IMG/VR virus record: IMGVR_UViG_3300009071_002060
Span: 1 to 64,000 of that record
Reading direction: 5' to 3' (one strand)
DNA: 64,000 bases
From: a virus
The translations under genes and the position numbers were made by a program. Every line of letters begins with the position of its first letter. The first letter of the stretch is position 1. Below the pieces are notes generated by a model. It did no database searches. It saw nothing but the letters and a program-made list of their open reading frames with translations, and had not been told where the DNA came from. This document shows, piece after piece, positions 1-64,000 of this stretch.

Positions 1-27
1 CTTTTCTTTTGACTGAATTTTCTCACG

Positions 28-35
28 TATAAATA
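28..35 (+). promoter_or_regulatory. T4-type late promoter box
   Basis: TATAAATA is the full consensus of the T4-type late -10 element, read by a gp55-like sigma with the sliding clamp. It lies in the gene-free first 172 bases, upstream of the PP-loop gene. An imperfect hairpin with a TTAG loop (about 46-63) follows. Confidence 0.6.
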
Positions 36-105
36 GTGTTAGCAACGCCCATTAGTGGACGTCGGATACCTTGGACGCTTTGGTAATCATAAACCATTTA
101 TCTAG

Positions 106-134
106 TTGACTAGTAACGCCCTTCCGTGTATAGT
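106..134 (+). promoter_or_regulatory. sigma70-type promoter for the PP-loop/TctA/TctC operon
   Basis: TTGACT (106-111) and TATAGT (129-134) are separated by exactly 17 bases, close to the bacterial housekeeping consensus. Transcription would start near 141, 30 bases ahead of the PP-loop gene. With the late box at 28 this gives the operon both a host-type and a late-type promoter. Confidence 0.6.
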
Positions 135-172
135 GTGAGAGTACTATTAGCATTAACTTTTAGGTATCACGC

Positions 173-1354
173 ATGTTCACATCTCTTCAGCACCCTGACC
201 GATATGGTTATTATCAAATTGGTAATCGACGTACTTACAGTAAACTAGAGTTCGTTGATTATCTTAATCAATATCCTGCAGACTGGCATTGGGATTACAA
301 CGATGCATTCTTTAGCAGTTTTGATTGGGCAACAGAACCCGCAGAAGATATCAACACACTATATCGTAAGCGAGCAGAAGCACTACGAGAACAATACGAT
401 TACGTTGTTCTCTTCTATTCGGGTGGATACGACAGTTCGAATATGCTATATGCATTTTTGGATAACGGAATTCCTATAGATGAAATCTGTACGTACTATG
501 CAAGTCAGGATACATTCACAGGACAAAAAATAGAACTTGATAATTTTACCTGGCAGAAACTAGATGCCATTGAAAAGAAATATCCCAATATAAAGATCAC
601 ACGTTGGGATTACGGAGATGAATTTTTTAATTGGTCTGACAAAATTAAACAAGCAGGCGCCGGCGCTAACATGTTAGAAATGATAGCAGGAGGACTGATT
701 TCTATTAACCGTATTGTATTAGATTTTGGTCATGAATATGTTCCACACTGGAAGAAGTTGCTCATGCAAGGCAAAAAGGTTGCATGGGTACACGGTGCAG
801 ATAAACCTATGTTGCGATATCACAACGATACGTGGAAATTTAACTTTCATGATGGAATAATCAATGGTCGATTAACTCCAGTACGGCAAATACTTGATCA
901 AGGTGATATTGGAAATATTGAATTATTCTATTGGGCTCCCGATGCGACTTGTGCAAATATTATTATCAAACAATGTCATTTACTTAAAAATTATTACACC
1001 CCACAAGCAAAGATAGACTTTTCTAAAATACCAGGTGTTAAAAAGCATAATATTGAATATGGTTGGGAAATAGATAATATCTCACTTGACTTTGTTAAAC
1101 AACTATATCCAAGACTATTCTCTGGTAACTTGATTTTACCAAATGAAAATTGGTCAACGATTAAAAGTGCCCGCAGTATGTTTGGCAACAGAGATCATTG
1201 GTTCACACAATTAAACCATCATGCAGTAGATGAGTTTCATCGAATGTGGAAAGGAGCAAATAGCTCAATACATTCTCATTGGCATGATTGGTTCCACAAC
1301 GGCACTATCGAAAGCGGTATTCGTAGTTGCATTACACAAGATTATATTATATGA
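173..1354 (+). CDS. PP-loop (N-type ATP pyrophosphatase) superfamily protein
   Basis: The 393-residue protein carries the PP-loop signature SGGYDSS near residues 83-89, preceded by a hydrophobic strand (VVLFY), as in asparagine synthase, QueC/ExsB and tRNA thiolation enzymes. Such enzymes adenylate a carboxylate or carbonyl and release pyrophosphate. No N-terminal glutaminase domain is visible, so a full asparagine synthetase is unlikely, and no QueC-type four-Cys zinc site is evident. The substrate is unknown. The stop overlaps the next gene's start (ATGA), so the two are probably translationally coupled and co-transcribed from promoters at 28 and 106. Confidence 0.7.
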   Translation: MFTSLQHPDRYGYYQIGNRRTYSKLEFVDYLNQYPADWHWDYNDAFFSSFDWATEPAEDINTLYRKRAEALREQYDYVVLFYSGGYDSSNMLYAFLDNGIPIDEICTYYASQDTFTGQKIELDNFTWQKLDAIEKKYPNIKITRWDYGDEFFNWSDKIKQAGAGANMLEMIAGGLISINRIVLDFGHEYVPHWKKLLMQGKKVAWVHGADKPMLRYHNDTWKFNFHDGIINGRLTPVRQILDQGDIGNIELFYWAPDATCANIIIKQCHLLKNYYTPQAKIDFSKIPGVKKHNIEYGWEIDNISLDFVKQLYPRLFSGNLILPNENWSTIKSARSMFGNRDHWFTQLNHHAVDEFHRMWKGANSSIHSHWHDWFHNGTIESGIRSCITQDYII

Positions 1355-2619
1355 TTGAAGTTGTAATTGCATTAGCGGCCGGAATATGTGCAGGTGTGTT
1401 TGCTGGGTTAATACCCGGTGTTCCAATTATGATGGGCTTTATGCTTTTCTTGCCAATGGTCAGTGCTGATGCATTTTGTTTAAGTTTGTATGGAGTGGTA
1501 ATGACTCTTGGTACACAGTTCTTTGGTAGCCAAGCAGTATTGTATTATCGTATTCCTGGGGAAACCAGCAGTTTCCCCACATTAATTGAAAGCAAAAACT
1601 TTACAACACCTGAACAACTACGTCATACTATACAAGTGACAACCTGGGGCAGTCTTGTTGCAACTATAATTGCATTGTTGCTATTATCGTTGGCTCTTAC
1701 AAGTGGTGCATTAGATTGGGTCAAGCTCAGCATTGAATTTAGAGGTCTTGTGTTTGCATTGCTTATTGGTATGTGTATATTTGGTAATGGTCATGCATTG
1801 GCAAATATTGTTATTCTTGGTCTAGCAAGTTTCTTTGCATTCTACGAAGACATTGCTCCGCTAACAGGATTTATGCCTACCTACTACTTTAGCAGTATGT
1901 TGTCTCTTATTATTATCTTCGCAATGCAGTTGGTATGGAATAGTTCTGACAGGTTTAAAACATACTCAGTTGGAACACATTCAACGTTTAAACTACGCGA
2001 GTGGTTGCCTTTTTATGCAAAATATGGATCTCTTGGAACCGTGTTTGGACTGGTACCACAACTAGGTGCTACCTTTAGCAGTTATCTTACTTACTCGTGG
2101 TTAAAGAAGAATAATGCCAGTCCGACACACAGAGTTGCCGGAGCAGAAACAGCGAATAACGGAGCAATAGTATTTCAATGGTTTCCGTTGTTTTTGTTTG
2201 GTATTCCAATTACAGGCAGTGAGATAATGCTAGTATCTCATTTTAATCAATTAGGACTTGATTTTAGTTTTCTTAAAGACTGGACTCAAGTTGCATGGCT
2301 TGCAGGATTGATCGCACTAGCAGGATTAATCTACACTAGAATTTGCTTAACGACGAATCAATTACTTTATAAAGTGGTTGGAAGAGCATTGAGCTCACGT
2401 TACCTCACAATCGCTATTGCGTTTGGAAGCATGTACTTATTTTATTGGGTTGGTAATTACACTGCTAAGTTTATGTTAATCCATTTAATGATTTTCATTC
2501 CGGTCAGTTGGATAGTAGCTAAATTAAAAGTAAACCTATTAGCAGTTACTATTGGAATGATATTGATGAGTGAGATACTTCTTACTTTTTATCAACTGTT
2601 ACAAATTCACATTCTATAA
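1351..2619 (+). CDS. tctA: TctA-like permease of the tripartite tricarboxylate transporter family
   Basis: This is a 422-residue, strongly hydrophobic protein with about 10-12 membrane segments. Both TctA signature regions are visible: near the N-terminus GLIPGVP followed by RIPGETSSFPT (family pattern IPG-x-x-SS-x-x-T), and in the second half PQLGATFSSYLTY, then GAETANNGA and FGIPITGSE (family patterns PGAGATIASFLAY, PEAANNA, LGIPGS). This two-fold arrangement is typical of TctA, although family members are usually near 500 residues. The ATG at 1351 was chosen because it forms an ATGA overlap with the PP-loop gene. Neighbours are a PP-loop enzyme and a TctC-like binding protein; the small subunit TctB is not seen. 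Likely role: uptake of a small carboxylate across the inner membrane during infection. Confidence 0.78.
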   Translation: MIEVVIALAAGICAGVFAGLIPGVPIMMGFMLFLPMVSADAFCLSLYGVVMTLGTQFFGSQAVLYYRIPGETSSFPTLIESKNFTTPEQLRHTIQVTTWGSLVATIIALLLLSLALTSGALDWVKLSIEFRGLVFALLIGMCIFGNGHALANIVILGLASFFAFYEDIAPLTGFMPTYYFSSMLSLIIIFAMQLVWNSSDRFKTYSVGTHSTFKLREWLPFYAKYGSLGTVFGLVPQLGATFSSYLTYSWLKKNNASPTHRVAGAETANNGAIVFQWFPLFLFGIPITGSEIMLVSHFNQLGLDFSFLKDWTQVAWLAGLIALAGLIYTRICLTTNQLLYKVVGRALSSRYLTIAIAFGSMYLFYWVGNYTAKFMLIHLMIFIPVSWIVAKLKVNLLAVTIGMILMSEILLTFYQLLQIHIL

Positions 2620-2630
2620 GGAGAATTAAA

Positions 2631-3461
2631 GTGAAAAAATTACTAATTGCCGCAACGATGTTGTGTTTGCCGTTTACAGCAAATGCCGCAGATATTATTC
2701 CTACTGCAAACCTCAAAGGTCCACAAGGAAAAATAGTACAGAATATTATTGCTAATTCTGTAACAACAAAGTTTGTAGCAAAGCAAACAGGTGGATGTGG
2801 AGAAGCCGTAGCAACATTTGAATCTGCTACAGGTCCTGTTGCTATTATATGGAGTAACTCCATGTACAGGAATAGCAAGAAGGCAAACCAAAATTGTATT
2901 ATCAAACACGATGAAGCCAGATCTGTTATGCAGGCTCGTGTACCATACGACATTTGTGTTACAAAAGGAGTCAACCTAGTTAAAGGCACTGACATGGCTT
3001 TTGGCAATAACAAGTTTAATCCACAAATTGATCAACTTGCAGATCTTAACACAAACGGATTAGGTATTGAGTTTAGAACTGTTACATATAGAGGCAGTGG
3101 CCCAGTAGCCGCCGCAGTTGGCAATGGAGATGTTAATATTGGAATTATTGCAACTCCAAGTGCAAAGAAAGCAATTGAAGCAGGAAGTATTCAATGCTTG
3201 TATTCAACAGGATCAGACCGTTACGGTCAACTGCCAATGTCAGAGTTTGTTCCTGGTACAAAACTTGCTAACTACAATCTTGGTATGATGGTGTTTACTC
3301 GTAACATGAGCAAAGCAGATCACGCCGCATTGGTTTCAGAACTTGAGCCACTTGAAGAAGCTCTAGTAATGCAAGACATGTTTGATGTCAAAGTTGATCT
3401 CGAAGATGCAGATACTAAAGCATTTATTGAAGAAGCAAAGAGCTTAGAAAACACTAACTAA
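2631..3461 (+). CDS. tctC: TctC/Bug-like periplasmic solute-binding protein
   Basis: A GTG start with a good ribosome site (aaggaga) begins a 276-residue protein with a classic Sec signal peptide (basic MKK, hydrophobic core, ANA-A cleavage around residue 20). The mature part has the look of the tripartite tricarboxylate receptor family: about residues 150-180 contain FRTVTYRGSGPVAAAVGNGD, like the YKGGGPALTALLGGxVD motif, and the length fits. Several cysteines may form periplasmic disulfides. It lies 11 bases after the TctA-like gene and would deliver ligand to it. The ligand cannot be read from the sequence. Confidence 0.68.
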   Translation: MKKLLIAATMLCLPFTANAADIIPTANLKGPQGKIVQNIIANSVTTKFVAKQTGGCGEAVATFESATGPVAIIWSNSMYRNSKKANQNCIIKHDEARSVMQARVPYDICVTKGVNLVKGTDMAFGNNKFNPQIDQLADLNTNGLGIEFRTVTYRGSGPVAAAVGNGDVNIGIIATPSAKKAIEAGSIQCLYSTGSDRYGQLPMSEFVPGTKLANYNLGMMVFTRNMSKADHAALVSELEPLEEALVMQDMFDVKVDLEDADTKAFIEEAKSLENTN

Positions 3462-3488
3462 GTCTCTTTTGGTAAGATTAATAGTAGA

Positions 3489-3543
3489 CCTTCTGTGGTT
3501 ATAATGCTATACTAGTATAGTAATAACATATAATCACAGAAGG
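3489..3543 (+). promoter_or_regulatory. Large inverted repeat around an inner palindrome, including the ribosome site
   Basis: Arms of 14 bases at 3489-3502 and 3530-3543 pair with a single G/T wobble, and enclose a perfect 14-base palindrome CTATACTAGTATAG (3507-3520). The right arm holds the AAGGA ribosome site of the gene at 3552. The structure may end the upstream operon, mask the ribosome site, or be an operator; no T-run follows, so a simple terminator is less likely. Confidence 0.6.
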
Positions 3544-3551
3544 ATTCTATT

Positions 3552-3734
3552 ATGACTACTATGACTACTGAACCTATGCCATTTGATTCGCTTGAAGTCC
3601 GTAAGGCTACAAACGGATTTATTTTAATTGTAAATGATATTGAAGGCGATGCACACGAATACGTGTATGACACTTCGCGTAAACTAATGAAAGTGTTAAA
3701 GGCTACACTCGAGCCAAAAAAACCAGGAGTTTAA
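3552..3734 (+). CDS. Small protein of unknown function
   Basis: A 60-residue soluble protein with a Met/Thr-rich start and a KKPGV end. I do not recognise a family. AAGGA lies 7 bases before ATG 3552, which favours this start over the ATG at 3561, although that site is inside the inverted repeat at 3489-3543. It is followed after 5 bases by another unknown gene, suggesting co-expression. Confidence 0.6.
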   Translation: MTTMTTEPMPFDSLEVRKATNGFILIVNDIEGDAHEYVYDTSRKLMKVLKATLEPKKPGV

Positions 3735-3739
3735 CTCCA

Positions 3740-4474
3740 ATGGCAACTCTCGAAGAACAACAAAAAACCGTTGACACGATCAAACACGGATTACGTACTT
3801 ACAACATATATGTTTCTGGGTATGGTGGTGAAATGGTACTTAGCAAATGCACCAAAGAACAGTACGAATTTTGGAGCGAGTATGAAGATGATCACGAACG
3901 TGAATTTTTAGATTATATGCTTGAAGAATGCCGACACGACGACGATCTTGAAGAAGATAATATTGAAGGGCAACCATGGGAACATGTTCCTGAATCAGCT
4001 CGATTCGAAAACGGTATGTCATGGTATGACTTTGACGATGTTGAGCATACCAATGGTGCTACCTATAGTGGCGCATATATAACTGTTGAGTCAACAGACA
4101 GTGCTGGGAATATCGAAGAGGTATTTGACGGTTCAGTTGAAGACTTTGAAAGCAAGTTTAAAATTCAAAAATCTGAATTTGATTACGATAAACAAATGAA
4201 TGAACTTGTTGACAAAGACGGACACAACTATATCTTCTTTGGCATGAGTGTTGAAAAAGGTCAATTCAGTAATTTTGAATTTGAATCAATGACGCCACCG
4301 GAATGGGATCGCTTAAAATTTGATGTTATAGAATATCCAAACGGGGATAATATAATTGAAAACTTCAGGTTTGTTGATGCAAAAGGTGAAGATTCCACTG
4401 ACATAGATGTATGGGATCAAGGTGGCGATGGCACAACAGGCAAAGGATTCTATGCTGAGGTATGGGATTATTAA
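3740..4474 (+). CDS. Acidic protein of unknown function
   Basis: A 244-residue, strongly acidic protein rich in Asp, Glu, Tyr and Trp, with no signal peptide, membrane segment or motif that I recognise. Such acidity is common in phage inhibitors and DNA mimics, but nothing here proves that role. The stop overlaps the start of a tiny membrane-protein gene (TAATG). Confidence 0.6.
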   Translation: MATLEEQQKTVDTIKHGLRTYNIYVSGYGGEMVLSKCTKEQYEFWSEYEDDHEREFLDYMLEECRHDDDLEEDNIEGQPWEHVPESARFENGMSWYDFDDVEHTNGATYSGAYITVESTDSAGNIEEVFDGSVEDFESKFKIQKSEFDYDKQMNELVDKDGHNYIFFGMSVEKGQFSNFEFESMTPPEWDRLKFDVIEYPNGDNIIENFRFVDAKGEDSTDIDVWDQGGDGTTGKGFYAEVWDY

Positions 4475-4563
4475 TGGATCCAGACGATTTTCCTTTGATA
4501 TTAGCAATGGTTGTTTCGTTAGGATTTGCAATAGCCGTGCTGGCAGGCATATTTTTAGGTTGA
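4474..4563 (+). CDS. Tiny single-pass membrane protein
   Basis: A 29-residue reading frame begins inside the previous stop (TAATG). It has an acidic N-terminus (MDPDDFP) followed by a continuous hydrophobic stretch of about 20 residues ending in IFLG. The start/stop overlap and clear membrane character support a real gene. Function unknown; small phage membrane peptides can be superinfection or lysis factors, which is only a possibility here. Confidence 0.5.
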   Translation: MDPDDFPLILAMVVSLGFAIAVLAGIFLG

Positions 4564-4599
4564 CAGCATAAGTCAGACGTGTTAGTATACGTATACTAA
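4560..4599 (+). promoter_or_regulatory. Promoter with an 18-base perfect palindrome
   Basis: TTGACA (4560-4565) precedes the perfect palindrome TTAGTATACGTATACTAA (4582-4599). A 17-base spacer puts the weak -10 TAGTAT at 4583-4588, inside the palindrome. A protein bound there would block the promoter. It shares the GTATAC core with the promoters at 5047, 5672, 7098 and 7366. Confidence 0.5.
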
Positions 4600-4621
4600 A
4601 ACAACTAGACAGGTTATCTAG

Positions 4622-4942
4622 ATGGCTTATGCAGTTACACATTCTAAAGTACGTAACGCCTTTAATACACTGAACAAGCAAGTGTTTAGTAACCAGCTAG
4701 ATTTTGAATCAGTTGAGCTGGACATAGATTTCCTGGATACAGAATGGGGATTTTGTATTCCAGAAGACGGTGAAATTATACTGGGTTTAACAGATGAATT
4801 TCCAAACCGTAAAAGTTTCGTAGACGTGCTATGTCACGAAATGATCCACCTATATCAGATAGTAAACAACCTCAACGTTGATCATAAATCTACTTTTAAA
4901 AAGTGGGCCAAGTCAGCAGAAAAACTTGGACATCATGTATGA
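4622..4942 (+). CDS. SprT-like zinc metallopeptidase
   Basis: A 106-residue protein with the zinc motif HEMIH at residues 72-76 and a further His in VDHKSTF (residue 88), matching the HExxH...H arrangement of the SprT-like family (compare Spartan, which cleaves DNA-crosslinked proteins). The C-terminal zinc ribbon of longer SprT proteins is missing. It follows the palindromic promoter at 4560 and overlaps a tiny membrane-protein gene. The cellular target is unknown. Confidence 0.72.
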   Translation: MAYAVTHSKVRNAFNTLNKQVFSNQLDFESVELDIDFLDTEWGFCIPEDGEIILGLTDEFPNRKSFVDVLCHEMIHLYQIVNNLNVDHKSTFKKWAKSAEKLGHHV

Positions 4943-5033
4943 GATGCTTTGGGCGATACTAGTACTAGCTATAATATTCATGTTTCCGATACTACTTCTA
5001 GTGATGTGGAATAACGAAAATCCCCAAAAATAA
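4935..5033 (+). CDS. Tiny single-pass membrane protein
   Basis: A 32-residue frame (MYEMLWAILV... to NENPQK) overlaps the end of the SprT-like gene by 8 bases. It consists of one hydrophobic helix of about 20 residues followed by a short polar tail. It is the second such mini-gene within 500 bases. Function unknown. Confidence 0.45.
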   Translation: MYEMLWAILVLAIIFMFPILLLVMWNNENPQK

Positions 5034-5046
5034 ACGTAAAAAATGG

Positions 5047-5075
5047 TTGACCTTTTGGGGAATCCGTTGTATACT
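5047..5075 (+). promoter_or_regulatory. sigma70 promoter, GTATAC family copy 1
   Basis: TTGACC (5047-5052), a 17-base spacer, then TATACT (5070-5075) within GTATACTGTGTATA. The downstream sequence AATAAGGAA is shared with the copies at 7098 and 7366, and nearly with the one at 5672. Confidence 0.75.
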
Positions 5076-5106
5076 GTGTATATAATAAGGAATAGAGGAA
5101 CACACA

Positions 5107-5649
5107 ATGAACGCATTAGTTAAACATATTGAAGCAAAAAATGCAAAAACTCAGGAATGGGTAGATGCTGGTCCAGATCGTTGGGCAGGTATGTTGTCAA
5201 CTGATGTTGAGCATTGGGCAGACTATAATGTTACTACTCCAGCCCAGCTGGATAGGTACTTAGATACACAGAGCTTGTATGAGGTGATTTCCGATTGTAC
5301 CTCCAAGTCGTATGCTAGGTCTGAAATAGCCAGGCTTGACACTGTCTCTGAGGAGGATTTCAAGAAGGAGCAGGACTATTGGTTCGCTCAAAGCGAAATT
5401 GCATTCAATGAGGAGGTTGCCGCTAAAGCAAAAGCATTGGCTGACTTTGAAGCTGAGGTTAACGTATGCCTTGAAGCTGGCGCCATTGATAGAGCAACGG
5501 CTCTACGTTGGATGACTGAAGATGAGAGGTTCTATCATTTACAAGATGTAGAACATTGGGTTTGGGATAAAGGTATCCTATTTACAGACGAAGGCAAGGC
5601 TGTCTGTAAGGAATTAGAAGTTCTTATAGAACATGAGGAGGTAGCATAA
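5107..5649 (+). CDS. Protein of unknown function
   Basis: A 180-residue, acidic, mostly helical protein rich in Ala, Glu and Trp; no family recognised. It has its own strong promoter (5047) and ribosome site (gagga). Codon use differs from the neighbours (more AGG, GAG, GCC), hinting at separate acquisition. Its place in a run of small genes with strong host-type promoters suggests early expression. Confidence 0.6.
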   Translation: MNALVKHIEAKNAKTQEWVDAGPDRWAGMLSTDVEHWADYNVTTPAQLDRYLDTQSLYEVISDCTSKSYARSEIARLDTVSEEDFKKEQDYWFAQSEIAFNEEVAAKAKALADFEAEVNVCLEAGAIDRATALRWMTEDERFYHLQDVEHWVWDKGILFTDEGKAVCKELEVLIEHEEVA

Positions 5650-5671
5650 TCTGTGATTCCAAAATAAATGG

Positions 5672-5699
5672 TTGACATTTTGGTTAGATGTGTTATACT
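5672..5699 (+). promoter_or_regulatory. sigma70 promoter, GTATAC family copy 2
   Basis: TTGACA (5672-5677), a 16-base spacer and TATACT (5694-5699); the -10 is part of TATACTGTATA, followed by CACAATAAGAAATTAGGAG, nearly the same as the other copies. Confidence 0.72.
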
Positions 5700-5729
5700 G
5701 TATACACAATAAGAAATTAGGAGCAAGAA

Positions 5730-6059
5730 ATGAGCAAAGAGGTAAACGTAGCAGATATCCTGGACCAGGATGATATGGTTGTAAGCACCAAGGGTTTTAC
5801 CCGCGGCCAACTTAAAACTGCTTTTGACAAGTTGACTGAAAAATTGGACGACTGGAAAATGCCTATTAATACTGTTATCCATATTAAGGATTGGTATTTG
5901 ATGATTGAGGCATGTTCTTTTTTCACTGGTAGCCAGCTCTGGCAAGTTAAGGATTTGGGTCTTGGCCTAATGCACGTTAAAGCAGACGGGTACTACAACA
6001 CTGAAGCGAAATTGTTAGCATTCCAGGTAATTCAACTTCCTGACGCAACAGGTGCATAA
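5730..6059 (+). CDS. Protein of unknown function
   Basis: A 109-residue soluble protein with an acidic N-terminus and a strong ribosome site (aggag). No motif recognised. It heads a run of five small genes (5730-7002) that ends at the terminator at 7018, which probably form one early transcript from the promoter at 5672. Confidence 0.6.
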   Translation: MSKEVNVADILDQDDMVVSTKGFTRGQLKTAFDKLTEKLDDWKMPINTVIHIKDWYLMIEACSFFTGSQLWQVKDLGLGLMHVKADGYYNTEAKLLAFQVIQLPDATGA

Positions 6060-6070
6060 GGAGATAAGAT

Positions 6071-6415
6071 ATGGAATACCCCTTAGAAATTGTTGACACT
6101 GGTGATAGTGTCCAGTCCTCTGGTACAAGCCTAATAGGTTATGTAAATGCAACCATCACCGAGATTGAAATTCTCTTTGGTGAGAATCTCGGCCCAAGTG
6201 GTGATGACAAAGTGTTCAATGAATTCCGTGGTGAAGTCCAAAGTAGCGATGGAGACGTTGAAACTGTTACAGTTTATGATTGGAAAGAAAAAAGTCCATT
6301 TACTGCTCAATCAGGAGAGTACCGTTGGCATGTTGGTGGCTTCAATCACGAAGCGGTCTATTTAGTAAATGACCTGCTTGAAGAACTGAGAGTCAAGCAT
6401 GAAAAACTCAGTTGA
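6071..6415 (+). CDS. Protein of unknown function
   Basis: A 114-residue, acidic, beta-rich-looking protein; ribosome site aaggaga. No family recognised. It overlaps the next small gene by 17 bases, consistent with translational coupling. Confidence 0.58.
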   Translation: MEYPLEIVDTGDSVQSSGTSLIGYVNATITEIEILFGENLGPSGDDKVFNEFRGEVQSSDGDVETVTVYDWKEKSPFTAQSGEYRWHVGGFNHEAVYLVNDLLEELRVKHEKLS

Positions 6416-6572
6416 ATTTAACAAAGTCTGGATAAGAGAAAACTTTGAACTTTTTTCGCGGAGGTTGTTTGACTTCCACAATGAATACAGTGAATCACAT
6501 GATATCACTGTTGACGAGAGCCGTAACGGCTTTATTACGTACATTGCCAAACTTGAAAAGGAAACAGTGTAA
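6399..6572 (+). CDS. Small protein of unknown function
   Basis: A 57-residue frame from ATG 6399 to TAA 6570-6572, starting inside the previous gene and ending in a TAATG overlap with the next. The protein is soluble and helical, with many Phe and Glu residues. No motif recognised. The double overlap supports coding. Confidence 0.5.
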   Translation: MKNSVEFNKVWIRENFELFSRRLFDFHNEYSESHDITVDESRNGFITYIAKLEKETV

Positions 6573-6751
6573 TGGAACTAACTGACCAAGAAGTACTCGA
6601 TTCAACTCGTGCCTTCTGGGAGGCTAAATGCAACAAACATATTCAGATGTACGAATACGGCAAGTATTCGTTTGAAGAGTTTGTTACCAATATGTCCCGC
6701 ATGGGGTGGGATCCTCAAGTCGTCGAAGAGCTTGTCTTAGAAGACGCATAA
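6572..6751 (+). CDS. Small acidic protein of unknown function
   Basis: A 59-residue frame from ATG 6572 (in TAATG) to TAA 6749-6751, acidic and helical, ending LVLEDA. No motif recognised. It lies between two overlapping or closely spaced genes in the same direction. Confidence 0.5.
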   Translation: MELTDQEVLDSTRAFWEAKCNKHIQMYEYGKYSFEEFVTNMSRMGWDPQVVEELVLEDA

Positions 6752-6765
6752 CAAAGGAGAATAAA

Positions 6766-7002
6766 ATGGGTATCGCATGTGAATATACGTATAAATTTCC
6801 GGTTGATGAATGGGACCGTATTGGAGGGTTGTATAGCCTAGCTGATGTTCCTGTTGTAAGTCACAAAGACCTTACTCGTCTTGGGGAGATTGTTACACGT
6901 GATAAAGATCAAGAACTCTACGAAGTGGTAGACGACCAGAAAGGTTGGACGTTGGTAGTGCCATTTTCTGATGTAAAACCACTAGAACCTATGCCAGCAT
7001 AA
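6766..7002 (+). CDS. Small protein of unknown function
   Basis: The ATG at 6766 follows a strong ribosome site (aaggaga, 7 bases away) and gives 78 residues with an SH3-like, beta-rich appearance. A longer in-frame reading upstream would run through the previous gene and is less likely. It is the last gene before a strong terminator. Confidence 0.6.
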   Translation: MGIACEYTYKFPVDEWDRIGGLYSLADVPVVSHKDLTRLGEIVTRDKDQELYEVVDDQKGWTLVVPFSDVKPLEPMPA

Positions 7003-7017
7003 TAAAAAAATGCTCCT

Positions 7018-7064
7018 AAAAACCCAGCAGATCGCTAAGTTGTTGATCTTGCTGGGTTTTTTCT
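7018..7064 (+). terminator. Rho-independent terminator
   Basis: AAACCCAGCA pairs with TGCTGGGTTT (an inner GATC/GATC extension adds to the stem) and is followed by TTTTCTTTT. It closes the small-gene run 5730-7002. Confidence 0.85.
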
Positions 7065-7097
7065 TTTAAAAAAATGCACTTTTCTGGCAGATTTTGG

Positions 7098-7126
7098 TTG
7101 ACCATTTGGGAAAGATGTCGTATACT
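7098..7126 (+). promoter_or_regulatory. sigma70 promoter, GTATAC family copy 3
   Basis: TTGACC (7098-7103), 17 bases, TATACT (7121-7126). The -10 lies in the perfect odd palindrome GTATACTGTATAC (7120-7132), followed by ATAATAAGGAATTAGGAG. Confidence 0.75.
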
Positions 7127-7159
7127 GTATACATAATAAGGAATTAGGAGTTATACCAA

Positions 7160-7360
7160 ATGAAAAATACAGTTATATATGGTGCCGTTATTGTAGCAAT
7201 GTTCGTATCAGTAGGATATGTTGCAAACAATGCTCTAATGATGCCTGATGTGCAGGTTAGCTATTCCACGAAGCATTGTGTGAAAGTGGTTAACTATGCA
7301 GATACCAACTTCTCATGTGAAAATATGCCCAGCAAATTTAATCATGTTTGGGTCAAATAA
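7160..7360 (+). CDS. Small membrane-anchored protein
   Basis: A 66-residue protein with one N-terminal hydrophobic helix (residues 4-24) that could be an anchor or an uncleaved signal, and a short tail containing two Cys. The tail, with VKVVNYAD and SCENMPSKF, resembles small proteins I remember from marine T4-like phages, but the function is unknown. It has its own promoter (7098) and precedes the AAA+ gene. Confidence 0.55.
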   Translation: MKNTVIYGAVIVAMFVSVGYVANNALMMPDVQVSYSTKHCVKVVNYADTNFSCENMPSKFNHVWVK

Positions 7361-7365
7361 GAGGT

Positions 7366-7394
7366 TGACCATTTGTTATTTGTAGTGTATACTA
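7366..7394 (+). promoter_or_regulatory. sigma70 promoter, GTATAC family copy 4
   Basis: TTGACC (7366-7371), 17 bases, TATACT (7389-7394), then ACAAGTATAATAAGGAA. The half-sites TATACT and AGTATA form a spaced inverted repeat. The leader before the AAA+ gene is about 38 bases. Confidence 0.75.
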
Positions 7395-7438
7395 CAAGTA
7401 TAATAAGGAAACGACGTTAAGGAATTAAGGAGCCAAAC

Positions 7439-8467
7439 ATGTCAAAGAGTTTTATCAAAATTACAGACGGATCTTATCGTAACACAGACGTTAGCGGTCA
7501 GGTGTTCCGTCTTGCAGATCAATTCAAGAGCACTAACAAAGGTGCCTACGTTACAGTTTACAACGATAACAAGTTTATGGGTATGCCTGAAAAACTTCGT
7601 GTTAAGGTAAACAACATGAAAGATTATGAGTTTGTATCTGAAGACAACTTCAACGAAGTTGTTAATACAAACGAAGAGCCGTTTGATGAAGAAAAGCGGA
7701 TGTCGGAAATCCGTGAGCGGTTTGACATTCTAACAGATATGACGACAGCATGTATTGCTGGTGATATCCGTGCAATGATTGTATCGGGACCTCCAGGTGT
7801 TGGTAAGTCTTATGGTGTTGAGAAGGAAGTTGACAAGGCTACATTGTTTGATCAACTTGCTGATCGTCCGTTGAAGGCAGAAGTTGTTAAAGGTTCAACC
7901 AGTGCTATTGGACTGTACACTACACTTTACAAGTACAGTGATGAAAATTGCATGTTGGTTTTTGATGACTGTGACAGTGTACTTGTTGATGATGTTTGTT
8001 TGAACCTACTTAAAGGTGCATTGGACTCAGGTAAGAAACGTAAAATTAGTTGGTTGGCAGACTCCAACTTGCTACGTAGAGAAGGCGTGCCGGATTCATT
8101 TGAATTCAAAGGTTCAGTGGTTTTCATTACCAACCTTAAGTTTGAGAACGTTCGGTCTCAAAAGATGAGAGATCATCTTGATGCTCTTCAGTCACGTTGT
8201 CATTATCTTGATCTTACTCTTGATACTATGCAAGACAAAATGCTTCGTATCAAACAGATTGCAGGTGATGGTGCCTTGTTTGAAGGTTACAACTTCAGCC
8301 AAGAGCAACAGGATTCAATCATCAAGTTCATGGAAACTAACAAGAATAAGTTACGTGAGATGAGCCTTCGAATGGCTCTTAAGATTGGTGATTTGGTTAA
8401 GAGTTTCCCGGATCGTTGGGAAGCGATGGCTTTGGTAACTTGCGCCAAAGGTGCAAGTGCCAAATAA
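7439..8467 (+). CDS. AAA+ ATPase
   Basis: A 342-residue protein with Walker A GPPGVGKS (about residues 118-125) and Walker B MLVFDDCDS (about 171-179), then an arginine-rich C-terminal half (SLRMALKIGDLVK) typical of an AAA+ lid. The N-terminal 80 residues are a separate acidic region. It is a single AAA+ module, so it probably acts as an oligomeric remodeller; no protease or nuclease domain is attached. The strong ribosome site aaggag supports ATG 7439. Substrate unknown. Confidence 0.75.
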   Translation: MSKSFIKITDGSYRNTDVSGQVFRLADQFKSTNKGAYVTVYNDNKFMGMPEKLRVKVNNMKDYEFVSEDNFNEVVNTNEEPFDEEKRMSEIRERFDILTDMTTACIAGDIRAMIVSGPPGVGKSYGVEKEVDKATLFDQLADRPLKAEVVKGSTSAIGLYTTLYKYSDENCMLVFDDCDSVLVDDVCLNLLKGALDSGKKRKISWLADSNLLRREGVPDSFEFKGSVVFITNLKFENVRSQKMRDHLDALQSRCHYLDLTLDTMQDKMLRIKQIAGDGALFEGYNFSQEQQDSIIKFMETNKNKLREMSLRMALKIGDLVKSFPDRWEAMALVTCAKGASAK

Positions 8468-8512
8468 GGTGGCACCGGCAATTCCTCCTAGCTCCTAAAG
8501 CTGGTGTCATCT
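8467..8512 (+). ncRNA. Candidate hairpin RNA with a CCUCCU loop
   Basis: AGGTGGCACCGGC (8467-8479) and GCTGGTGTCATCT (8500-8512) can pair over all 13 positions if G-U pairs are allowed; the arms are not DNA inverted repeats, so pairing would be at RNA level. The 20-base loop holds CCTCCT, complementary to Shine-Dalgarno sites. It begins at the AAA+ stop codon and lies directly before the terminator at 8519. Confidence 0.35.
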
Positions 8513-8518
8513 ACCTTG

Positions 8519-8555
8519 GTGCTCTAGAGTATTTATACTCTAGGGCACTTTTTTT
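8519..8555 (+). terminator. Rho-independent terminator
   Basis: GTGCTCTAGAGTA pairs with TACTCTAGGGCAC (one G-T wobble), followed by TTTTTTT. It ends the AAA+ transcript. Confidence 0.88.
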
Positions 8556-8565
8556 ACCATACGAT

Positions 8566-8594
8566 TTGACAATACCTTCTAGCTATAGTATAAT
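8566..8594 (+). promoter_or_regulatory. Consensus sigma70 promoter (predicted leaderless)
   Basis: Perfect TTGACA (8566-8571), 17-base spacer and perfect TATAAT (8589-8594). The ATG of the next gene is at 8601, where transcription should begin, so the mRNA would lack a leader. Confidence 0.85.
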
Positions 8595-8600
8595 GGAAAC

Positions 8601-9737
8601 ATGATGCAAAAAGAATTAGAAAAGTTTGAGTCCGTTGAAGAGTACATTCTGTTTATTGCAGGATATCTCAAAAAGCCAAGCGATGAGAGCATGGCAATAC
8701 CTTCGTTTAGTATGCCCAACTCACCTATTAACTTAGCAAGGTACGATGTATCTGTGATTAGTAACTTTGCTCATCAGATACATGACAATATTGGCTTTAC
8801 ATCTAAGCAATGTAACTTGGCTGGAAAAATAATTGTTAAGTATCGCAGGCAAATGGCAAAGGTTGGTATTGATGTTGCTCCAGTTGCTAACGGTAATGTT
8901 GAAGTTAAATTGCCTATCAGAGATATTGATTATTCACGTAAGGTTTCGCTTGAACAAGATAGAATTAAAATACGTTTTCCGTTTGATCAAATGCTAGTTC
9001 AAAAACTAAGAACGTATGGCAAGAACGAGAGTCATGGTTCAGCAATTTGGGATCACGAAGCACGTTATTGGAATCTTGCACTGACAGAATTCAATGTAAT
9101 GTGGACTCAGGAGCAATTGGTTAGTGGTCATAACTTTGATGCTGACAAAGAGTTTGACAATGTATACAAGATTTGTAAACAAGCAGTAGGTAGTGTACCT
9201 AAACTTAAAATAGATGGAGATAAGATCTATATGGACAACTGTCCTGCTAGTTTGGAGAATTTTCTTATTGACAAACTGGGGGATTTCACATTAAATAACA
9301 TGGTAAAGTTGATTGATTATGCTGGTGTGTGTGGGTTTGATGTATCACAAAAACTACTTGATAAATGTACTACTAACGAACTACAGCCATACTTTCTCAA
9401 CCAAGAGATTGTAGTTAAAACACCTGAAGAAAAGGACGTTGAAAACCTATTAGAATATATTAAGATGTCAAACCGATTTCCTGTAGTAACATATTGTGTT
9501 GGACATGATCAAGCCTTATACAAAAGGCTTACTGAGCAGTTTAGCAAAACGGCAGTTATTGATATAAAGGAAGTTAAAGAGATTGACCATTTAAAAACTA
9601 TTCCTTTGTTGGTTACCAATACAGGGTTAGTTAGGTCAGGCACTACTAGACAACGGTTGTTTCAAATGGCAGAACGAATAGTGTTCTTTTATAAGGACAA
9701 TGAACCTGATTCAGTCTACGGTCGAAACTTATTTTAA
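8601..9737 (+). CDS. HARP-like domain protein next to UvsW
   Basis: A 378-residue protein without helicase motifs. About residues 118-165 (IKIRFPF, LVQKLRTYGKN, WDHEARYWNLALTE) resemble the HARP domain of SMARCAL1-type annealing helicases, which binds branched DNA. The UvsW branch-migration helicase follows after 14 bases, so the pair may work together on recombination intermediates. The start is ATG 8601, with a second ATG at 8604. The family match is from memory of the pattern and remains tentative. Confidence 0.5.
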   Translation: MMQKELEKFESVEEYILFIAGYLKKPSDESMAIPSFSMPNSPINLARYDVSVISNFAHQIHDNIGFTSKQCNLAGKIIVKYRRQMAKVGIDVAPVANGNVEVKLPIRDIDYSRKVSLEQDRIKIRFPFDQMLVQKLRTYGKNESHGSAIWDHEARYWNLALTEFNVMWTQEQLVSGHNFDADKEFDNVYKICKQAVGSVPKLKIDGDKIYMDNCPASLENFLIDKLGDFTLNNMVKLIDYAGVCGFDVSQKLLDKCTTNELQPYFLNQEIVVKTPEEKDVENLLEYIKMSNRFPVVTYCVGHDQALYKRLTEQFSKTAVIDIKEVKEIDHLKTIPLLVTNTGLVRSGTTRQRLFQMAERIVFFYKDNEPDSVYGRNLF

Positions 9738-9751
9738 GGATTATGATATAA

Positions 9752-11203
9752 ATGCCAAGATGTGTACTACACGTTAAAGACGAAGTTAATGTTAAGTTAG
9801 AAGGATTAGAACTTACAGAAAGACGAAAACTTGCTAAGAAGTTTTCTTTTGAAGTGCCTGGTGCAAGGTATATGCCGGCAGTACGTCTTGGTAGGTGGGA
9901 TGGATGTGTAAGTTTCTTCCAACTTGGTGGTAGCACATATATCAACTTACTTGATCAAATCTTACCTGAGATAAGTCATTACGAAATTGAAATAGAAGAT
10001 CACAGAGACTACAATACTAAATTTGAGTTTGATGAAGTTTCAGAAACTACATACTCAGATAAAGCATGGCCAAAAGGACACCCAGTTGAAGGTGAACCTA
10101 TCCTATTAAGAGACTATCAAGTTGAACTTATCAATAATTTTCTTACCAACCCACAATGTATCCAAGAAGTAGCGACAGGTGCTGGTAAAACAATTATGAC
10201 GGCTTCATTGAGTCAGAGTGTAGAGCAGTATGGTAGAAGTATTGTAATTGTTCCTAACAAAAGTTTGGTAACACAAACAGAAGAAGACTATATTAATATG
10301 GGTTTAGATGTTGGTGTATACTTTGGTGATCGAAAAGAGTTTGATCATACACATACTATCTGCACATGGCAAAGTCTAAATATTTTAATGAAGAATACTC
10401 GTAACGATACTGCTAACATCACGATACAAGAGTTCATTGAAGGTGTAGTTTGTGTTATTGTTGATGAAGTACACATGGCAAAAGCAGATGCATTAAAAAC
10501 TCTGCTAACAGGTGTTATGTCGCGAGTGCCAATTCGGTGGGGTTTAACAGGTACAGTACCAAAAGAAATGTATGAACAAGTAAGTTTGTTCTGTAGCATT
10601 GGTACCGTAATCGGAAAACTAAGTGCTAGTGAGTTACAAGAAGCTGGACACTTAGCACAATGCAAAGTAAATGTGGTACAGTTAATGGATCACAGCGAAT
10701 ATAACAACTATCAAAGTGAGCTTAAATATCTATTAGAACAACCTGACAGACTTGATTATATTGCAAGTGTAATTGACAAGGTCAAAGAAAGTGGAAATAC
10801 TTTCGTATTAGTGGACAGAATAAATGCAGGAAAAGAACTTGAGAAAAGGATTCCGTCTGCCGTATTTGTTAGCGGTGGAACGAAAGCAAAAGAACGTAAG
10901 GACCATTATGACGAGGTGGCTGATGCAACTAATAAAGTTATTATTGCTACTTACGGTGTTGCCGCTGTTGGCATTAATATCCCTCGTATATTCAATTTGG
11001 TATTACTTGAACCGGGTAAGAGTTTTGTTAGGGTAATACAGAGTATTGGTAGAGGAATTAGAAAAGCAGAAGACAAGGACCATGTTGAGATATGGGATAT
11101 CACAAGTACATGTAAATTTGCTAAACGTCATTTAACAAAACGTAAACAGTTTTATCGTGAAGCCAACTACCCCTTTCAAATCGAAAAGGTAGAATGGAAA
11201 TGA
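9752..11203 (+). CDS. uvsW: UvsW-like superfamily 2 DNA helicase
   Basis: A 483-residue helicase with motif I ATGAGKT (about 141-147), motif II DEVH (about 238), motif III TGT and motif VI QSIGRGIRKA near 430. Ahead of the helicase core is an N-terminal domain with LGRWDG, as in T4 UvsW. UvsW unwinds branched DNA and RNA-DNA hybrids and shifts the phage from origin-dependent to recombination-dependent replication. Length matches T4 UvsW (about 500). It overlaps the following methyltransferase gene by 10 bases. Confidence 0.88.
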   Translation: MPRCVLHVKDEVNVKLEGLELTERRKLAKKFSFEVPGARYMPAVRLGRWDGCVSFFQLGGSTYINLLDQILPEISHYEIEIEDHRDYNTKFEFDEVSETTYSDKAWPKGHPVEGEPILLRDYQVELINNFLTNPQCIQEVATGAGKTIMTASLSQSVEQYGRSIVIVPNKSLVTQTEEDYINMGLDVGVYFGDRKEFDHTHTICTWQSLNILMKNTRNDTANITIQEFIEGVVCVIVDEVHMAKADALKTLLTGVMSRVPIRWGLTGTVPKEMYEQVSLFCSIGTVIGKLSASELQEAGHLAQCKVNVVQLMDHSEYNNYQSELKYLLEQPDRLDYIASVIDKVKESGNTFVLVDRINAGKELEKRIPSAVFVSGGTKAKERKDHYDEVADATNKVIIATYGVAAVGINIPRIFNLVLLEPGKSFVRVIQSIGRGIRKAEDKDHVEIWDITSTCKFAKRHLTKRKQFYREANYPFQIEKVEWK

Positions 11204-12108
11204 TAAACTGGAACGAGGATGATGGTGTATTCTTGCCTATGTTAAACGATAAAGGTAGGAATCTATTCTATCAAGATGCACTAGCATTAAAAGCACCAGG
11301 CAAAACAGTTGTAGACATTGGAGCAGGAACAGGCTTTTTAAGTGTATTAGCAATGCGAGCCGGTGCTAAGAATGTGATTGCAGTTGAACAAGACTTTGAA
11401 CGTTATAATCTTGCAAAACAAATTATACACGAATGTGGCTTGTCAAAAGATGTAGAACTTGTACATGGTGATTGGCTTGAACAAAATATTACAGGCGACA
11501 TATATGTAAGTGAAACAATTGATACACATATATGGAATGAGAACATACTACTCATAAGCGAACATGCAATACGTAATGGTGGAGAATTTATTCCTGGCAG
11601 GTTTGAGTACAGGTTTAAGATATATACCAACCATCCTTTATTTTCAGTATGTCAAAGCGAAAGTGAAGCATTTGATTTTCAGCCAGACATTGAAGTAGAC
11701 AGTGCATACGAACAAGCAATATCTCAAAAAGCACGAGACGAAACACGATTGTATGTAGCCAACCCAATCTTTAACCTGTTTCAGGCTGTTAAGCAGTATC
11801 CAACAGATATGGAACCAGTAATTGGTTGCTTTGAACAGTTACATGTATCAGACTGGTACAAAGTTGATTTAAACGTTGGCGGGCATTCAAACTATTCACA
11901 GTTTCAACACAAATTTAACCTAATGGACTTGCCCAAACGTCATGGTTATTGTATACTAGTAGAGTGGCAAGCAAAAACAGAAGGTATTACAATGGAACTA
12001 TGGGACACTATCTTTGGAACACTGAGCAAAGTAATACCCGAAGGAACTAGCAAAATAGAAACGGGTTACGATTCGTTAATAAAGAAATGGATATTTAAAT
12101 ATGAGTAA
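11194..12108 (+). CDS. PRMT-like SAM-dependent methyltransferase
   Basis: A 304-residue protein with SAM motif I (VVDIGAGTGFLSVLA, residues 39-53), an acidic post-I residue (AVEQD) and SETIDTHIWNE (residues 106-116). The two Glu of the last motif (107 and 116) are nine apart, exactly as in the double-E loop that holds the substrate guanidinium in protein arginine methyltransferases. A C-terminal beta-rich half also fits a PRMT barrel. The target could be a host or phage protein. It lies between UvsW and an SGNH-like gene with short overlaps. Confidence 0.62.
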   Translation: MEMINWNEDDGVFLPMLNDKGRNLFYQDALALKAPGKTVVDIGAGTGFLSVLAMRAGAKNVIAVEQDFERYNLAKQIIHECGLSKDVELVHGDWLEQNITGDIYVSETIDTHIWNENILLISEHAIRNGGEFIPGRFEYRFKIYTNHPLFSVCQSESEAFDFQPDIEVDSAYEQAISQKARDETRLYVANPIFNLFQAVKQYPTDMEPVIGCFEQLHVSDWYKVDLNVGGHSNYSQFQHKFNLMDLPKRHGYCILVEWQAKTEGITMELWDTIFGTLSKVIPEGTSKIETGYDSLIKKWIFKYE

Positions 12109-12934
12109 ATTAATGGTATGTGGCTGTAGTTTTAGTGCTCCGGCTGGAGGTCCAGAGAGTCCGGAAAAATACGAAGCACTAGCAGGCACCGCATACGGAG
12201 AAGTACTTGCAAAAAAATTAAACTGGGACGTTGAAATACTGGCAAGACAGGGTTGCAGTAACGGAGGTATCCGAATACAGATTGATGAAGTGTTACGTCA
12301 ACGTCCAGACTTTGCTATTATTGCTCCTACGTTTCATGACAGAATGGAAATACCCGCAAGTGCCGCACCATTTGTTCCTCCTAAAAATGAGAACAAGGGT
12401 TGGAATAGTGACCTTCAACAACATCTACAAGAAGCACATTTAAATGGATACAATGTTGAAGCGGGAATTAACAATGTTAACTATGGTACCAATCCATACA
12501 CAATGATTTGTGAAACTATTTTTAGTCTAGCAGAGAATTATCCTCACCCATATAGAGCTGGACAAATCGACAAGTATACACAAAAGGCAGTAAAGCAGTA
12601 TATCAATCATATGTATGACAGTGAATGGAAATTGCAGATGGATCGCTGGATCATACGTGATGGTATCATGCAATTACATTATGCTAATATACCTTTTCTT
12701 CTTATTGCATGTAATATATGGACCAGCGAAACAGTAAGAGACGAATTCCCAGCAGTGATACCAGATCATTGTTTGACAATAAACTATAATGATACACCAG
12801 CATATGCTACAAATGAATGGCCGTTCCAAGATACCTTAGGTTTTGATCCGGGTTACCACGGTGATCCTAAAAGCCAAGAGTATCTTGCAGACGTATACCA
12901 TAAACTAATAACAAAGAAATGGAAATTAACATGA
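12101..12934 (+). CDS. SGNH/GDSL-like protein
   Basis: A 277-residue protein with an N-terminal GCSFS (residues 8-12, like the block I Ser motif), ARQGCSNGG (block II-like) and a C-terminal HGDPKSQEYLA that could supply the catalytic His. This is the order of an SGNH hydrolase fold, whose members deacylate sugars, lipids or peptides. No signal peptide is present, so it acts inside the cell or in the virion. A related-looking gene sits at 21725. Assignment is by motif only. Confidence 0.45.
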   Translation: MSKLMVCGCSFSAPAGGPESPEKYEALAGTAYGEVLAKKLNWDVEILARQGCSNGGIRIQIDEVLRQRPDFAIIAPTFHDRMEIPASAAPFVPPKNENKGWNSDLQQHLQEAHLNGYNVEAGINNVNYGTNPYTMICETIFSLAENYPHPYRAGQIDKYTQKAVKQYINHMYDSEWKLQMDRWIIRDGIMQLHYANIPFLLIACNIWTSETVRDEFPAVIPDHCLTINYNDTPAYATNEWPFQDTLGFDPGYHGDPKSQEYLADVYHKLITKKWKLT

Positions 12935-13431
12935 GAATACTTACACTAGAAGATGAACATTTTGATATGACGGCGTTACCTGAAGAAGTAGATGACCTAC
13001 GTTTTTCAGTATTGGATAATAGTGATCCTAAGAATCCTGATTTCTTCTTTATTCCGTTGATATTTTTAGAGAGCTTTAATAGTTCTGCATTGGTATTGAC
13101 TATTGCTGGTAAGCAAATACAAATGCCAATGGATTGGCACATACTAATTGGTGAACCTGATATGGGAGACCTAGAAGTAATTCCTCTTACTAGCATTAAC
13201 GATAGAGGATTCAAAGCATTTTGTTTTAATTCATTAAGTTCATTTAGACCTGAGTTCGGAGATATTGAAATTGTAGATATCTACCAAGATGTTAAATGGT
13301 ATTTTCCTAAACTTAGACCAGGGCAACTGTTAGCAGTACCAATTGACACTGGTCCAAAGCCCAGGTGTGCATACTTTGTAAATGATATTAGTAGACTTAG
13401 CGAGGTAGTTGACTATGCAAAAATCTGGTAA
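12931..13431 (+). CDS. Protein of unknown function
   Basis: A 166-residue acidic protein beginning MRILTLEDEHFD. The ATG at 12931 makes an ATGA overlap with the preceding gene; an in-frame ATG at 12919 is also possible. No motif recognised. It overlaps a cupin gene by 17 bases. Confidence 0.55.
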   Translation: MRILTLEDEHFDMTALPEEVDDLRFSVLDNSDPKNPDFFFIPLIFLESFNSSALVLTIAGKQIQMPMDWHILIGEPDMGDLEVIPLTSINDRGFKAFCFNSLSSFRPEFGDIEIVDIYQDVKWYFPKLRPGQLLAVPIDTGPKPRCAYFVNDISRLSEVVDYAKIW

Positions 13432-13765
13432 TGATATTCATGTAACGATTGATAACATTGGTGGCAAGGTTATCAAAGACACGGAGAAATATGAGCTAAC
13501 TGACAATTCTCATTTAAATAACTTAGTACTAAGTAAAACTAGATTGAGAGCAAACCAATCAACAAATGGTCATCGACATAGCGGTCAGGAAGAAGTCTAC
13601 TATTTTATTGCAGGTGAAGGTAAAATGGAATTAGACTATAAAGAAATAAATGTAAAACCTGGCGACATTGTATTAATTGAAGATAATGTATTTCATAAGG
13701 TGCATAATACTGGTGATTATTATTTAGATTTTATTTGCGTATTTGAAGGAAGAAGGAAACATTAA
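13415..13765 (+). CDS. Cupin-domain protein
   Basis: A 116-residue single-domain cupin: motif 1 has HRHSGQEEVYYFIAGEG (two His and one Glu as metal ligands) and motif 2 has PGDIVLIEDNVFHKVHN. Such small cupins are metal-dependent sugar isomerases or epimerases, dioxygenases, or ligand binders. Its stop abuts the PIG-L gene start, so the two may act on the same sugar compound. Substrate unknown. Confidence 0.75.
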   Translation: MQKSGNDIHVTIDNIGGKVIKDTEKYELTDNSHLNNLVLSKTRLRANQSTNGHRHSGQEEVYYFIAGEGKMELDYKEINVKPGDIVLIEDNVFHKVHNTGDYYLDFICVFEGRRKH

Positions 13766-14304
13766 TGCAGGCACGACTAGCGGTCGCACACCCAGATGAT
13801 TGTTGCATCTTTGGTTGGCCGCTTATATATATGACTAGAAGAGTATGGCGCTGGTCCATTGTATACTTAACGTATAACGAAAGTGATCCACGAGCTCAAG
13901 AAGCGACAGCCTTCTGGTATAAACACAAAGTCTTAACTGAATTCTTAGGTTTTGAAGACCATTATAGAGATCTTGAACAAGGGTTTATTAGCACATTTAA
14001 CGAAGAAGAAGCATCACAAGCATTACAAGAAAATCTTAAAGACGTTGATTTAATTGTTACTCATGGTGCCGAAGGAGAGTACGGACATATACATCATAAG
14101 TTTGTTCACAATGTAGTAAATCTTATGCCTCAACCTAAGATTTATTTCTCTCCAAAAGAAACTAGCAATGCTGGAGTGACAGCTCCTACTTTTAGTTTGA
14201 ACGATTGGCCATTGCACCGCGAAGTAATTGAAGGATTTAAGGATAGAGAACATGGGTATTATTGGGTCACAGAAGAAGCTAAACGCCGACAGCTTTATAT
14301 ATGA
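13765..14304 (+). CDS. PIG-L/LmbE family deacetylase
   Basis: A 179-residue protein with AHPDD (residues 8-12) and HGAEGEYGHIHH (about residues 95-106), the zinc-binding and catalytic signatures of the PIG-L family, which removes N-acetyl groups from GlcNAc-type sugars. It is shorter than cellular members (about 230). Placement beside a cupin suggests sugar-derivative chemistry, either for a virion glycan, a modified base or a small molecule. Confidence 0.75.
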   Translation: MQARLAVAHPDDCCIFGWPLIYMTRRVWRWSIVYLTYNESDPRAQEATAFWYKHKVLTEFLGFEDHYRDLEQGFISTFNEEEASQALQENLKDVDLIVTHGAEGEYGHIHHKFVHNVVNLMPQPKIYFSPKETSNAGVTAPTFSLNDWPLHREVIEGFKDREHGYYWVTEEAKRRQLYI

Positions 14305-14545
14305 AAGCCCAGATGGTGGCAAGACTGTTTACACAAGACGGTTTGGAGATCCGGTAACTAAAAGGACTCTTGTTATTGGAAAAGAAAGACTGGAGTCTGT
14401 GTGCAGACAAGAACAAGAAGAAAAAGAAATGATACAGGATATTTTGGTAAAATCAAAATCAAATAAGGCCTTGCAAAATGCACTAGACCATGTTAAACTA
14501 ATTTATAATATAGTAAAAGAAAGCACAGATAAAAATGGCAAATGA
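14252..14545 (+). CDS. Small conserved-looking phage protein
   Basis: A 97-residue protein, with ATG 14252 overlapping the PIG-L gene by 53 bases. The N-terminal part has ADSFIYESPDGGKTVYTRR, a short beta motif I associate with small proteins in marine T4-like phages; the C-terminal half is a charged helix. Function unknown. Confidence 0.5.
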   Translation: MGIIGSQKKLNADSFIYESPDGGKTVYTRRFGDPVTKRTLVIGKERLESVCRQEQEEKEMIQDILVKSKSNKALQNALDHVKLIYNIVKESTDKNGK

Positions 14546-14708
14546 ACCAGGTGCAAATGAACGTATAGGAATCGAAGTCCCAGGCGGTGTAAAACTTGAT
14601 GTTGACACCGGAAATAATGCATTAGATATTGTAGTTGTAATTGGCATTATAGTCATTGCAAGTTTTTTATATGTTGCTAAGAAATGGGTTGATCGGAAAA
14701 TGAAGTGA
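14535..14708 (+). CDS. Small single-pass membrane protein
   Basis: A 57-residue frame, ATG 14535 to TGA 14706-14708, overlapping the previous gene by 11 bases. A polar N-terminal half is followed by a hydrophobic helix (VVVIGIIVIASFLYVA) and a basic tail (KKWVDRKMK), which predicts an outside-in orientation. Function unknown. Confidence 0.5.
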   Translation: MANEPGANERIGIEVPGGVKLDVDTGNNALDIVVVIGIIVIASFLYVAKKWVDRKMK

Positions 14709-14711
14709 AAG

Positions 14712-15218
14712 ATGGCCACAGAAAAGATGATTACGCTGGCAGGAAAGACGAAGATGGATAAACTGAACATACGCAACGAAATGTCTGCATTGGATCACAA
14801 ACAACGTGACTACTATGATAGCATGACAGATGATGAAAAGAAAAAGTTTGCGGCTTTTCTTATGATACGTTGGGGAAGTGCAGTTACAGGAGATACAATA
14901 CTACAACAGTATTATCTTGCAAGTTGTAATCAACGACTTAATAAAAACTTCTTTGACATTAGTGCGAGCAAACATAAGAAATTTTTGTGGCTGTTAGCAA
15001 CTACAATCAGTCCAGGAATGGGCAATCATTATCACAAATGGATTTCACCTAAGAAGAAAACAAACAACAATAAAGCAGTAAAGTTTTTAAAACAAATGTT
15101 TCCAAACCTCGACGAAACTGATATAGAGATATTGGCAAAAATCAATGATAAACGAGATCTTAAGGACTTGGCAAGACGGCATGGCTGGGATGACAAGCGA
15201 ATCAAAGCCGAGCTATAA
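14712..15218 (+). CDS. Possible gp62-like clamp-loader small subunit
   Basis: A 168-residue basic, helical protein. The order of hydrophobic helices and the segments FLMIRWGS, a later YHKWIS and a C-terminal repeat of small helices remind me of the gp62 small clamp-loader subunit of T4-like phages (about 130-190 residues). No catalytic motif is expected for gp62. The large subunit gp44 is not in the window, which weakens the idea. Alternative: an unrelated replication accessory protein. Confidence 0.35.
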   Translation: MATEKMITLAGKTKMDKLNIRNEMSALDHKQRDYYDSMTDDEKKKFAAFLMIRWGSAVTGDTILQQYYLASCNQRLNKNFFDISASKHKKFLWLLATTISPGMGNHYHKWISPKKKTNNNKAVKFLKQMFPNLDETDIEILAKINDKRDLKDLARRHGWDDKRIKAEL

Positions 15219-15885
15219 GTGTCAATATTGCGGTAAATCATATCGCAAAGAAAGCACACTTGCCGCTCATTTATGTGAGCCTAAACGTAGGTATCAACAA
15301 GAAAAGGAAGTTGGTGTACAACTTGGCTTCCAAGCATATCTGCGATTCTATGAACTTAGTCAAGGTAGTGCAAAATTAAAGACATACAAAGACTGTGTTG
15401 AAAGTCCATACTACAGTGCCTTTATTAAGTTTGGCAGGCATTCACAGGCTGTTCGTTGTGTTAACTTTAAAAGTTTCACAGACTGGTTGTTAAAAAACAA
15501 TAAAAAATTAGATCACTGGACCAAAGAAGATTTATATCTTGAATGGTTATATCAGTATATGCGTAATGAAGGTGTTAGCGATGCACTTGAAAGAAGTATG
15601 CTGGAAATACAGAAATACTGTGACGAAACGGATAAGTTACAGTTTGTTGATTATTTCCGTTATGGAAATGAAAACAGAATCTGTCATCATATAAGTAATG
15701 GCAGAGTAAGTCCGTGGATCGTGTTCAATTGCGATAGTGGTGTATCGTTTTTGGAAAAACTTAACGAAGAACAACTAGGAATCATCTTGCCGTGGATTGA
15801 TCCTGATTATTGGCAGAAAAAGTTTAAAGATTATGTTGCTGATAGAGAATGGGTCAAAGACATACTTAACAAGGGAGGGTTTTAA
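15181..15885 (+). CDS. C2H2-type zinc-finger protein
   Basis: About 234 residues. Near the N-terminus is YKCQYCGKSYRKESTLAAHLC: two Cys spaced C-x2-C, then His and Cys, a C2HC/C2H2 finger of the eukaryote-like type. The rest is helical, with many aromatic residues and no recognised domain. ATG 15181 is used; 15190 is equally possible. It overlaps the preceding gene. DNA binding is likely; a replication or transcription role is inferred from location only. Confidence 0.5.
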   Translation: MAGMTSESKPSYKCQYCGKSYRKESTLAAHLCEPKRRYQQEKEVGVQLGFQAYLRFYELSQGSAKLKTYKDCVESPYYSAFIKFGRHSQAVRCVNFKSFTDWLLKNNKKLDHWTKEDLYLEWLYQYMRNEGVSDALERSMLEIQKYCDETDKLQFVDYFRYGNENRICHHISNGRVSPWIVFNCDSGVSFLEKLNEEQLGIILPWIDPDYWQKKFKDYVADREWVKDILNKGGF

Positions 15886-15886
15886 A

Positions 15887-15922
15887 ATGTTCAATCAACT
15901 AGCCTGGAAGGATACGTTTTGA
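15887..15922 (+). CDS. Possible 11-residue leader peptide before prs
   Basis: The strong ribosome site AAGGGAGGG is followed by ATG 15887 and a frame [11 protein letters not shown] ending at TGA 15920-15922, three bases before ATG 15925 of prs. Ribosomes loaded here could reinitiate at prs. It could also be an accident of the strong site. Confidence 0.3.
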
Positions 15923-15924
15923 AA

Positions 15925-16878
15925 ATGAAAATCATAGCAGGAAACAGTAATAGAGATCTCGCCGAGCTTATTTCGGAACACTGTTTTGCCGCACTTGTGT
16001 CAGCAGATATTAAAACTTTTGCTGACGGTGAAAGCAGTGTGGAGTTTTTAGAAAACATCAGAGGTGAAGATGTTTTTATTATACAATCAACTAGTACTCC
16101 AGTTAACAATCATTTGATGGAGTTACTTATTATGGTTGATGCGGCCAAACGAAGTAGTGCCAGACGTATTACCGCAGTTATGCCATACTTTGGTTATGCA
16201 CGCCAGGATCGTAAGAGTGCAAGTCGTACGCCAATTACTGCAAAACTAGTTGCTAACTTGTTAACCCAAGCAGGCGCAGATAGAATCTTAACAATGGATC
16301 TACATGCAGGACAAATACAAGGATTCTTTGATATTCCAGTTGATGACCTAACAAGTCGTTTAGTGTTCGCAAAAGATATTAAACGTAGCATTGAAGGGTT
16401 TTACGAGACTGAAATTGAGAACCAACCACAAACAGTATTTGTAAGTCCAGATGCTGGAGGTACAGTACGAGCAAGAAAATTTGCTGATATGTTTGGCGGA
16501 GATATTGCTATTGTTGACAAACGTCGACCACGAGCAGGACAAAGTGAAGTAATGAACCTAATAGGTGAAGTTAAAGATAAACATGCAATCCTAGTAGACG
16601 ATATTGTAGATAGCGGAGGAACATTATGTCATGCCGCACAAGCAATTATGGATCAAGGTGCATTGAGCGTTCGTGCTTATATTACACACGGAGTACTGTC
16701 AGGCGAAGCAGTAAAAAGAATTGAAAAAAGTGTATTGTCCGAACTAGTAGTTACGGATAGTATCAACTCACGAGATATAACTAAGTTAAAGAAGGTACGT
16801 GAAGTATCTGTTGGAACATTATTTGGCGAAGCAATTCGTCGAGTAGCAAACGAAGAATCAGTGAGCTCGTTATTTTAA
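15925..16878 (+). CDS. prs: Ribose-phosphate pyrophosphokinase (PRPP synthetase)
   Basis: A 317-residue class I PRPP synthetase, full length for the family. It has the flexible-loop motif FGYARQDRK, the pyrophosphate-site [17 protein letters not shown], and the PRPP loop [13 protein letters not shown] near residues 214-226. It transfers pyrophosphate from ATP to ribose 5-phosphate, feeding purine, pyrimidine and NAD synthesis. A TTG at 15919, six bases after AAGGA, is an alternative start. With guaC and nrdAB it points to phage control of nucleotide supply. Confidence 0.9.
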
Positions 16879-17456
16879 TGCAATTTAAAAGTGATATTGA
16901 TATAGACTTTGGTGATCGTACACAAGTACTTGATTTATTAAGTCCTGTCCCAGCAAGTATCAAACGTGACGATGGTTTGGTTAAGCACAATACTGGAGTA
17001 TATTTTCAACGTGTTCCTGTAGATCCTTACACAGGTTTATGTAGCATTGACCACAAAGAAAGTGAAGATAGAGGATACATCAAACTTGACTTACTAAATG
17101 TTAACGTTTATAAACAAGTTAAGAATGAAGAACATTTAAAACAGTTGTTAGAAAAAGAACCTGAATGGGATAGGCTTTATGATAAATCATTCTGTGAGCA
17201 GTTAATTCACATCAATGATCATTATGAAACTCTAGTACGTATGCCTGAAGCAGTTAATACTATTCCAAGACTTGCAATGTTCTTAGCAGTTATACGTCCT
17301 GGAAAACGTGCATTGATAGGACAAAGATGGAAAGAAGTTGCAAAAACCGTTTGGGAAAAGCCCGCCGACGAGACCTATTATTTTAAGAAGTCGCATAGTG
17401 TAGCATATGCAAACCTAGTAGTAGTTCATATGAACTTAATCAGTCTTTCGAACTAA
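16878..17456 (+). CDS. Miniature DnaE (Pol III alpha) palm-like protein
   Basis: The 192-residue protein keeps, in the DnaE order, four signatures of the C-family polymerase palm/thumb region: SDIDIDF (residues 5-11; DnaE PDFDIDF, catalytic Asp pair D8 and D10), GYIKLDLLNV (66-74; DnaE KFDFLGL, third Asp D71), FLAVIRPGK (135-143; DnaE ALYRPGP) and FKKSHSVAYANL (169-180; DnaE NKSHAAAYA). DnaE is about 1,100 residues, so PHP, fingers, beta-binding and OB regions are absent. Whether it polymerises, caps 3' ends or only binds DNA is unknown. It overlaps prs by one base and the reverse-strand gene by 21 bases. Confidence 0.6.
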   Translation: MQFKSDIDIDFGDRTQVLDLLSPVPASIKRDDGLVKHNTGVYFQRVPVDPYTGLCSIDHKESEDRGYIKLDLLNVNVYKQVKNEEHLKQLLEKEPEWDRLYDKSFCEQLIHINDHYETLVRMPEAVNTIPRLAMFLAVIRPGKRALIGQRWKEVAKTVWEKPADETYYFKKSHSVAYANLVVVHMNLISLSN

Positions 17457-17816
17457 CGTAATACTACGTCTTTTGCTACGCCTAGCACCTAGTTGTTTTA
17501 GGCTAGTACTTGGACCAAATCTTATATCTACATCCTTGCTATTAAATGTGGATCTGCATGTTTGGAATTGGAACCAATCGTGTTTTAAAAACACATTGAT
17601 TGGAATTAATCTATTAGATTCCCACCACCATACGTCGGCTAAGTCCAAGAAACTCATCTTCTCTTCTTTTGATTTTAATTTACTATAATCATAGATCGTA
17701 GTAATTTGTTCATCGCTATTCTGGATTATACCGATATATTCAACTCCACCGTATACTAGGTAGGTTAAAAATGGGTACTGCTCAAGTAGCTCTGTTATCT
17801 GTTCTTCAGTGTACAA
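17436..17816 (-). CDS. Reverse-strand protein of unknown function
   Basis: A 126-residue protein on the reverse strand, with a TTG start at 17816, an acidic N-terminus, WWWESNRLIP in the middle and a very basic C-terminus (ARRSKRRS). Such a basic end suggests nucleic-acid binding. It converges with the DnaE-like gene with a 21-base overlap and is head-to-head with the virion gene at 17857. No good promoter or ribosome site is evident on this strand. Confidence 0.5.
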   Translation of the reverse strand: MYTEEQITELLEQYPFLTYLVYGGVEYIGIIQNSDEQITTIYDYSKLKSKEEKMSFLDLADVWWWESNRLIPINVFLKHDWFQFQTCRSTFNSKDVDIRFGPSTSLKQLGARRSKRRSITLVRKTD

Positions 17817-17829
17817 GTGTCAACTTCAA

Positions 17830-17835
17830 TAAATA
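17830..17835 (+). promoter_or_regulatory. Late promoter box
   Basis: TAAATA in CAATAAATAATG, 21 bases ahead of ATG 17857. Confidence 0.5.
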
Positions 17836-17856
17836 ATGTTAATAAGGATCGCCTAC

Positions 17857-18306
17857 ATGACGCAGACAATACTCAGTTATTTATATACGCCAATTATTCG
17901 GATGCAAATTCTGGACGGTACGGTAACCAATCGGGAGGAAAGAAGAGTGTTTAACAATACAATCCAACTGTACAAAGGTACTGATAATCCTGTACAGATA
18001 AAATTTTTAAATCAGGATCAAAAAAAGCTAGATGTAACTAACTATACATTTGTTGCTAAAGTTATGGAAGGACAAGAAGGTTTTTCATTCTTAACTCCAA
18101 CTATTACTATAACTGATGCTACAAATGGAAAAGGAACTGTTACGTTTACAGAAGAAGATTTAGCATCACTTGATGCGGCACGTTATACATTGGCAATCAA
18201 AGGTACCAAGTCTTCAGTTGAAGCACCGGCTTATGCGGATGACCACTATACGTTAGGTATCACTGTGCATGTTAATCCAGGCTTTTTAGCTGATAAACCA
18301 TCGTAA
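17857..18306 (+). CDS. Probable virion protein (baseplate/fibre-type beta domain)
   Basis: ATG 17857 has AAGGA 8 bases upstream and a late box at 17830. The 149-residue protein is beta-rich: a Thr- and Asp-rich domain (NTIQLYKGTDNPVQIKF, FVAKVMEG, GKGTVTFTEEDL, ARYTLAIKG) resembles the N-terminal domains of baseplate upper-protein (BppU-like) and fibre-holder proteins. Late expression supports a structural role. Confidence 0.5.
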   Translation: MTQTILSYLYTPIIRMQILDGTVTNREERRVFNNTIQLYKGTDNPVQIKFLNQDQKKLDVTNYTFVAKVMEGQEGFSFLTPTITITDATNGKGTVTFTEEDLASLDAARYTLAIKGTKSSVEAPAYADDHYTLGITVHVNPGFLADKPS

Positions 18307-18339
18307 ACTACTTTATTTTCTGAGGACTTGGTATTTGCT

Positions 18340-18345
18340 TAAATA
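18340..18345 (+). promoter_or_regulatory. Late promoter box (weak)
   Basis: TAAATA in GCTTAAATATC, 32 bases ahead of ATG 18378. It would place the DUF3050/radical SAM pair under late control. Confidence 0.35.
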
Positions 18346-18377
18346 TCAAGCAATCCCTTTTGTTACAAGGAACCTCT

Positions 18378-19199
18378 ATGAAATTAAACTTATCCCGCAT
18401 TGAAGAACGAACAGAACTACTTGAAAATCACTTACTTTTCCAAGGCGACTGTCTAAAAACATTAGACCAATTACATATCTTTATGGAACACCATGTATAT
18501 GCTGTATGGGATTTCATGAGTCTTATTAAATCATTACAAATGCATATATGCCCAAGCACTGAGTGCTGGGTTCCTACAAAATGGGCACGTGCCGGATTAG
18601 CACGTATAATCAACGAAATTGTACTAGGTGAAGAAAGCGATATAGACATCGGTGGTGAAAGTAGTATTACACATCATGATTTATATGCACAAGCAATGTT
18701 AGAAGTGGGTTCAAACGGGAGACCATTTGAAGAATTCATTGAACGTGTACGCAATTTAGGATTTAATGACGCAATGGAAAATGCTCATGTTCCTCCAGCA
18801 AGTGCAAGTTTTATGAAGACAACATTTGGATTTATTGACACAAGAAAACCACATGTTATTGCCGGTGCATTTGCATTCGGCAGGGAAAAACTAATACCTA
18901 CTATGTTCAGTAGTTTGTTAAGACAAATGAAGTTTACAGAACATGATGCTCCAAAGTTCCATTACTATTTAGAGAGGCATATTGAGCTAGATGGCGACGA
19001 ACATGGCCCTGCGGCAGTGCATCTAGTAGAAACCTTATGTGATAATGATCCAGTAAAAATACACGAAGCAGAAACATCAGCACTTGACGCCCTTGATGCT
19101 CGTATACGTTTATGGGATGCCGTGTATAGTATTATCAACGACCCTGATGAAAAATTTCTATATAGTGAGTTATTTTTAGCAGAAGGTATAGCCCCATAA
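18378..19199 (+). CDS. DUF3050 family, heme-oxygenase-like helical protein
   Basis: A 273-residue protein; ATG 18378 follows AAGGAAC. The N-terminal FMEHHVYAVWDFMSLIKSLQ and later HYYLERHIELDGDEHGPAA (near 190-210) fit the DUF3050 pattern. DUF3050 has a heme-oxygenase-like helical bundle; the Glu/His/Asp spacing in these helices resembles the diiron HDO oxidases of that fold, which is inference. It lies one base from a radical SAM gene, so the two probably form one pathway. Substrate unknown. Confidence 0.68.
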   Translation: MKLNLSRIEERTELLENHLLFQGDCLKTLDQLHIFMEHHVYAVWDFMSLIKSLQMHICPSTECWVPTKWARAGLARIINEIVLGEESDIDIGGESSITHHDLYAQAMLEVGSNGRPFEEFIERVRNLGFNDAMENAHVPPASASFMKTTFGFIDTRKPHVIAGAFAFGREKLIPTMFSSLLRQMKFTEHDAPKFHYYLERHIELDGDEHGPAAVHLVETLCDNDPVKIHEAETSALDALDARIRLWDAVYSIINDPDEKFLYSELFLAEGIAP

Positions 19200-19200
19200 T

Positions 19201-20679
19201 ATGTCCGAAATCGTTTTATTAACAGGACTCGCAGTAACTGGTAGATTATATAGATCTATGGGCGGAGCTCAATTGGCTTGGTGGTTACGGCAATCTAACT
19301 ATGATGTACAAGTAATTGATTTTTTCTGTCAGATGAGCGACGAGGATTTACTTAAACTATACGCAAAGTTTATTACTAAAAGAACAAGAATAGTGGGCTT
19401 TGGAATCATGGGAACATACAATCCTATGATGGGACAACTAGTAAGATTTGTTGAAGAAATGATGCCCACACTTCGCAAGAAATTTCCACATGTTATATTT
19501 GTATGTGGCGGTGCTTGTGCCCAACTTGCAAGTAAACGTTACACACAAGGATCAGGTTTTGATTATTACTATTATGGATATGCAGAAAATACTTTTCTAA
19601 GTTTATGTAATCAAGTTTTTAGAAAAGGTTCTCAGGTTGATGTAGAAAGAAAACTTGGTAATAGGATTATTAGGGAATCAACTATATGCCCCTTAGATGA
19701 ATCATCGTTATTTACAATTAAAAGAGACGGGCATAGATGGCACGATAAAGATTGTATTATGCCTAACGAAAGTTTACCAATTGAAATAGGAAGAGGTTGT
19801 ATTTTTAAATGTAAATTTTGTGCATTTCCACATGTTGGTAAAAAGAAAGGTGAGTATACAAGAACGTTACAACACCTAGAAGAAGAAATACTTAATAATT
19901 ATTATAAGTTTGGTTCAACAAAATACTATTTGCTTGATGATACATTCAATGATGATGTTGATAAAATTAAAGATTTTAGCGACATGGTACAACGTTTACC
20001 TTTTAAAATTCATATAGCAGGTTTTTGTAGAGCTGATTTACTTTGGGCTAATCCTGATACTCCACACTTACTTGAAGAAGCAGGAATGATTGGAACTTAC
20101 TTTGGTATTGAAAGTTTTAACCAGTGTGCTTCAAAGTTTGTTGGTAAACCTTGGAGTTTCCAACATGCCCAAGACTACCTTATTAAGTTACGTCATGAGA
20201 TATGGAAAGAACGTATAAGTTTTCGTACAAGTATGATTATTGGATTGCCTGGTGACGATCGCAAAGATTATATTAAATGGCACAGATGGTTTGTAGAAAA
20301 TGAAATTCCAAACTGGAGTTGGCATCCTCTACATCTTGAACGTGATCTACGAGCCCAAAATAATAGTACTATTGACAAGGATGCTGAAAAACACGGATAC
20401 ACTTGGATAACTGAAAATAGTAAAGTTATGTGGAAGCACAAAGAGTCTGGTATGACATGGCGTGATGCAATGGAAATGTATACTGAATTTGAAGCACTTA
20501 AAGCACCATATCAAGTTAAACATTGCTGGGGAGCAATAGAAGAATTTAATTACCTACCACCAGATGCTGATCCTCAGGATCATAACTTTGTTAAAGTACG
20601 AACCCAGCATAACAAACAGTTAAATGAAGATCGCAAAACCTTCTTAAATGGTTATATTCGAAAGTTACTTGCCCTATAA
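19201..20679 (+). CDS. B12-binding-type radical SAM protein
   Basis: A 492-residue protein. Residues 1-150 look like a cobalamin-binding Rossmann domain (GGAQLAWWLRQ, IVGFGIMGT, VICGGACAQ-like), though no DxHxxG motif is visible. The radical SAM core starts with GCIFKCKFC near residue 200 (C-x3-C-x2-C, 4Fe-4S ligands). Later YFGIESF and MIIGLPGD are typical of this class. Such enzymes catalyse methylations, ring contractions or sulfur insertions. It is paired with DUF3050 at one base spacing. Confidence 0.8.
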   Translation: MSEIVLLTGLAVTGRLYRSMGGAQLAWWLRQSNYDVQVIDFFCQMSDEDLLKLYAKFITKRTRIVGFGIMGTYNPMMGQLVRFVEEMMPTLRKKFPHVIFVCGGACAQLASKRYTQGSGFDYYYYGYAENTFLSLCNQVFRKGSQVDVERKLGNRIIRESTICPLDESSLFTIKRDGHRWHDKDCIMPNESLPIEIGRGCIFKCKFCAFPHVGKKKGEYTRTLQHLEEEILNNYYKFGSTKYYLLDDTFNDDVDKIKDFSDMVQRLPFKIHIAGFCRADLLWANPDTPHLLEEAGMIGTYFGIESFNQCASKFVGKPWSFQHAQDYLIKLRHEIWKERISFRTSMIIGLPGDDRKDYIKWHRWFVENEIPNWSWHPLHLERDLRAQNNSTIDKDAEKHGYTWITENSKVMWKHKESGMTWRDAMEMYTEFEALKAPYQVKHCWGAIEEFNYLPPDADPQDHNFVKVRTQHNKQLNEDRKTFLNGYIRKLLAL

Positions 20680-20684
20680 ATGTC

Positions 20685-20713
20685 TTGACAAGACTTTAAT
20701 ATTTTGCTATAGT
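20685..20713 (+). promoter_or_regulatory. sigma70 promoter of primase (predicted leaderless)
   Basis: TTGACA (20685-20690), 17-base spacer, TATAGT (20708-20713). ATG 20721 is at the expected transcription start, so the mRNA would have no leader. Confidence 0.78.
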
Positions 20714-20720
20714 ATATAAA

Positions 20721-21728
20721 ATGTGGACTGAAGTACAAAATACACTAACTGGTGTTCTGCCGAGCAAGAAGAAAACGGCTAGTTCTGGCTGGATTAGCTT
20801 TAATGCTCCGTGTTGTGTACACAATGGAGAAACACCTGACACAAGAGGTCGCGGCGGCGTAATATTTAACGGACAAGGTACAGTTAATTATCATTGTTTT
20901 AACTGTAGTTTTAAAGCCAACTATACACCTGGACGTCTACTTAACTACAAATTTAAAAAGTTATTGGGCTGGCTTGGAGCCAATGATACAGTCATTAATA
21001 GACTGGTTATTGAAGCGATGCGAGTCAAGGATTTAATTGAACCAGAAGATATTGAAGAACCGCACACTGAAGAAATTAATATTAATGCAAGAAGTTTGCC
21101 CAACAATCTTATTAACTTAAAAGAAGCAATAGCATTAGGTGAACAACTTCCTGATGAGCTAGGAAAGGCTGTAGATTATGTCAACCGCAGAGGCGTTAAT
21201 CTTAACAAGTATACTATCCACTGGACTAGTGATACTCATAACAATATGCATAGGCGAGTTGTTATTCCTATTACGTGGAAAAAGAAAGTAATGGGTTATA
21301 CTGCAAGATCGTTTGACGATGTTGTTAAACCCAAGTATCATAATAACTATGAATCAAAGTTGGTTTATAACTTAGATAACCAACACTACGATAATGAAAT
21401 TGCAATAGTATGTGAAGGTCCATTTGATGCACTTGCAATTGATGGTATTGCTACTCTTGGTAGTGAGATCAATAATATTCAAGCACAGCTCATTGAGAAC
21501 CTAGATAAACATATTATAGTTGTTGCTGATACTGATGTGTCAGGCGACGGATTAATTAAGGCCGCACTGAAAAACGGTTGGTCAGTTAGTTTTCCAGTTT
21601 GGCAGAAAGATTACAAAGATGTGTCAGAAGCAGTTGAACATCTTGGAAAACTATTTGTAATGAAAAGCATTATAGACGGTGTTGAGACAAACCCGTTGAA
21701 AATCAAACTTAGGAGAAAGATCAAATGA
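20721..21728 (+). CDS. DNA primase (gp61/DnaG type)
   Basis: A 335-residue primase. The N-terminal zinc-binding region has CC-x-H (about residues 31-34) and HCFNC (about 58-62). The TOPRIM core has EGPFDALA (about 232) and VADTDVSGDG (about 269), the metal-binding residues for primer synthesis. It makes RNA primers for the lagging strand together with the gp41-like helicase at 23289. Length matches T4 gp61 (342). Its stop overlaps the next gene (ATGA). Confidence 0.85.
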   Translation: MWTEVQNTLTGVLPSKKKTASSGWISFNAPCCVHNGETPDTRGRGGVIFNGQGTVNYHCFNCSFKANYTPGRLLNYKFKKLLGWLGANDTVINRLVIEAMRVKDLIEPEDIEEPHTEEININARSLPNNLINLKEAIALGEQLPDELGKAVDYVNRRGVNLNKYTIHWTSDTHNNMHRRVVIPITWKKKVMGYTARSFDDVVKPKYHNNYESKLVYNLDNQHYDNEIAIVCEGPFDALAIDGIATLGSEINNIQAQLIENLDKHIIVVADTDVSGDGLIKAALKNGWSVSFPVWQKDYKDVSEAVEHLGKLFVMKSIIDGVETNPLKIKLRRKIK

Positions 21729-22393
21729 AGTATAAGAAAATCCATTGTCATGGTAGTACTTTTACATGTGGGAAAGGTCTCAGCGATCAGAATAAAGAAA
21801 ATTATGCACAATTGATGTATAACGCAACAGGAATACAATGTATCAATCAAGGCTTTAATCAGAGCAGTAATGAAGATACTTTTCTTCGTGCTAGTGTTAG
21901 CATATTAGATGCTGATGCAGATCTTATTATTGTTGAATGGTGTGCTCCAGGTAACCAACGTTATTATCCAAATCATGTTACAGTAAAAACTATGGAAGTG
22001 CATGAACACGATACATTGTATAATCAATATTATAAGCTGAGTCAGTTCTTGCCGTTGTTAGACAGCATGGCTTTTCAAATGCGTAAAAAGATTCTACATT
22101 TTACAAGCAACTTGTTTATTGATGAGGAGTTTTTAAAAATTCCTCTACCTCCTCTTAACAAAGAAGATATTACACATATTGGTGGCAAAACACGTCAAGC
22201 AATTCAAGTTAATCCCAGTAAACCGGATATTACTGCTGAACGTGCTTCGTTAAATAGTATACGTACATTGTTGCTAACTATTCGACGTACAGATTGGATA
22301 AACTTAACTGATAACGTTGAAAGTAAATGGGGAGACCTAAGTCTCGACGATCAGCATAAGAAAGTGTCAGAGATGTGCTTGGCCGCAATTTAA
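21725..22393 (+). CDS. SGNH-like protein of unknown function
   Basis: A 222-residue protein with HGSTFTCGKGLSD near the N-terminus and INQGFNQSSNED at about 37-48, a block I/II layout like that of the SGNH-like protein at 12101. The C-terminus is helical and has no clear catalytic His motif. It sits between primase and helicase genes; role unknown. Confidence 0.42.
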   Translation: MKYKKIHCHGSTFTCGKGLSDQNKENYAQLMYNATGIQCINQGFNQSSNEDTFLRASVSILDADADLIIVEWCAPGNQRYYPNHVTVKTMEVHEHDTLYNQYYKLSQFLPLLDSMAFQMRKKILHFTSNLFIDEEFLKIPLPPLNKEDITHIGGKTRQAIQVNPSKPDITAERASLNSIRTLLLTIRRTDWINLTDNVESKWGDLSLDDQHKKVSEMCLAAI

Positions 22394-22402
22394 GGAGAGC
22401 AA

Positions 22403-23296
22403 ATGAATCAATTTTGGATAACAGGTAATCCCGGAAGCGGTTATCATTTGATAGAAGCACTAATAAGGTTTTGCAGTGGATTAGACTTTGATAAAAATCT
22501 ACAACCGCTGGAGCCTTTGCACTGTTTTCATAGACATCATCAGACGCAATCATTGATACCTACAATGGAACTGCAAGATAATCGCTCAACATTGCAACAG
22601 TTAGTCCAACCAATTGACAATAATAATCCAAGGGTAGTTACAGTAACAGCACCAATGGCTGAAACTGGAATTGACGCTGTCTTCAATATAGTAAAAGATA
22701 GAGGTCATTTTATTTTTTTAAATGCACAAGATCCTGTTTTTGGAATTGTGTTTTCGCAGACGTCCAGTAATGATCCACGTAAAAATGCTATATCGTTTAT
22801 GCCTAACAATAATGTTAAGCAATGGAACAGTGAAGCTGAAGTTTTTACAGACCTTGAAAGATGGGAACAACGTGAATATCTAAGTTCGTTTATTGAACAC
22901 TATTGGACAGAACTAGAAAGCCAACGACAATTAGCAATGTCATATGGAGCCACTTGTTATTTTACTGAATCGTTTATGACAGATCCCGACAGAGTTTGTC
23001 GAGCAGTGTTTGAAAAGTTTGAAATACCAATAGCCGACGAACAAACGTTTGATATTCTAATAGAGCTGTGGAAACATCATTGCACACAAACAATATCCGA
23101 TTACCAAAGTATTAATTCTTGGAAACATGCTTTGGTAAATGAATCTGAATATGATTCCCAAATACCATTGCGTTCTTTAGTATATGAAGCTATAATACAA
23201 AGACATATCAGAACTGAACTTAATACTGAACTCAGGTGTGCTGGGCTAAACACATGGCCTACTACTGTCAGAGAACTAAAGGAATACTATGACTGA
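22403..23296 (+). CDS. Sulfotransferase-like P-loop-type protein (tentative)
   Basis: A 297-residue protein starting MNQFWITGNPGSGYH, a loop like the phosphate-binding loop of P-loop kinases or sulfotransferases but lacking the usual Lys. Middle sections (YGATCYFTESFMTDPDRVCRA, followed by VFEKFEIP) resemble the C-terminal half of sulfotransferases. Its substrate is unknown. It overlaps the gp41 helicase gene by 8 bases; ribosome site aaggaga. Confidence 0.4.
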   Translation: MNQFWITGNPGSGYHLIEALIRFCSGLDFDKNLQPLEPLHCFHRHHQTQSLIPTMELQDNRSTLQQLVQPIDNNNPRVVTVTAPMAETGIDAVFNIVKDRGHFIFLNAQDPVFGIVFSQTSSNDPRKNAISFMPNNNVKQWNSEAEVFTDLERWEQREYLSSFIEHYWTELESQRQLAMSYGATCYFTESFMTDPDRVCRAVFEKFEIPIADEQTFDILIELWKHHCTQTISDYQSINSWKHALVNESEYDSQIPLRSLVYEAIIQRHIRTELNTELRCAGLNTWPTTVRELKEYYD

Positions 23297-24671
23297 TTAT
23301 ACACCAGACTTACAAAAATTATTCTTAGAAATGTTGATGGACGACGCACAAAGTTTTGTTCGTGTTGCAAACATTTATAATCCTGACAACTTTGATCAAG
23401 GATTAAGACCAACTGCTGAGTTCCTTAAAGACCATAGTGAAAAGTATAAAGTTCTTCCAACGCACGATCAAGTAAAAGCACAAACTGGTGTAGATCTAAA
23501 ACCACACACAGACTTATCTGAAGACCATTATGATTGGTTTATGGCTGAGTTTGAAGCATTTACAAGACGTGGTGAATTAGAAAGAGCAATTCTTAAGAGT
23601 GCCGACTTATTAGAAAAAGGCGAATATGATCCAGTTGAGAAACTGATCAAAGATGCAGTGCAAATAAGTCTTACAAAAGATATGGGTACTGATTATTTTG
23701 CAGATCCACGTGGTAGATTGATGGCTGTTAAGAGCAACAACGGTCAGGTAAGTACAGGCTGGGAAACACTTGATAAAAAACTATTTGGTGGAATGAATAG
23801 AGGCGAGTTGAATATCTTTGCAGGTGGCAGTGGATCTGGTAAAAGTTTGTTTATGCAAAACATAAGTCTAAATTGGATCACACAAGGTGTTAACGGAGTG
23901 TACATTACACTAGAACTTAGTGAAGAGCTTTGTGCAATGAGAATGGATGCAATGACAGCAAATATTGCAACCAGCCAAATATTTAAAGATCTTGACACAC
24001 TTGAAATGAAGATTAAGATGGCAGGAAAGAAAAGCGGAAAATTCCGTATTAAGTATATGCCAGCACAAAGCAATGTTAATCAGATTAGAAGTTATCTTAA
24101 AGAACTTCAAGTACAGACTGGCATGAAAGTTGATTTTGTAATGATTGACTATCTTGATCTTGTTATGCCAGTTAGTGCAAAAGTAAGTCCAAATGATTTG
24201 TTTATTAAAGACAAGTATGTAAGTGAAGAACTACGTAATTTATCAAAAGAACTAAACGTATTAATGATTACTGCATCACAGTTGAACAGAAGTGCAGTTG
24301 AAGAAATAGAATTTGATCATTCGCATATTGCTGGTGGATTGAGTAAAATTAATACTGCTGATAATGTTTTTGGTATTTTTACAAGTCGTGCAATGCGTGA
24401 ACGTGGTAGATATCAAATACAGTTAATGAAAACAAGAAGCAGTAGTGGTGTTGGTCAAAAGGTAGACTTAGAATTTAATCTAGAAAGTTTACGTATTACA
24501 GATCCCGGTGAAGAAGGACAAGATAGAGGTCCAGTTGAAGCAAGTAGTGATATACTTGGAAAGATTAAAACTTCTAGTGTAACTGACAAACCTAACTTGG
24601 ATACAGCCAAAGTTGGTGCAAGTGTAGACGGTAGCAAGTTAAAGAACATGCTGGCTGGTTTAAAATCATGA
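23289..24671 (+). CDS. 41: Replicative DnaB-type helicase (gp41)
   Basis: A 460-residue RecA-type helicase: Walker A AGGSGSGKS (about residues 177-185), Walker B VMIDYLDLV (about 283-291), and a Q/H-type motif MITASQLNR (about 325). The C-terminal tail resembles gp41. It unwinds the fork 5' to 3' and binds the primase. Length is close to T4 gp41 (475). It has a one-codon ATGA overlap with the next gene. A loader (gp59) is not recognised in the window. Confidence 0.88.
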   Translation: MTDYTPDLQKLFLEMLMDDAQSFVRVANIYNPDNFDQGLRPTAEFLKDHSEKYKVLPTHDQVKAQTGVDLKPHTDLSEDHYDWFMAEFEAFTRRGELERAILKSADLLEKGEYDPVEKLIKDAVQISLTKDMGTDYFADPRGRLMAVKSNNGQVSTGWETLDKKLFGGMNRGELNIFAGGSGSGKSLFMQNISLNWITQGVNGVYITLELSEELCAMRMDAMTANIATSQIFKDLDTLEMKIKMAGKKSGKFRIKYMPAQSNVNQIRSYLKELQVQTGMKVDFVMIDYLDLVMPVSAKVSPNDLFIKDKYVSEELRNLSKELNVLMITASQLNRSAVEEIEFDHSHIAGGLSKINTADNVFGIFTSRAMRERGRYQIQLMKTRSSSGVGQKVDLEFNLESLRITDPGEEGQDRGPVEASSDILGKIKTSSVTDKPNLDTAKVGASVDGSKLKNMLAGLKS

Positions 24672-25702
24672 TCACGTATGAAGATATACGTGAAATACAT
24701 CTTGAACTAACTACACTATGCAATGCAAAATGCCCACAATGTCCACGCAACTTTAATGGATTCACCTTTAACGACGGATATCCTGAAACTTATATGACGC
24801 TGGATCAAGCCAAGCATATATTTAATCCTACTTTTCTCAAGCAACTTACACAATTTACAATCAATGGTAACTATGGAGACATGGTAATGAATCCAGATTC
24901 TGTTGACATTGTTGAGTACCTTAGAGAAACAAACTCAGATGTAGAAATTATTATCAGTACCAATGGAGGTGCTAGAAACAAAGAGTTTTGGCAAAGACTT
25001 GCTAAAGCAAATACAAAAGTATACTTTGATCTTGACGGTATTGATGAAGTACACAGTTTATACAGACAAAATACTCGATATCAAACAGTTATTAAGAATG
25101 CATTAACATATATTGGTGCAGGCGGCCATGCTATATGGAAATGTATTAAATTCAAACACAATGTACATCAAATTGAAGAAATGCGCCAATTGAGTGTTGA
25201 TTTTGGTTTTAAAACATTTGAACTGATTGAGCATGGACGAGATACAGGTCCAGTGTTTAACGACAACAAAGAACTAACACACATACTAGGAGATTACAAC
25301 GGTACAACAGACTTTGAAACTATGTTTGTTGATGAACGTTCTGAATCTCGTACTGTAGATAATACAGCCTGGCGGTTTGATCCAACAGTTGACGATATTC
25401 AACTTGGGTGTGATACATTACAGAACAACAGGATTTATATTGCGGCCAATGGCGATGTTGCTCCTTGTTGTTATACTGGTTTCTTTCCAAATACATATGG
25501 TAAAAAAACATATATGGAACCATTAAATGCCCAGTTAACTGAGTTAATGTCAGAATATAATGCACTTGAACATGATATAGAAACATGTATCAAATGGTTT
25601 AATGGTTTTACAGACCTATGGAAGAAGAAAAGTTATAAGGATGGGCGTTTATTGGTCTGTGATGAGAACTGTGGGAGCACCAATTGTTCTCAAAAACAAT
25701 AA
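24668..25702 (+). CDS. Radical SAM protein with C-terminal cysteine-rich (SPASM/twitch-like) domain
   Basis: A 344-residue protein with TTLCNAKCPQCPR (C-x3-C-x2-C, residues 17-24) binding the SAM cluster, and a later group of Cys in CDTL, APCCYTG, CIKWF and CDENCGSTNC that could bind a second Fe-S cluster. SPASM proteins modify peptides or carry out oxidations at an anaerobic-type centre. It overlaps gp41 by four bases. Target unknown. Confidence 0.75.
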   Translation: MITYEDIREIHLELTTLCNAKCPQCPRNFNGFTFNDGYPETYMTLDQAKHIFNPTFLKQLTQFTINGNYGDMVMNPDSVDIVEYLRETNSDVEIIISTNGGARNKEFWQRLAKANTKVYFDLDGIDEVHSLYRQNTRYQTVIKNALTYIGAGGHAIWKCIKFKHNVHQIEEMRQLSVDFGFKTFELIEHGRDTGPVFNDNKELTHILGDYNGTTDFETMFVDERSESRTVDNTAWRFDPTVDDIQLGCDTLQNNRIYIAANGDVAPCCYTGFFPNTYGKKTYMEPLNAQLTELMSEYNALEHDIETCIKWFNGFTDLWKKKSYKDGRLLVCDENCGSTNCSQKQ

Positions 25703-25721
25703 CAAAATAATCTAAAGACAA

Positions 25722-25727
25722 TAAATA
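25722..25727 (+). promoter_or_regulatory. Late promoter box
   Basis: TAAATA in GACAATAAATACAAAC, 36 bases before the virion gene run starting at 25763. Confidence 0.5.
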
Positions 25728-25762
25728 CAAACAACTACAACTATTTTAAATGAGGTATTCCC

Positions 25763-26014
25763 TTGCAAAAGAAAACACGTAGTATCTTGGATGAGCTGTC
25801 TGAAATTAGATTAACGAAATCTGTAACAGACAAAGGCAATATTGTTGAGAGTAGAGGATTGAATGTAATTAATAGTTGCATCAATCTTATCAACAATATC
25901 CGTGAGAATTATGACCCTGATGTCGCCCTAGATTTAGAGCGTCGCCTGTTGAATAGTATAAAAGCCCAAGATACCGCCAAGTTCAGCAGAGGAATAAAAA
26001 GGGCAAAAAAATGA
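25763..26014 (+). CDS. Small structural-region protein
   Basis: An 83-residue basic helical protein. The start appears to be TTG 25763, with GAGG 9 bases upstream; the region before contains no in-frame ATG. The C-terminal AKFSRGIKRAKK is strongly basic. It begins the structural module and overlaps the next gene by 4 bases. Function unknown. Confidence 0.52.
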   Translation: MQKKTRSILDELSEIRLTKSVTDKGNIVESRGLNVINSCINLINNIRENYDPDVALDLERRLLNSIKAQDTAKFSRGIKRAKK

Positions 26015-26985
26015 ATTTAGACCATATTCTAAATAAAGAACAGCTTGATGAAGAGCGAAGAAGATTAGATCCTAAATGTTGGAAAGGCTATAAAAAGCAA
26101 GGAACCAAAATGAAAGGTGACACAAGAGTTAATAATTGTGTTCCAGAGTCAGTTACAACCGAATCTAAAAAAGACACACACTGTTCAGACAAGTGCTGTG
26201 GTGCAGACGTTAAAAGAGAAGACTGTAAATGTCCTGCAGATTGTCCACATTGCAACTGTAACGATCCTAAAGTTGCAGAAGGCAAAAGCCCACACAAAAA
26301 AGGTACTAAAAAGTACAAGAAGCATATGGCGGCAATGCATGCCGGAATGGGCGAATCAGTAAGTGAAGATGATACTGACTACCCACAAGTAGTAAATAGA
26401 AATATTGACCAAAAGAATGTTATGGACATTCTTCGCAAGTTTCCAGCAGAAACTAAAAAGATGCAAATGGATGGCGATGTATTTGCAATTTATGATACAG
26501 ATTTATATATGGCCCTGTTTGATTACTTTTCAGAAGATATGCCATATGGTACACAAAAAGGTAGAGACGGGGATCCAGTAGAGTGGATCAATGACGAACT
26601 TGATAGCCTAGGACTACTAGACGAAATAGTTGAAAACAATGAACTTACGTTTGAAGATGATGACAAGTTCTTTGAAACATTTGGCGAACTAGGATATAGC
26701 ATAGACGAAAATGATTTATTTGAAGCAGAGTATCAAGGACGTAAAGTTAAACTTAACAAGCCTATGCAAGGTGATGTTAAGAAGTTTAAGGTATATGTAA
26801 AAGATCCTAAAACAGGTAACGTAAAAAAGGTTAACTTTGGACATGGCGGAAGTAGTGTTAAAGGTAAAGCAATGAAGATTAGAAAGAATAATCCTAAAGC
26901 TCGTAAGAGTTTTCGTGCTAGACACAACTGTGACAATCCAGGACCGAAAACCAAGGCCAGATATTGGTCTTGTCGTAAATGGTAA
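26011..26985 (+). CDS. Virion-region protein with Cys-rich insertion
   Basis: A 324-residue protein. The N-terminus has PKCWKGYKKQGTKMKG and NNCVPES; residues 58-83 hold eight Cys (HCSDKCC...CPHCNC), like a metal-binding or disulfide-rich knot. The C-terminal 100 residues are highly basic and end FRARHNCDNPGPKTKARYW, a sequence type I associate with virion/morphogenesis proteins of marine T4-like phages. The role is unknown. Confidence 0.6.
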   Translation: MNLDHILNKEQLDEERRRLDPKCWKGYKKQGTKMKGDTRVNNCVPESVTTESKKDTHCSDKCCGADVKREDCKCPADCPHCNCNDPKVAEGKSPHKKGTKKYKKHMAAMHAGMGESVSEDDTDYPQVVNRNIDQKNVMDILRKFPAETKKMQMDGDVFAIYDTDLYMALFDYFSEDMPYGTQKGRDGDPVEWINDELDSLGLLDEIVENNELTFEDDDKFFETFGELGYSIDENDLFEAEYQGRKVKLNKPMQGDVKKFKVYVKDPKTGNVKKVNFGHGGSSVKGKAMKIRKNNPKARKSFRARHNCDNPGPKTKARYWSCRKW

Positions 26986-27006
26986 TATGAGAAGGCATGA
27001 CAAGCA

Positions 27007-28119
27007 ATGAAAATAAATGAAATTATATTAAAAGAACAACAGCTTGATGAGTTAAACCCGTTGACACCATCAACTACTGCGGCTGGTATTACTAATATAG
27101 CACGTGGAGCAAAAGGTGCAGTTAGTGCATTAGTCAAAGGACAAAGCCCAACAGCCGGTGCAAAAGCAGGTGTTGCCAAAGGTGAAGCTGGTGCAATGAT
27201 TAAAAAGTTAAGCGATCAAACATTTGCACGATGGAACGAAAAGATTCAAGCTAACGCAGACTTAAACACTGATACTGAGCTCGTTAAGTTTATTGCTCAA
27301 TTCCGTAAACACGCTAAAGATGATCCATGGCCAGGACCACAAAAAGGCACAGCCGCAAACGTTGGCAAGACTAGAGAATATATCAAGCAGATGGTTAGTA
27401 TTGAATTAGCCGCTGGTGAGTTTGGCAAAAAAGAATTAGCTGGTGACGATGCAGGAGGTGCTACTCCTCCTGCACCCAAGGATAATCCAGCAGTGCTTGA
27501 ACCAGGCGACAAAGGTACTAAAGAAGTTACCACTAAAGATCCAAAAGATATTCCAGTTGGAACACAATACACTATTAAACAAAGCGGCGGCGGCACAGCC
27601 ACGTATAAGTGGGAAGGTCAACAGTGGACTAAACTTATGCCTTCGGGCAAGTTCCAAGGCGGACAAATCAAAAACGATCTAGCATTTAAATTGTACTTGT
27701 CAGCAGTTGACCAAGGAACAGCATTAGCACCTGTTAGTGCTCAACCAGTTCCTGCACCAGCAGGATCAGAAAAGCCCGCGGCACCAGTTGATGCCAACAA
27801 AGACGGAAAAGATGATGCAACTGGAGAGCCAATGCCAGCACCAGTTGATGCCAACAAAGACGGAAAAGATGATGCAACTGGAGAGCCAATGCCAGTTGAT
27901 AAAGACGGCGACGGTAAACCAGATCCAAATGATATCAATGCACAAGTTGATGCTAACAAAGACGGACTTGACGATAAAACTGGAGAGCCAATGAAAACTG
28001 ACGGTGATGCTGAAGCAGGTGCCGCAGATCCTGCAGAAATAGATAGTATGAAAGCTGAAATTGGTAAAGCAAATAAATCAGCTCTACAAAAATTAAAGAC
28101 AGCATTAGGAATGAAGTAA
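27007..28119 (+). CDS. Virion-region protein with calcium-binding-type repeats
   Basis: A 370-residue Ala/Pro-rich protein. Residues about 258-330 hold four repeats of the DxNxDGxxD type (two identical copies of VDANKDGKDDATGEPMP, then VDKDGDGKPD and VDANKDGLDD), typical of EF-hand-like/thrombospondin-3 calcium loops, separated by Pro/Met linkers. The first half is globular and basic. The MKINEI start matches another phage gene at 45621 (MKVNEI). Structural role inferred from location. Confidence 0.55.
   Translation: MKINEIILKEQQLDELNPLTPSTTAAGITNIARGAKGAVSALVKGQSPTAGAKAGVAKGEAGAMIKKLSDQTFARWNEKIQANADLNTDTELVKFIAQFRKHAKDDPWPGPQKGTAANVGKTREYIKQMVSIELAAGEFGKKELAGDDAGGATPPAPKDNPAVLEPGDKGTKEVTTKDPKDIPVGTQYTIKQSGGGTATYKWEGQQWTKLMPSGKFQGGQIKNDLAFKLYLSAVDQGTALAPVSAQPVPAPAGSEKPAAPVDANKDGKDDATGEPMPAPVDANKDGKDDATGEPMPVDKDGDGKPDPNDINAQVDANKDGLDDKTGEPMKTDGDAEAGAADPAEIDSMKAEIGKANKSALQKLKTALGMK
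27784..27895 (+). repeat. 57-base tandem repeat (two copies)
   Basis: A 57-base unit starting CCAGTTGATGCCAACAAAG at 27784 is repeated exactly at 27841, the second copy ending early at 27895. It encodes DANKDG-type calcium loops; two more diverged copies follow (about 27896-27990). Exact identity suggests recent duplication. Confidence 0.9.
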
Positions 28120-29894
28120 TGAAAATTGATCAGTTTAAATCGTTAGAACACAAAGTTCTCAAAGAAAATTATTTAAAGAAAAGTAATGCTCTACTAGAGA
28201 GTGTTTGTTTGGATCTAGATGCTGAACAAAGGCGTATTGTTGAAGGCATTTACAATGATGCCCGTCCACTTATTGAAGCCGCATTAACAGCAGATCAAAT
28301 TACAGGATTGTTCCAAGCCGCTGAAAAAGCCGCTAACGATAGCGGAACAAACAGAACAGCATTAGGTAAAGGTAAAGATGTTATTGATGCTGGTAATAAA
28401 ATGCTTAATGATGCTGGTAAGTGGCTACAAGATACTGCACCAGTTAAAGCGTTTGATTCAAAATTTGAACAAATTAAAAGAGATTTAAAAACAAAATTAG
28501 GGCAAAGTGCCGCAGGTAAAAAGACTTTAGAAGCAGTACAAGGACTTGGCGACTATGCTAAAGCAAATCCTGCTAAAACAGCGTTTGCTATTGGTATTTT
28601 AACAGCGGTTGCCGCTGTAGCAACAGGACCAGTTGGTGGTGCTATTGCTGGACAAGTATTACGTGGTGCTAACGAACTTATTAAAGGTGAAAAACTTTCA
28701 ACAGCAATTGGTAAAGGCGCGAAAGCGGCCGCACTTGGTTATCTTGCAGGCCAATCATTTAAGATGATCAGTGATGAAGTTATTGCTAACATTGAATCAG
28801 CAGGCTTAGCAGATATTGATGCATTAGAAGCATCAATGAATGATGCAAACTTTAAAGACGCAATGTCAGATGTTACTGCTGAATTTGGTAACGATACAGT
28901 TGACTCGCTTGTAAACGATGGTAGAATATATACAGGTTCGGGCAATATTAACGGTTTTAATTACAATTATAACGTCATAATGAATCCAGAAGAATTAGCT
29001 AAGTTTAACGAATTTAAACAGGCAATTACTAGTTCAGGAAAATCGTTTAGTCCTGAATGGTACAAAGCCTCAGCAGAATACCATGACTTTATGACACAGT
29101 TGCAGAACAATCCTGTACAGGGTGATAGACGAGCAATACTTGATGCAGTCCAAGCGGCAAGTGAAAACAAAGATAACTTTAGTATAGATCAACTTGAAGA
29201 CATAATTGGAGAATTTGATAGTCTTGAAGACAGTGTTGGAGCTCTTAAAACCAAGGCTGAAGTAATGGGTCCAGTAATTCAAGCGGCGGTACAACAAGCT
29301 GACTCACTTAAAGCAACAGCAGATAGATCTTCGCCTCCTGGAGAGATTGAAGATCCAGTGCCTGAAGAAATGAGCGGTGCCAGCGATGAAGAAATTGACA
29401 AAGTTGCAGTAAGAGGAACTGAAAGTAAGTTCTTATCAGCACCAGCTTTAACTGAATCTCAGATACGTGTACTATTTCATCAAGTAGCATTCTTGTCTGA
29501 ATCAGAACAACTTGATGAAATTAGTCTTGGTGCTATTACTACTAAAGCAAAACAAATTGCCGCCAAAGGTATGCAAAAAGCCGCAGACGTCGGCAAGAAT
29601 ATGACTACTCGTGTTACTGCTCAGAAGTTGCAAAAAGCCTGGGAGAAAGCTGGTAAGCCAGAAGATTCTGCAGAGATAGCAAAAATATTAAGCAAGAACA
29701 AAGTATCACAAGAAGTTAGTACAAAAGCATTTACTGATGCAGGAATTGAAGTACCACCTATTCCAGAGCCAGAAGAAGACTCAAACATTGATGTTGATAA
29801 AATTATTGACTGGGTTAACAAGCAATCCAAAGAAATTAAAGCAGATATTATATCAGTTGTTAAGTCAGCAGATGAAAAGTTAGCAGGCGCCTAA
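28119..29894 (+). CDS. Large virion-region protein with hydrophobic GA-rich segment
   Basis: A 591-residue protein. Residues about 150-205 (TAFAIGILTAVAAVATGPVGGAIAGQ and a later AALGYLAG) form a Gly/Ala hydrophobic segment flanked by charged helices, which could be membrane-active or a packed hairpin. The rest is helical and acidic. The previous gene ends at its ATG. I do not recognise a family; ejected or tail-associated function is possible. Confidence 0.5.
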   Translation: MKIDQFKSLEHKVLKENYLKKSNALLESVCLDLDAEQRRIVEGIYNDARPLIEAALTADQITGLFQAAEKAANDSGTNRTALGKGKDVIDAGNKMLNDAGKWLQDTAPVKAFDSKFEQIKRDLKTKLGQSAAGKKTLEAVQGLGDYAKANPAKTAFAIGILTAVAAVATGPVGGAIAGQVLRGANELIKGEKLSTAIGKGAKAAALGYLAGQSFKMISDEVIANIESAGLADIDALEASMNDANFKDAMSDVTAEFGNDTVDSLVNDGRIYTGSGNINGFNYNYNVIMNPEELAKFNEFKQAITSSGKSFSPEWYKASAEYHDFMTQLQNNPVQGDRRAILDAVQAASENKDNFSIDQLEDIIGEFDSLEDSVGALKTKAEVMGPVIQAAVQQADSLKATADRSSPPGEIEDPVPEEMSGASDEEIDKVAVRGTESKFLSAPALTESQIRVLFHQVAFLSESEQLDEISLGAITTKAKQIAAKGMQKAADVGKNMTTRVTAQKLQKAWEKAGKPEDSAEIAKILSKNKVSQEVSTKAFTDAGIEVPPIPEPEEDSNIDVDKIIDWVNKQSKEIKADIISVVKSADEKLAGA

Positions 29895-29895
29895 A

Positions 29896-30627
29896 ATGAA
29901 ATTAAAAGAAGGCGGAAATATATTTAAAGATCCAACTACTAAAAAACCGTTTACTCAACGTATTAATCGTGCTGATGTTACACCCACTGTCCAGTGGTTA
30001 GAGAACTTAACTGGTTTAAGCCTAGTAGACAACATGCTTGGAACAACAGGTAAAAAAGAAACATCAGGTGATTTAGATCTTGCTGTTGATGTAAGCAAAA
30101 TTGATAAACAAACACTTATTGATGTGTTACTGAAAAAAGGCGTTGATAAAGCAGATATTAAAAAGAGTGGCGACAGTGTTCATCACAAAACACCTATCAA
30201 TGGTGATCCGGCTAATGGTTATGTTCAGACTGATTTTATGTTTGGTGATCCAAAATGGCAAAGTTTTAGTCTACAAGGCGGAGCCGAAGGCAGTGACTTT
30301 AAAGGACTACACAGACACATATTGTTGGCTAGTATTGCTAAAGCACTAGGATACAAATGGAGTTACAAAAACGGACTTATTAATAGAGCCGATAACATGC
30401 CTGTAGAAGGTGGCAAATCTACCGCAGGAATTAGTAAACATTTAGGTATTCCAGCTGGTAAACTAAACAGTGTAGAAGATATAGTTGATGCTATTAAAGG
30501 TCGTCCTGATTACAATATGCTGGTCGTTGATGCTCGTGAAGGATTTTCAAGAGATAATTTAACACTTCCTGAATCAGCTGAGTCGGCGCCAGTAGGAACA
30601 CAGGCTTGGTTTAGGAAGTTTATGTAA
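29896..30627 (+). CDS. Nucleotidyltransferase-like protein
   Basis: A 243-residue protein with GTTGKKETSGDLDLAVD (about residues 48-64), a Pol-beta-like nucleotidyltransferase signature (Gly-Ser-type loop then DhD). A third Asp is likely in QTDFMFGDP (about 112). Its C-terminus is helical. It is coupled to the following ligase-like gene (ATG overlaps TAA), so both may treat the same nucleic acid end. Confidence 0.5.
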   Translation: MKLKEGGNIFKDPTTKKPFTQRINRADVTPTVQWLENLTGLSLVDNMLGTTGKKETSGDLDLAVDVSKIDKQTLIDVLLKKGVDKADIKKSGDSVHHKTPINGDPANGYVQTDFMFGDPKWQSFSLQGGAEGSDFKGLHRHILLASIAKALGYKWSYKNGLINRADNMPVEGGKSTAGISKHLGIPAGKLNSVEDIVDAIKGRPDYNMLVVDAREGFSRDNLTLPESAESAPVGTQAWFRKFM

Positions 30628-31673
30628 TGGATTTATTTGAATTCTTAAATGAGGACGGTCCTCGTATTGCACATCCTGAAGATGCTATATTCCAAGGTTC
30701 AGCAAGAGCCGCCAATTACTTAGAAGCATTACTAGATGTAATTGAAGACCCAGGTAGTGTTAGTATTAAATGGGACGGCGGTGTTGCATTGTATTTTGGA
30801 AACAGAGAAGGCAAGTTTGTAATAACAGACAAGTATATGCCAGCTAAAGGTTTTTTTGCAACCAGCCCAGATGAATGGCGTCAGTATGATAAAGATAGAG
30901 GTGCTGACAGAGGAAACTTATATACACAAGTTGAAACAGTATGGCCAGGATTAAAAGCCGCAGTTGGAAGTACCGACGGATTATTTAAAAGTGATCTAAT
31001 GTGGGTAGGACAACTCAAACCAATTGAAGGTCGTTATGTATTTAAACCCACCACAGTAGAATATCGTGTTCCTGTTAACAGCAACATTGGTAAAGTTATT
31101 GCTGGACGAGTAGCAGGCGTAGCAGTACATAGTTTTAATGATGCACCATGGGACGGAAAATCCGGACTTGATCAAGGTGCAAGTGATGTGGCAATACTAA
31201 GTCCTACAGCAGGAATTCAATTCAGTTTAAAGAACCCAGTTAAACTAGTAGGAGCCGCTAAAAAGGCTGTACAAGGTGAAGGCAAACTAGCTGATGAGTT
31301 TTTACAAGGAATGGCCAAAGTAGCTCAATCAGCATTGCAAAAGTTTATGAATCATCAAATTACAAAACAAACAAGTGATCCACTTGAGAAATGGCTTGAA
31401 ACCAATGTAAGTGGAAAACAATTACATTTCCTAACCAATCCAGACGATGGATATCTACATGCTCATGAAGATGGACTTAAAGCACTATACAATATATGGA
31501 ATAGTATATACAGATTAAAAGCACATCTTGCATTACAATTAGAGCAACAAGTTAGCGGTTTTGAACAGTGGACCGGTGGAAAACAAGAAGGCGAAGGCTT
31601 TGTTTTTAACAGTAAACACGGTTTAGTTAAAATTGTTAACAGAGAAGGCTTTGGAGCCGCACATTTTAACTAA
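30627..31673 (+). CDS. Ligase-like nucleotidyltransferase protein
   Basis: A 348-residue protein in which VSIKWDGG (about residues 48-55) matches ligase/capping motif I (KxDG, the AMP-bonded Lys) and EGFVFNSKHGLVKIVNR near the C-terminus resembles motifs IV and V. No OB-fold end is visible. A DNA or RNA end-joining activity is inferred, alternatively a virion protein that reuses this fold. It is coupled to the nucleotidyltransferase-like gene. Confidence 0.45.
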   Translation: MDLFEFLNEDGPRIAHPEDAIFQGSARAANYLEALLDVIEDPGSVSIKWDGGVALYFGNREGKFVITDKYMPAKGFFATSPDEWRQYDKDRGADRGNLYTQVETVWPGLKAAVGSTDGLFKSDLMWVGQLKPIEGRYVFKPTTVEYRVPVNSNIGKVIAGRVAGVAVHSFNDAPWDGKSGLDQGASDVAILSPTAGIQFSLKNPVKLVGAAKKAVQGEGKLADEFLQGMAKVAQSALQKFMNHQITKQTSDPLEKWLETNVSGKQLHFLTNPDDGYLHAHEDGLKALYNIWNSIYRLKAHLALQLEQQVSGFEQWTGGKQEGEGFVFNSKHGLVKIVNREGFGAAHFN

Positions 31674-31702
31674 TATTATTATCGCTTTTTAATTAAAAAA
31701 GA

Positions 31703-31708
31703 TAAATA
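31703..31708 (+). promoter_or_regulatory. Late promoter box
   Basis: TAAATA in GATAAATAAATG, preceded by CTTTTTAATTAAAAAAG, an A/T-rich near-palindrome that could act as an upstream element. It lies 51 bases before a gene with a very strong ribosome site. Confidence 0.5.
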
Positions 31709-31758
31709 AATGCATAGTAGACCATGCAGGTTTACACCGCATTTTAAGGAGAAATCAA

Positions 31759-32094
31759 ATGCCAGCAGTAACAAGAGCAAATGGCCTAGGACATGCACAT
31801 GAAACATTGTATGCAACAGGTTCACATTCAGCATTCGTAATTGACGCAGGTGCATCACTAGCAACTGAAGGCGGAATTGGTGGAGCAATCGAAGCTCTAG
31901 CACAACACCTTGGTTCAGCTTGTGTACTTTTCGATTCAGAAGGTACAGCAGGAGCAGTTTCAGTAGTAATGGACGGTCATGCCGTTTCAGCCGCTGATCT
32001 ACAAGTTAGCATCCGTGCAATGGGAACAGTAAGTGGTTATGACTTCAGTGGCGCAACAGTCACCGAAGGTGGAGCAATTACAGTTGCCGCGTAA
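31759..32094 (+). CDS. Small virion protein, probably abundant
   Basis: A 111-residue, Gly/Ala/Ser-rich, beta-looking protein with no long helices and no cysteine apart from one. It has its own late box (31703), a strong ribosome site (AAGGAG) and a strong terminator (32119), so it is an independent, high-level transcription unit, as for head-decoration or tube-type proteins. Family not recognised. Confidence 0.55.
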   Translation: MPAVTRANGLGHAHETLYATGSHSAFVIDAGASLATEGGIGGAIEALAQHLGSACVLFDSEGTAGAVSVVMDGHAVSAADLQVSIRAMGTVSGYDFSGATVTEGGAITVAA

Positions 32095-32118
32095 TTAATT
32101 TACGAAGCAAACAATTTA

Positions 32119-32147
32119 AAAGGGCTACTTTTGGTAGCCCTTTTTTT
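32119..32147 (+). terminator. Rho-independent terminator
   Basis: AAAGGGCTAC pairs with GTAGCCCTTT across a TTTTG loop, followed by a T-run. It ends the small virion protein transcript. Confidence 0.9.
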
Positions 32148-32164
32148 GTGACATAAGTACTAGC

Positions 32165-32617
32165 ATGGAACAGAGAATCTATAATTATTCGCTTATGACA
32201 TTGGTTGATATTACAAAAACAAACCAAGTACACAACAGTGAAAACAATGATGATCTAAAACGCAATCAACATAGAAACTATCAAACTATGTTGCAAACAC
32301 TTGGTTTACGCACACAACCTACAATCAAAGGTGATGTTAAAATGACCAATGGCGAATTCCCTCGACCTGATTTTGGTGAAAGCTATAACGGTATACACAA
32401 TATATGGCAAGTAAACTTTAGTGTTGAACAACCAGAAGCATTCTCTGATATAGAACAAAATCCAATTGGTTTATTAGAAGAAGACTTTGATCAAGTACCA
32501 ATTGTTAGTATGCTAAACGAAACGGCTAGATTTATTTTACCTTGCTTCTTTAGTTATGGACCATTAAAGAACATACATTTCTATTATGAGTACTTTGATA
32601 GAGACTTACACAACTAA
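32165..32617 (+). CDS. Conserved-looking protein, T4-like structural region
   Basis: A 150-residue soluble protein with several aromatic patches (NIWQVNFSVEQPEAF, FFSYGPLKNIHFYYEYF). No motif recognised. It begins 18 bases after the terminator, so its promoter may be the upstream region or read-through. The ATG at 32165 has no strong ribosome site. Confidence 0.5.
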   Translation: MEQRIYNYSLMTLVDITKTNQVHNSENNDDLKRNQHRNYQTMLQTLGLRTQPTIKGDVKMTNGEFPRPDFGESYNGIHNIWQVNFSVEQPEAFSDIEQNPIGLLEEDFDQVPIVSMLNETARFILPCFFSYGPLKNIHFYYEYFDRDLHN

Positions 32618-32656
32618 ACCAAAAACATATACTATTAAAATATTTGCACAAGCAGG

Positions 32657-32662
32657 TAAATA
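32657..32662 (+). promoter_or_regulatory. Late promoter box with flanking direct repeat
   Basis: TAAATA in AGGTAAATAATAG, about 95 bases before the gene at 32752. The gap also holds a direct repeat GGCACACTTA GGCACACTTA (32674-32693). No other gene is convincing in this interval. Confidence 0.45.
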
Positions 32663-32751
32663 ATAGTTACAAAGGCACACTTAGGCACACTTAGGCTCAC
32701 TATATTAAACGGTAGTTAAAAGCTATATTTAGAAGAATTTAGGAGAGCCCA

Positions 32752-33021
32752 GTGCCTGCAACGTCTACATCCATTGAAAAAACAAACCTAGAAGCTCATG
32801 TTGAACTCTGTGCCGAGCGATATGACGCACTAGAAGACAAGTTAGACAATTTAGATAGACGTATTGAAAAAATCGACGATGGCGTCGAAGATATTAAAAA
32901 AGCCATAGCAAAGAATTCCATAGGTGCCCATAGCCAACTTATTAAGATTGGAACCGCACTATTTGCCGTACTACTCACAGCATGTATCGGCCTCACAGTA
33001 AATTTGATAATGTCGAACTGA
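32752..33021 (+). CDS. XhlA/holin-like coiled-coil membrane protein
   Basis: An 89-residue protein from a GTG start (ribosome site TTAGGAGAG). Residues 15-65 form a charged coiled coil (DNLDRRIEKIDDGVEDIKK), and residues 66-88 a C-terminal membrane helix. This is the layout of XhlA-like, hemolysin-associated or holin-like proteins. Another membrane gene is at 34883. Lysis function is inferred. Confidence 0.5.
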   Translation: MPATSTSIEKTNLEAHVELCAERYDALEDKLDNLDRRIEKIDDGVEDIKKAIAKNSIGAHSQLIKIGTALFAVLLTACIGLTVNLIMSN

Positions 33022-33025
33022 TATT

Positions 33026-33232
33026 ATGAAGATTGAAGAATTACTTAATCATATCACTGTCCCTGTCACTAACGAAGAGGCAGATGTATTAGCACAATTT
33101 AACGGTAGTGCTAAACGTAAACGCGACTTTAATGAACGCGAACAGGTTGTTGTAAACCAGTTAATCAACAAAGATATCTTAATGAGGCAAAACACAAATG
33201 GAATTATCGAGTATTCAAAAAAACGCAAATAG
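33026..33232 (+). CDS. Small protein of unknown function
   Basis: A 68-residue charged helical protein ending YSKKRK, 4 bases after the previous gene. No motif recognised; overlaps the next gene by 35 bases. Confidence 0.5.
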   Translation: MKIEELLNHITVPVTNEEADVLAQFNGSAKRKRDFNEREQVVVNQLINKDILMRQNTNGIIEYSKKRK

Positions 33233-33740
33233 ATCCGAACTCTTTAAGCAGTTAGATATATTTGCTGAGTTAAATGCATCTAAAGTTGCGTTATGGCAGA
33301 AACAAGAAACTGATCGTCTTTTAGACGACCCGGATAATGTCTATATTATCCCTGTTAAGAATGGATTTAAAGTAGGAAGGTCAGCAGTATACGAAAAACC
33401 AATTGGTTGGGTAGTTACTTGCAAATCACAAAAGAAGAAGCCATTTGAATTCAACACCAAGAACCAAGCATTATTGTATGCTGTATTGACAGAAAAAGGA
33501 TATGACAAAGAAGCAGACGAGTATAAACAAGCCTTTTTACAAGTACAAAAGCATGTCACTGATATACAGTTTTATAAACATAATATAAAGGCGGCATGTA
33601 ATAAGAAAGATTATTTTAAACAAGAAGCACTTGAAAATAGGCTAGATGATAGTATGTATAGACTGGAACTTGCTAAAAATAACTTCGAAAAATCAATTAA
33701 GTCGGCTAAATACATAAAACTTAGGGATAACGAAAAATGA
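33198..33740 (+). CDS. Protein of unknown function, structural region
   Basis: A 180-residue, Lys-rich protein with a beta segment (VYIIPVKNGFKVGRSAVYEKP) and a helical C-terminal half. Its start overlaps the previous gene by 35 bases and its end overlaps the next (ATGA). No family recognised. Confidence 0.5.
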   Translation: MELSSIQKNANRSELFKQLDIFAELNASKVALWQKQETDRLLDDPDNVYIIPVKNGFKVGRSAVYEKPIGWVVTCKSQKKKPFEFNTKNQALLYAVLTEKGYDKEADEYKQAFLQVQKHVTDIQFYKHNIKAACNKKDYFKQEALENRLDDSMYRLELAKNNFEKSIKSAKYIKLRDNEK

Positions 33741-34477
33741 AAATATCAGAAATAGGTTTAACTACCTCAAAAGAAAAAGTTAATAAGGTAATTGAATCTC
33801 GCTTTGGAGCGAAGATCGATTATTCCTCTCTCACTGTTGAAAAAGCACAGTCTATTATAGAGGGGCTAACATCAAGTCTAGCTAAGTTTAATAACAGCCA
33901 CAATACTCATGTCGCTCACAAGAATCCTAAGTATGTAGAATGCTTTATGATTAAAGAAGGTTTGACTGCTTGGTTAAAAGAACATCACCAAAAAGATGAA
34001 GACGGTAATGTTATTCCACACAAGGAAGAAAAAGTTGTTCTTGAAAGCGAAACAGCCCAAGCAGAAGCAGTTCTAGCTGGTAGAGATATGGTTGATTCAG
34101 TGCAAGACATGATGGAAAAGATTGGCAGAATGCAAAACGAACAAATGCCAGCATTACTTGATTCAATACATGATCAGATAAGTGCAGAACAAGCAGAAGC
34201 ATTTAAAACAGCAGTTGATCCAGTACTAGCAGGATTAGAAGAACAATTACGTACTGGGCGTGAAACGTTGGATGGTGCGGCTCGTTCATTGGCAGGTGAA
34301 GAAGTTGCAGGCGCAATGGATATGCCAGCCGAAGAACCAGCAGTTGATCCCGAAGCACCAGCTGAAGAACCAGCCGCTGATGCAGATGCAAGTGCAGAAG
34401 TCCCAGCAGACGATTTTGAAGCAACTGATGCCGCCGCTGGCGGTGAAGAAGATGCCGGTAGAGAAGAAAGAGTCTAA
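33737..34477 (+). CDS. Possible prohead scaffold-like protein
   Basis: A 246-residue protein: residues 1-110 are basic and helical; a long acidic/Gln-rich coiled coil follows (residues 110-190), then a tail of almost only Ala, Glu, Asp and Pro (residues 195-246). The acidic disordered tail is like that of scaffolding or core proteins. The assignment is by composition; the stop overlaps the next start. Confidence 0.4.
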   Translation: MKISEIGLTTSKEKVNKVIESRFGAKIDYSSLTVEKAQSIIEGLTSSLAKFNNSHNTHVAHKNPKYVECFMIKEGLTAWLKEHHQKDEDGNVIPHKEEKVVLESETAQAEAVLAGRDMVDSVQDMMEKIGRMQNEQMPALLDSIHDQISAEQAEAFKTAVDPVLAGLEEQLRTGRETLDGAARSLAGEEVAGAMDMPAEEPAVDPEAPAEEPAADADASAEVPADDFEATDAAAGGEEDAGREERV

Positions 34478-34890
34478 TGCGTTTAAATGAATTTAATACA
34501 AGAGCACTAGATCCTGACGTATTAGAAGATGATGCTGACGATCAAGGACATACTAATTTAGTAACAGCTCTTGAATTCTTGCGTCATAGAAGTCGAGACA
34601 AGATGCTACAACCCAAAGTTCGTGTTGATAGCTTGATTGAAATGGTACGCAATACTGGTGCAACGACATTTAACCTAGAAAGTTTAACTAACGCTTTTAA
34701 GACTAATGGATCCGTTAAAGGATTGATTAAAGATATCAAAGACGACGAGCACGGTGTGAAGTATGTGTTCCTCAAAGATTTTAGTGACCTAGAAGTAGAT
34801 AATGAGACTGCTATAGCATATGGCACTAAGGATGATAACCCCGATAAAGTTGTGAAACAAATGGCTAATAGGGCTTTAAAAAATGATTAA
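34477..34890 (+). CDS. Protein of unknown function, structural region
   Basis: A 137-residue soluble protein with an acidic N-terminus (DPDVLEDDADDQ) and mixed fold. The MRLNEF start resembles the other Mxx-NE(I/F) proteins of this region. It overlaps the membrane gene at 34883 by 8 bases. Confidence 0.5.
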   Translation: MRLNEFNTRALDPDVLEDDADDQGHTNLVTALEFLRHRSRDKMLQPKVRVDSLIEMVRNTGATTFNLESLTNAFKTNGSVKGLIKDIKDDEHGVKYVFLKDFSDLEVDNETAIAYGTKDDNPDKVVKQMANRALKND

Positions 34891-35047
34891 TTGGATTAAA
34901 AACAGAGTAATGGAACGTACTTCATGGGACGGCGGCGCATTAATTGCAGTCGGACTAGTTGTGCTATTTCTTGGACCATTTGCAAAATGGGCGGCTTATG
35001 CGGCTATTGCTTATGGTGCTTGGACTATGTGGAAAAAAGAAGACTAA
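34883..35047 (+). CDS. Small two-helix membrane protein
   Basis: A 54-residue frame, ATG 34883 to TAA 35045-35047, overlapping the previous gene. An amphipathic start (MINWIKNRVMER) is followed by a hydrophobic helix (ALIAVGLVVLFLGP) and a second, Ala/Tyr-rich hydrophobic helix, ending KKED. It could be a holin-type or membrane-anchoring protein. Confidence 0.5.
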   Translation: MINWIKNRVMERTSWDGGALIAVGLVVLFLGPFAKWAAYAAIAYGAWTMWKKED

Positions 35048-35065
35048 TATCTTTCGCACATGGTT

Positions 35066-35100
35066 TATGGGGTTCCATCCCCGTACCGGCTAGAACCCGG
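35066..35100 (+). other. Two adjacent G/C-rich hairpins in a gene leader
   Basis: TATGGGG/CCCCGTA (35066-35072 and 35079-35085) and CCGG/CCGG (35086-35089 and 35097-35100) are stacked just ahead of the virion gene at 35129. Unusually G/C-rich for this genome; perhaps a leader that stabilises mRNA or pauses polymerase. Confidence 0.4.
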
Positions 35101-35128
35101 ATTGGACTACTATTATAGGAGAAAACAA

Positions 35129-35539
35129 ATGGGAAGACCACTAAATAAAAAGTTCTTTGGAACACCAACCCCAGCAGGAAATGAAATTAAAGTTCAGTTC
35201 CATAACGGAACAGGTTCTGTTGCTGGATGGATTATTAAACAGGTTGGAGCAAAACGCTTTAAAGTTACTGATGGTTCAGAAATTAAAGTCTGTTCATTGG
35301 TTGATAAAGCTTCAGCGGCTATTGCCGCAGGTGAAATGACTATCACTATCAATGATGGTGGTACGGCAAGACAAGTTACTAAGATTGCCGCTAAGAAAGT
35401 TACACTTGACACTGGTACAACAATTAACTGGGACTTTACAGGAACAGGTGATGTTGTCGAAATGGAAGAAGCTGGCGATGATGCTACTATTGACGCCATA
35501 GGCACAGACGAAGATGACTTCGAAGGTGATGACGTCTAA
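35129..35539 (+). CDS. Small virion protein, probably abundant
   Basis: A 136-residue beta-rich protein (MGRPLNKKFFG..., then many Thr/Val/Ile strands) with an acidic tail (EDDFEGDDV). It has a strong ribosome site (AGGAGA) and ends at a strong terminator (35566), as for the gene at 31759. A structural role is inferred from this setting. Confidence 0.55.
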   Translation: MGRPLNKKFFGTPTPAGNEIKVQFHNGTGSVAGWIIKQVGAKRFKVTDGSEIKVCSLVDKASAAIAAGEMTITINDGGTARQVTKIAAKKVTLDTGTTINWDFTGTGDVVEMEEAGDDATIDAIGTDEDDFEGDDV

Positions 35540-35565
35540 ATCTTTCACTAATTTATGTGAATTTA

Positions 35566-35595
35566 GAAAGGGGGTATTTGCCCCCTTTCTTTTTC
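35566..35595 (+). terminator. Rho-independent terminator
   Basis: GAAAGGGGG (35566-35574) pairs with CCCCCTTTC (35581-35589) across TATTTG, followed by a TTTTT run. A strong terminator after the virion gene at 35129. Confidence 0.92.
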
Positions 35596-35606
35596 CATAA
35601 TTTTAC

Positions 35607-35635
35607 TTGACAAATAAATATAAAGAAGGTATAAT
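35607..35635 (+). promoter_or_regulatory. Consensus sigma70 promoter (predicted leaderless)
   Basis: Perfect TTGACA (35607-35612), 17-base spacer and perfect TATAAT (35630-35635). The ATG of the Fe-S carrier gene is at 35641, five bases beyond, so the mRNA would start at or beside the initiation codon. Confidence 0.85.
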
Positions 35636-35640
35636 ACATT

Positions 35641-35964
35641 ATGATTACAGTTTCCGATAAAGCCGCTGAGAAGATTCTAGAACTAGGAGTAAAAGCACTC
35701 TTAGTTAAAGTAAAACCAAGTGGCTGTAATGGTTACAGTTATATCATAGAAGAACATACACCACAAGATGATGAAGTTTATTATACCGATAAGAATGTTA
35801 AAATTCGAATCGCAGAAGGTAGTGAACCATTCTTATATGGCACTATGGTAGATTACATTACTAGTTCAGATGGCTTTACAACTAAGTTTGATATTGTAAG
35901 CTCACTTGAGTCTGGACGTTGTGGTTGCGGAGAAAGTTTTAACATTGATAATTCAAAAATATAA
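35641..35964 (+). CDS. A-type Fe-S cluster carrier (IscA/HesB/ErpA family)
   Basis: A 107-residue protein with the three ligand cysteines of the family: one in SGCNGYSY (near 29) and two in CGCGES near the C-terminus. Length is typical. It binds and hands on Fe-S clusters. In this phage it could help load the two radical SAM proteins, or protect host iron-sulfur supply. It overlaps the nuclease gene by 20 bases. Confidence 0.85.
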   Translation: MITVSDKAAEKILELGVKALLVKVKPSGCNGYSYIIEEHTPQDDEVYYTDKNVKIRIAEGSEPFLYGTMVDYITSSDGFTTKFDIVSSLESGRCGCGESFNIDNSKI

Positions 35965-36673
35965 TTACACTGATTGCGGTAGAGAAAACATTAACGGCAA
36001 ACGCCATTACTGTCTGCCCGACGGATCAAAAGCACCTAGTGTTACCACAGTACTAGATCTCACTAAACCTGAAGAAAAGAAAAAAGCATTAATGCAATGG
36101 CGCAAACGTGTGGGCGAACAACGAGCACAACAAATTGTTACTGAAGCCGCAAACCGCGGAACTTCAATGCACAAATACCTTGAAGAGTATTGTATTGACG
36201 GTAAACTTAGAGATATGCCATCTAATCCATTTCATAAACCACCGTATCGCATGGCTGAAGTTATTGTTCGTGAAGGTATGTCAAAAGTAGATGAAATATG
36301 GGGTACTGAGGTTCCTCTTTATTTTCCTGGTGTATATGCAGGAACAACAGACTTAGTTGGTATGTTTAATAATACTCCAGCAATTATGGATTTTAAACAA
36401 ACTAACAAGCCTAAGAAAGAAGAATGGATTGAAGATTATAAATTGCAAATGGCCGCATATGCATTGGCACACAACGAAGTACACGGAACGGAAATTAATC
36501 GTGGTGTTGTATTGATGTGTGTTAAACCTGAAGTAAATGAACAAGGCCAAGTAACAAAAGAACCACAATATCAGCAGTTCCTAGTTGAAGGAGACGAATT
36601 TACACACTGGAAGAACCAATGGTGGAAGCGTCTTGAGCAATATTACACAAAAATCTCCAACGGTGAAATATAA
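35945..36673 (+). CDS. PD-(D/E)XK family nuclease
   Basis: About 242 residues from a possible TTG start at 35945 (no in-frame ATG nearby). The sequence has GTTDLVG (Asp) and IMDFKQTNK (Asp-x-Lys), the core of the PD-(D/E)XK nuclease fold, plus a downstream QMAAYALAH helix typical of RecB/Cas4-like and MGME1-like exonucleases. It probably degrades or processes DNA during recombination or host DNA breakdown. The start is uncertain. Confidence 0.72.
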   Translation: MIIQKYNYTDCGRENINGKRHYCLPDGSKAPSVTTVLDLTKPEEKKKALMQWRKRVGEQRAQQIVTEAANRGTSMHKYLEEYCIDGKLRDMPSNPFHKPPYRMAEVIVREGMSKVDEIWGTEVPLYFPGVYAGTTDLVGMFNNTPAIMDFKQTNKPKKEEWIEDYKLQMAAYALAHNEVHGTEINRGVVLMCVKPEVNEQGQVTKEPQYQQFLVEGDEFTHWKNQWWKRLEQYYTKISNGEI

Positions 36674-36680
36674 AAGAACA

Positions 36681-36686
36681 TAAATA
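36681..36686 (+). promoter_or_regulatory. Late promoter box
   Basis: TAAATA in CATAAATAGTTT, 32 bases before the tail gene at 36719. Confidence 0.5.
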
Positions 36687-36718
36687 GTTTATATTAAGAG
36701 AACTGTTGAGGAACACAA

Positions 36719-38083
36719 ATGGCTGTTATACAAATTTCAAGAATCCAAGTCAGACGTGGATTGCATGACAACTTACCTAGTTTAGCTAGTGCTGAAATGG
36801 GTTGGAGTTTAGACACACGTAGACTTTTCATTGGCAACGGAACGGCAACTGAAGGTGCTCCCGTTATTGGTCGTACTGAGGTTTTAACTGAGCATAGTGA
36901 TATTCTTGCACTTGTAGATATTTTTAGTTTTAAAGCACTACCTGCAGGATTCGTTGCTAACACAGGACCAAACAATACAGAATTTACACGAAGTCTACAA
37001 GAAAAACTTGATGACTTTGTAAATGTACGTGACTTTGGTGCAAAAGGTGACGGCGTCACAGATGATACCGCTTCTATTACAAGAGCATTAATTAATACTT
37101 TTGGTTATACAAGTACCTACCCTGGTATTAGTACTAGACGAACAATTTATTTCCCAAGTGGAAAGTATCTAGTCTCTGCCGCAATTAACGTTCCTCCATT
37201 TATTAACATTGTTGGTGACACTGCTGATAGCACACTAATATTTACAGAAACTTCAAGTACTATTGCAACAGTTTTCCAACTAGTAGACAATAACTCAAAC
37301 CTTGCAAGTTCATTTGGTGATGCTCTTGGAACTATTACCACACGTGGAAGAGATTATACTTTTAGGAATATTGGAATACAACATGCAGGTGCCGCAATTA
37401 GTCCTTGTGTATTAATTGCTGGTGGTGAAAAGATCCTATTTGATAATTGTAAATTCTTAGGACCAGCCGCTAGTACAGTCGATCCTGCAACTACTCACTC
37501 AGCAATATTTGTTCAGAACAATACAAACAACGCTGGATTTAAAGCAAACAATATTAAAGTTATTAATTGTGAATTTGAAAATCATGGGTATGGTATTGAA
37601 ACACTCAGTACTGTTGACAACTTGGTTGTATCAGGAACCAAGTTTAAAAATGTTTGGTTAGGAACAGTACTAAGTGCAGACACTACAAACTACACATTAG
37701 AAAACAATTCATCAGAAAGTGTTGATGGCGAAACAGCCGCATCACAAACATTTATCGAATCCCGTGGCGCAAAGAAAACAAGCTCTACCTTAACTAAAAC
37801 GATTGCACAGAATACAACTGGCACGTTTACTGAGGTTGATTTTCTTGATGATTACAATCATATTACAATAGAATATGTATGCACAGTTGGAACTAATAAG
37901 AAAATTGGAAAGTTTAGAGCAGTGGGCACAGGCTCTGCTTATAATTTTGAAGATGATTTTATTTCAACAGCTGATCTAAATGTAGAATTTGAGGTCAATA
38001 CTACAACTGGAGTAATTACATATAATACAACAGGTGCAACAGGGGATGCCACTCTCACTTATTCAATTGAGTTTCATGCATAA
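36719..38083 (+). CDS. Tail fibre/tailspike-type protein with pectate-lyase-like beta helix
   Basis: A 454-residue protein. The N-terminus (ISRIQVRRGLHDNLP, then AEMGWSLDTRRLFIGNG) is the phage fibre-attachment type with Gly/Asp loops. VRDFGAKGDGVTDD (about residues 103-116) is the start of the pectate-lyase-like right-handed beta helix. The C-terminal third is a separate beta region. It would bind or cleave a host surface glycan; catalytic residues cannot be assigned. Confidence 0.7.
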   Translation: MAVIQISRIQVRRGLHDNLPSLASAEMGWSLDTRRLFIGNGTATEGAPVIGRTEVLTEHSDILALVDIFSFKALPAGFVANTGPNNTEFTRSLQEKLDDFVNVRDFGAKGDGVTDDTASITRALINTFGYTSTYPGISTRRTIYFPSGKYLVSAAINVPPFINIVGDTADSTLIFTETSSTIATVFQLVDNNSNLASSFGDALGTITTRGRDYTFRNIGIQHAGAAISPCVLIAGGEKILFDNCKFLGPAASTVDPATTHSAIFVQNNTNNAGFKANNIKVINCEFENHGYGIETLSTVDNLVVSGTKFKNVWLGTVLSADTTNYTLENNSSESVDGETAASQTFIESRGAKKTSSTLTKTIAQNTTGTFTEVDFLDDYNHITIEYVCTVGTNKKIGKFRAVGTGSAYNFEDDFISTADLNVEFEVNTTTGVITYNTTGATGDATLTYSIEFHA

Positions 38084-38104
38084 TTAAATCCTCATTGCTC
38101 ATAG

Positions 38105-38110
38105 TATAAT
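38105..38110 (+). promoter_or_regulatory. Possible -10 element ahead of 38122
   Basis: Perfect TATAAT lies 11 bases before ATG 38122, but no good -35 is seen 17 bases upstream (AATTAA). The match is therefore weak, although CTCATTGCTCATAGTATAATGAG also makes a small inverted repeat. Confidence 0.3.
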
Positions 38111-38121
38111 GAGTATAGACA

Positions 38122-38568
38122 ATGTGGAAGCTACGTGACCCAAATCAACGTTTGTTGAACTGGAAACAATTTAGAAAAAGATTAAACGGACTCGATCTTG
38201 AGACGGCGCTTCAGGAAACTGTTGACTATTGGTGCTCACCGCCGTGGGCACCTTTTTACTTAGACGAAGAGGATCCAAACTCATGGCCGGCACCATGGGA
38301 TCTAATTGTTGACAATTATTTTTGTGATATTGCAAAAGCATTAGGCATGGTATATACAATTTACTTAACTGATCACCAGCCTGATATAAAATTAAATATC
38401 TACCGAGAGCCGGATACGGGCTGTAATCTAGCATTGGTGGTTATCAACAGGAAATATGTTCTTAATATGAATTCTGGACAAGTATTAAATAGACAATACA
38501 TAGAAGATAGTTTACAATTAAGATACACGTACAACGTCAAAGAACTAAATCTAGAAAAGTATATATAG
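38122..38568 (+). CDS. Conserved-looking protein of unknown function
   Basis: A 148-residue, Trp- and Pro-rich soluble protein (YWCSPPWAPFYLDEEDPNS, then WPAPWDLI) of a kind seen in marine T4-like phages in my memory. No domain recognised. It precedes nrdA by 8 bases and may be co-transcribed with it. Confidence 0.5.
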   Translation: MWKLRDPNQRLLNWKQFRKRLNGLDLETALQETVDYWCSPPWAPFYLDEEDPNSWPAPWDLIVDNYFCDIAKALGMVYTIYLTDHQPDIKLNIYREPDTGCNLALVVINRKYVLNMNSGQVLNRQYIEDSLQLRYTYNVKELNLEKYI

Positions 38569-38576
38569 GAGATTCA

Positions 38577-40898
38577 ATGAGCCAAATTCAAGTAACAAAA
38601 AGAGATAACAGGAAAGAATCTCTTGATTTAGAAAAATTACACAAGGTTGTTTTCTGGGCAACTGAAAATATTAACGGTGTTAGTGCCAGTCAAGTTGAAA
38701 TTAAAAGCCATATTTCATTTTATAACGGAATTTCTACATATGAAATACAGGAAACTCTTATTAAGAGTGCCGCTGATTTAATTAGCGAAGACACGCCAAA
38801 CTACCAATGGGTGGCAGGGCGACTTTTAGCATATCATATTCACAAGCAAGTCTTTGGAGCATTTGGTTCACCTGATTCATTATTAGATGTAGTAAAACGA
38901 AATGTTAAATCTGGCTTTTATACAGAAGAATTATTAGAAAAATATACAGAAGAAGAGTTCAATCAAATGAACTCTTTTTTAGATCATACTAAAGATGAAT
39001 CCTTTACGTATACAGCCATGGAACAATGGCGCGGCAAGTATCTAGTACAAAATCGTGTAACAAACGAAATATTTGAAACTCCACAAATAGCATATATAAT
39101 GATAGCCGCAACATTGTTTGCTGAGTACCCACAAGAAACACGTATGAAATGGGTAAAGGATTATTATGAAGCTATCAGCAATTTTGATATTAGTTTACCC
39201 ACTCCTGTTATGGCTGGTGTTCGAACACCGCAAAAACAGTTTTCGTCATGTGTCCTTATTGAGACCGACGATAGTCTTGATAGCATCAACGCCACTACTA
39301 GTAGTATAGTTAAGTATGTCAGTCAAAAAGCTGGTATTGGCGTTGGTGCTGGACGTATTCGTGCATTAGGCAGTCCTATTCGCAATGGTGATGCATACCA
39401 CACTGGTGTTATCCCGTTTTATAAAATGTTTCAAAGTGCAACTCGTTCTTGTTCACAAGGTGGTGTACGCAACGGTGCCGCAACATTGTATTACCCAATT
39501 TGGCACTATGAAGTCGAAGACCTACTTGTTTTAAAGAATAATAAAGGCACAGAGGATAATAGAGTACGCCACATGGATTATGGGGTTCAATTCAACAAAT
39601 TAATGTACGAAAGACTCATCTCTGGTGGTAATATTACATTGTTTTCACCCCATGACGTGCCTGAATTATACGAGGCGTTCTATAATAACCAAGACAGATT
39701 TACTGAGCTATACGAAATAGCAGAACGTAATACACGCCTTCGTAAAAAGACTATGCGAGCAAGTGAGTTGTTTGGATCGTTTATGGAAGAACGTAAAATC
39801 ACTGGACGTATCTACTTGCAGAATGTAGATCATGCAAACACACATAGCCCATTTAAAGAAGAAATTGCACCTATTAAAATGAGCAACTTATGTTGTGAAA
39901 TTGATTTACCAACAGTGCCATTAAAAGATGTAAACGACGAACTGGGTCGTATTGCATTATGCACATTATCAGCAATTAACTTTGGTAATATATCAAAGCC
40001 TGAGGACTTTGAAAAAATGTGTACGTTAGCAGTACGTGGTTTAGATGCACTATTAACATATCAGAACTATCCTATTAAAGCCGCAGAATTAGCAACTAGA
40101 GAATATAGGCCACTTGGTATTGGTATTATTAACCTAGCATACTTTTTAGCACGCCAAGGACTTTCTTATAGCGATCCAAGTGCTCTTCCCGTTATTGATG
40201 AATACATGGAAGCCTGGAGTTATTATCTTATTAAGGCTAGTGCTGATCTCGCCGTTGAGCATGGTCCATGTGAAGGTTGGAAAAATCTAAAGAGTGCTGA
40301 TGGTATTCTGCCAATTGACACATACAAAAAAGAAGTTGATGAACTAGTAGCTCACAAAGAACGTATGCCTTGGAAGAGTCTGCGTAAACAAATACAAGAA
40401 ACTGGACAACGTAATGCTACATTGATGGCTATCATGCCTGCAGAAACATCAGCACAAATTAGTAATGCTACAAATGGTATTGAACCTCCTCGTGCATTGG
40501 TAAGTGTTAAGCAAAGCAAACATGGAGCATTAAGGCAGGTTGTGCCAGGTTATTGGAAGTTAAGGACTAAGTACGAACTACTATGGGATCAGACTAGTCC
40601 ACAAGGTTATTTAAAAATTTGTGCAGTTATGCAGAAGTATATTGATCAGGGAATGAGTGTAAATACAAGTTACAACCCACAGCATTACGAAGACGAAAAG
40701 ATTCCGATGAGTACAATGCTTGGTGATATACTGCTTAGTTACAAGTACGGTATTAAGCAACTATACTATTTTAATACATACGATGGCCAAGGCGAAATTG
40801 ATATTAATAGTATGGTAGGACAGATCAAAGAACAAGATCTTAAACAAGTAGAACTAGAACCAATCATTGAAGAAGATTGCGATAGTTGCGTAATTTAG
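38577..40898 (+). CDS. nrdA: Ribonucleotide reductase class Ia, large subunit
   Basis: A 773-residue NrdA. It has an N-terminal ATP cone, the catalytic Cys in QFSSCVLI, the Asn-Cys-Glu site in MSNLCCEIDLP, the second redox Cys in LCTLSAINFG, the Tyr pair in KQLYYFNTYDG and the C-terminal CDSCVI that exchanges with glutaredoxin. It reduces NDPs to dNDPs with NrdB as radical source. It is followed by nrdB after 16 bases and glutaredoxin after that. Ribosome site AGGAGA. Confidence 0.93.
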   Translation: MSQIQVTKRDNRKESLDLEKLHKVVFWATENINGVSASQVEIKSHISFYNGISTYEIQETLIKSAADLISEDTPNYQWVAGRLLAYHIHKQVFGAFGSPDSLLDVVKRNVKSGFYTEELLEKYTEEEFNQMNSFLDHTKDESFTYTAMEQWRGKYLVQNRVTNEIFETPQIAYIMIAATLFAEYPQETRMKWVKDYYEAISNFDISLPTPVMAGVRTPQKQFSSCVLIETDDSLDSINATTSSIVKYVSQKAGIGVGAGRIRALGSPIRNGDAYHTGVIPFYKMFQSATRSCSQGGVRNGAATLYYPIWHYEVEDLLVLKNNKGTEDNRVRHMDYGVQFNKLMYERLISGGNITLFSPHDVPELYEAFYNNQDRFTELYEIAERNTRLRKKTMRASELFGSFMEERKITGRIYLQNVDHANTHSPFKEEIAPIKMSNLCCEIDLPTVPLKDVNDELGRIALCTLSAINFGNISKPEDFEKMCTLAVRGLDALLTYQNYPIKAAELATREYRPLGIGIINLAYFLARQGLSYSDPSALPVIDEYMEAWSYYLIKASADLAVEHGPCEGWKNLKSADGILPIDTYKKEVDELVAHKERMPWKSLRKQIQETGQRNATLMAIMPAETSAQISNATNGIEPPRALVSVKQSKHGALRQVVPGYWKLRTKYELLWDQTSPQGYLKICAVMQKYIDQGMSVNTSYNPQHYEDEKIPMSTMLGDILLSYKYGIKQLYYFNTYDGQGEIDINSMVGQIKEQDLKQVELEPIIEEDCDSCVI

Positions 40899-40914
40899 AT
40901 AAGAAAGTAAAAAA

Positions 40915-42039
40915 ATGTCAGTATTTAATTCTAAAAAAATTGACCAAACAAAGTGTTTGGCATTCCTGGATAAATCAGGTGGAGCCAGCATTCAACGTTA
41001 TGACCAGTTAAAGTATAAGCAATTTGATAAACTAACTGAAAAGCAGTTGGGTTTTTTTTGGAGACCTGAAGAAGTAGATATTGGTCGTGACAGTAAAGAC
41101 TTTAAAGAGTTAACCGATCACGAAAGACATATTTTTACTAGTAATCTTAAAAGACAAATCTTGCTAGATTCAGTACAAGGTCGCAGTCCTAACTTAGCAT
41201 TACTTCCAATTGTTACTATTCCAGAACTTGAAACATTTATTGAAACATGGGCATTCAATGAAACTATTCATAGTAGAAGTTATACACATATTATTAGAAA
41301 CGTATATTCTAATCCTAGCGAAGTTTTTGATTCAATGTTGGATATTCAGGAAATTGTTGATTGTGCAACTGACATCAGTACCAATTATGATTCTCTTATT
41401 GAAAGTGTAAATCTTTACAATTTGTTTGGTGTAGGCACACATACACTTAACGGAAAGAAAGTTACTGTTGATTTGTATGATATCAAAAAGAAACTATTTT
41501 TAGCTATTACAAGTATTAACGCATTAGAAGGTTTGCGTTTCTATGTGAGTTTTGCATGTAGTTGGGCATTTGCCGAACTTAAGAAGATGGAAGGCAATGC
41601 AAAAATTATCAAGTTTATTGCACGTGATGAAAATGTACATCTTGCCGCTACACAAACATTACTTAAACTACTTCCGCAAGACGACAAAGATTTTATTAAA
41701 ATACGTAAAGAAACAGAAGAAGATTGTAAAGCCATTTATTTTTCCGCCGCTCAGCAAGAAAAAGAATGGGCAAAGTATTTGTTTTCAGGCGGGTCAATGA
41801 TTGGTTTAAACGAAGTATTATTAGGCCAATATGTTGATTGGTTACTATGCAAACGTATGACAGCAGTTGGACTTGATTGTGGCTTTAAGCCAGGTAGTAA
41901 TCCGTTACCATGGACGCAGAAATGGATTGCAGGTGGTAATGTACAAGTTGCTCCCCAAGAAACAGAAATTTCCAGTTATATCGTCGGCGGTACTAAACAA
42001 GATATAACAGATAACACATTTAGCGGAATTACATTATAA
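40915..42039 (+). CDS. nrdB: Ribonucleotide reductase class Ia, radical-bearing small subunit
   Basis: A 374-residue NrdB. All iron ligands and the radical Tyr are in place: LLDSVQG (Asp), AFNETIHSRSY (Glu, His and the radical Tyr), ALEGLRFY (Glu) and ARDENVH (Glu, His). The FFWRPEEVD start motif is intact. It is the radical generator of NrdA. Confidence 0.93.
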   Translation: MSVFNSKKIDQTKCLAFLDKSGGASIQRYDQLKYKQFDKLTEKQLGFFWRPEEVDIGRDSKDFKELTDHERHIFTSNLKRQILLDSVQGRSPNLALLPIVTIPELETFIETWAFNETIHSRSYTHIIRNVYSNPSEVFDSMLDIQEIVDCATDISTNYDSLIESVNLYNLFGVGTHTLNGKKVTVDLYDIKKKLFLAITSINALEGLRFYVSFACSWAFAELKKMEGNAKIIKFIARDENVHLAATQTLLKLLPQDDKDFIKIRKETEEDCKAIYFSAAQQEKEWAKYLFSGGSMIGLNEVLLGQYVDWLLCKRMTAVGLDCGFKPGSNPLPWTQKWIAGGNVQVAPQETEISSYIVGGTKQDITDNTFSGITL

Positions 42040-42045
42040 TAAATA
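42040..42045 (+). promoter_or_regulatory. Late promoter box
   Basis: TAAATA in TATAATAAATAATG, immediately after the nrdB stop and 24 bases before glutaredoxin. A TATAAT overlaps it, so a host-type -10 is also possible. Confidence 0.4.
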
Positions 42046-42069
42046 ATGTAAGCTAAAGGAAATGGAATA

Positions 42070-42315
42070 ATGATCAAAGTTTACACAAAACCTTTGTGCC
42101 CATATTGCGATATGGCAAAGGATTATCTACAAACACAAGCAGTTATATTTGAAGAAATTAATGTTATGGAGGATAGTGATGCCCTTTCTTTTATTAAAGG
42201 TAAGGGACATCGTACAGTACCACAAATTTACAACGAAGATGAACTGTTGGTTGAAGGTGGATACACTGGACTTGTTAAATTAGGCAGAGAGGGCTTATTA
42301 GAGGCAATTGGATAA
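42070..42315 (+). CDS. Glutaredoxin
   Basis: An 81-residue glutaredoxin with CPYC (residues 11-14), the cis-Pro loop TVPQIY (around 54) and a GGYTGL glutathione-binding motif. It recycles the NrdA C-terminal cysteines. The neighbouring gene starts at its stop codon. Confidence 0.88.
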   Translation: MIKVYTKPLCPYCDMAKDYLQTQAVIFEEINVMEDSDALSFIKGKGHRTVPQIYNEDELLVEGGYTGLVKLGREGLLEAIG

Positions 42316-42632
42316 TGACCGCCTACGAGTCCATAGAGACAAAAACGTATAAAATAATGACTTCGTTAAAAGAAGGTGTACATCTTAAGTCTAGTAAAGA
42401 GAGAAAAGAAGAGTTAGCAGAATTAGGATTTAATGTAGAGGTTGATATGCGTATAGGTATGCTGTATACACTCGAGTGTGAATCGAATAAAGTTGAGGCT
42501 ATAGCAAAAGCATTAATAAGTCCAACAATGGAAGACTACTTTATTACTGAAGTTAAAAAAGAGTTTGATACACTAGAAGAAGTTGCGTATGTTAATGTTG
42601 ATAAGCAGTATAAGATAGAGATGATAAAATGA
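42315..42632 (+). CDS. Protein of unknown function
   Basis: A 105-residue soluble protein, starting at the glutaredoxin stop and overlapping the PAAR gene by 4 bases. Mixed alpha/beta; no motif recognised. Confidence 0.52.
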   Translation: MTAYESIETKTYKIMTSLKEGVHLKSSKERKEELAELGFNVEVDMRIGMLYTLECESNKVEAIAKALISPTMEDYFITEVKKEFDTLEEVAYVNVDKQYKIEMIK

Positions 42633-42919
42633 CCGCAGTACATAGAGATACTGACGCAAGAGTTTGTGGGGCCGCTACTACCGTTGTTGGAAATAGGACT
42701 GTTAAAGTTAATGGTCTTCTTGCTAGTGTCAATGATGACCCAAATAGTCATGGCGGCGGAGCCATTAGTGCAAGTACTGCTAGAGTATTTGTTGAAGGTA
42801 AGATGCTAGTTGAAGTTGGAGATGCCGCCGCACCAGATGGATTATGCCCACCAGTTGGTGGCGCTCATTGTGCTCCAGCAACAGCCAGCGGAAGCCCAGA
42901 CGTCGTTGTCGGATCATAA
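42629..42919 (+). CDS. PAAR-motif spike-tip protein
   Basis: A 96-residue Gly/Ala/Val-rich protein with many short beta turns; VHRDTDARVCGAATTVVGNRT near the start and VGDAAAPDGLC and GGAHCAPA near the end fit the PAAR repeat fold (pointed tip on the VgrG/gp27-gp5 spike, zinc-bound). The C/H residues could bind metal. It caps the baseplate spike for membrane piercing. Confidence 0.75.
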   Translation: MTAVHRDTDARVCGAATTVVGNRTVKVNGLLASVNDDPNSHGGGAISASTARVFVEGKMLVEVGDAAAPDGLCPPVGGAHCAPATASGSPDVVVGS

Positions 42920-42945
42920 TAATAACCCAACATTTAAGTAAGCGG

Positions 42946-42951
42946 TAAATA
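42946..42951 (+). promoter_or_regulatory. Late promoter box (predicted leaderless)
   Basis: TAAATA in GCGGTAAATAGTAGTATG. Only five bases separate the box from ATG 42957, so late transcription should start at or beside the initiation codon. Confidence 0.5.
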
Positions 42952-42956
42952 GTAGT

Positions 42957-44963
42957 ATGACTATTACGCCCACAGTATTAATTGCCGCCAATGGCATACT
43001 TAACGACCAAGCATTTGGAGTAAATTCTGATTTTGGCACAGAAGTATTTGACCTACAAGACTATGTTGTTAGTAACGTTGCTGGAACACAAAACACTAGT
43101 ATATTAAATGCACTTCTAGTACTCAAAGAAAATTGGGAAACTGAAGTTATGACTGATGCAACGGATAGAGATGCATTGTGGGCATTAATTGAAAATTATA
43201 AATTTTTACGTGGCAATCGTACTACTAAAACAGAATCACTAACAGCATCAAGTATTCGTGTAACTGATCCTAAATGGGTATGTGACAAGTACAACGACAT
43301 ACATGTATTATTTAATGCTAGTGCAAACAAAACATTTAAAGTAAATTATCTAATGCAACAGTTTGAACCTGTTGTTACGTCAAGCGAAAAAACACATATT
43401 TCACTTGCTAAGTTTAAAGATGCTGAATGGGACGACATTAGTTTAGATGTTAAATCACATGATGAAATTGCAAACAACGGTCTTGTAAGATTACTATTAA
43501 CTGGCAGTGATGTTCAAATTGACAATATCAATTTACTTAAACAAAATTTACGTGTAGCTGAACGCCTTGATGATGTAGCCGGTAGAAGACTTGCTGTATT
43601 AAGCAAAGCACTAAGAGATCTTGGACAGTTATTTGACGCTAAAGATTTGGCCAACATGGGCCTAGCTAAAACATTAATTGAAAATATGTACAGTCTTGGT
43701 TTAAGTCAAATTGGTGCGTTACATAAAAAAGTATTAGCATTAGAAGTTAATTCGCTTGATGATATAAAAGAAATATACTTGGTAGATATCCTTAGAGAAA
43801 TTACAGGCAAAGCACTTGATGAAATAATTGAGCGTACTGGAGTTGTTCTACCAGATCCAGCTAAAGTTAAAACACTAGCAGATCTTTTAAAACAAGAAAA
43901 TCTGTTTAGTAAAGAAGTCTTAGATGAATTGCCAAACGGAACACTTACAGGATTGGCGTCAGTACTAGAAAAGATACCAGGTAACTTTGAAACCTTAACA
44001 CAAGTATCTGATATGCTTGACGGAGTTGAGATACCTATATTAACCAATTTAACAGCAGAAGCATCACCGTTGCCTGCAACAGATTATGATGCAATTTTAA
44101 GTAAAACACCAAAAGGATCTGGTGTGGTTAACAATGTAATATTGCCAGACATGTTCTGCCCAATCACTGGAACTAACATATACACTGCTATTAAAATATT
44201 CAACAAGTTCAATGAAGCAGTTGAAAATTTGCTTGGCGCCGCCAGTATATATTCATTGTCAGCAGTTAATCAAGCATCACAAACAACCGACACCTGGCGT
44301 AACAACTGGATAACAGCATTAAACTCTATTACAACTTCTACTTCTTGTATTTACTGGCTAAATCGTTGCGAAGAAGAATACGCTGAATTTTATAGACAAA
44401 CTAGTGTTACTGATAGTGTTTTTAAAGCCTTTTTTGGAACCAGCGAAAGCCTATTAAGTGAATGGTCTGGTTGGGAAGACTCAAACAACCCAAGCGGTGC
44501 AACAACATATGACAATCCAGACGGTAATACAGATAGCTCATATGCAAGTTCTAGTAGATTGGTTAACAGTTTACATCAATTTGGAGTTGATACCGGAAAC
44601 TTGGGCTACAGAGAAACTTTTGAAAAATTAGCAAAAAATAATCGTTTTGGAGACGCTATACGTTCTGCGTTGTCTGAAGGCAAAATGGCTGTCATTGAAG
44701 CACGTAATGGAAATACTCTAGTAGGAACATTCAATGAAACTGAATTTCGTGCAGGCCTTGCAAAAGAGGCACTAATTGAAGCAACTGAAAAACGTAAAAA
44801 AGCACGTATTGAATTAGATAAAATGATTGATGATATTGCTAAAGGAATAACAGTAGATAGTGACTTGCAAGATATTATTCGTATGCGAGTTGAAAGTACA
44901 GTTAATAAAGAACGTGAACTTGCATCAGTTGCAGGTGTAAAAATTAATCCATTTTTGAAATAA
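42957..44963 (+). CDS. Large virion protein (baseplate-type, tentative)
   Basis: A 668-residue protein following a PAAR gene. Long helical segments alternate with charged regions; the N-terminal 100 residues look beta-rich, and the end has a long Lys/Glu coiled coil. No catalytic motif was found. Location and late promoter suggest a baseplate or tail component. It overlaps the reverse-strand metallopeptidase by 20 bases. Confidence 0.5.
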   Translation: MTITPTVLIAANGILNDQAFGVNSDFGTEVFDLQDYVVSNVAGTQNTSILNALLVLKENWETEVMTDATDRDALWALIENYKFLRGNRTTKTESLTASSIRVTDPKWVCDKYNDIHVLFNASANKTFKVNYLMQQFEPVVTSSEKTHISLAKFKDAEWDDISLDVKSHDEIANNGLVRLLLTGSDVQIDNINLLKQNLRVAERLDDVAGRRLAVLSKALRDLGQLFDAKDLANMGLAKTLIENMYSLGLSQIGALHKKVLALEVNSLDDIKEIYLVDILREITGKALDEIIERTGVVLPDPAKVKTLADLLKQENLFSKEVLDELPNGTLTGLASVLEKIPGNFETLTQVSDMLDGVEIPILTNLTAEASPLPATDYDAILSKTPKGSGVVNNVILPDMFCPITGTNIYTAIKIFNKFNEAVENLLGAASIYSLSAVNQASQTTDTWRNNWITALNSITTSTSCIYWLNRCEEEYAEFYRQTSVTDSVFKAFFGTSESLLSEWSGWEDSNNPSGATTYDNPDGNTDSSYASSSRLVNSLHQFGVDTGNLGYRETFEKLAKNNRFGDAIRSALSEGKMAVIEARNGNTLVGTFNETEFRAGLAKEALIEATEKRKKARIELDKMIDDIAKGITVDSDLQDIIRMRVESTVNKERELASVAGVKINPFLK

Positions 44964-45621
44964 ACTGATATACCTTTTTAAGTAATCTTTTTACAACTGG
45001 ATGGTCAGTTTTCCAATCAAACATAGCAAAGTATGCCATTAAGTTGGGACTTAAAAACTTACCCATATCATCTTTAAAACTAGCGGCTTTCCCTGCCATT
45101 CGTAGTAATTGTAGAGCTCCATCTTTGTCTGCTTTACGCACAAGTTCATCTGCAATGTTCATTGCGTATGCTTCAATTTCGTCCGGACGAGTCATGTACT
45201 CGTAATTTGAGTCACGTTGGTCGTATCCATCTCTGCCATCAACAAAGTCTCTGCCACTATATTGTTGAGCATGTAATAGTTCATGTTTAACAGCATCAGA
45301 TAATTCGTTTATAAAATATTCTTTACCTTCGTCAGTCCAGTCTACTGTTTTGTCTTTGCTATTAAAAATTAAAGCAAGTTCAATAAACTCGTCTGCACCA
45401 TCTTCATGATCCTCTGGTTCATAATAAGCACTCAATGCCATTTCGCCACTTGGTACTTCATTTGAGTTGTGTATAACAACACGAAATTGTTCACCTGTTT
45501 CGTCAAGTAGTACTTTTCTGATAATTTTGATAATTTGAGATCGTGATTGTCCAGGCTGTAACAGGCTATACAGTTTGGATAAATTGAACTTCTTTTGGGC
45601 AGTAATCTCGTTGACTTTCAT
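44944..45621 (-). CDS. Reverse-strand HExxH metallopeptidase-like protein
   Basis: A 225-residue protein (ATG 45621; a longer start at 45642 is possible). HELLH at residues 113-117 and a downstream RPDEIEAYA supply two His and a Glu, an HExxH...E layout like gluzincins and ImmA-type peptidases. The MKVNEI start resembles the virion-region protein at 27007. It has its own late box (45627-45632) on the reverse strand, suggesting a late or virion-associated protease. Confidence 0.65.
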   Translation of the reverse strand: MKVNEITAQKKFNLSKLYSLLQPGQSRSQIIKIIRKVLLDETGEQFRVVIHNSNEVPSGEMALSAYYEPEDHEDGADEFIELALIFNSKDKTVDWTDEGKEYFINELSDAVKHELLHAQQYSGRDFVDGRDGYDQRDSNYEYMTRPDEIEAYAMNIADELVRKADKDGALQLLRMAGKAASFKDDMGKFLSPNLMAYFAMFDWKTDHPVVKRLLKKVYQFISKMD

Positions 45622-45626
45622 AGTTG

Positions 45627-45632
45627 TATTTA
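45627..45632 (-). promoter_or_regulatory. Late promoter box on the reverse strand (predicted leaderless)
   Basis: Read on the reverse strand: TATACTAAATACAACTATG. TAAATA ends five bases ahead of the ATG at 45621, the same spacing as at 42946. Confidence 0.5.
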
Positions 45633-45677
45633 GTATAATCAATATAAGACTTTAAACTCAGAGATGTCTGGCACGGT

Positions 45678-45683
45678 AAATAC
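45678..45683 (+). promoter_or_regulatory. Late promoter box and hairpin
   Basis: TAAATA in CGGTAAATACG, about 100 bases ahead of the gene at 45782, is followed by a 7-bp hairpin TTCCAGC/GCTGGAA (45691-45697 and 45710-45716). The interval 45643-45781 carries no convincing gene. Confidence 0.45.
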
Positions 45684-45781
45684 GTACAGTTCCAGCTCAG
45701 ATTATTGTGCTGGAATTATGACTTAATAATGCGGAAGGTGAATAAACTAAAAAATAAATCGTAAACATAGGAGATTCAGAA

Positions 45782-46015
45782 ATGTCTTACTTTGAAAATA
45801 AAGCAAGTAAACAAAGCGGTCGTGTAGACGATCTGTTAAATGAAGAAGTCCAAGATGAAGATTTTGTTTTTATTGTTGATGGAGTTACTGGAGAATTAAA
45901 AAGTGTGTTTTGCCCACAGTTACCGGATAATACACAAGTAAACAGTACCATCATCCGAACATTAAATGTGTTTGGAATCAACGAGCTCGGCGGTCAACCT
46001 AAAACTGTACATTAA
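45782..46015 (+). CDS. Small protein of unknown function
   Basis: A 77-residue acidic protein (SYFENKASKQSGRVDDLLNEEVQDEDF) with a good ribosome site (aggaga). No family recognised. It precedes the large membrane protein by 20 bases. Confidence 0.55.
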   Translation: MSYFENKASKQSGRVDDLLNEEVQDEDFVFIVDGVTGELKSVFCPQLPDNTQVNSTIIRTLNVFGINELGGQPKTVH

Positions 46016-46035
46016 TTTTAAGGAGAAAAAATTAT

Positions 46036-48258
46036 ATGATATTTGGTTATTTTACATTAATATCCGCCCTGATTATAAGTGGTATAGCGGCCTACTATTC
46101 AATTATTGGTTTGACTGCTATATTCGCGGCGGCACTAGTACCTATTATTGTTATGGGCGTTGCCCTTGAACTAGGTAAAGTTGTGTCAGCTGTATGGCTA
46201 CATCGAAATTGGCACCAAGCAAGAATATGGATGCGAGGATACTTAACCTTTGCAACCATAGTACTAATGTTCATTACAAGTATGGGCATATTTGGTTTTC
46301 TAAGTAAAGCACATATTGAACAAACGAGTGCAAGTCAAGAAAGTGTAGCTCAGATCGAGCGAATTGTAACGGAAATAGCCCGTCAAAATAGTATTATTGA
46401 ACGATCCGATAATAAAATTAAGAAACTAGAAACTACTGGGACTGGAACAGATGCTAATATCCAATCTCAAATTGACAAGGAACAAAAACGTATTGACAGT
46501 GCATATAGTCGTGTAAAACCGGCTATCGACGAACAACAACTAATTATCGATTCGCAGGCAGAAATATACAAAACTGAATTACAAAAAATTGATAATCAAC
46601 TTCTTGCATTACAATCATATATTGAAGCAGGCGAAATCAAAAAAGCACAACAAATGGTAGGCTCTAAAGCAGACGGACAGTTTGGTCCAAAGACTGCTAA
46701 GGCGTTTACAGAGTTCCAAGAAAGAAAAACACTTGACAGGTCCAAGTTGCTAACAAAAATTGAAAACTCAATTAATGATGAAAGAGCAACAGCGGCACGT
46801 GAAGAAATCAAACGTTTACGTAAATCAGTTGAAACTCAGATTGCTGACAGTAATAAGTTAATTAAGAAGTTACGCAATAAGATTTCAGCCGTTGATACCA
46901 ATGATGATATTGAAGGACAGATAGATGCTTTTAGACTTAAGATCAATGACGCAAATACAAAGATTGATACGTTAACAGAGCAAAAATATACTATTGAAAC
47001 TGAATATCGTAAACTTGAAGCCGAAGTAGGTCCTGTAAAATATATTGCAGAATTTATATACGGTGAAACCGCAGATCGTACTATGCTTGAAGATGCAGTA
47101 CGTTGGGTTATTGTAATACTTGTATTAGTATTTGACCCGCTGGCTATTTGTTTAATATTGGCTGGTACTCAACAAATCATATGGGGCCGTAGGCTCAAAG
47201 CTGAGACTGTTGAAAAGCCAGACGATCATCCAGATCCAGAACCTGAAAAGGAAACGGATCATGATCCAGAAGAGGATGAGGACCAACAAGAAAAACATCT
47301 AGACGCCGATGAAGTCTCCGGCGAACCAAAGAGACTTCAGCTTGAATTGGATCAAGCTACATCTGACTTACACCTTGCCGCGGAACTAGCCGCTGAATTT
47401 GAGAGCCGTAATCAACAAGCGGAAACTAGGATTGCTGAATTGGAGAGCGCCTTGGCGCAGGCGGAAGGTGAAGACACACCTATAGAGGATACAATCATTG
47501 AAGAGATTGAAGTTCATGGTGTGGAAATTGACGAACCTGAATACGTTGCTATTGATGAAGATTTAGATGAGACCAAAGAACCGCCAATGCCTGAGCCTTC
47601 TGAAAAGTTTCAGAATACTGTTTGGCCGGAAGAACTAGATAAAGATCCAGTAGCAGAAGTTGATTCAGCAATTGAAGAAGTGATTGAAGAAATCGTTATT
47701 GAGGATGTTACAAACGAAAGTACGGAAGAACAAATCGAAGACAAAGTACAAGAAGAAGTACAAGAAGTTTCTGATTTGGAAAGTGTCGCACCAGACGAAA
47801 CCAGGGAACAGTATGTCGAACCAACAACTTTGCTAGACGGTGACAGTTCAGCAACAACTGGTCCACTTTCCAAAGAAGAAAAAGAAGAAGTAGAACTGCA
47901 ATTAAAAACAATTGATTACCAAAGAGGTACTGGAAAAGTATTACAAGCAAGTCCACTATTTGAAGCAAAGCCAGACAATACTACTGTAATACAAAGTGGT
48001 TTTGGTAGTATGTTTCCAAATGACAGTAATGTTAAAAGAGGAGATATGTTTTTAAGAACAGATTATCTACCTAGTAGACTGTTCAAATTCAATGGAGATA
48101 CTTGGATAGAAACATCAAAAACTTTAAGTAACAGTTATGTATATGATACTAAGTACGTAGAGTATTTGATTGACAAACTTCAAACAGGAGAGTATGAGCT
48201 CGAAGATTTAGAAGATCAAGAACAAGAGCAAATACGAGATTATTTACAGAATGTATAG
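46036..48258 (+). CDS. Large membrane/coiled-coil protein with peptidoglycan-binding-like motif
   Basis: A 740-residue protein: two or three membrane helices at residues about 5-38 and 68-90, a long coiled coil (100-340) and another membrane helix at about 355-378. Inside the coiled coil (about residues 200-228), KKAQQMVGSKADGQFGPKTA followed by KAFTEFQ resembles the peptidoglycan-binding type 1 motif (DGxFGPxT...FQ). The acidic linker (400-600) and a compact C-terminal domain (GDMFLRTDYLPSRLFKFNG) follow. It may span the cell envelope in the infected cell or act in the virion. Confidence 0.5.
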   Translation: MIFGYFTLISALIISGIAAYYSIIGLTAIFAAALVPIIVMGVALELGKVVSAVWLHRNWHQARIWMRGYLTFATIVLMFITSMGIFGFLSKAHIEQTSASQESVAQIERIVTEIARQNSIIERSDNKIKKLETTGTGTDANIQSQIDKEQKRIDSAYSRVKPAIDEQQLIIDSQAEIYKTELQKIDNQLLALQSYIEAGEIKKAQQMVGSKADGQFGPKTAKAFTEFQERKTLDRSKLLTKIENSINDERATAAREEIKRLRKSVETQIADSNKLIKKLRNKISAVDTNDDIEGQIDAFRLKINDANTKIDTLTEQKYTIETEYRKLEAEVGPVKYIAEFIYGETADRTMLEDAVRWVIVILVLVFDPLAICLILAGTQQIIWGRRLKAETVEKPDDHPDPEPEKETDHDPEEDEDQQEKHLDADEVSGEPKRLQLELDQATSDLHLAAELAAEFESRNQQAETRIAELESALAQAEGEDTPIEDTIIEEIEVHGVEIDEPEYVAIDEDLDETKEPPMPEPSEKFQNTVWPEELDKDPVAEVDSAIEEVIEEIVIEDVTNESTEEQIEDKVQEEVQEVSDLESVAPDETREQYVEPTTLLDGDSSATTGPLSKEEKEEVELQLKTIDYQRGTGKVLQASPLFEAKPDNTTVIQSGFGSMFPNDSNVKRGDMFLRTDYLPSRLFKFNGDTWIETSKTLSNSYVYDTKYVEYLIDKLQTGEYELEDLEDQEQEQIRDYLQNV

Positions 48259-48634
48259 CAATTTTGTTACACCACCAGATTTTGTGGAAGATGATTACCA
48301 TAGTGTTCTTCTAATAGATCCTGTTGAATCGCAAGTAATGGACATTTCATTACTATGTAAAAGTGTTGGGTCAGATTTTAATGTCTATGTATACCTTGAT
48401 CATTACAATGACTATAAATGGTTAGAGGAAGCATTTAACAGAAGTGATTCAGTACTTATTAATACAGTACCGAATTCTAGTTCAAAAGTTAAGGATAAAC
48501 TAGTTGAACATCATAAATCACAACATTACGGTCCTAAACGTTTCTTTGATAACGATAGGCGTATTGAACTTCCAATTGAGTACTTTATAAACTATGTCAA
48601 AAAACATTCAACAAGCCAATATGCTGATTTGTAA
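48251..48634 (+). CDS. Protein of unknown function
   Basis: A 127-residue soluble protein, overlapping both neighbours (8 bases before, 41 bases after). No family recognised. The overlaps suggest translational coupling to clpX. Confidence 0.52.
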   Translation: MYSNFVTPPDFVEDDYHSVLLIDPVESQVMDISLLCKSVGSDFNVYVYLDHYNDYKWLEEAFNRSDSVLINTVPNSSSKVKDKLVEHHKSQHYGPKRFFDNDRRIELPIEYFINYVKKHSTSQYADL

Positions 48635-49847
48635 TTTTTGCGAGAAAGCAAAAAACGAAGTCAATAAACTTATAGTCGCAGATGGTGCGGCCATTTGTAA
48701 TGAATGTATAGAGACTTGCTCAGGTATTATCACTAACGAAAAGTATACCGCAAGGTACAAAAAGTCGGGTATTTTTAAGAGTCTTGACCCGCTAAGAGTT
48801 AAAAAATACCTCGATGAGTTCATCATTGGCCAGGATAGTGCAAAAGAAGCTATCAGTGTAGCAATTATAAATCATTATAAAAGACTGTTCTATAATACAA
48901 CAATTGAGTTAGAAAAAAGCAATGTTCTATTACACGGTCCAACTGGTAATGGTAAAACAATGCTGGCTAGAATTGTGGCTAAGTTTTTAGAAGTGCCTTT
49001 TGTAGTATGTGATGCTACTACACTTACTGAAGCAGGTTATATAGGCGAGGACTCAAGCAGTGTCATTGAACGATTATTAATGGCCGCTGATGGTGACCTT
49101 GAACATGCAGAACGTGGCATTATTTTTATTGACGAGATTGACAAGATTGGTCGTGTAGCAGATGCACACGGAAGTGTTGGGCGTGACGTCGGTGGCGAAG
49201 GTGTGCAACAAAGTTTACTAAAAATACTTGAAGGCGGAGATATAAAAGTATCTTATAACGACGGAAATCATAAAGAAGAAATTGACTTTAATACCAAAGA
49301 TGTACTTTTTATTGCCGCAGGTGCTTTTCCTGATTTACAAAAGATAGCATCTAATAATGCAAATAAAGGATCAACAATAGGATTCGCATCAGCGATTCCG
49401 GATCCTAATCAAGTAGTAACTCCAAAGATAACAGATTTTGTGCAATACGGAATGATACCTGAGTTCATGGGACGGTTTCCTATTACAATACAAGTTAAAG
49501 AATTAACTGACCACGAAATGCGTCGAGTGCTAACTGAGCCTAGAAACAATCTTATCAAACAATATTTTTTCTATTTTGATGTTGACGGTGTTAAGTTAGA
49601 ATTTAGCCATGATGCTATTGATGCTGTTATAGAATTAACTGCTAAAGAAAAAATTGGAGCCAGAGGACTTCGTGCAATCATTGAAAAAGTATTGCACCCA
49701 CATATGTTCAATTTGAGAAATTTGAAAAATAGTAACGTAAAGAAACTAACTATTACAGCCGACACAGTATTAAAACAACAACAACCAATACTTGAATACC
49801 ACGACGAAAGGGGAATAGAAAATGACACAATTGAGCTTGGATCTTAG
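48594..49847 (+). CDS. clpX: ClpX-like AAA+ unfoldase
   Basis: A 417-residue ClpX with an N-terminal four-Cys zinc domain (C13, C16, C35, C38), Walker A GPTGNGKT (about 116), Walker B IIFIDEIDK, pore-1 loop GYIG (about 148; GYVG in E. coli) and the IGF loop (about 262) that docks on ClpP. The second pore loop has GNHK where E. coli has GRKH, the site for ssrA-tag recognition. With the IGF motif kept, it could couple to host ClpP but choose other substrates. ClpX is rare in phages to my knowledge. Confidence 0.88.
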   Translation: MSKNIQQANMLICNFCEKAKNEVNKLIVADGAAICNECIETCSGIITNEKYTARYKKSGIFKSLDPLRVKKYLDEFIIGQDSAKEAISVAIINHYKRLFYNTTIELEKSNVLLHGPTGNGKTMLARIVAKFLEVPFVVCDATTLTEAGYIGEDSSSVIERLLMAADGDLEHAERGIIFIDEIDKIGRVADAHGSVGRDVGGEGVQQSLLKILEGGDIKVSYNDGNHKEEIDFNTKDVLFIAAGAFPDLQKIASNNANKGSTIGFASAIPDPNQVVTPKITDFVQYGMIPEFMGRFPITIQVKELTDHEMRRVLTEPRNNLIKQYFFYFDVDGVKLEFSHDAIDAVIELTAKEKIGARGLRAIIEKVLHPHMFNLRNLKNSNVKKLTITADTVLKQQQPILEYHDERGIENDTIELGS

Positions 49848-50238
49848 TATATCGGGAGACCAATATGAGTTTGACCTGGGAGACGAACCTGTTACTAATA
49901 CTATCACTATCACTGCTCCTGATACGGTAAATGCATCGTTTACGTTGAATTCATCTTATGTAGGCGGTTCCACTATTACTGTACCAACGAGTAGCATTAC
50001 TACCAATTCGGGTTTTAATAATTGGCTTACCACGCAAGAAAATTCAACGTTGACTGCTGATGACCTTGAAGTTCAAAATGACATTTTAATTGGTGGTAAA
50101 AGTGTAAATGCAACTCTTGAAGCTATTTGTAAGCATTTGGGAGTAATTGTACCAAAAGAAGGCGATTTAGATACGCCGGGTCTCAAAGACCTATACGAAA
50201 AGTATGAAATTTTATCCAGTTTGGTAAAAAAATCATAA
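49822..50238 (+). CDS. Probable virion protein
   Basis: A 138-residue Thr/Ser/Asn-rich beta protein with a helical C-terminus (LEAICKHLGVIVPKEGD then LKDLYEKYEIL). It overlaps clpX by 26 bases. Structural composition suggests a virion component. Confidence 0.48.
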   Translation: MTQLSLDLSISGDQYEFDLGDEPVTNTITITAPDTVNASFTLNSSYVGGSTITVPTSSITTNSGFNNWLTTQENSTLTADDLEVQNDILIGGKSVNATLEAICKHLGVIVPKEGDLDTPGLKDLYEKYEILSSLVKKS

Positions 50239-50241
50239 ATA
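50236..50241 (+). promoter_or_regulatory. Late promoter box before hsp20
   Basis: TAAATA in CATAAATAATTTT overlaps the end of the preceding gene and lies 109 bases ahead of hsp20, upstream of a sigma70 promoter at 50257. Confidence 0.35.
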
Positions 50242-50256
50242 ATTTTGTAGAAGCTC

Positions 50257-50285
50257 TTGACTTTTAACGTAAGAGTAACTATATT
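50257..50285 (+). promoter_or_regulatory. sigma70 promoter of hsp20
   Basis: TTGACT (50257-50262), 17-base spacer, TATATT (50280-50285). Transcription should start near 50292, giving a 58-base leader made of the two hairpins described next. Confidence 0.7.
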
Positions 50286-50291
50286 ATATAT

Positions 50292-50344
50292 GTAGGTGCC
50301 GATTAGCGGGCCTACTTACATTAATCTTGCTTAATAAAGGAGAT
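50292..50344 (+). ncRNA. ROSE-like RNA thermometer in the hsp20 leader
   Basis: Hairpin I: GTAGG (50292-50296) pairs with CCTAC (50311-50315), with more pairs inside. Hairpin II: AUCUUGCUU (50324-50332) pairs with the ribosome site AAGGAGAU (50337-50344) across an AAUA loop, with G50329 unpaired. The UUGCU against AGGA with one extra G is the defining feature of ROSE elements, which hide the ribosome site of small heat-shock genes at low temperature and open when warmed. ROSE elements are known in proteobacterial hsp20-type genes. Confidence 0.68.
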
Positions 50345-50349
50345 AGCAA

Positions 50350-50778
50350 ATGAATAGATTAACAACTCTCGACCTCAATAAACTCACCCCACATGCACTA
50401 GGTTTTGATAGCCTATTTGATGGACTGCTACGTCAAGTAGAACATGCTCCACAACAGGGGTTCCCACCTTATAACATTCGTCAAGATGAAAACAAGTTTC
50501 AAATTGAAATGGCTCTCGCTGGTGTAGAACTAGATGATCTTGATATTGAAACTGCTGAAGGAGTATTGACTATAGTTCATGATCCTAAATCAGATTCTGA
50601 CGAAGAAACAATGTTGCATAGAGGTATTGCAATTCGTAAATTTAAACGAAGTTTTACCCTTGCTGATGATGTACTAGTTAAAGGTGCCCGTATGAAGAAC
50701 GGTATGTTGTTCATTGAACTAGAGAAGATCATTCCTGAAGAAAAGATGCCCAAAAAGATTGCAATTTCTTCAAGCTAG
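50350..50778 (+). CDS. Hsp20-type small heat-shock protein
   Basis: A 142-residue alpha-crystallin-domain protein (EGVLTIVHDPK, RGIAIRKFKRSFTLADDV, GMLFIELEKIIPE are class-typical strands) ending KKIAISSS, without the usual C-terminal IxI motif in exact form. It holds unfolded proteins in an ATP-independent manner, perhaps stabilising phage or photosystem/envelope proteins in warm or oxidative stress. Promoter 50257; leader 50292. Confidence 0.87.
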   Translation: MNRLTTLDLNKLTPHALGFDSLFDGLLRQVEHAPQQGFPPYNIRQDENKFQIEMALAGVELDDLDIETAEGVLTIVHDPKSDSDEETMLHRGIAIRKFKRSFTLADDVLVKGARMKNGMLFIELEKIIPEEKMPKKIAISSS

Positions 50779-50802
50779 TCGTATACTCAGTTAGATAAAA
50801 AG

Positions 50803-50840
50803 GTGCATAGGATCAGTTTATAATAATTGGTCCTATGCAC
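50803..50840 (+). terminator. Terminator-like hairpin
   Basis: GTGCATAGGA (50803-50812) pairs exactly with TCCTATGCAC (50831-50840). The downstream tract is TTAATTT rather than a pure T-run, so termination may be partial. Confidence 0.6.
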
Positions 50841-50850
50841 TTAATTTAAG

Positions 50851-50856
50851 TAAATA
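50851..50856 (+). promoter_or_regulatory. Late promoter box
   Basis: TAAATA in AAGTAAATAGTATT, 30 bases ahead of clpS. Confidence 0.5.
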
Positions 50857-50886
50857 GTATTATTAACATTTAAGGGTTATTAACTG

Positions 50887-51204
50887 ATGACAGACGCACT
50901 ACCAGAACAAGAAGTTAAGAAGAAAACTAAAGCAAAAGAAAATCTTAGAGAGCCGGTGCGTTTTCGTGTAATTTACATCAACGATGAAGTTACCACAACT
51001 GAATTTGTTGTTGAAACATTGAAGACTATTTTTGATTATGATGAGCAACCAGCCGTTGCACTTACTCACAAAATACATCAAGATGGTCTTGCAACAGTAG
51101 CAGTATTACCTTATGAAATGGCTGAACAAAAAGGTGTTGAAGTTACAATACTAGCACGAAATCACGGTTTCCCTTTACAAATAAAGATTGAACCAGATCA
51201 ATGA
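50887..51204 (+). CDS. clpS: ClpS-like N-degron adaptor
   Basis: A 105-residue ClpS. The N-degron pocket has N32-D33 (E. coli N34-D35) and H64 (E. coli H66), while the gatekeeper Met (E. coli M40) is Thr here (T38). The typical NDDYTPMEFV appears as NDEVTTTEFV. ClpS delivers N-end-rule substrates to ClpA; a Thr gatekeeper may widen or shift the accepted N-terminal residues. It overlaps the next gene by 4 bases. Confidence 0.85.
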   Translation: MTDALPEQEVKKKTKAKENLREPVRFRVIYINDEVTTTEFVVETLKTIFDYDEQPAVALTHKIHQDGLATVAVLPYEMAEQKGVEVTILARNHGFPLQIKIEPDQ

Positions 51205-51680
51205 TATTTGCAAAAGCAAAAGAATTAAGAGATGAAGGCAAAACAGTAGGTATTACATTTAGTCAGTTTGACTTGTTACATGCAGGACATGTAGCAATGT
51301 TAAGTGAAGCTAAAAATCATTGTGATTATCTAATTGCTGGATTACAAAACGATGCCAGTGCAGTTGGACGCCCTGGTAAAAATACACCTATTCAAAGTAT
51401 AGTTGAACGACAAATTATGTTAAGCAGTCAACGTTGGGTTGATGAAATTGTTGTTTATAACACTGAGTCAGACATCGACGATATCTTACTTACACTTCCA
51501 ATTGATGTAAGAATTATTGGTGTTGAATATAAATCCAAGGGGTTTACTGGTGATCAAATCTGTAAAGATAGAAATATTAAAATAGTATACAACACACGAG
51601 ATCATAGTTTCAGTAGTTCCGGGTTACGACAACGTGTAACATTAATGGAAGAACAAAACAACCGTGAAATTATATCATGA
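51201..51680 (+). CDS. Cytidylyltransferase-like protein
   Basis: A 159-residue protein with LLHAGHV (HxGH, about residues 25-31), the nucleotide-binding site of the glycerol-3-phosphate/RfaE-type cytidylyltransferases, and SSSGLRQRV near the C-terminus (STSxLRxR type). It transfers CMP or a similar nucleotide to a sugar- or polyol-phosphate. With the nucleotide-sugar dehydrogenase at 57499 it could supply activated sugars. Confidence 0.75.
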   Translation: MIFAKAKELRDEGKTVGITFSQFDLLHAGHVAMLSEAKNHCDYLIAGLQNDASAVGRPGKNTPIQSIVERQIMLSSQRWVDEIVVYNTESDIDDILLTLPIDVRIIGVEYKSKGFTGDQICKDRNIKIVYNTRDHSFSSSGLRQRVTLMEEQNNREIIS

Positions 51681-52575
51681 TGAGAATGTTCCTGATGATG
51701 CATCTGATGAACATAGAGAAGTATATCTAAAATTACCTGGAAATGAAGACTTTGAAACCATGCTTGATAAGTGTGGTGGCAAGTTAATAAATGACCATAT
51801 CTTGCACTTTCCGGTTAATGGTACTAAAACTGTTATACTCATAGCTGGTGGTCGCGGAGCATTAGAAATTCGCAAAGACTGGGATTTCCCAGCAGGACAC
51901 CTAGTTCCAAGTAGTTTGGTTCCACATTTCCAAGAACAAGGATACAATGTAACACTGGTACACAGTGGCGATTATCCATTGCCTTGGCTTATTAATGTAT
52001 TATTTTCTAAGATTCCTGGATTAGTGTTAAATGATAGATTTCAATTACCAAAAGTTTGGATGGAAAAAAATGCAACTTTCAATCTTAAACGTGCATTACA
52101 TGCAGTACATGTAATTAGTAAAGAACTTAAACGTGCCGTTGATATGAGCGATGTTCCAGTCTGGTTAATGGGACAATGTAGTAGTAATTATATTATGTCA
52201 AGATACTATCATCATTTCCAAGATACATCTCCAATCGAAGGACTTATATTTTCTGCTGTGAATAGCCCTCCTACTCAACTAGGAAAATATGCTAAAAACT
52301 ATTATGATCGTTGTAATTTTTTCAGACGGGATCAGCGGGTTACAGTACCTTTACATATTATACATCATGAACTAGATATATCAGATTACACTGATATTCC
52401 AACATGTCAGCTTATACTTGATCAATTTGAATTTGTTCAAAGCAGTTTAAATATTGTAAGTGGAGGGTACAACGAAGGTCACCCTAAAATGAACTTTGGA
52501 CATCATGGATTTAGAGGAATTGAAAAAGAAATTGCCCATTTGTCAATCAAACTAATGAATTCAATTGACAACTAA
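51664..52575 (+). CDS. Alpha/beta-hydrolase-like protein (tentative)
   Basis: A 303-residue protein from a GTG start at 51664, overlapping the preceding gene by 17 bases. VILIAGGRGA, WLMGQCSSNY (a Gly-x-Cys/Ser-x-x nucleophile-like elbow), and a C-terminal FGHHGFRG suggest an alpha/beta-hydrolase fold with a Cys or Ser nucleophile and a late His. The exact catalytic triad cannot be assigned. Confidence 0.42.
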   Translation: MKLYHDENVPDDASDEHREVYLKLPGNEDFETMLDKCGGKLINDHILHFPVNGTKTVILIAGGRGALEIRKDWDFPAGHLVPSSLVPHFQEQGYNVTLVHSGDYPLPWLINVLFSKIPGLVLNDRFQLPKVWMEKNATFNLKRALHAVHVISKELKRAVDMSDVPVWLMGQCSSNYIMSRYYHHFQDTSPIEGLIFSAVNSPPTQLGKYAKNYYDRCNFFRRDQRVTVPLHIIHHELDISDYTDIPTCQLILDQFEFVQSSLNIVSGGYNEGHPKMNFGHHGFRGIEKEIAHLSIKLMNSIDN

Positions 52576-52592
52576 CTATAATGTGTTATAAT
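52565..52592 (+). promoter_or_regulatory. sigma70 promoter
   Basis: TTGACA (52565-52570), 16-base spacer, TATAAT (52587-52592). It overlaps the end of the previous gene and would drive the exonuclease/guaC genes. Confidence 0.75.
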
Positions 52593-52620
52593 AAAGACTG
52601 TAATTAGATAGGAAGAATTT

Positions 52621-53151
52621 ATGGACTTAATGTTGGATATTGAAACACTAGGCACTAGACCCAAGTGTGTTGTATTAACTATTGGCGTTGTGAAGTTTGA
52701 TCCTCGCAAACCCGGAACTAAACAAACATTATATTTAAAACCAAATATTGATGAACAATCAAATTTAGGTAGAGAAATACAAGAAGATACTGTAGCATGG
52801 TGGGAACAACAAGCCGACGATGTTAAAGAAGAAGCACTTAGCAATGACAATCGAATCTCAGTAACTGAAACATTAAAAGAACTTAACAAGTTTTTTGTCG
52901 GTGCTAACAATATGTGGGCTCAAGGTCCTGCATTTGATTTTGTTATTATGGAAGATCTTTACAGAGATTTTAATATGCCTACTCCTTGGAATTTTTGGCA
53001 GATTAGAGATAGTCGTACACTATTTGGTGTACACGGCGACCCAAGGCAAAAAGGTAAAGCAGGACTACACAATGCACTAGAAGATGCAATTAGCCAAGCT
53101 GAAGCAGTACAGACAGTATTCAAACGAATAGGATTTAGTCATGCGTATTGA
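52621..53151 (+). CDS. DEDD-family 3'-5' exonuclease
   Basis: A 176-residue protein with MDLMLDIETLG (D6 and E8, motif I), a second motif around QGPAFDFVIMEDL, and HNALEDA near 149-155 (motif III, His/Asp), as in DnaQ/DexA-like exonucleases. It hydrolyses DNA or RNA from the 3' end; T4 DexA acts in host DNA breakdown and repair. The ATG has AGGAAG upstream. It overlaps guaC by 11 bases. Confidence 0.8.
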   Translation: MDLMLDIETLGTRPKCVVLTIGVVKFDPRKPGTKQTLYLKPNIDEQSNLGREIQEDTVAWWEQQADDVKEEALSNDNRISVTETLKELNKFFVGANNMWAQGPAFDFVIMEDLYRDFNMPTPWNFWQIRDSRTLFGVHGDPRQKGKAGLHNALEDAISQAEAVQTVFKRIGFSHAY

Positions 53152-54286
53152 AAGTGATGTCAAGTTAGATTATAACAATGTACTGATTAGACCTAAACGT
53201 TCAACTCTAGGTAGTCGTAAAGAAGTTGACTTATCACGAAAATTTAAATTCCGCAACTATGGCGGAGGATTTGATCTTGGTCAATATGATTATGAAGGCG
53301 TGCCAATTATGGCGGCTAACATGGATGGTGTTGGTACGTTTGAAATGGCTGAAACATTGGCAAAAAAGAAAATGTTTACTTGTCTTGCAAAATCATATAC
53401 CGGTGATGATATAATCAATTGGCTTAACACATCAACAAATAATATTGCTGATATATCAGACTACTTTGCATATAGCATGGGCATTGTTGAACAGGATCTT
53501 GACAAGTTTGACTATGTTTATAGCTCTTATCCTGAAATGATTAAATACGTTTGTGTTGATGTAGCCAATGGTTATAGTGAACGATTTGTAGACTTTATTA
53601 GAAATCTACGTAAAGAGTATCCAAACATTGTTATTATTGCAGGTAATGTAGTGACAGCAGATCAGACTCAGGAGTTGCTTCTAAATGGAGCCGACATTAT
53701 TAAGGTGGGCATTGGTCCTGGTAGTGTTTGCACTACTCGTATACAGACTGGTGTGGGATATCCCCAACTTTCCGCTGTCATTGAATGTGCTGATGCGGCT
53801 CACGGTCTTGGTGGCCTTATTATCGCTGATGGTGGATGTACTTGTCCTGGAGATGTGGCAAAGGCTTTTGCAGGCGGCGCTGACTTTGTAATGCTCGGGG
53901 GTATGTTGTCTGGACATGTTGAAGGTGGCGGCGAGGTAATTACTAAGATTTACGAAACTAACGAAGTAACTAAAACTGATGACGGATTCTTTGAATTAGT
54001 TTATGAAGAAAAACAGTTTGTACAGTTCTACGGTATGAGTAGCAAAGCCGCAAACGAAAAACACTTTGGCGGGCTTAAAGAATATCGAAGTAGCGAAGGT
54101 CGTGAAGTACTGGTTCCTTTTAAAGGAGAAGTAGGAAATACAGTACAAGATTTGTTGGGTGGTATCCGAAGTACTTGTACATATGTTGGAGCAAACAATC
54201 TTAAACAACTAAGTAAGTGTACAACTTTTATAATTGCACAAAGTCAATATAACTCTGTGTACGAACATATGGATACATCAAAATGA
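53141..54286 (+). CDS. guaC: GMP reductase (IMPDH/GuaC family)
   Basis: A 381-residue protein starting with the GuaC-type [19 protein letters not shown]. The catalytic Cys loop GPGSVCTTR (about 193-201) and GGAD/LGG phosphate-binding segments are intact. CBS domains of IMPDH are absent, which favours GMP reductase: GMP to IMP with NADPH. The middle (about 53700-53910) has clearly higher G+C than the rest, suggesting a mosaic origin. It overlaps the next gene by 4 bases. Confidence 0.82.
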
Positions 54287-54594
54287 ATATAATTATTGGT
54301 AAGGAAATAGCTGAAGAGCTAGGAAAAAAGTATACAGTATTGCCTCTTGAACAACTAGAACGAGAAGGACAAATCATTGATGCTTTTTGTGTTATTCCTG
54401 CTGATAAGATTAACCTTGGCGAAATGGTTGCACTTGATGCTAACGTTAGAATGCACCATGCTTTCAATGAAGCATATGCCAACGAAGACTGGGATAAAAT
54501 GAAAGAAATTGCCGAACACCTAATAGGTAAGTTTGGTGGTGAATGTGATACATTTTATGAAGAATTGCTTAATAGACAGCCCACTGAAGCATAA
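54283..54594 (+). CDS. Protein of unknown function
   Basis: A 103-residue acidic helical protein (ATG in ATGA overlap with guaC). No family recognised. Confidence 0.52.
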   Translation: MNIIIGKEIAEELGKKYTVLPLEQLEREGQIIDAFCVIPADKINLGEMVALDANVRMHHAFNEAYANEDWDKMKEIAEHLIGKFGGECDTFYEELLNRQPTEA

Positions 54595-54599
54595 ATTAA

Positions 54600-54605
54600 T
54601 AAATA
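54600..54605 (+). promoter_or_regulatory. Late promoter box
   Basis: TAAATA in TTAATAAATACC, 61 bases ahead of the bL33-like gene. Confidence 0.45.
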
Positions 54606-54666
54606 CCATTGTAAAAATCAATAACAGATTACTTAATGATCATAAGTAGTCAGAAGGAAATCAGTG

Positions 54667-54867
54667 ATGGCTAGTAAAAATAAAAATGATAAAGTTTGGA
54701 TGATCCCCGAAGATGAAGACCGCAAACATGCAAGTTTTCATTTTGTTCACCCAAAGAGTTTATCTGCTACACGTGAAGGTAAAAAACTAAGAATGAGAAA
54801 GTATCACCCAGTTAAGCAAAAGCACGTTTGGTTTATTGAATCTAAAATGCCACCACATAGTAAATGA
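54667..54867 (+). CDS. rpmG: Ribosomal protein bL33-like
   Basis: A 66-residue basic protein. KLRMRKYHPVKQKHVWFIES (about residues 39-58) matches the bL33 C-terminal signature KLELKKYDPVVRKHV-x-x-KE; the preceding FVHPKSLSATREG matches its beta-hairpin region. The length is slightly above the usual 50-55 residues because of an acidic N-terminal extension. bL33 sits near the ribosomal E site. A phage copy could replace or modify the host protein; it has a late box upstream. Confidence 0.6.
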   Translation: MASKNKNDKVWMIPEDEDRKHASFHFVHPKSLSATREGKKLRMRKYHPVKQKHVWFIESKMPPHSK

Positions 54868-54876
54868 GGCTAAACA

Positions 54877-55152
54877 ATGGCTAAGAAAAAACAAAGAGCA
54901 AGTCAAACTTCCAAGGGTGAAATTGGAGTTAACAAATCACTTCGTAAAGCATACAGAAGAGAGTATAAAGGAACATTGGCGCAGGCTATTAACCAACATA
55001 CAGCATGGAAAAAGTTTAAAAATGTTGTTCTAACTGTTCCAAATCCTAATAAGAACGAAACGGCTAAACCTTTTATTAGAGTAAATGCACGTGATTATTG
55101 GGGAAGTCCAAAACGTACCAGTGGTGTTTTGTCTAAATCAACCACACCATAA
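54877..55152 (+). CDS. Small basic protein of unknown function
   Basis: A 91-residue, Lys/Arg-rich protein (MAKKKQRASQTSKG..., KSLRKAYRREYKG) starting 9 bases after the bL33-like gene. Basic composition and location suggest nucleic acid or ribosome binding; no family recognised. Its stop overlaps the convergent reverse-strand gene by 15 bases. Confidence 0.5.
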   Translation: MAKKKQRASQTSKGEIGVNKSLRKAYRREYKGTLAQAINQHTAWKKFKNVVLTVPNPNKNETAKPFIRVNARDYWGSPKRTSGVLSKSTTP

Positions 55153-55740
55153 TTTTACTGTATCGTTAACAATTTCAGTAGTTTTATAGTCGACCAATGA
55201 TTCATAATGATTTGAATTGATATAACGATATTGTATATCTTTGCGACAAGTCATTGATAGATTAGAGACTACGCCATCATTCTGGAAAGGACTTACCCAC
55301 GGAGTTCTTCCTTTTGTTGGAACCAATTGTATCCATGGAATATTAAATTTAACCTGTTGCATTCCAAGTACAGGATACGCAGTTGGGCTAACATCTTGTA
55401 GCAGTTGCCAAAATGGAAATATCCAACGTGTAACTAAAGCACTACCAAGTCCAAGATATGGTGTTGCGATAGTAATTCCAGTTTTAATCTTATTAGAAAA
55501 TTTTTTGTATAGATGGGTGGCATAAATCCCACCCATGCTATGCCCAATGAGTATACAATCACCTTCTAGGTCATTGAGACGATTGCACATAATAGGAAAA
55601 TTATATGCGAAACCTTTTTTATGATCGTAACTAAGATAACAAAAGTTAACACCTTTAATATCAAGTTTTTTTAATTCTCTAACTATTAGTGCAAAGCTCT
55701 TGTTACTAGCATTCGCACCATGAATAAGGATTATGTTCAT
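55138..55740 (-). CDS. Alpha/beta hydrolase
   Basis: A 200-residue protein: NIILIHGANAS (oxyanion strand), GHSMGG (nucleophile elbow, about residues 66-71) and late Asp and His residues (NDGVVS, NSNHYESL) fit an alpha/beta hydrolase of lipase/esterase type. No signal peptide. Substrate unknown. It begins the reverse-strand trio 55138-57474. Confidence 0.75.
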   Translation of the reverse strand: MNIILIHGANASNKSFALIVRELKKLDIKGVNFCYLSYDHKKGFAYNFPIMCNRLNDLEGDCILIGHSMGGIYATHLYKKFSNKIKTGITIATPYLGLGSALVTRWIFPFWQLLQDVSPTAYPVLGMQQVKFNIPWIQLVPTKGRTPWVSPFQNDGVVSNLSMTCRKDIQYRYINSNHYESLVDYKTTEIVNDTVKLWCG

Positions 55741-55747
55741 CCTCTAT

Positions 55748-56221
55748 TTAGTTAGCTTCCTTATACCTATTATTACTTTCGGGCGGTGGGGGTCTTTGAT
55801 AGTCAATTTTTTGACCAATTCCATCTCCATATGGAGTCATAGTAGGGCCGCCTGCTGTGATGCAATATACACCCGGTGCAAGGTTCTCAATGAATGTCCA
55901 ACTGGTAGTTTTAGGATTCAGCATTAACACACCTGGTGCGGGATTGCCTGGCATTTCGATTGGTCCACTAGCACGAGCCGCTAGAAACTTTCCAAACACA
56001 ATTTCTTGTGAAGGTTTAAGTAGTGCTTCGATTTGTGGAGCAGATCCGCATAGAGCTTTAACTTTGATTACAAATGGTTGGTCTTCAGCAACCAGACCTG
56101 GTAAAGCTGGTGCTAAATTTTCTTGGGGGAAGCCAGGTAAAAACTTTCCTGGCTTCTGCTCTGCATAAACAGGCGAAGCAAAGATAAGTGTCATAGCTAA
56201 TGCCAAAAACAACTTCTTCAT
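55748..56221 (-). CDS. Secreted protein of unknown function
   Basis: A 157-residue protein with a strong signal peptide (MKKLFLALAMTLIFASPVYA then EQ), a Pro/Gly-rich mature part, two Cys about 64 residues apart and a Pro-rich C-terminus. It should enter the periplasm. Strong ribosome site (aggaggt) and a reverse-strand late box at 56254. It might act in exclusion or lysis, but there is no family evidence. Confidence 0.6.
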   Translation of the reverse strand: MKKLFLALAMTLIFASPVYAEQKPGKFLPGFPQENLAPALPGLVAEDQPFVIKVKALCGSAPQIEALLKPSQEIVFGKFLAARASGPIEMPGNPAPGVLMLNPKTTSWTFIENLAPGVYCITAGGPTMTPYGDGIGQKIDYQRPPPPESNNRYKEAN

Positions 56222-56253
56222 TGTTGTAACCTCCTATATAAATGTTACAGTAC

Positions 56254-56259
56254 TATTTA
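56254..56259 (-). promoter_or_regulatory. Late promoter box on the reverse strand
   Basis: Reverse-strand TAAATA (in TTAATAAATAGTAC) lies 32 bases ahead of the secreted-protein gene. Confidence 0.45.
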
Positions 56260-57474
56260 TTAATATTTTAGTACTTTGTTTAAATGTGCGATATCAGTAT
56301 TTTGAACAAAGTCCCAGCCACCCGAATCAACAAAACCTTTCTTTAAGTTAGTAGTTAATTCATTTATCACCGTGTTTTTTAGTTTATAATAAAATATATT
56401 GGCATTATGTTCTAGTATAGGAGTCATTTCTTTGCGTAAATTACATTGTTGTTCATATGATAATTCACTTAAATTCTGAAGTATTTTATAAACAGCATCA
56501 ATCCTTTCAGCATTGTCTATTATATCATCATAACTTTCGTCCCAAAATTCACTAAATGTTTTAAATCCATATTCTCTAAGGTATGCTAAATTTCCTTTAG
56601 CACCAAGCAATAGAAAAGGTTGCATTGCAACAATAGGTTTGAATATCTTTTCTGTTAAATGCAATTTACCATTATAAAAACAAGTTTCACTTACTACATG
56701 TACCAATGCACGTTGACAGTTTGCTATATCAATCCACGTACTCATACTACCATTGGGTTCATTGCTGTCAATAGAACTGCTTTCGGTTAGTAAATTAATA
56801 TTATCAATAACATGTTGATTTGTATCTTTATTAACGCGACCCATATTTACAGAATCCCGAATAACTTCTTTAATGTTATTGCCCGGGTTATAACTTACTA
56901 ATCCTTGATCAATAAGTCCGCTCTCTTTTAGTCTTAATTGGAATTGTATACGATGCCATCTGTAAGGATTAATAACATTTTGATAACAGATAAAAAGTTT
57001 ATCATGCGAAGTTGGAACAGAGATATTTTCTTTCCAGTATTCTCTATAATTGTCGCAACTGGCATAGCCATGATAGAACCAATATATAATTGGTGTTTGG
57101 TAAGTGTTTTCTTGTCCACTAGTAAAGTAGGATACCCGATCTCGAAGTACTTTTAATTCTTCACTTCTTTCGCTAACAAATATAACTTGTTGAAAGTTAT
57201 GTTGTGGTAAACGTTTTTCCCACAAACTTGAATCTACATCATACATCATTTCTTGTGACGACTTATACAGCCATGGTAAAATATTAGGGTATATAGGTTC
57301 TTGATCTATAAAACAAGCACACCCACGAGGCAAAGCATTTTTTTTGATGGGGTTAACATTTTTAATTAAATAGTACGGAGGCTTATTTGTAAAGTCCGTT
57401 GCCGCAAATGTATCAATTTTATATTTTTCAAAAAATTCTTTATATATTTTTTGGTAAACAAATTGAATATCCAT
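56260..57474 (-). CDS. Glycosyltransferase-like protein
   Basis: A 404-residue soluble protein. The C-terminal LHLTEKIFKPIVAMQPFLLLGA then GFKTFSEFWDESYD matches the nucleotide-sugar-binding end of phage glycosyltransferase-like (GT10/exostosin-like) proteins. The N-terminal half is less clear. It is divergent from a nucleotide-sugar dehydrogenase gene 24 bases away, so the two may act in one glycosylation pathway. Confidence 0.5.
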   Translation of the reverse strand: MDIQFVYQKIYKEFFEKYKIDTFAATDFTNKPPYYLIKNVNPIKKNALPRGCACFIDQEPIYPNILPWLYKSSQEMMYDVDSSLWEKRLPQHNFQQVIFVSERSEELKVLRDRVSYFTSGQENTYQTPIIYWFYHGYASCDNYREYWKENISVPTSHDKLFICYQNVINPYRWHRIQFQLRLKESGLIDQGLVSYNPGNNIKEVIRDSVNMGRVNKDTNQHVIDNINLLTESSSIDSNEPNGSMSTWIDIANCQRALVHVVSETCFYNGKLHLTEKIFKPIVAMQPFLLLGAKGNLAYLREYGFKTFSEFWDESYDDIIDNAERIDAVYKILQNLSELSYEQQCNLRKEMTPILEHNANIFYYKLKNTVINELTTNLKKGFVDSGGWDFVQNTDIAHLNKVLKY

Positions 57475-57498
57475 TTTAAAATTACTCCAGGAGTTAGT

Positions 57499-58752
57499 AT
57501 GACATATAAAGTAGGTTTCGTTGGTTTAGGAAAATTAGGAATGCCATGTGCTGAATCAATGCAACAAATATATAACGTGACCGGCTATGATATTTACCCT
57601 AAGGAAAGTGGTGTTATAGATATTGTAGATTCGATCAAAGAAACCGTTACTGGGAAAGATTTAATTTTTGTTGCTGTACAAACTCCACACGAAAAAGAAT
57701 ACGACGGATCACAACCAACTGCTCATTTAGAAAACAAAGACTTTGATTATAGTTTGGTCAAAGAAGTATTGACAGAAATTAATCAATATACAAACAAAGA
57801 TACATTAATTGTTTTGATATCAACTGTACTTCCTGGAACAGTCAGACGTGAATTTGCTCCTATTGTTACAAATGCACGTTTTATATATAACCCATATTTA
57901 ATAGCAATGGGCAGTGTAGCATGGGATATGGTAAACCCTGAGATGTTAATTATTGGAACAGAAAACGGAGAAACTGATAACGATGCTAATATACTACAAG
58001 AGTTTTATATGCCGTTAATGGAAAACAATCCAAGAACTGTAATAGGCACTTGGGAAGAAGCAGAAAGTATTAAGATTTTTTACAATACATTTATTAGTGC
58101 TAAACTAAGTCTTGTTAATATGATACAAGATGTAAGTATGAAACTTGGTAATATGAATGTTGATGTAGTTACTGATGCTCTTGCGGCAAGTACCAAAAGA
58201 ATAGTAAGTCCAAAATATATGACGGCTGGTATGGGTGATGGCGGGCCATGTCACCCACGTGACAATATTGCGTTACGCCATATGGCACAGGATTTAAATT
58301 TAGGCTACGATTTATTTGATGCTATTATGCAGTCAAGAGAACTACAAGCACGTAACGTTGCATTGTATTTGCAGAAGTTACATAGAGAACATTATATGCC
58401 TGTTGTTATACACGGAAAAGCATACAAACCAGATGTACCGTTCACTGATGGAAGTTACAGTTTATTAATTGGACATTACCTTGACGAACTAGATGTACAT
58501 TATTACTATGCTGATCCATTGGTTGCTAGTAAAGATTTTGATGATTGGTACAAGGATGAAATTGGTGTACGTTGTATTTTGTTTCTTGCACATAACCGAA
58601 TGGTCACGTATGGTTATACAGGAACTAGACAAGAACAGAACTTGTATGTTACACTAAAAAGTAAGAGCATAGTTGTTGATCCGTGGAGAAACTTTGAAAC
58701 CGATCGTAACGACATTAAAGTAATACACTACGGAAACACAAGGAAAACATGA
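57499..58752 (+). CDS. Nucleotide-sugar (UDP/GDP-sugar) dehydrogenase
   Basis: A 417-residue protein from ATG 57499 (AGGAGT upstream). The N-terminal Rossmann loop is GLGKLGMP (residues 8-15); the catalytic Cys is in GGPCHPRDN (about 251); the C-terminal domain is complete. It oxidises a nucleotide-sugar C6 hydroxyl to an acid using two NAD+. Likely in an operon with the next genes. Confidence 0.8.
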   Translation: MTYKVGFVGLGKLGMPCAESMQQIYNVTGYDIYPKESGVIDIVDSIKETVTGKDLIFVAVQTPHEKEYDGSQPTAHLENKDFDYSLVKEVLTEINQYTNKDTLIVLISTVLPGTVRREFAPIVTNARFIYNPYLIAMGSVAWDMVNPEMLIIGTENGETDNDANILQEFYMPLMENNPRTVIGTWEEAESIKIFYNTFISAKLSLVNMIQDVSMKLGNMNVDVVTDALAASTKRIVSPKYMTAGMGDGGPCHPRDNIALRHMAQDLNLGYDLFDAIMQSRELQARNVALYLQKLHREHYMPVVIHGKAYKPDVPFTDGSYSLLIGHYLDELDVHYYYADPLVASKDFDDWYKDEIGVRCILFLAHNRMVTYGYTGTRQEQNLYVTLKSKSIVVDPWRNFETDRNDIKVIHYGNTRKT

Positions 58753-59273
58753 CAAACATAATTCACGGAAAACTAGAGTTTGATATAGACAATGAATTTT
58801 TAGAATTAGATTATCAACGAGAAGATTTTAACAACCCCAAAGACTTAAACGAATGGAATGATAACCACTACGATTGGGTAACGCATTTTACTGGATTTTT
58901 ATGTGATATGCGTAAGCCACAGCCAAGTTGGAACGAAAAAATAATTGAATATTTCGAATCTACATTTGGATGGCAAGATATTGGAACCAGTTATTATAGA
59001 ATGGATAGCGGAGTTATTTTACCTACTCATCAAGATACCTATAAAAAATACGTTGATATTTTTAAACTACACGGAAAAGAAGATACAATTTATAGAGGCA
59101 TAGTATTTTTACAAGACTGGCAAAGTGGTCATTATGCCGAGTATGATAATAAGATTCTTAGCTCGTGGAAAGCAGGCAACTTCGTAGTATGGAACAACGA
59201 TACTTCTCATATGGCCGCAAACATTGGTGTAACACCTCGTTATACTCTACAGGTAACCGGACATGTTGCATAG
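58749..59273 (+). CDS. Fe(II)/2-oxoglutarate dioxygenase-like protein
   Basis: A 174-residue protein with THQD (H94, D96), a second His in TSHMAAN (about 153) and PRYTL (Arg, about 163), the HxD...H...R layout of cupin-like Fe/2OG oxygenases. ATGA overlap with the previous gene. Could hydroxylate a sugar, amino acid or nucleobase. Confidence 0.65.
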   Translation: MTNIIHGKLEFDIDNEFLELDYQREDFNNPKDLNEWNDNHYDWVTHFTGFLCDMRKPQPSWNEKIIEYFESTFGWQDIGTSYYRMDSGVILPTHQDTYKKYVDIFKLHGKEDTIYRGIVFLQDWQSGHYAEYDNKILSSWKAGNFVVWNNDTSHMAANIGVTPRYTLQVTGHVA

Positions 59274-60183
59274 TCATAATGAATGGGATCCACTTAGAGA
59301 AATAATAGTAGGCTCCGCAACTGGTGCTAATTGGCCTTCTGAAGATCCAGTCTTCAGTCAAGAGCATTTAAAAACTACATGGAAAGAAACTCCAGTCCCA
59401 AGTGGGCCAGTACCGTCCTGGGTAATTGACGAAGCAAACGAAGACCTACAAAGGTTAGCATCAGCATTGGTAAACCTTGGTGTTAAAGTTCATAGACCAA
59501 AAGATATGGATTTTGTTGAACGCAAAGGCTTATACAATTACTGCCCACGTGATAGGCTTATTGTTGCTGGTGATAGTGTTATTGATACACCAATGCTTTA
59601 TCCTTGTAGAGATATGGAAACAGAAGCACTTGATGAGGCGTTGACTCGTGCTAAACATGTGTACCGTATGCCGCGTGATAAAGGTATTATACTAGATGCG
59701 GCCAATGTACTCAGACTCAATGACAAATGGTTGTATTTAATAAGCGAGAGTGGCAACATCGAAGGGCTTGAATGGTTACGTAATAATATTCCAGATGTTG
59801 ATATTGAACCCTGTAATTTTTATTCAGGAGTACATATTGATAGTACTATTACAATTATAAGAGAAGGTTTAGTTGTACTAAACGGAACAAGAGTCGATCA
59901 TAATAATTGTCCTAGGGTATTTGATGGTTGGCTTAAAATTTATGTCAACGATGTTGTTCCACAGGACTTCTTTGAATACCCATATGCCAGTAAGTGGATA
60001 GCATTGAACATGCTGGCAGTTGATGAACACACTGTTATCGTGGACAAGTGGCAGACCAAACTTATTAGAGATCTTGAAGCATTGAAGTTAACTGTAGTAC
60101 CATTGGAGTTGCGTCATAGTCGCACACTAGGTGGCGGTTTTCATTGTGTAACATTAGATTTAATACGTAAAGTTAGTAGTTAA
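59263..60183 (+). CDS. Amidinotransferase/guanidine-modifying enzyme family protein
   Basis: A 306-residue protein of the GATM/StrB1-like beta-propeller family: HIDST (His about 191, Asp 193) and a C-terminal GGGFHCVTLD with the nucleophile Cys near 295. These enzymes move an amidino group from Arg to an amine, or hydrolyse guanidines. It overlaps the dioxygenase gene by 11 bases. A guanidino sugar or amino acid product is possible. Confidence 0.78.
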   Translation: MLHSHNEWDPLREIIVGSATGANWPSEDPVFSQEHLKTTWKETPVPSGPVPSWVIDEANEDLQRLASALVNLGVKVHRPKDMDFVERKGLYNYCPRDRLIVAGDSVIDTPMLYPCRDMETEALDEALTRAKHVYRMPRDKGIILDAANVLRLNDKWLYLISESGNIEGLEWLRNNIPDVDIEPCNFYSGVHIDSTITIIREGLVVLNGTRVDHNNCPRVFDGWLKIYVNDVVPQDFFEYPYASKWIALNMLAVDEHTVIVDKWQTKLIRDLEALKLTVVPLELRHSRTLGGGFHCVTLDLIRKVSS

Positions 60184-60202
60184 TGTCTACTGTAATTTTT
60201 AG

Positions 60203-60208
60203 TAAATA
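60203..60208 (+). promoter_or_regulatory. Late promoter box
   Basis: TAAATA in TAGTAAATAAGTAAATG, 36 bases ahead of the gene at 60245. Confidence 0.45.
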
Positions 60209-60244
60209 AGTAAATGCAAAGGAACATGTCCGAAGGAATTGCAG

Positions 60245-60997
60245 ATGTCTGAAGATTATAAAAATTATAGTGAGTGTTTATTTAAAAGTGTTCACGACAA
60301 TCCTAGAGTTAAAGACTTTAGTAAAAAGAAGTCTGAGATTATTGATGAAGTGCTATCTTATTATAGTCTAAACAAGCATGCCATGAGTGTACTATTTGTA
60401 GGATTTAATCCAGCAATTCTTGTATGTGATTTTCAATCTATTTCTGTGACAGGGGTCACCAGTGAAGTAGTTGAATGGTTACAAAGTCATAATAGTAATA
60501 TTGAATATGTTGACTTTGATAGTATTATAGGTAACGGTAATATATCATGGGACGCAATCGTAGCAGTAGATGAGTTCTTTACATATGCATTAGATGATGA
60601 TTATCAAAAAGCATCCATTGCAAACATTTGTGGTTTGGCTAACGAAGTTGTTATAAGTACATTGAAGGACTATAAGAACTTGGACTTTAAAGAAAAGGAG
60701 TTTAGTCAACCAGCAGTATTACGTAATGGTGAAAAATTTAAAATATTTACAGAGTTCCATGATTGGGATTTTAAAGATAGAAGTTGCTGGAAAACTTCAG
60801 TTTATGTAAATGGATCTAATAATTCACAATACGGACCGTATAACCGAAAGACTATGTATTTTAAACAACTAGCAAAATTCAGCATTGATGCTGGAGCCAG
60901 CAGTTTTCTTGTACACAAGAACTTGATGTTCAAAGGATTAATCAAAAAGAACTACGAACACGTAGTTAGCATAAGATTCAATGATGAGTATAGATGA
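60245..60997 (+). CDS. Rossmann-fold, methyltransferase-like protein
   Basis: A 250-residue protein from ATG 60245. The N-terminal half (SVLFVGFNPAILVCDF, later IEYVDFDS and WDAIVAVDEF) has the strand order of SAM-dependent methyltransferases, but the Gly-rich loop is degenerate. Function unknown. It overlaps the fibre-like gene by 17 bases. Confidence 0.4.
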   Translation: MSEDYKNYSECLFKSVHDNPRVKDFSKKKSEIIDEVLSYYSLNKHAMSVLFVGFNPAILVCDFQSISVTGVTSEVVEWLQSHNSNIEYVDFDSIIGNGNISWDAIVAVDEFFTYALDDDYQKASIANICGLANEVVISTLKDYKNLDFKEKEFSQPAVLRNGEKFKIFTEFHDWDFKDRSCWKTSVYVNGSNNSQYGPYNRKTMYFKQLAKFSIDAGASSFLVHKNLMFKGLIKKNYEHVVSIRFNDEYR

Positions 60998-62237
60998 TAC
61001 ATTAAAAAACTTAACAGACAATGTCACAGACACAATACTAAAAGATGTTAAAGCTAAAGCATCTGAGCATGTGTCAGCAGTTATTAAGGATCATATACAA
61101 AGTATGGACCTTGACAGCATTGTCAGCGAAAGTATTAAAACCCATGTAAACACATGGCTTGACAGTCATGAAGATTGGCTAACTAAAACTGTCAATCCAA
61201 TTATTGACCTAGTAAGGCGTGATGCCAGTGCCGCAGTATTAGAAAAAGCATCAGACGATATCAAAGAAGCCATTGGTAAACAAGTATCAAAATTTGATGA
61301 ATTAGCAACAAAAGGTTTTGCTGATCAATTCCATGCACGATTACGTGATTTTAATTTTCCTCCAGAAAGCATACCAGCCACTGCTTTAAAATTTAATCCA
61401 GAGACCATTAGTGGAGATAACATCAGCGGTGGAATACAACGCAACTTTAATTCAGTTGGCATACAGGATTTAGCCAATGATGTTCAGATGACTGTATCCA
61501 ATGATGCTACAACATTTGAAAATAAGCTAGTAGCCAGTGAACTTGAAGTTGTTGGTAAAACAACATTGAAGTTTGTTGAAATGGAAGGTATTAATACTGC
61601 TAGTCCGTTTTATCTAAAGTTGATTGAAAATGTTAGTACCAGTGCCGCACACAAAATCAATGATGACATATTCCAATCATACAGTGATAAGGTGTTTGAT
61701 CGTATTGCTATCGAAGGTGTTGACATTACAGTATTACGAGTAAACGGAAACGTTGTATTTGAAGATAATAAAATTGGCGGACATATAACAGAAAGCAATT
61801 TACGTAAAGTTGGTAGACTTAAAGAACTAGATATTGAAGGTGAGCTTTCTGTTAGCAACAACTCACTTTATGTATCGGGCAAAAGAGTTGGCATCAACAC
61901 AACAGAACCAAGTGCGGCGTTAAGTGTGTGGGATAGTGAAGTAGAAGTAGAAATAAAAAGATTTGATCAAGACACTGCCGTTATACAAACTCCAAGGAAT
62001 CAAGATCTTGTTATATCATCAAATAAACAATCAAATTTACGTTTAACAGTTGATGGAACTACACAAGTACAAAAATTACAAATGGGTACTATGACTTTTA
62101 AAAGCTCTGATAAACCACCAAATTATACTGATGGTAAAGGTGCAGTAGTATTCAATGCTAACCCAAGTCTAGGTGGTCCATTGGGCTGGGTTTGTTTAGG
62201 TGGAACTAACTGGGCTAACTTTGGCGTCATTGACTAA
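60981..62237 (+). CDS. Fibre-like virion protein
   Basis: A 418-residue protein: a helical N-terminal half, then Gly/Asn/Ser-rich beta repeats (GELSVSNNSLYVSGKRVGIN, TTEPSAALSV) and a C-terminal FNANPSLGGPLGWVCLGGTN, typical of tail fibres or their tip. ATG 60981 or 60984. Confidence 0.55.
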   Translation: MMSIDDTLKNLTDNVTDTILKDVKAKASEHVSAVIKDHIQSMDLDSIVSESIKTHVNTWLDSHEDWLTKTVNPIIDLVRRDASAAVLEKASDDIKEAIGKQVSKFDELATKGFADQFHARLRDFNFPPESIPATALKFNPETISGDNISGGIQRNFNSVGIQDLANDVQMTVSNDATTFENKLVASELEVVGKTTLKFVEMEGINTASPFYLKLIENVSTSAAHKINDDIFQSYSDKVFDRIAIEGVDITVLRVNGNVVFEDNKIGGHITESNLRKVGRLKELDIEGELSVSNNSLYVSGKRVGINTTEPSAALSVWDSEVEVEIKRFDQDTAVIQTPRNQDLVISSNKQSNLRLTVDGTTQVQKLQMGTMTFKSSDKPPNYTDGKGAVVFNANPSLGGPLGWVCLGGTNWANFGVID

Positions 62238-62261
62238 GTGAGGTATTTTGGAGATTAATTA

Positions 62262-63233
62262 ATGAAAGAGACTGTACTTGGAAAAAATTTCGGCTTGATG
62301 CTAGAAGACGTTGACTTAGTCAAGTATTCATCCGAAAATTTTGAAGAATTATATAGCAAATTTGTACACAATAAATTCTTGGTTATTCGAGGACATCGCG
62401 AATTAACTGATCACGAGTTTTCAAACACGTTTACTATGTTTGGAGATGGGTTCGTTTGGGACGAGGCATTTGAACGAACTGGAGTTGGTGAAGTACATAA
62501 AATCATTCATAGAGATACTCCTCCATCAGCAGGAAAAGAAAATGCCTGGCACAACGAACTTAGTTGGCAAAAAAATCCTTGTAAGGCTGTGGTAATTAAT
62601 TTAAAAGTTGTTCCAGCATATGGCAGTGATACATTATGGATTGATACTAATAAAGTATGGGAAAACTTGCCGGCGCCATTGCGTCAACTTATACATAAAA
62701 AATCAGCATTACATTCTCCACCAACAGAAAATTATCATACAGAAATTGTAAAAATGAAAGAGCAACAAGCCGATAAAGGTTTTGAAACAGATGCTATTCA
62801 TCCAATGGTTATTCAGCATCCAGATACAGGCTTGTGGCACGTATATGTTAATCCGTTGTTTACTCAATACATCAAAGGCATGGCAAAGAAAGATAGTTAT
62901 TGGGTACTTCATCAAATATACGACACATTTCATATACCTGAATTCCAGTATAGACATAGATGGCAACCAGGTGATATTATCCTATGGGACAACAGATCCA
63001 CAGTACATTATGCATGTAGTGGGTACTTTCCAAACTATCGTGAAAGCAGACGATTAATGCTCATAAGCCAAAAAGGTAAACCAGAGTGGAATACAGTTGA
63101 TCATCTTCCGTTGCCTTCTGAAGAAGAATACTTTAGAAGTAACCCAGAGTTCTACGGAGGTATAAGACGCCACCGAAATAGAAAACAATGGTTCACTAGA
63201 GATATTGAAAAATTGCTTGAACAATACGGTTGA
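62262..63233 (+). CDS. TauD-family Fe(II)/2-oxoglutarate dioxygenase
   Basis: A 323-residue protein with HNE (H97 and E99; TauD has HxD), HPMVIQHPDTGLWHVYVNPLFTQY (substrate and 2OG region) and WDNRSTVHYACSG (second His near 249) followed by RESRR. The Asp-to-Glu change in the facial triad is unusual but can still hold iron. TauD relatives hydroxylate amino acids or sulfonates. Substrate unknown. Confidence 0.75.
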   Translation: MKETVLGKNFGLMLEDVDLVKYSSENFEELYSKFVHNKFLVIRGHRELTDHEFSNTFTMFGDGFVWDEAFERTGVGEVHKIIHRDTPPSAGKENAWHNELSWQKNPCKAVVINLKVVPAYGSDTLWIDTNKVWENLPAPLRQLIHKKSALHSPPTENYHTEIVKMKEQQADKGFETDAIHPMVIQHPDTGLWHVYVNPLFTQYIKGMAKKDSYWVLHQIYDTFHIPEFQYRHRWQPGDIILWDNRSTVHYACSGYFPNYRESRRLMLISQKGKPEWNTVDHLPLPSEEEYFRSNPEFYGGIRRHRNRKQWFTRDIEKLLEQYG

Positions 63234-63258
63234 CATTATCTAATATTTGTGTTACATT
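63230..63258 (+). promoter_or_regulatory. sigma70-like promoter
   Basis: TTGACA (63230-63235), 17-base spacer, TACATT (63253-63258, a weak -10). It would drive the UV-endonuclease gene. Confidence 0.5.
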
Positions 63259-63291
63259 GTAGTTTGTATTAAGTAACATAGAGTTCACACA

Positions 63292-64000
63292 ATGTCTTTT
63301 GATCAAAGTACACATCGTGTTGGTTTTGCCTGTAAATATTTGCACCCAGACCAAACACAAAAGAAGAAACTGCTAGAAGAAATTCAGCGTCCGTTAACTG
63401 AAAAGTGTACAACAGTACAATGGCTCAATAGACAAACTGTAGATGTTGCAGAACAACGGCTGTGGGATATTATGGTTCATAACACTCAAGCAGTTTACAA
63501 TCTAGTTGAATGGGTTGGCTCACAAGAGCCAGAGCTTAGAATGGTACGTATTGGCAGTAATCAATTGCCTATGTATACACAACCAGATTGGCGTTATTTT
63601 TGGCAACAACCAGATGTTAGAGAATATGCATCTAAAGAATATGCCAAGGCAGGTGATCTTGCACGTAAACTAGATGTGCGTCTAAGTATGCACCCTGGTC
63701 AGTTTACTGTTCTTGCTAGTGATAGCCCAGATATAGTAAATAGAAGTATAGAGGAGTTTGAATACCATGCAGATATTATCAGATGGATGGGCTACGGCCA
63801 ACAATTCCAGGACTTTAAGTGCAACGTCCATATCTCGGGTCGAGCCGGTCCACAAGGCATCAGACAAGCATTACCGCGACTCTCCCCAGAAGCAAGAAAC
63901 ACAATCACGATCGAAAACGACGAAATGTCGTGGGGCCTCGAAGCATCGCTCGAACTCCAAAATGATGTCGCACTCGTACTTGACATACACCACCACTGGG
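63292..64000 (+). CDS. uvsE: UV damage endonuclease UvdE/UvsE (cut by the window end)
   Basis: The first 236 codons of a UvdE-type TIM-barrel endonuclease, running off the window. RLSMHPGQFTVLAS, NVHISGRAG, TIENDE and LVLDIHHHW are the conserved metal-binding and active-site segments. It nicks 5' to cyclobutane dimers and 6-4 products. The last 200 bases have a different codon style (CTC, TCG, higher G+C) than the start. Confidence 0.85.
   Translation, partial: MSFDQSTHRVGFACKYLHPDQTQKKKLLEEIQRPLTEKCTTVQWLNRQTVDVAEQRLWDIMVHNTQAVYNLVEWVGSQEPELRMVRIGSNQLPMYTQPDWRYFWQQPDVREYASKEYAKAGDLARKLDVRLSMHPGQFTVLASDSPDIVNRSIEEFEYHADIIRWMGYGQQFQDFKCNVHISGRAGPQGIRQALPRLSPEARNTITIENDEMSWGLEASLELQNDVALVLDIHHHW

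Follow-up and report, generated by a model that had tools for sequence, protein, structure and literature searches.

We found that the hsp20 gene of a virus is preceded by a 58-base RNA leader in the form of a ROSE thermometer, and that the same element is common in phages, where it also heads dnaK and groES genes. We regard it as likely that this short, two-hairpin ROSE-like leader controls phage hsp20 through a Shine–Dalgarno helix that would be loosened by heat. The DNA analysed here (the window) is a stretch of 64,000 nucleotides from a viral record of 116,711 bases, and its hsp20 locus contains the following features.

50257..50285, + strand: sigma-70-type host promoter candidate, TTGACT (50257–50262), 17 bases, TATATT (50280–50285)
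50292..50349, + strand: whole 58-base ROSE-like leader, ending directly 5′ of the hsp20 AUG (50350)
50292..50315, + strand: hairpin 1, GUAGGU, bulged G (50298), CCG / CGG, GCCUAC (from the fold and relatives)
50324..50332, + strand: anti-Shine–Dalgarno arm of hairpin 2, AUCUU-G-CUU, with bulged G 50329 and UUGCU at 50327–50331 (from the sequence)
between 50332 and 50337, + strand: loop of hairpin 2, AAUA (from the sequence)
50337..50344, + strand: Shine–Dalgarno arm of hairpin 2, AAGGAGAU (from the sequence)
50345..50349, + strand: AGCAA, able to pair with UUGCU, which would leave the Shine–Dalgarno site in a loop (from the fold)
50350..50778, + strand: hsp20, small heat-shock protein of 142 amino acids headed by the leader (Pfam HSP20)
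50887..51204, + strand: clpS-like gene adjoining hsp20 (Pfam ClpS, 1e-21)

In the mechanism that we propose, the weak helix of hairpin 2, in which UUGCU faces AGGA around a single bulged G, would hide the hsp20 Shine–Dalgarno site and would loosen as the cell warms, letting ribosomes make more Hsp20, and hairpin 1 would stably cap the mRNA at its 5′ end. This control of hsp20 would be common to the phage lineage and to proteobacterial hsp20 genes, and many phages would carry their own copy of the element on each chaperone gene or operon, dnaK and groES included.

The original prediction described a 58-base hsp20 leader with two hairpins, which proved correct to the base when the leader is counted from 50292. 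As it also stated, the anti-Shine–Dalgarno arm of hairpin 2 faces the ribosome site with one extra G, G50329 being unpaired against AAGGAGAU, and the UUGCU/AGGA signature of ROSE elements, the phage setting and the link to hsp20 all hold in the sequence and in its relatives. ROSE-like thermometers, as defined in parts of two published accounts (PMC11182007, PMC4166951), pair the Shine–Dalgarno site with U(U/C)GCU in the terminal hairpin, carry a bulged G opposite that site, have two to four hairpins and head a small heat-shock gene. In the window, 50327–50331 lies against 50337–50344, G50329 is bulged, there are two hairpins, and the gene that follows matches Pfam PF00011 (HSP20) at 63.1 bits (cut-off 20.8, 2.8e-17). 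We rejected the fourU class for this leader, as the arm reads AUCUUGCUU and has no four consecutive U opposite the Shine–Dalgarno site. Two genes upstream of hsp20 lies a ClpX-like AAA+ protein with a ClpX zinc finger (48594–49847, +), and this gene forms a proteostasis neighbourhood with hsp20 and clpS in the window phage. Elsewhere in the window, a second conserved leader RNA was found: the Rfam freshwater-2 RNA (RF02980) matches at 35047–35131 (+) with 63.7 bits, above its cut-off of 49.9, and ends at an ATG at about 35130, so the listed open reading frame start at 35060 is probably too early.

Taken singly, the window leader has an unremarkable fold that is no proof of an element: its z-score is only −1.6, and 16 of 200 shuffled sequences fold as well. 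At 37 °C and above, its minimum-energy form has UUGCU/AGCAA in place of hairpin 2. We rejected this alternative pairing as a general feature, as AGCAA or AGCAG stands at the position of 50345..50349 in only 8 of 104 leaders, window included. The Rfam search called for in the original prediction gave a divided answer: the ROSE model RF00435 aligned end to end with 50292–50354, with the unpaired position of hairpin 1 at the same place as in the window leader, and had the top score among eight weak Rfam matches there, but this score, 21.1 bits, is below the cut-off of 45. Freshwater-2 was also weak at the hsp20 leader (17.3 bits). Searched against the window's record, RF00435 had no match at E ≤ 0.001 and ROSE_3 (RF02523) had no match. 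Across 16 related loci, ROSE_3 matched one phage leader, that of Methylophilales phage Melnitz-3 (L034), whose 34.1 bits (E 0.003) are the best of any phage leader and below the curated cut-off of 43. In 7 of 20 phage records, ROSE_3 scored at E ≤ 3e-4 in positions also matched by our own model, R1 (see below), and none of the 20 reached the cut-off; only such strong matches were counted, as at E ≤ 10 ROSE_3 also matches all 14 control genomes.

The comparison with other phages was decisive. Similar hsp20 genes were found by tblastn in 498 of 50,697 phage records, and both hairpins are kept, by eye, in all seven leaders inspected (HTVC008M, HTVC103P, S-CRM01, Melnitz-3, Mosig, S-BM3 and ACG-2014b); the bulged G of hairpin 1 is likewise present in relatives by eye. 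U(U/C)GCU with GGA in register occurs in 200 of 218 hsp20 leaders, window included. These leaders, from viral contigs and phages, are at least 60 bases long and none was chosen by the motif; 8 hsp20 loci without a readable start and 5 with fewer than 60 bases upstream were dropped before counting. Because near-copies and a few repeated contigs exist among the rows (for example L020 and L160, or L001–L005, which have one leader in common), we also give the counts for unique leaders (136/149) and for clusters at 90% (112/121). By contrast, the motif was found in 2 of 705 control leaders, which are those of other genes with a GGA ribosome site at loci with hsp20. The control set includes loci fetched by a DNA pattern, and both motif-bearing controls are on such loci, one of them heading a phage dnaK (L070); on the remaining loci the count is 0 of 298. 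Among 120 representatives, 117 bear the motif and 115 of these have an upstream hairpin, 11 of which were judged misplaced, leaving 104 leaders for use.

Could the complementarity to the Shine–Dalgarno site be accidental? The weak single-sequence z-score would fit such an accident, as would the broad DNA pattern TTGCTT..AAGGAG, which is common in viral DNA: it stands directly upstream of hsp20 in 62 of 120 loci and is too common to be specific (these 120 were left out of the hsp20 count), the other 58 not being directly upstream of a recognised hsp20. Some of those 58 nevertheless precede dnaK, groES or small helper genes, and the control leaders, the covariation and the gene-specific placement all speak against chance, to which we give almost no credence. 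The element is common in phages, and its resemblance to ROSE is not a product of chance.

The 18 leaders that depart from the motif are of several kinds. In L020, L159 and L165, the element lies one small gene (65–74 amino acids) upstream of hsp20, and L022 and L160 have the same leader as L020. L169 and L183 carry UUGCA/UGGA, a compensating change, and L192, L215 and L217 carry UAGCU. Seven rows (L253–L260) have lost the bulged-G form and kept hairpin 1 and the complementarity; in this clade, CUGUCU faces AAGGAGG or AUGGAGG, and a G–A mismatch replaces the bulged G. In L181, neither a reading of the leader nor R1 found the element.

We built R1 on a seed alignment (A4) of 19 leaders, picked because their loops were of regular length and their arms aligned well. 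As the window leader belongs to this seed, its score of 64.4 bits is high by construction. At E ≤ 0.01, R1 matched 97 of 100 phage hsp20 loci, missing L181, L213 and L225; the 100 were taken from the 120 representatives, include 15 seeds and leave out the window and 19 representatives. Across all 116,711 bases of the viral record, the leader at 50292..50349 is the only R1 match at E ≤ 1, and at that threshold no second copy of the element was found in the window phage.

Covariation was measured on 102 R1 matches up to E 1, including five weak or second matches. Pairing was kept in 95.3% of cells compared with 77.3% in shuffled alignments, a level reached by none of 500 shuffles, and the covariation score was 0.453 compared with 0.128 when shuffled and at most 0.087 in slid controls. 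The original prediction would have been refuted by a lack of covariation in related leaders; instead, both partners vary in 10 of 16 pairs (7.4 expected; 1 of 500 shuffles), with 264 both-sided-change cells compared with 69.5 from shuffles. The proposed comparison of related phage hsp20 leaders thus turned up the helix-keeping changes that were looked for, mostly in hairpin 1, where 7 of 8 pairs change on both sides compared with 3 of 8 in the Shine–Dalgarno helix. In the seed alignment, double changes affect 6 of 9 pairs of hairpin 1 and 0 of 8 of the Shine–Dalgarno helix. When dnaK, groES, helper-gene and bacterial rows were added (A6, 121 rows), 4 of 8 pairs of the Shine–Dalgarno helix changed on both sides, pairing was kept in 94.9% of cells and the score was 0.512 compared with 0.178; the two lowest pairs of this helix are unpaired in 49 and 26 rows. 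All these alignments were fitted to the structure, and the counts lean towards it. With that qualification, the covariation supports both hairpins, hairpin 1 far more strongly.

The placement of hairpin 1 relative to promoters suggests where the mRNA would begin. The promoter candidate of the window has 10 of 12 consensus matches. TTGACW/TAWWWT pairs occur five times on the + strand of the window, this candidate included, and in a 1.6-kb region five sigma-70-like matches were found compared with 5.7 expected by chance, the leader candidate being the best of them. From the promoter spacing, transcription likely starts at about 50292. In 67 of the 104 usable leaders, the 40 bases upstream of hairpin 1 contain an 8-mer resembling a T4-type late promoter; in 57 of these 67 it sits 2–6 bases from the hairpin, and in 45 it is an exact TATAAATA. 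Of the remaining leaders, 9 have another −10-like box and 28 have neither. The + strand of the window has a single exact TATAAATA, far from the leader. With host-type and late-type promoters alike, the 5′ end of the mRNA would thus appear to lie at the base of hairpin 1. In several of the 28 leaders lacking a recognised promoter, a hairpin GGTGGTT...AACCACC is present; it abuts the element upstream of hairpin 1 in L187, L199, L202, L218, L290 and others, and may mark where the preceding mRNA ends.

The original prediction confined the element to hsp20 and was in that respect too narrow, for it is found also on phage dnaK and groES and on bacterial hsp20. R1 found a second strong element in 7 of 29 viral records searched (G013–G017, G020 and G021). 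Four loci (L451, L070, L454 and L455) hold dnaK–hsp20–clpS clusters with an element before dnaK and another before hsp20, HSP70 and ClpS being confirmed by Pfam in all four; in L457, the element heads a groES–groEL operon; and in L452, L453 and, weakly, L456, it heads genes of 77–92 amino acids elsewhere in the genome. We then examined phage DnaK relatives collected by protein, taking the best 80 of 578 among the first 600 candidate stretches. Within these best 80, the narrow motif is present in 77 of 78 readable dnaK leaders (52 of 53 unique), hsp20 and clpS lie downstream of dnaK in 75 of 80 loci, and 70 of 80 have the element on dnaK followed downstream by hsp20 with its own element and by clpS. 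Phage groES leaders carry the narrow motif in 15 of 21 cases (12 of 18 unique), and R1 matches upstream of groES in 15 of 21. The dnaK and groES sets each contain the query's own contig. The counts for dnaK, groES and bacterial leaders all refer to the narrow motif, as a wider one also matches 33 of the 705 controls. The terminase family PF03237 is present in 7 of 11 element-bearing records and also in 6 of 14 control genomes, which only supports the former being phages; the window's own record has no PF03237 match.

Small genes of 65–92 amino acids headed by the element (L452 379–713, L453 3169–3497, L020 2718–2995, L159 740–989 and L165 740–989) stand alone or just before hsp20 and look phasin-like by eye; in Pfam, L452 has a sub-threshold match to Phasin_2 (19.9 of 24.9 bits) and the others have nothing. 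Additional weak R1 matches (L458, L459, L460, L589–L591, L593 and L594) were dismissed as noise: no hsp20-, dnaK-, groES-, groEL- or clpS-like gene lies at the match in L589–L591, L593 and L594, nor, by eye, is there such a chaperone gene in L458–L460.

The presence of one element per chaperone gene, mostly in dnaK–hsp20–clpS order, suggests a phage chaperone regulon. Many large phages may carry a self-contained proteostasis regulon (hsp20, dnaK, groESL and helpers) with one ROSE-like RNA per gene or operon, such that one signal, heat or the loss of free Hsp20 to aggregates, would raise the chaperones translationally without a host heat-shock factor; we give this broader proposal an even chance of being right.

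The hsp20 leaders of marine bacteria resemble those of the phages. Among the 80 best bacterial hsp20 loci (SAR324, SAR86, PS1, Pelagibacteraceae, uncultured Alphaproteobacteria and others), 76 have the motif (49 of 53 unique) and 72 match R1 at E ≤ 0.1, strongly in alphaproteobacterial loci and at about 16–27 bits in most SAR324 and SAR86 loci. A few of the bacterial records (L364 and L375) may be phage contigs binned with bacteria. In four loci of SAR86 and other gammaproteobacteria (L354, L381, L407 and L415), two hairpins of the hairpin 1 type precede the Shine–Dalgarno hairpin by eye, and these leaders resemble longer ROSE elements. In the order of one uncultured alphaproteobacterium, which we judge to be SAR11-like, R1 matched 30 of 60 genomes, and 27 of the 30 fetched loci have hsp20 directly at the element, the 3 weakest lacking it. 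A broader sample at class level gave matches in 2 of 94 genomes, namely the centre genome's own hsp20 and one weak match without such a gene. R1 was tuned on phage leaders, and weak matches in these bacterial samples are lost to the strict filter. In bacterial dnaK leaders from the same two groups, the narrow motif was found in 0 of 44. Because these 44 bacterial dnaK genes lack the element, its placement on Hsp70 genes seems to be an innovation of phages. In the centre genome of the class-level sample, a gammaproteobacterial one (L595 1425–1984, −), CUUGCUA...UAGGAG stands before a peroxiredoxin gene (Redoxin, 113.2 bits) with a weak R1 match (21.1 bits); this gene may be a further bacterial target, and bacteria may not use the element on hsp20 alone.

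In an hsp20 tree with 120 rows from phages and 33 from bacteria, whose bootstrap is unsettled, six changes between phage and bacterium are needed, at least three of them forced by well-supported branches. Phage proteins including those of HTVC008M and Mosig pair with SAR11-like bacterial Hsp20 (98/81), and the window Hsp20 sits on a long branch. As reconstructed, the tree needs several host–phage exchanges, which could have run in either direction.

To what extent the leader would respond to temperature was examined by folding at a series of temperatures. When leaders were folded alone, the median unpaired fraction of the ribosome site in phages (n = 116) went from 0.10 at 10 °C to 0.22 at 37 °C, compared with 0.41 to 0.52 for the controls (n = 317), with p 2e-16 at the lower and 3e-15 at the higher temperature, and the rise with temperature was larger than in controls (p 3e-5). 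Photobacterium hsp20 leaders behaved similarly (L422 and L423, 0.13 and 0.11 at 5 °C, rising to 0.19 and 0.18 at 37 °C). When 12 coding bases were included, accessibility was not significantly different from that of controls from 5 to 42 °C (p 0.07–0.24; n = 120 compared with 250), differed at 50 °C (p 0.02) and had a temperature slope of 0.057 compared with 0.056 in controls; the window site was more open than the median, at 0.61 at 15 °C. With 30 coding bases, the phage median site was 0.44–0.68 open and bacterial leaders were 0.14–0.34 open. In the window, UUAAUCU at 50321–50327 in the anti-Shine–Dalgarno arm is complementary to AGAUUAA at 50356–50362 (hsp20 codons 3–5), a complementarity that is a possible reason why coding-inclusive folds open the ribosome site. 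The non-canonical pairs in ROSE helices lie outside the standard energy rules, and because of this the fold predictions are weak either way. Thus, modelled folding supports masking of the Shine–Dalgarno site in leader-only models, but not with coding sequence added. The ROSE form and the leader-only temperature steps favour the thermometer claim of the original prediction; coding-inclusive folds show no special response.

That last result would also fit a static brake, in which the helix would only reduce the translation of hsp20, or shield the 5′ end, with no temperature response in the host's range. We think this unlikely: a stronger helix would do for such a brake, yet the extra G and the weak U–G pair are kept in phage and bacterial hsp20, dnaK and groES leaders, and the best-studied relatives of this form are heat-responsive in the part of the literature consulted (PMC3669281). 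In the Pseudomonas ibpA leader, as described in part of that source, hairpin 2 melts between 25 and 42 °C and hairpin 1 stays closed, and removal of the extra G (G39) tightens repression and lowers expression (PMC3669281). By analogy with the Pseudomonas ibpA leaders, the phage leader should keep Hsp20 low in the cool and high in the warm; temperature sensing through heat opening of hairpin 2 thus remains our preferred reading of the phage leader.

It is also possible, though we consider it somewhat less than probable, that the leaders sense aggregation. Phage Hsp20 would then bind its own, dnaK and groES leaders and repress them until it is titrated away by proteins that unfold or aggregate, such as virion proteins in large amounts; heat would then be just one of the triggers, and such a sensor may act together with a thermometer. 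IbpA of E. coli, of Cedecea and of Vibrio is reported to use Arg93 to repress the thermometer leader of its own gene, and in E. coli the protein reduces translation of sigma-32 as well (PMC10474464). An aggregation sensor would explain why one element heads a chaperone set in phages, and by analogy the set of leaders might form a chaperone regulon read by free Hsp20. We looked for the relevant residues in 120 phage Hsp20s, transferring positions through an Enterobacter relative (L429) and the R93–R97–K98 spacing and using what we take to be the E. coli IbpA residue numbering for Arg93, Tyr34, Arg97 and Lys98. Arg93 is Arg in 108 of 120 (R96 in the window), Tyr34 is Tyr or Phe in 120 of 120 (F38) and Arg97 is Arg or Lys in 120 of 120 (R100). 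On the other hand, only 37 of 120 have Lys or Arg at Lys98 (Ser101 in the window), Arg93 is replaced in 12 of 120 by Lys, a change that abolishes activity in E. coli, and the conserved IbpA-type residues may be kept for chaperone work alone.

Under either signal, a conserved translational switch on hsp20, dnaK and groES would mean that phages control the timing of chaperone synthesis, presumably to their benefit during infection, and that they may carry their own small heat-shock control circuit. The leader offers a simple handle for asking whether the signal is temperature or protein aggregation. If the proposal is true, ROSE-like control extends to Hsp70 and chaperonin genes, with a bearing on how warming affects marine and freshwater infections. 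Hsp20 has been described as a cyanophage core gene, whose role may lie in host heat tolerance or in capsid scaffolding (PMC7674155), and in the main text of a study of cyanophage small heat-shock proteins, 'promoter', 'upstream' and 'RNA' are absent at word starts (PMC3827213). None of the open-access titles and abstract beginnings listed describes a phage-borne ROSE element.

Published phage RNA thermometers include lambda cIII, SP-beta blyA and the sigma-70 leader of a gut Caudoviricetes phage (PMC11182007). The gut-phage leader is of the fourU type (PMC11182007), as is SP-beta blyA (PMC10586365), and lambda cIII switches between two states and opens at lower temperatures (PMC4166951). These too are temperature-responsive phage leaders, but none of the three precedes a chaperone gene. 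In bacteria, ROSE-like elements upstream of ABC transporter genes likewise reach beyond small heat-shock genes, but not to chaperone genes (PMC11342760). The Rfam families ROSE (RF00435) and ROSE_3 (RF02523) have the same order of parts and the same Shine–Dalgarno helix, whereas the phage scores fall below the curated cut-offs; the bacterial hsp20 leaders of SAR324, SAR86, PS1, Pelagibacteraceae and Alphaproteobacteria have the same motif, whereas bacterial dnaK lacks it. The closest tested relative is the Pseudomonas ibpA leader, which, from the part of its description available, likewise has only two hairpins, with hairpin 2 on the Shine–Dalgarno site, one extra G and a small heat-shock gene downstream. 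The window leader, likened to it by description, differs in being borne by a phage, and in other phages the element is also on dnaK and groES. The element is ROSE-like by each sequence and structure feature tested, is not a listed Rfam member, is carried by phages and is extended to dnaK and groES.
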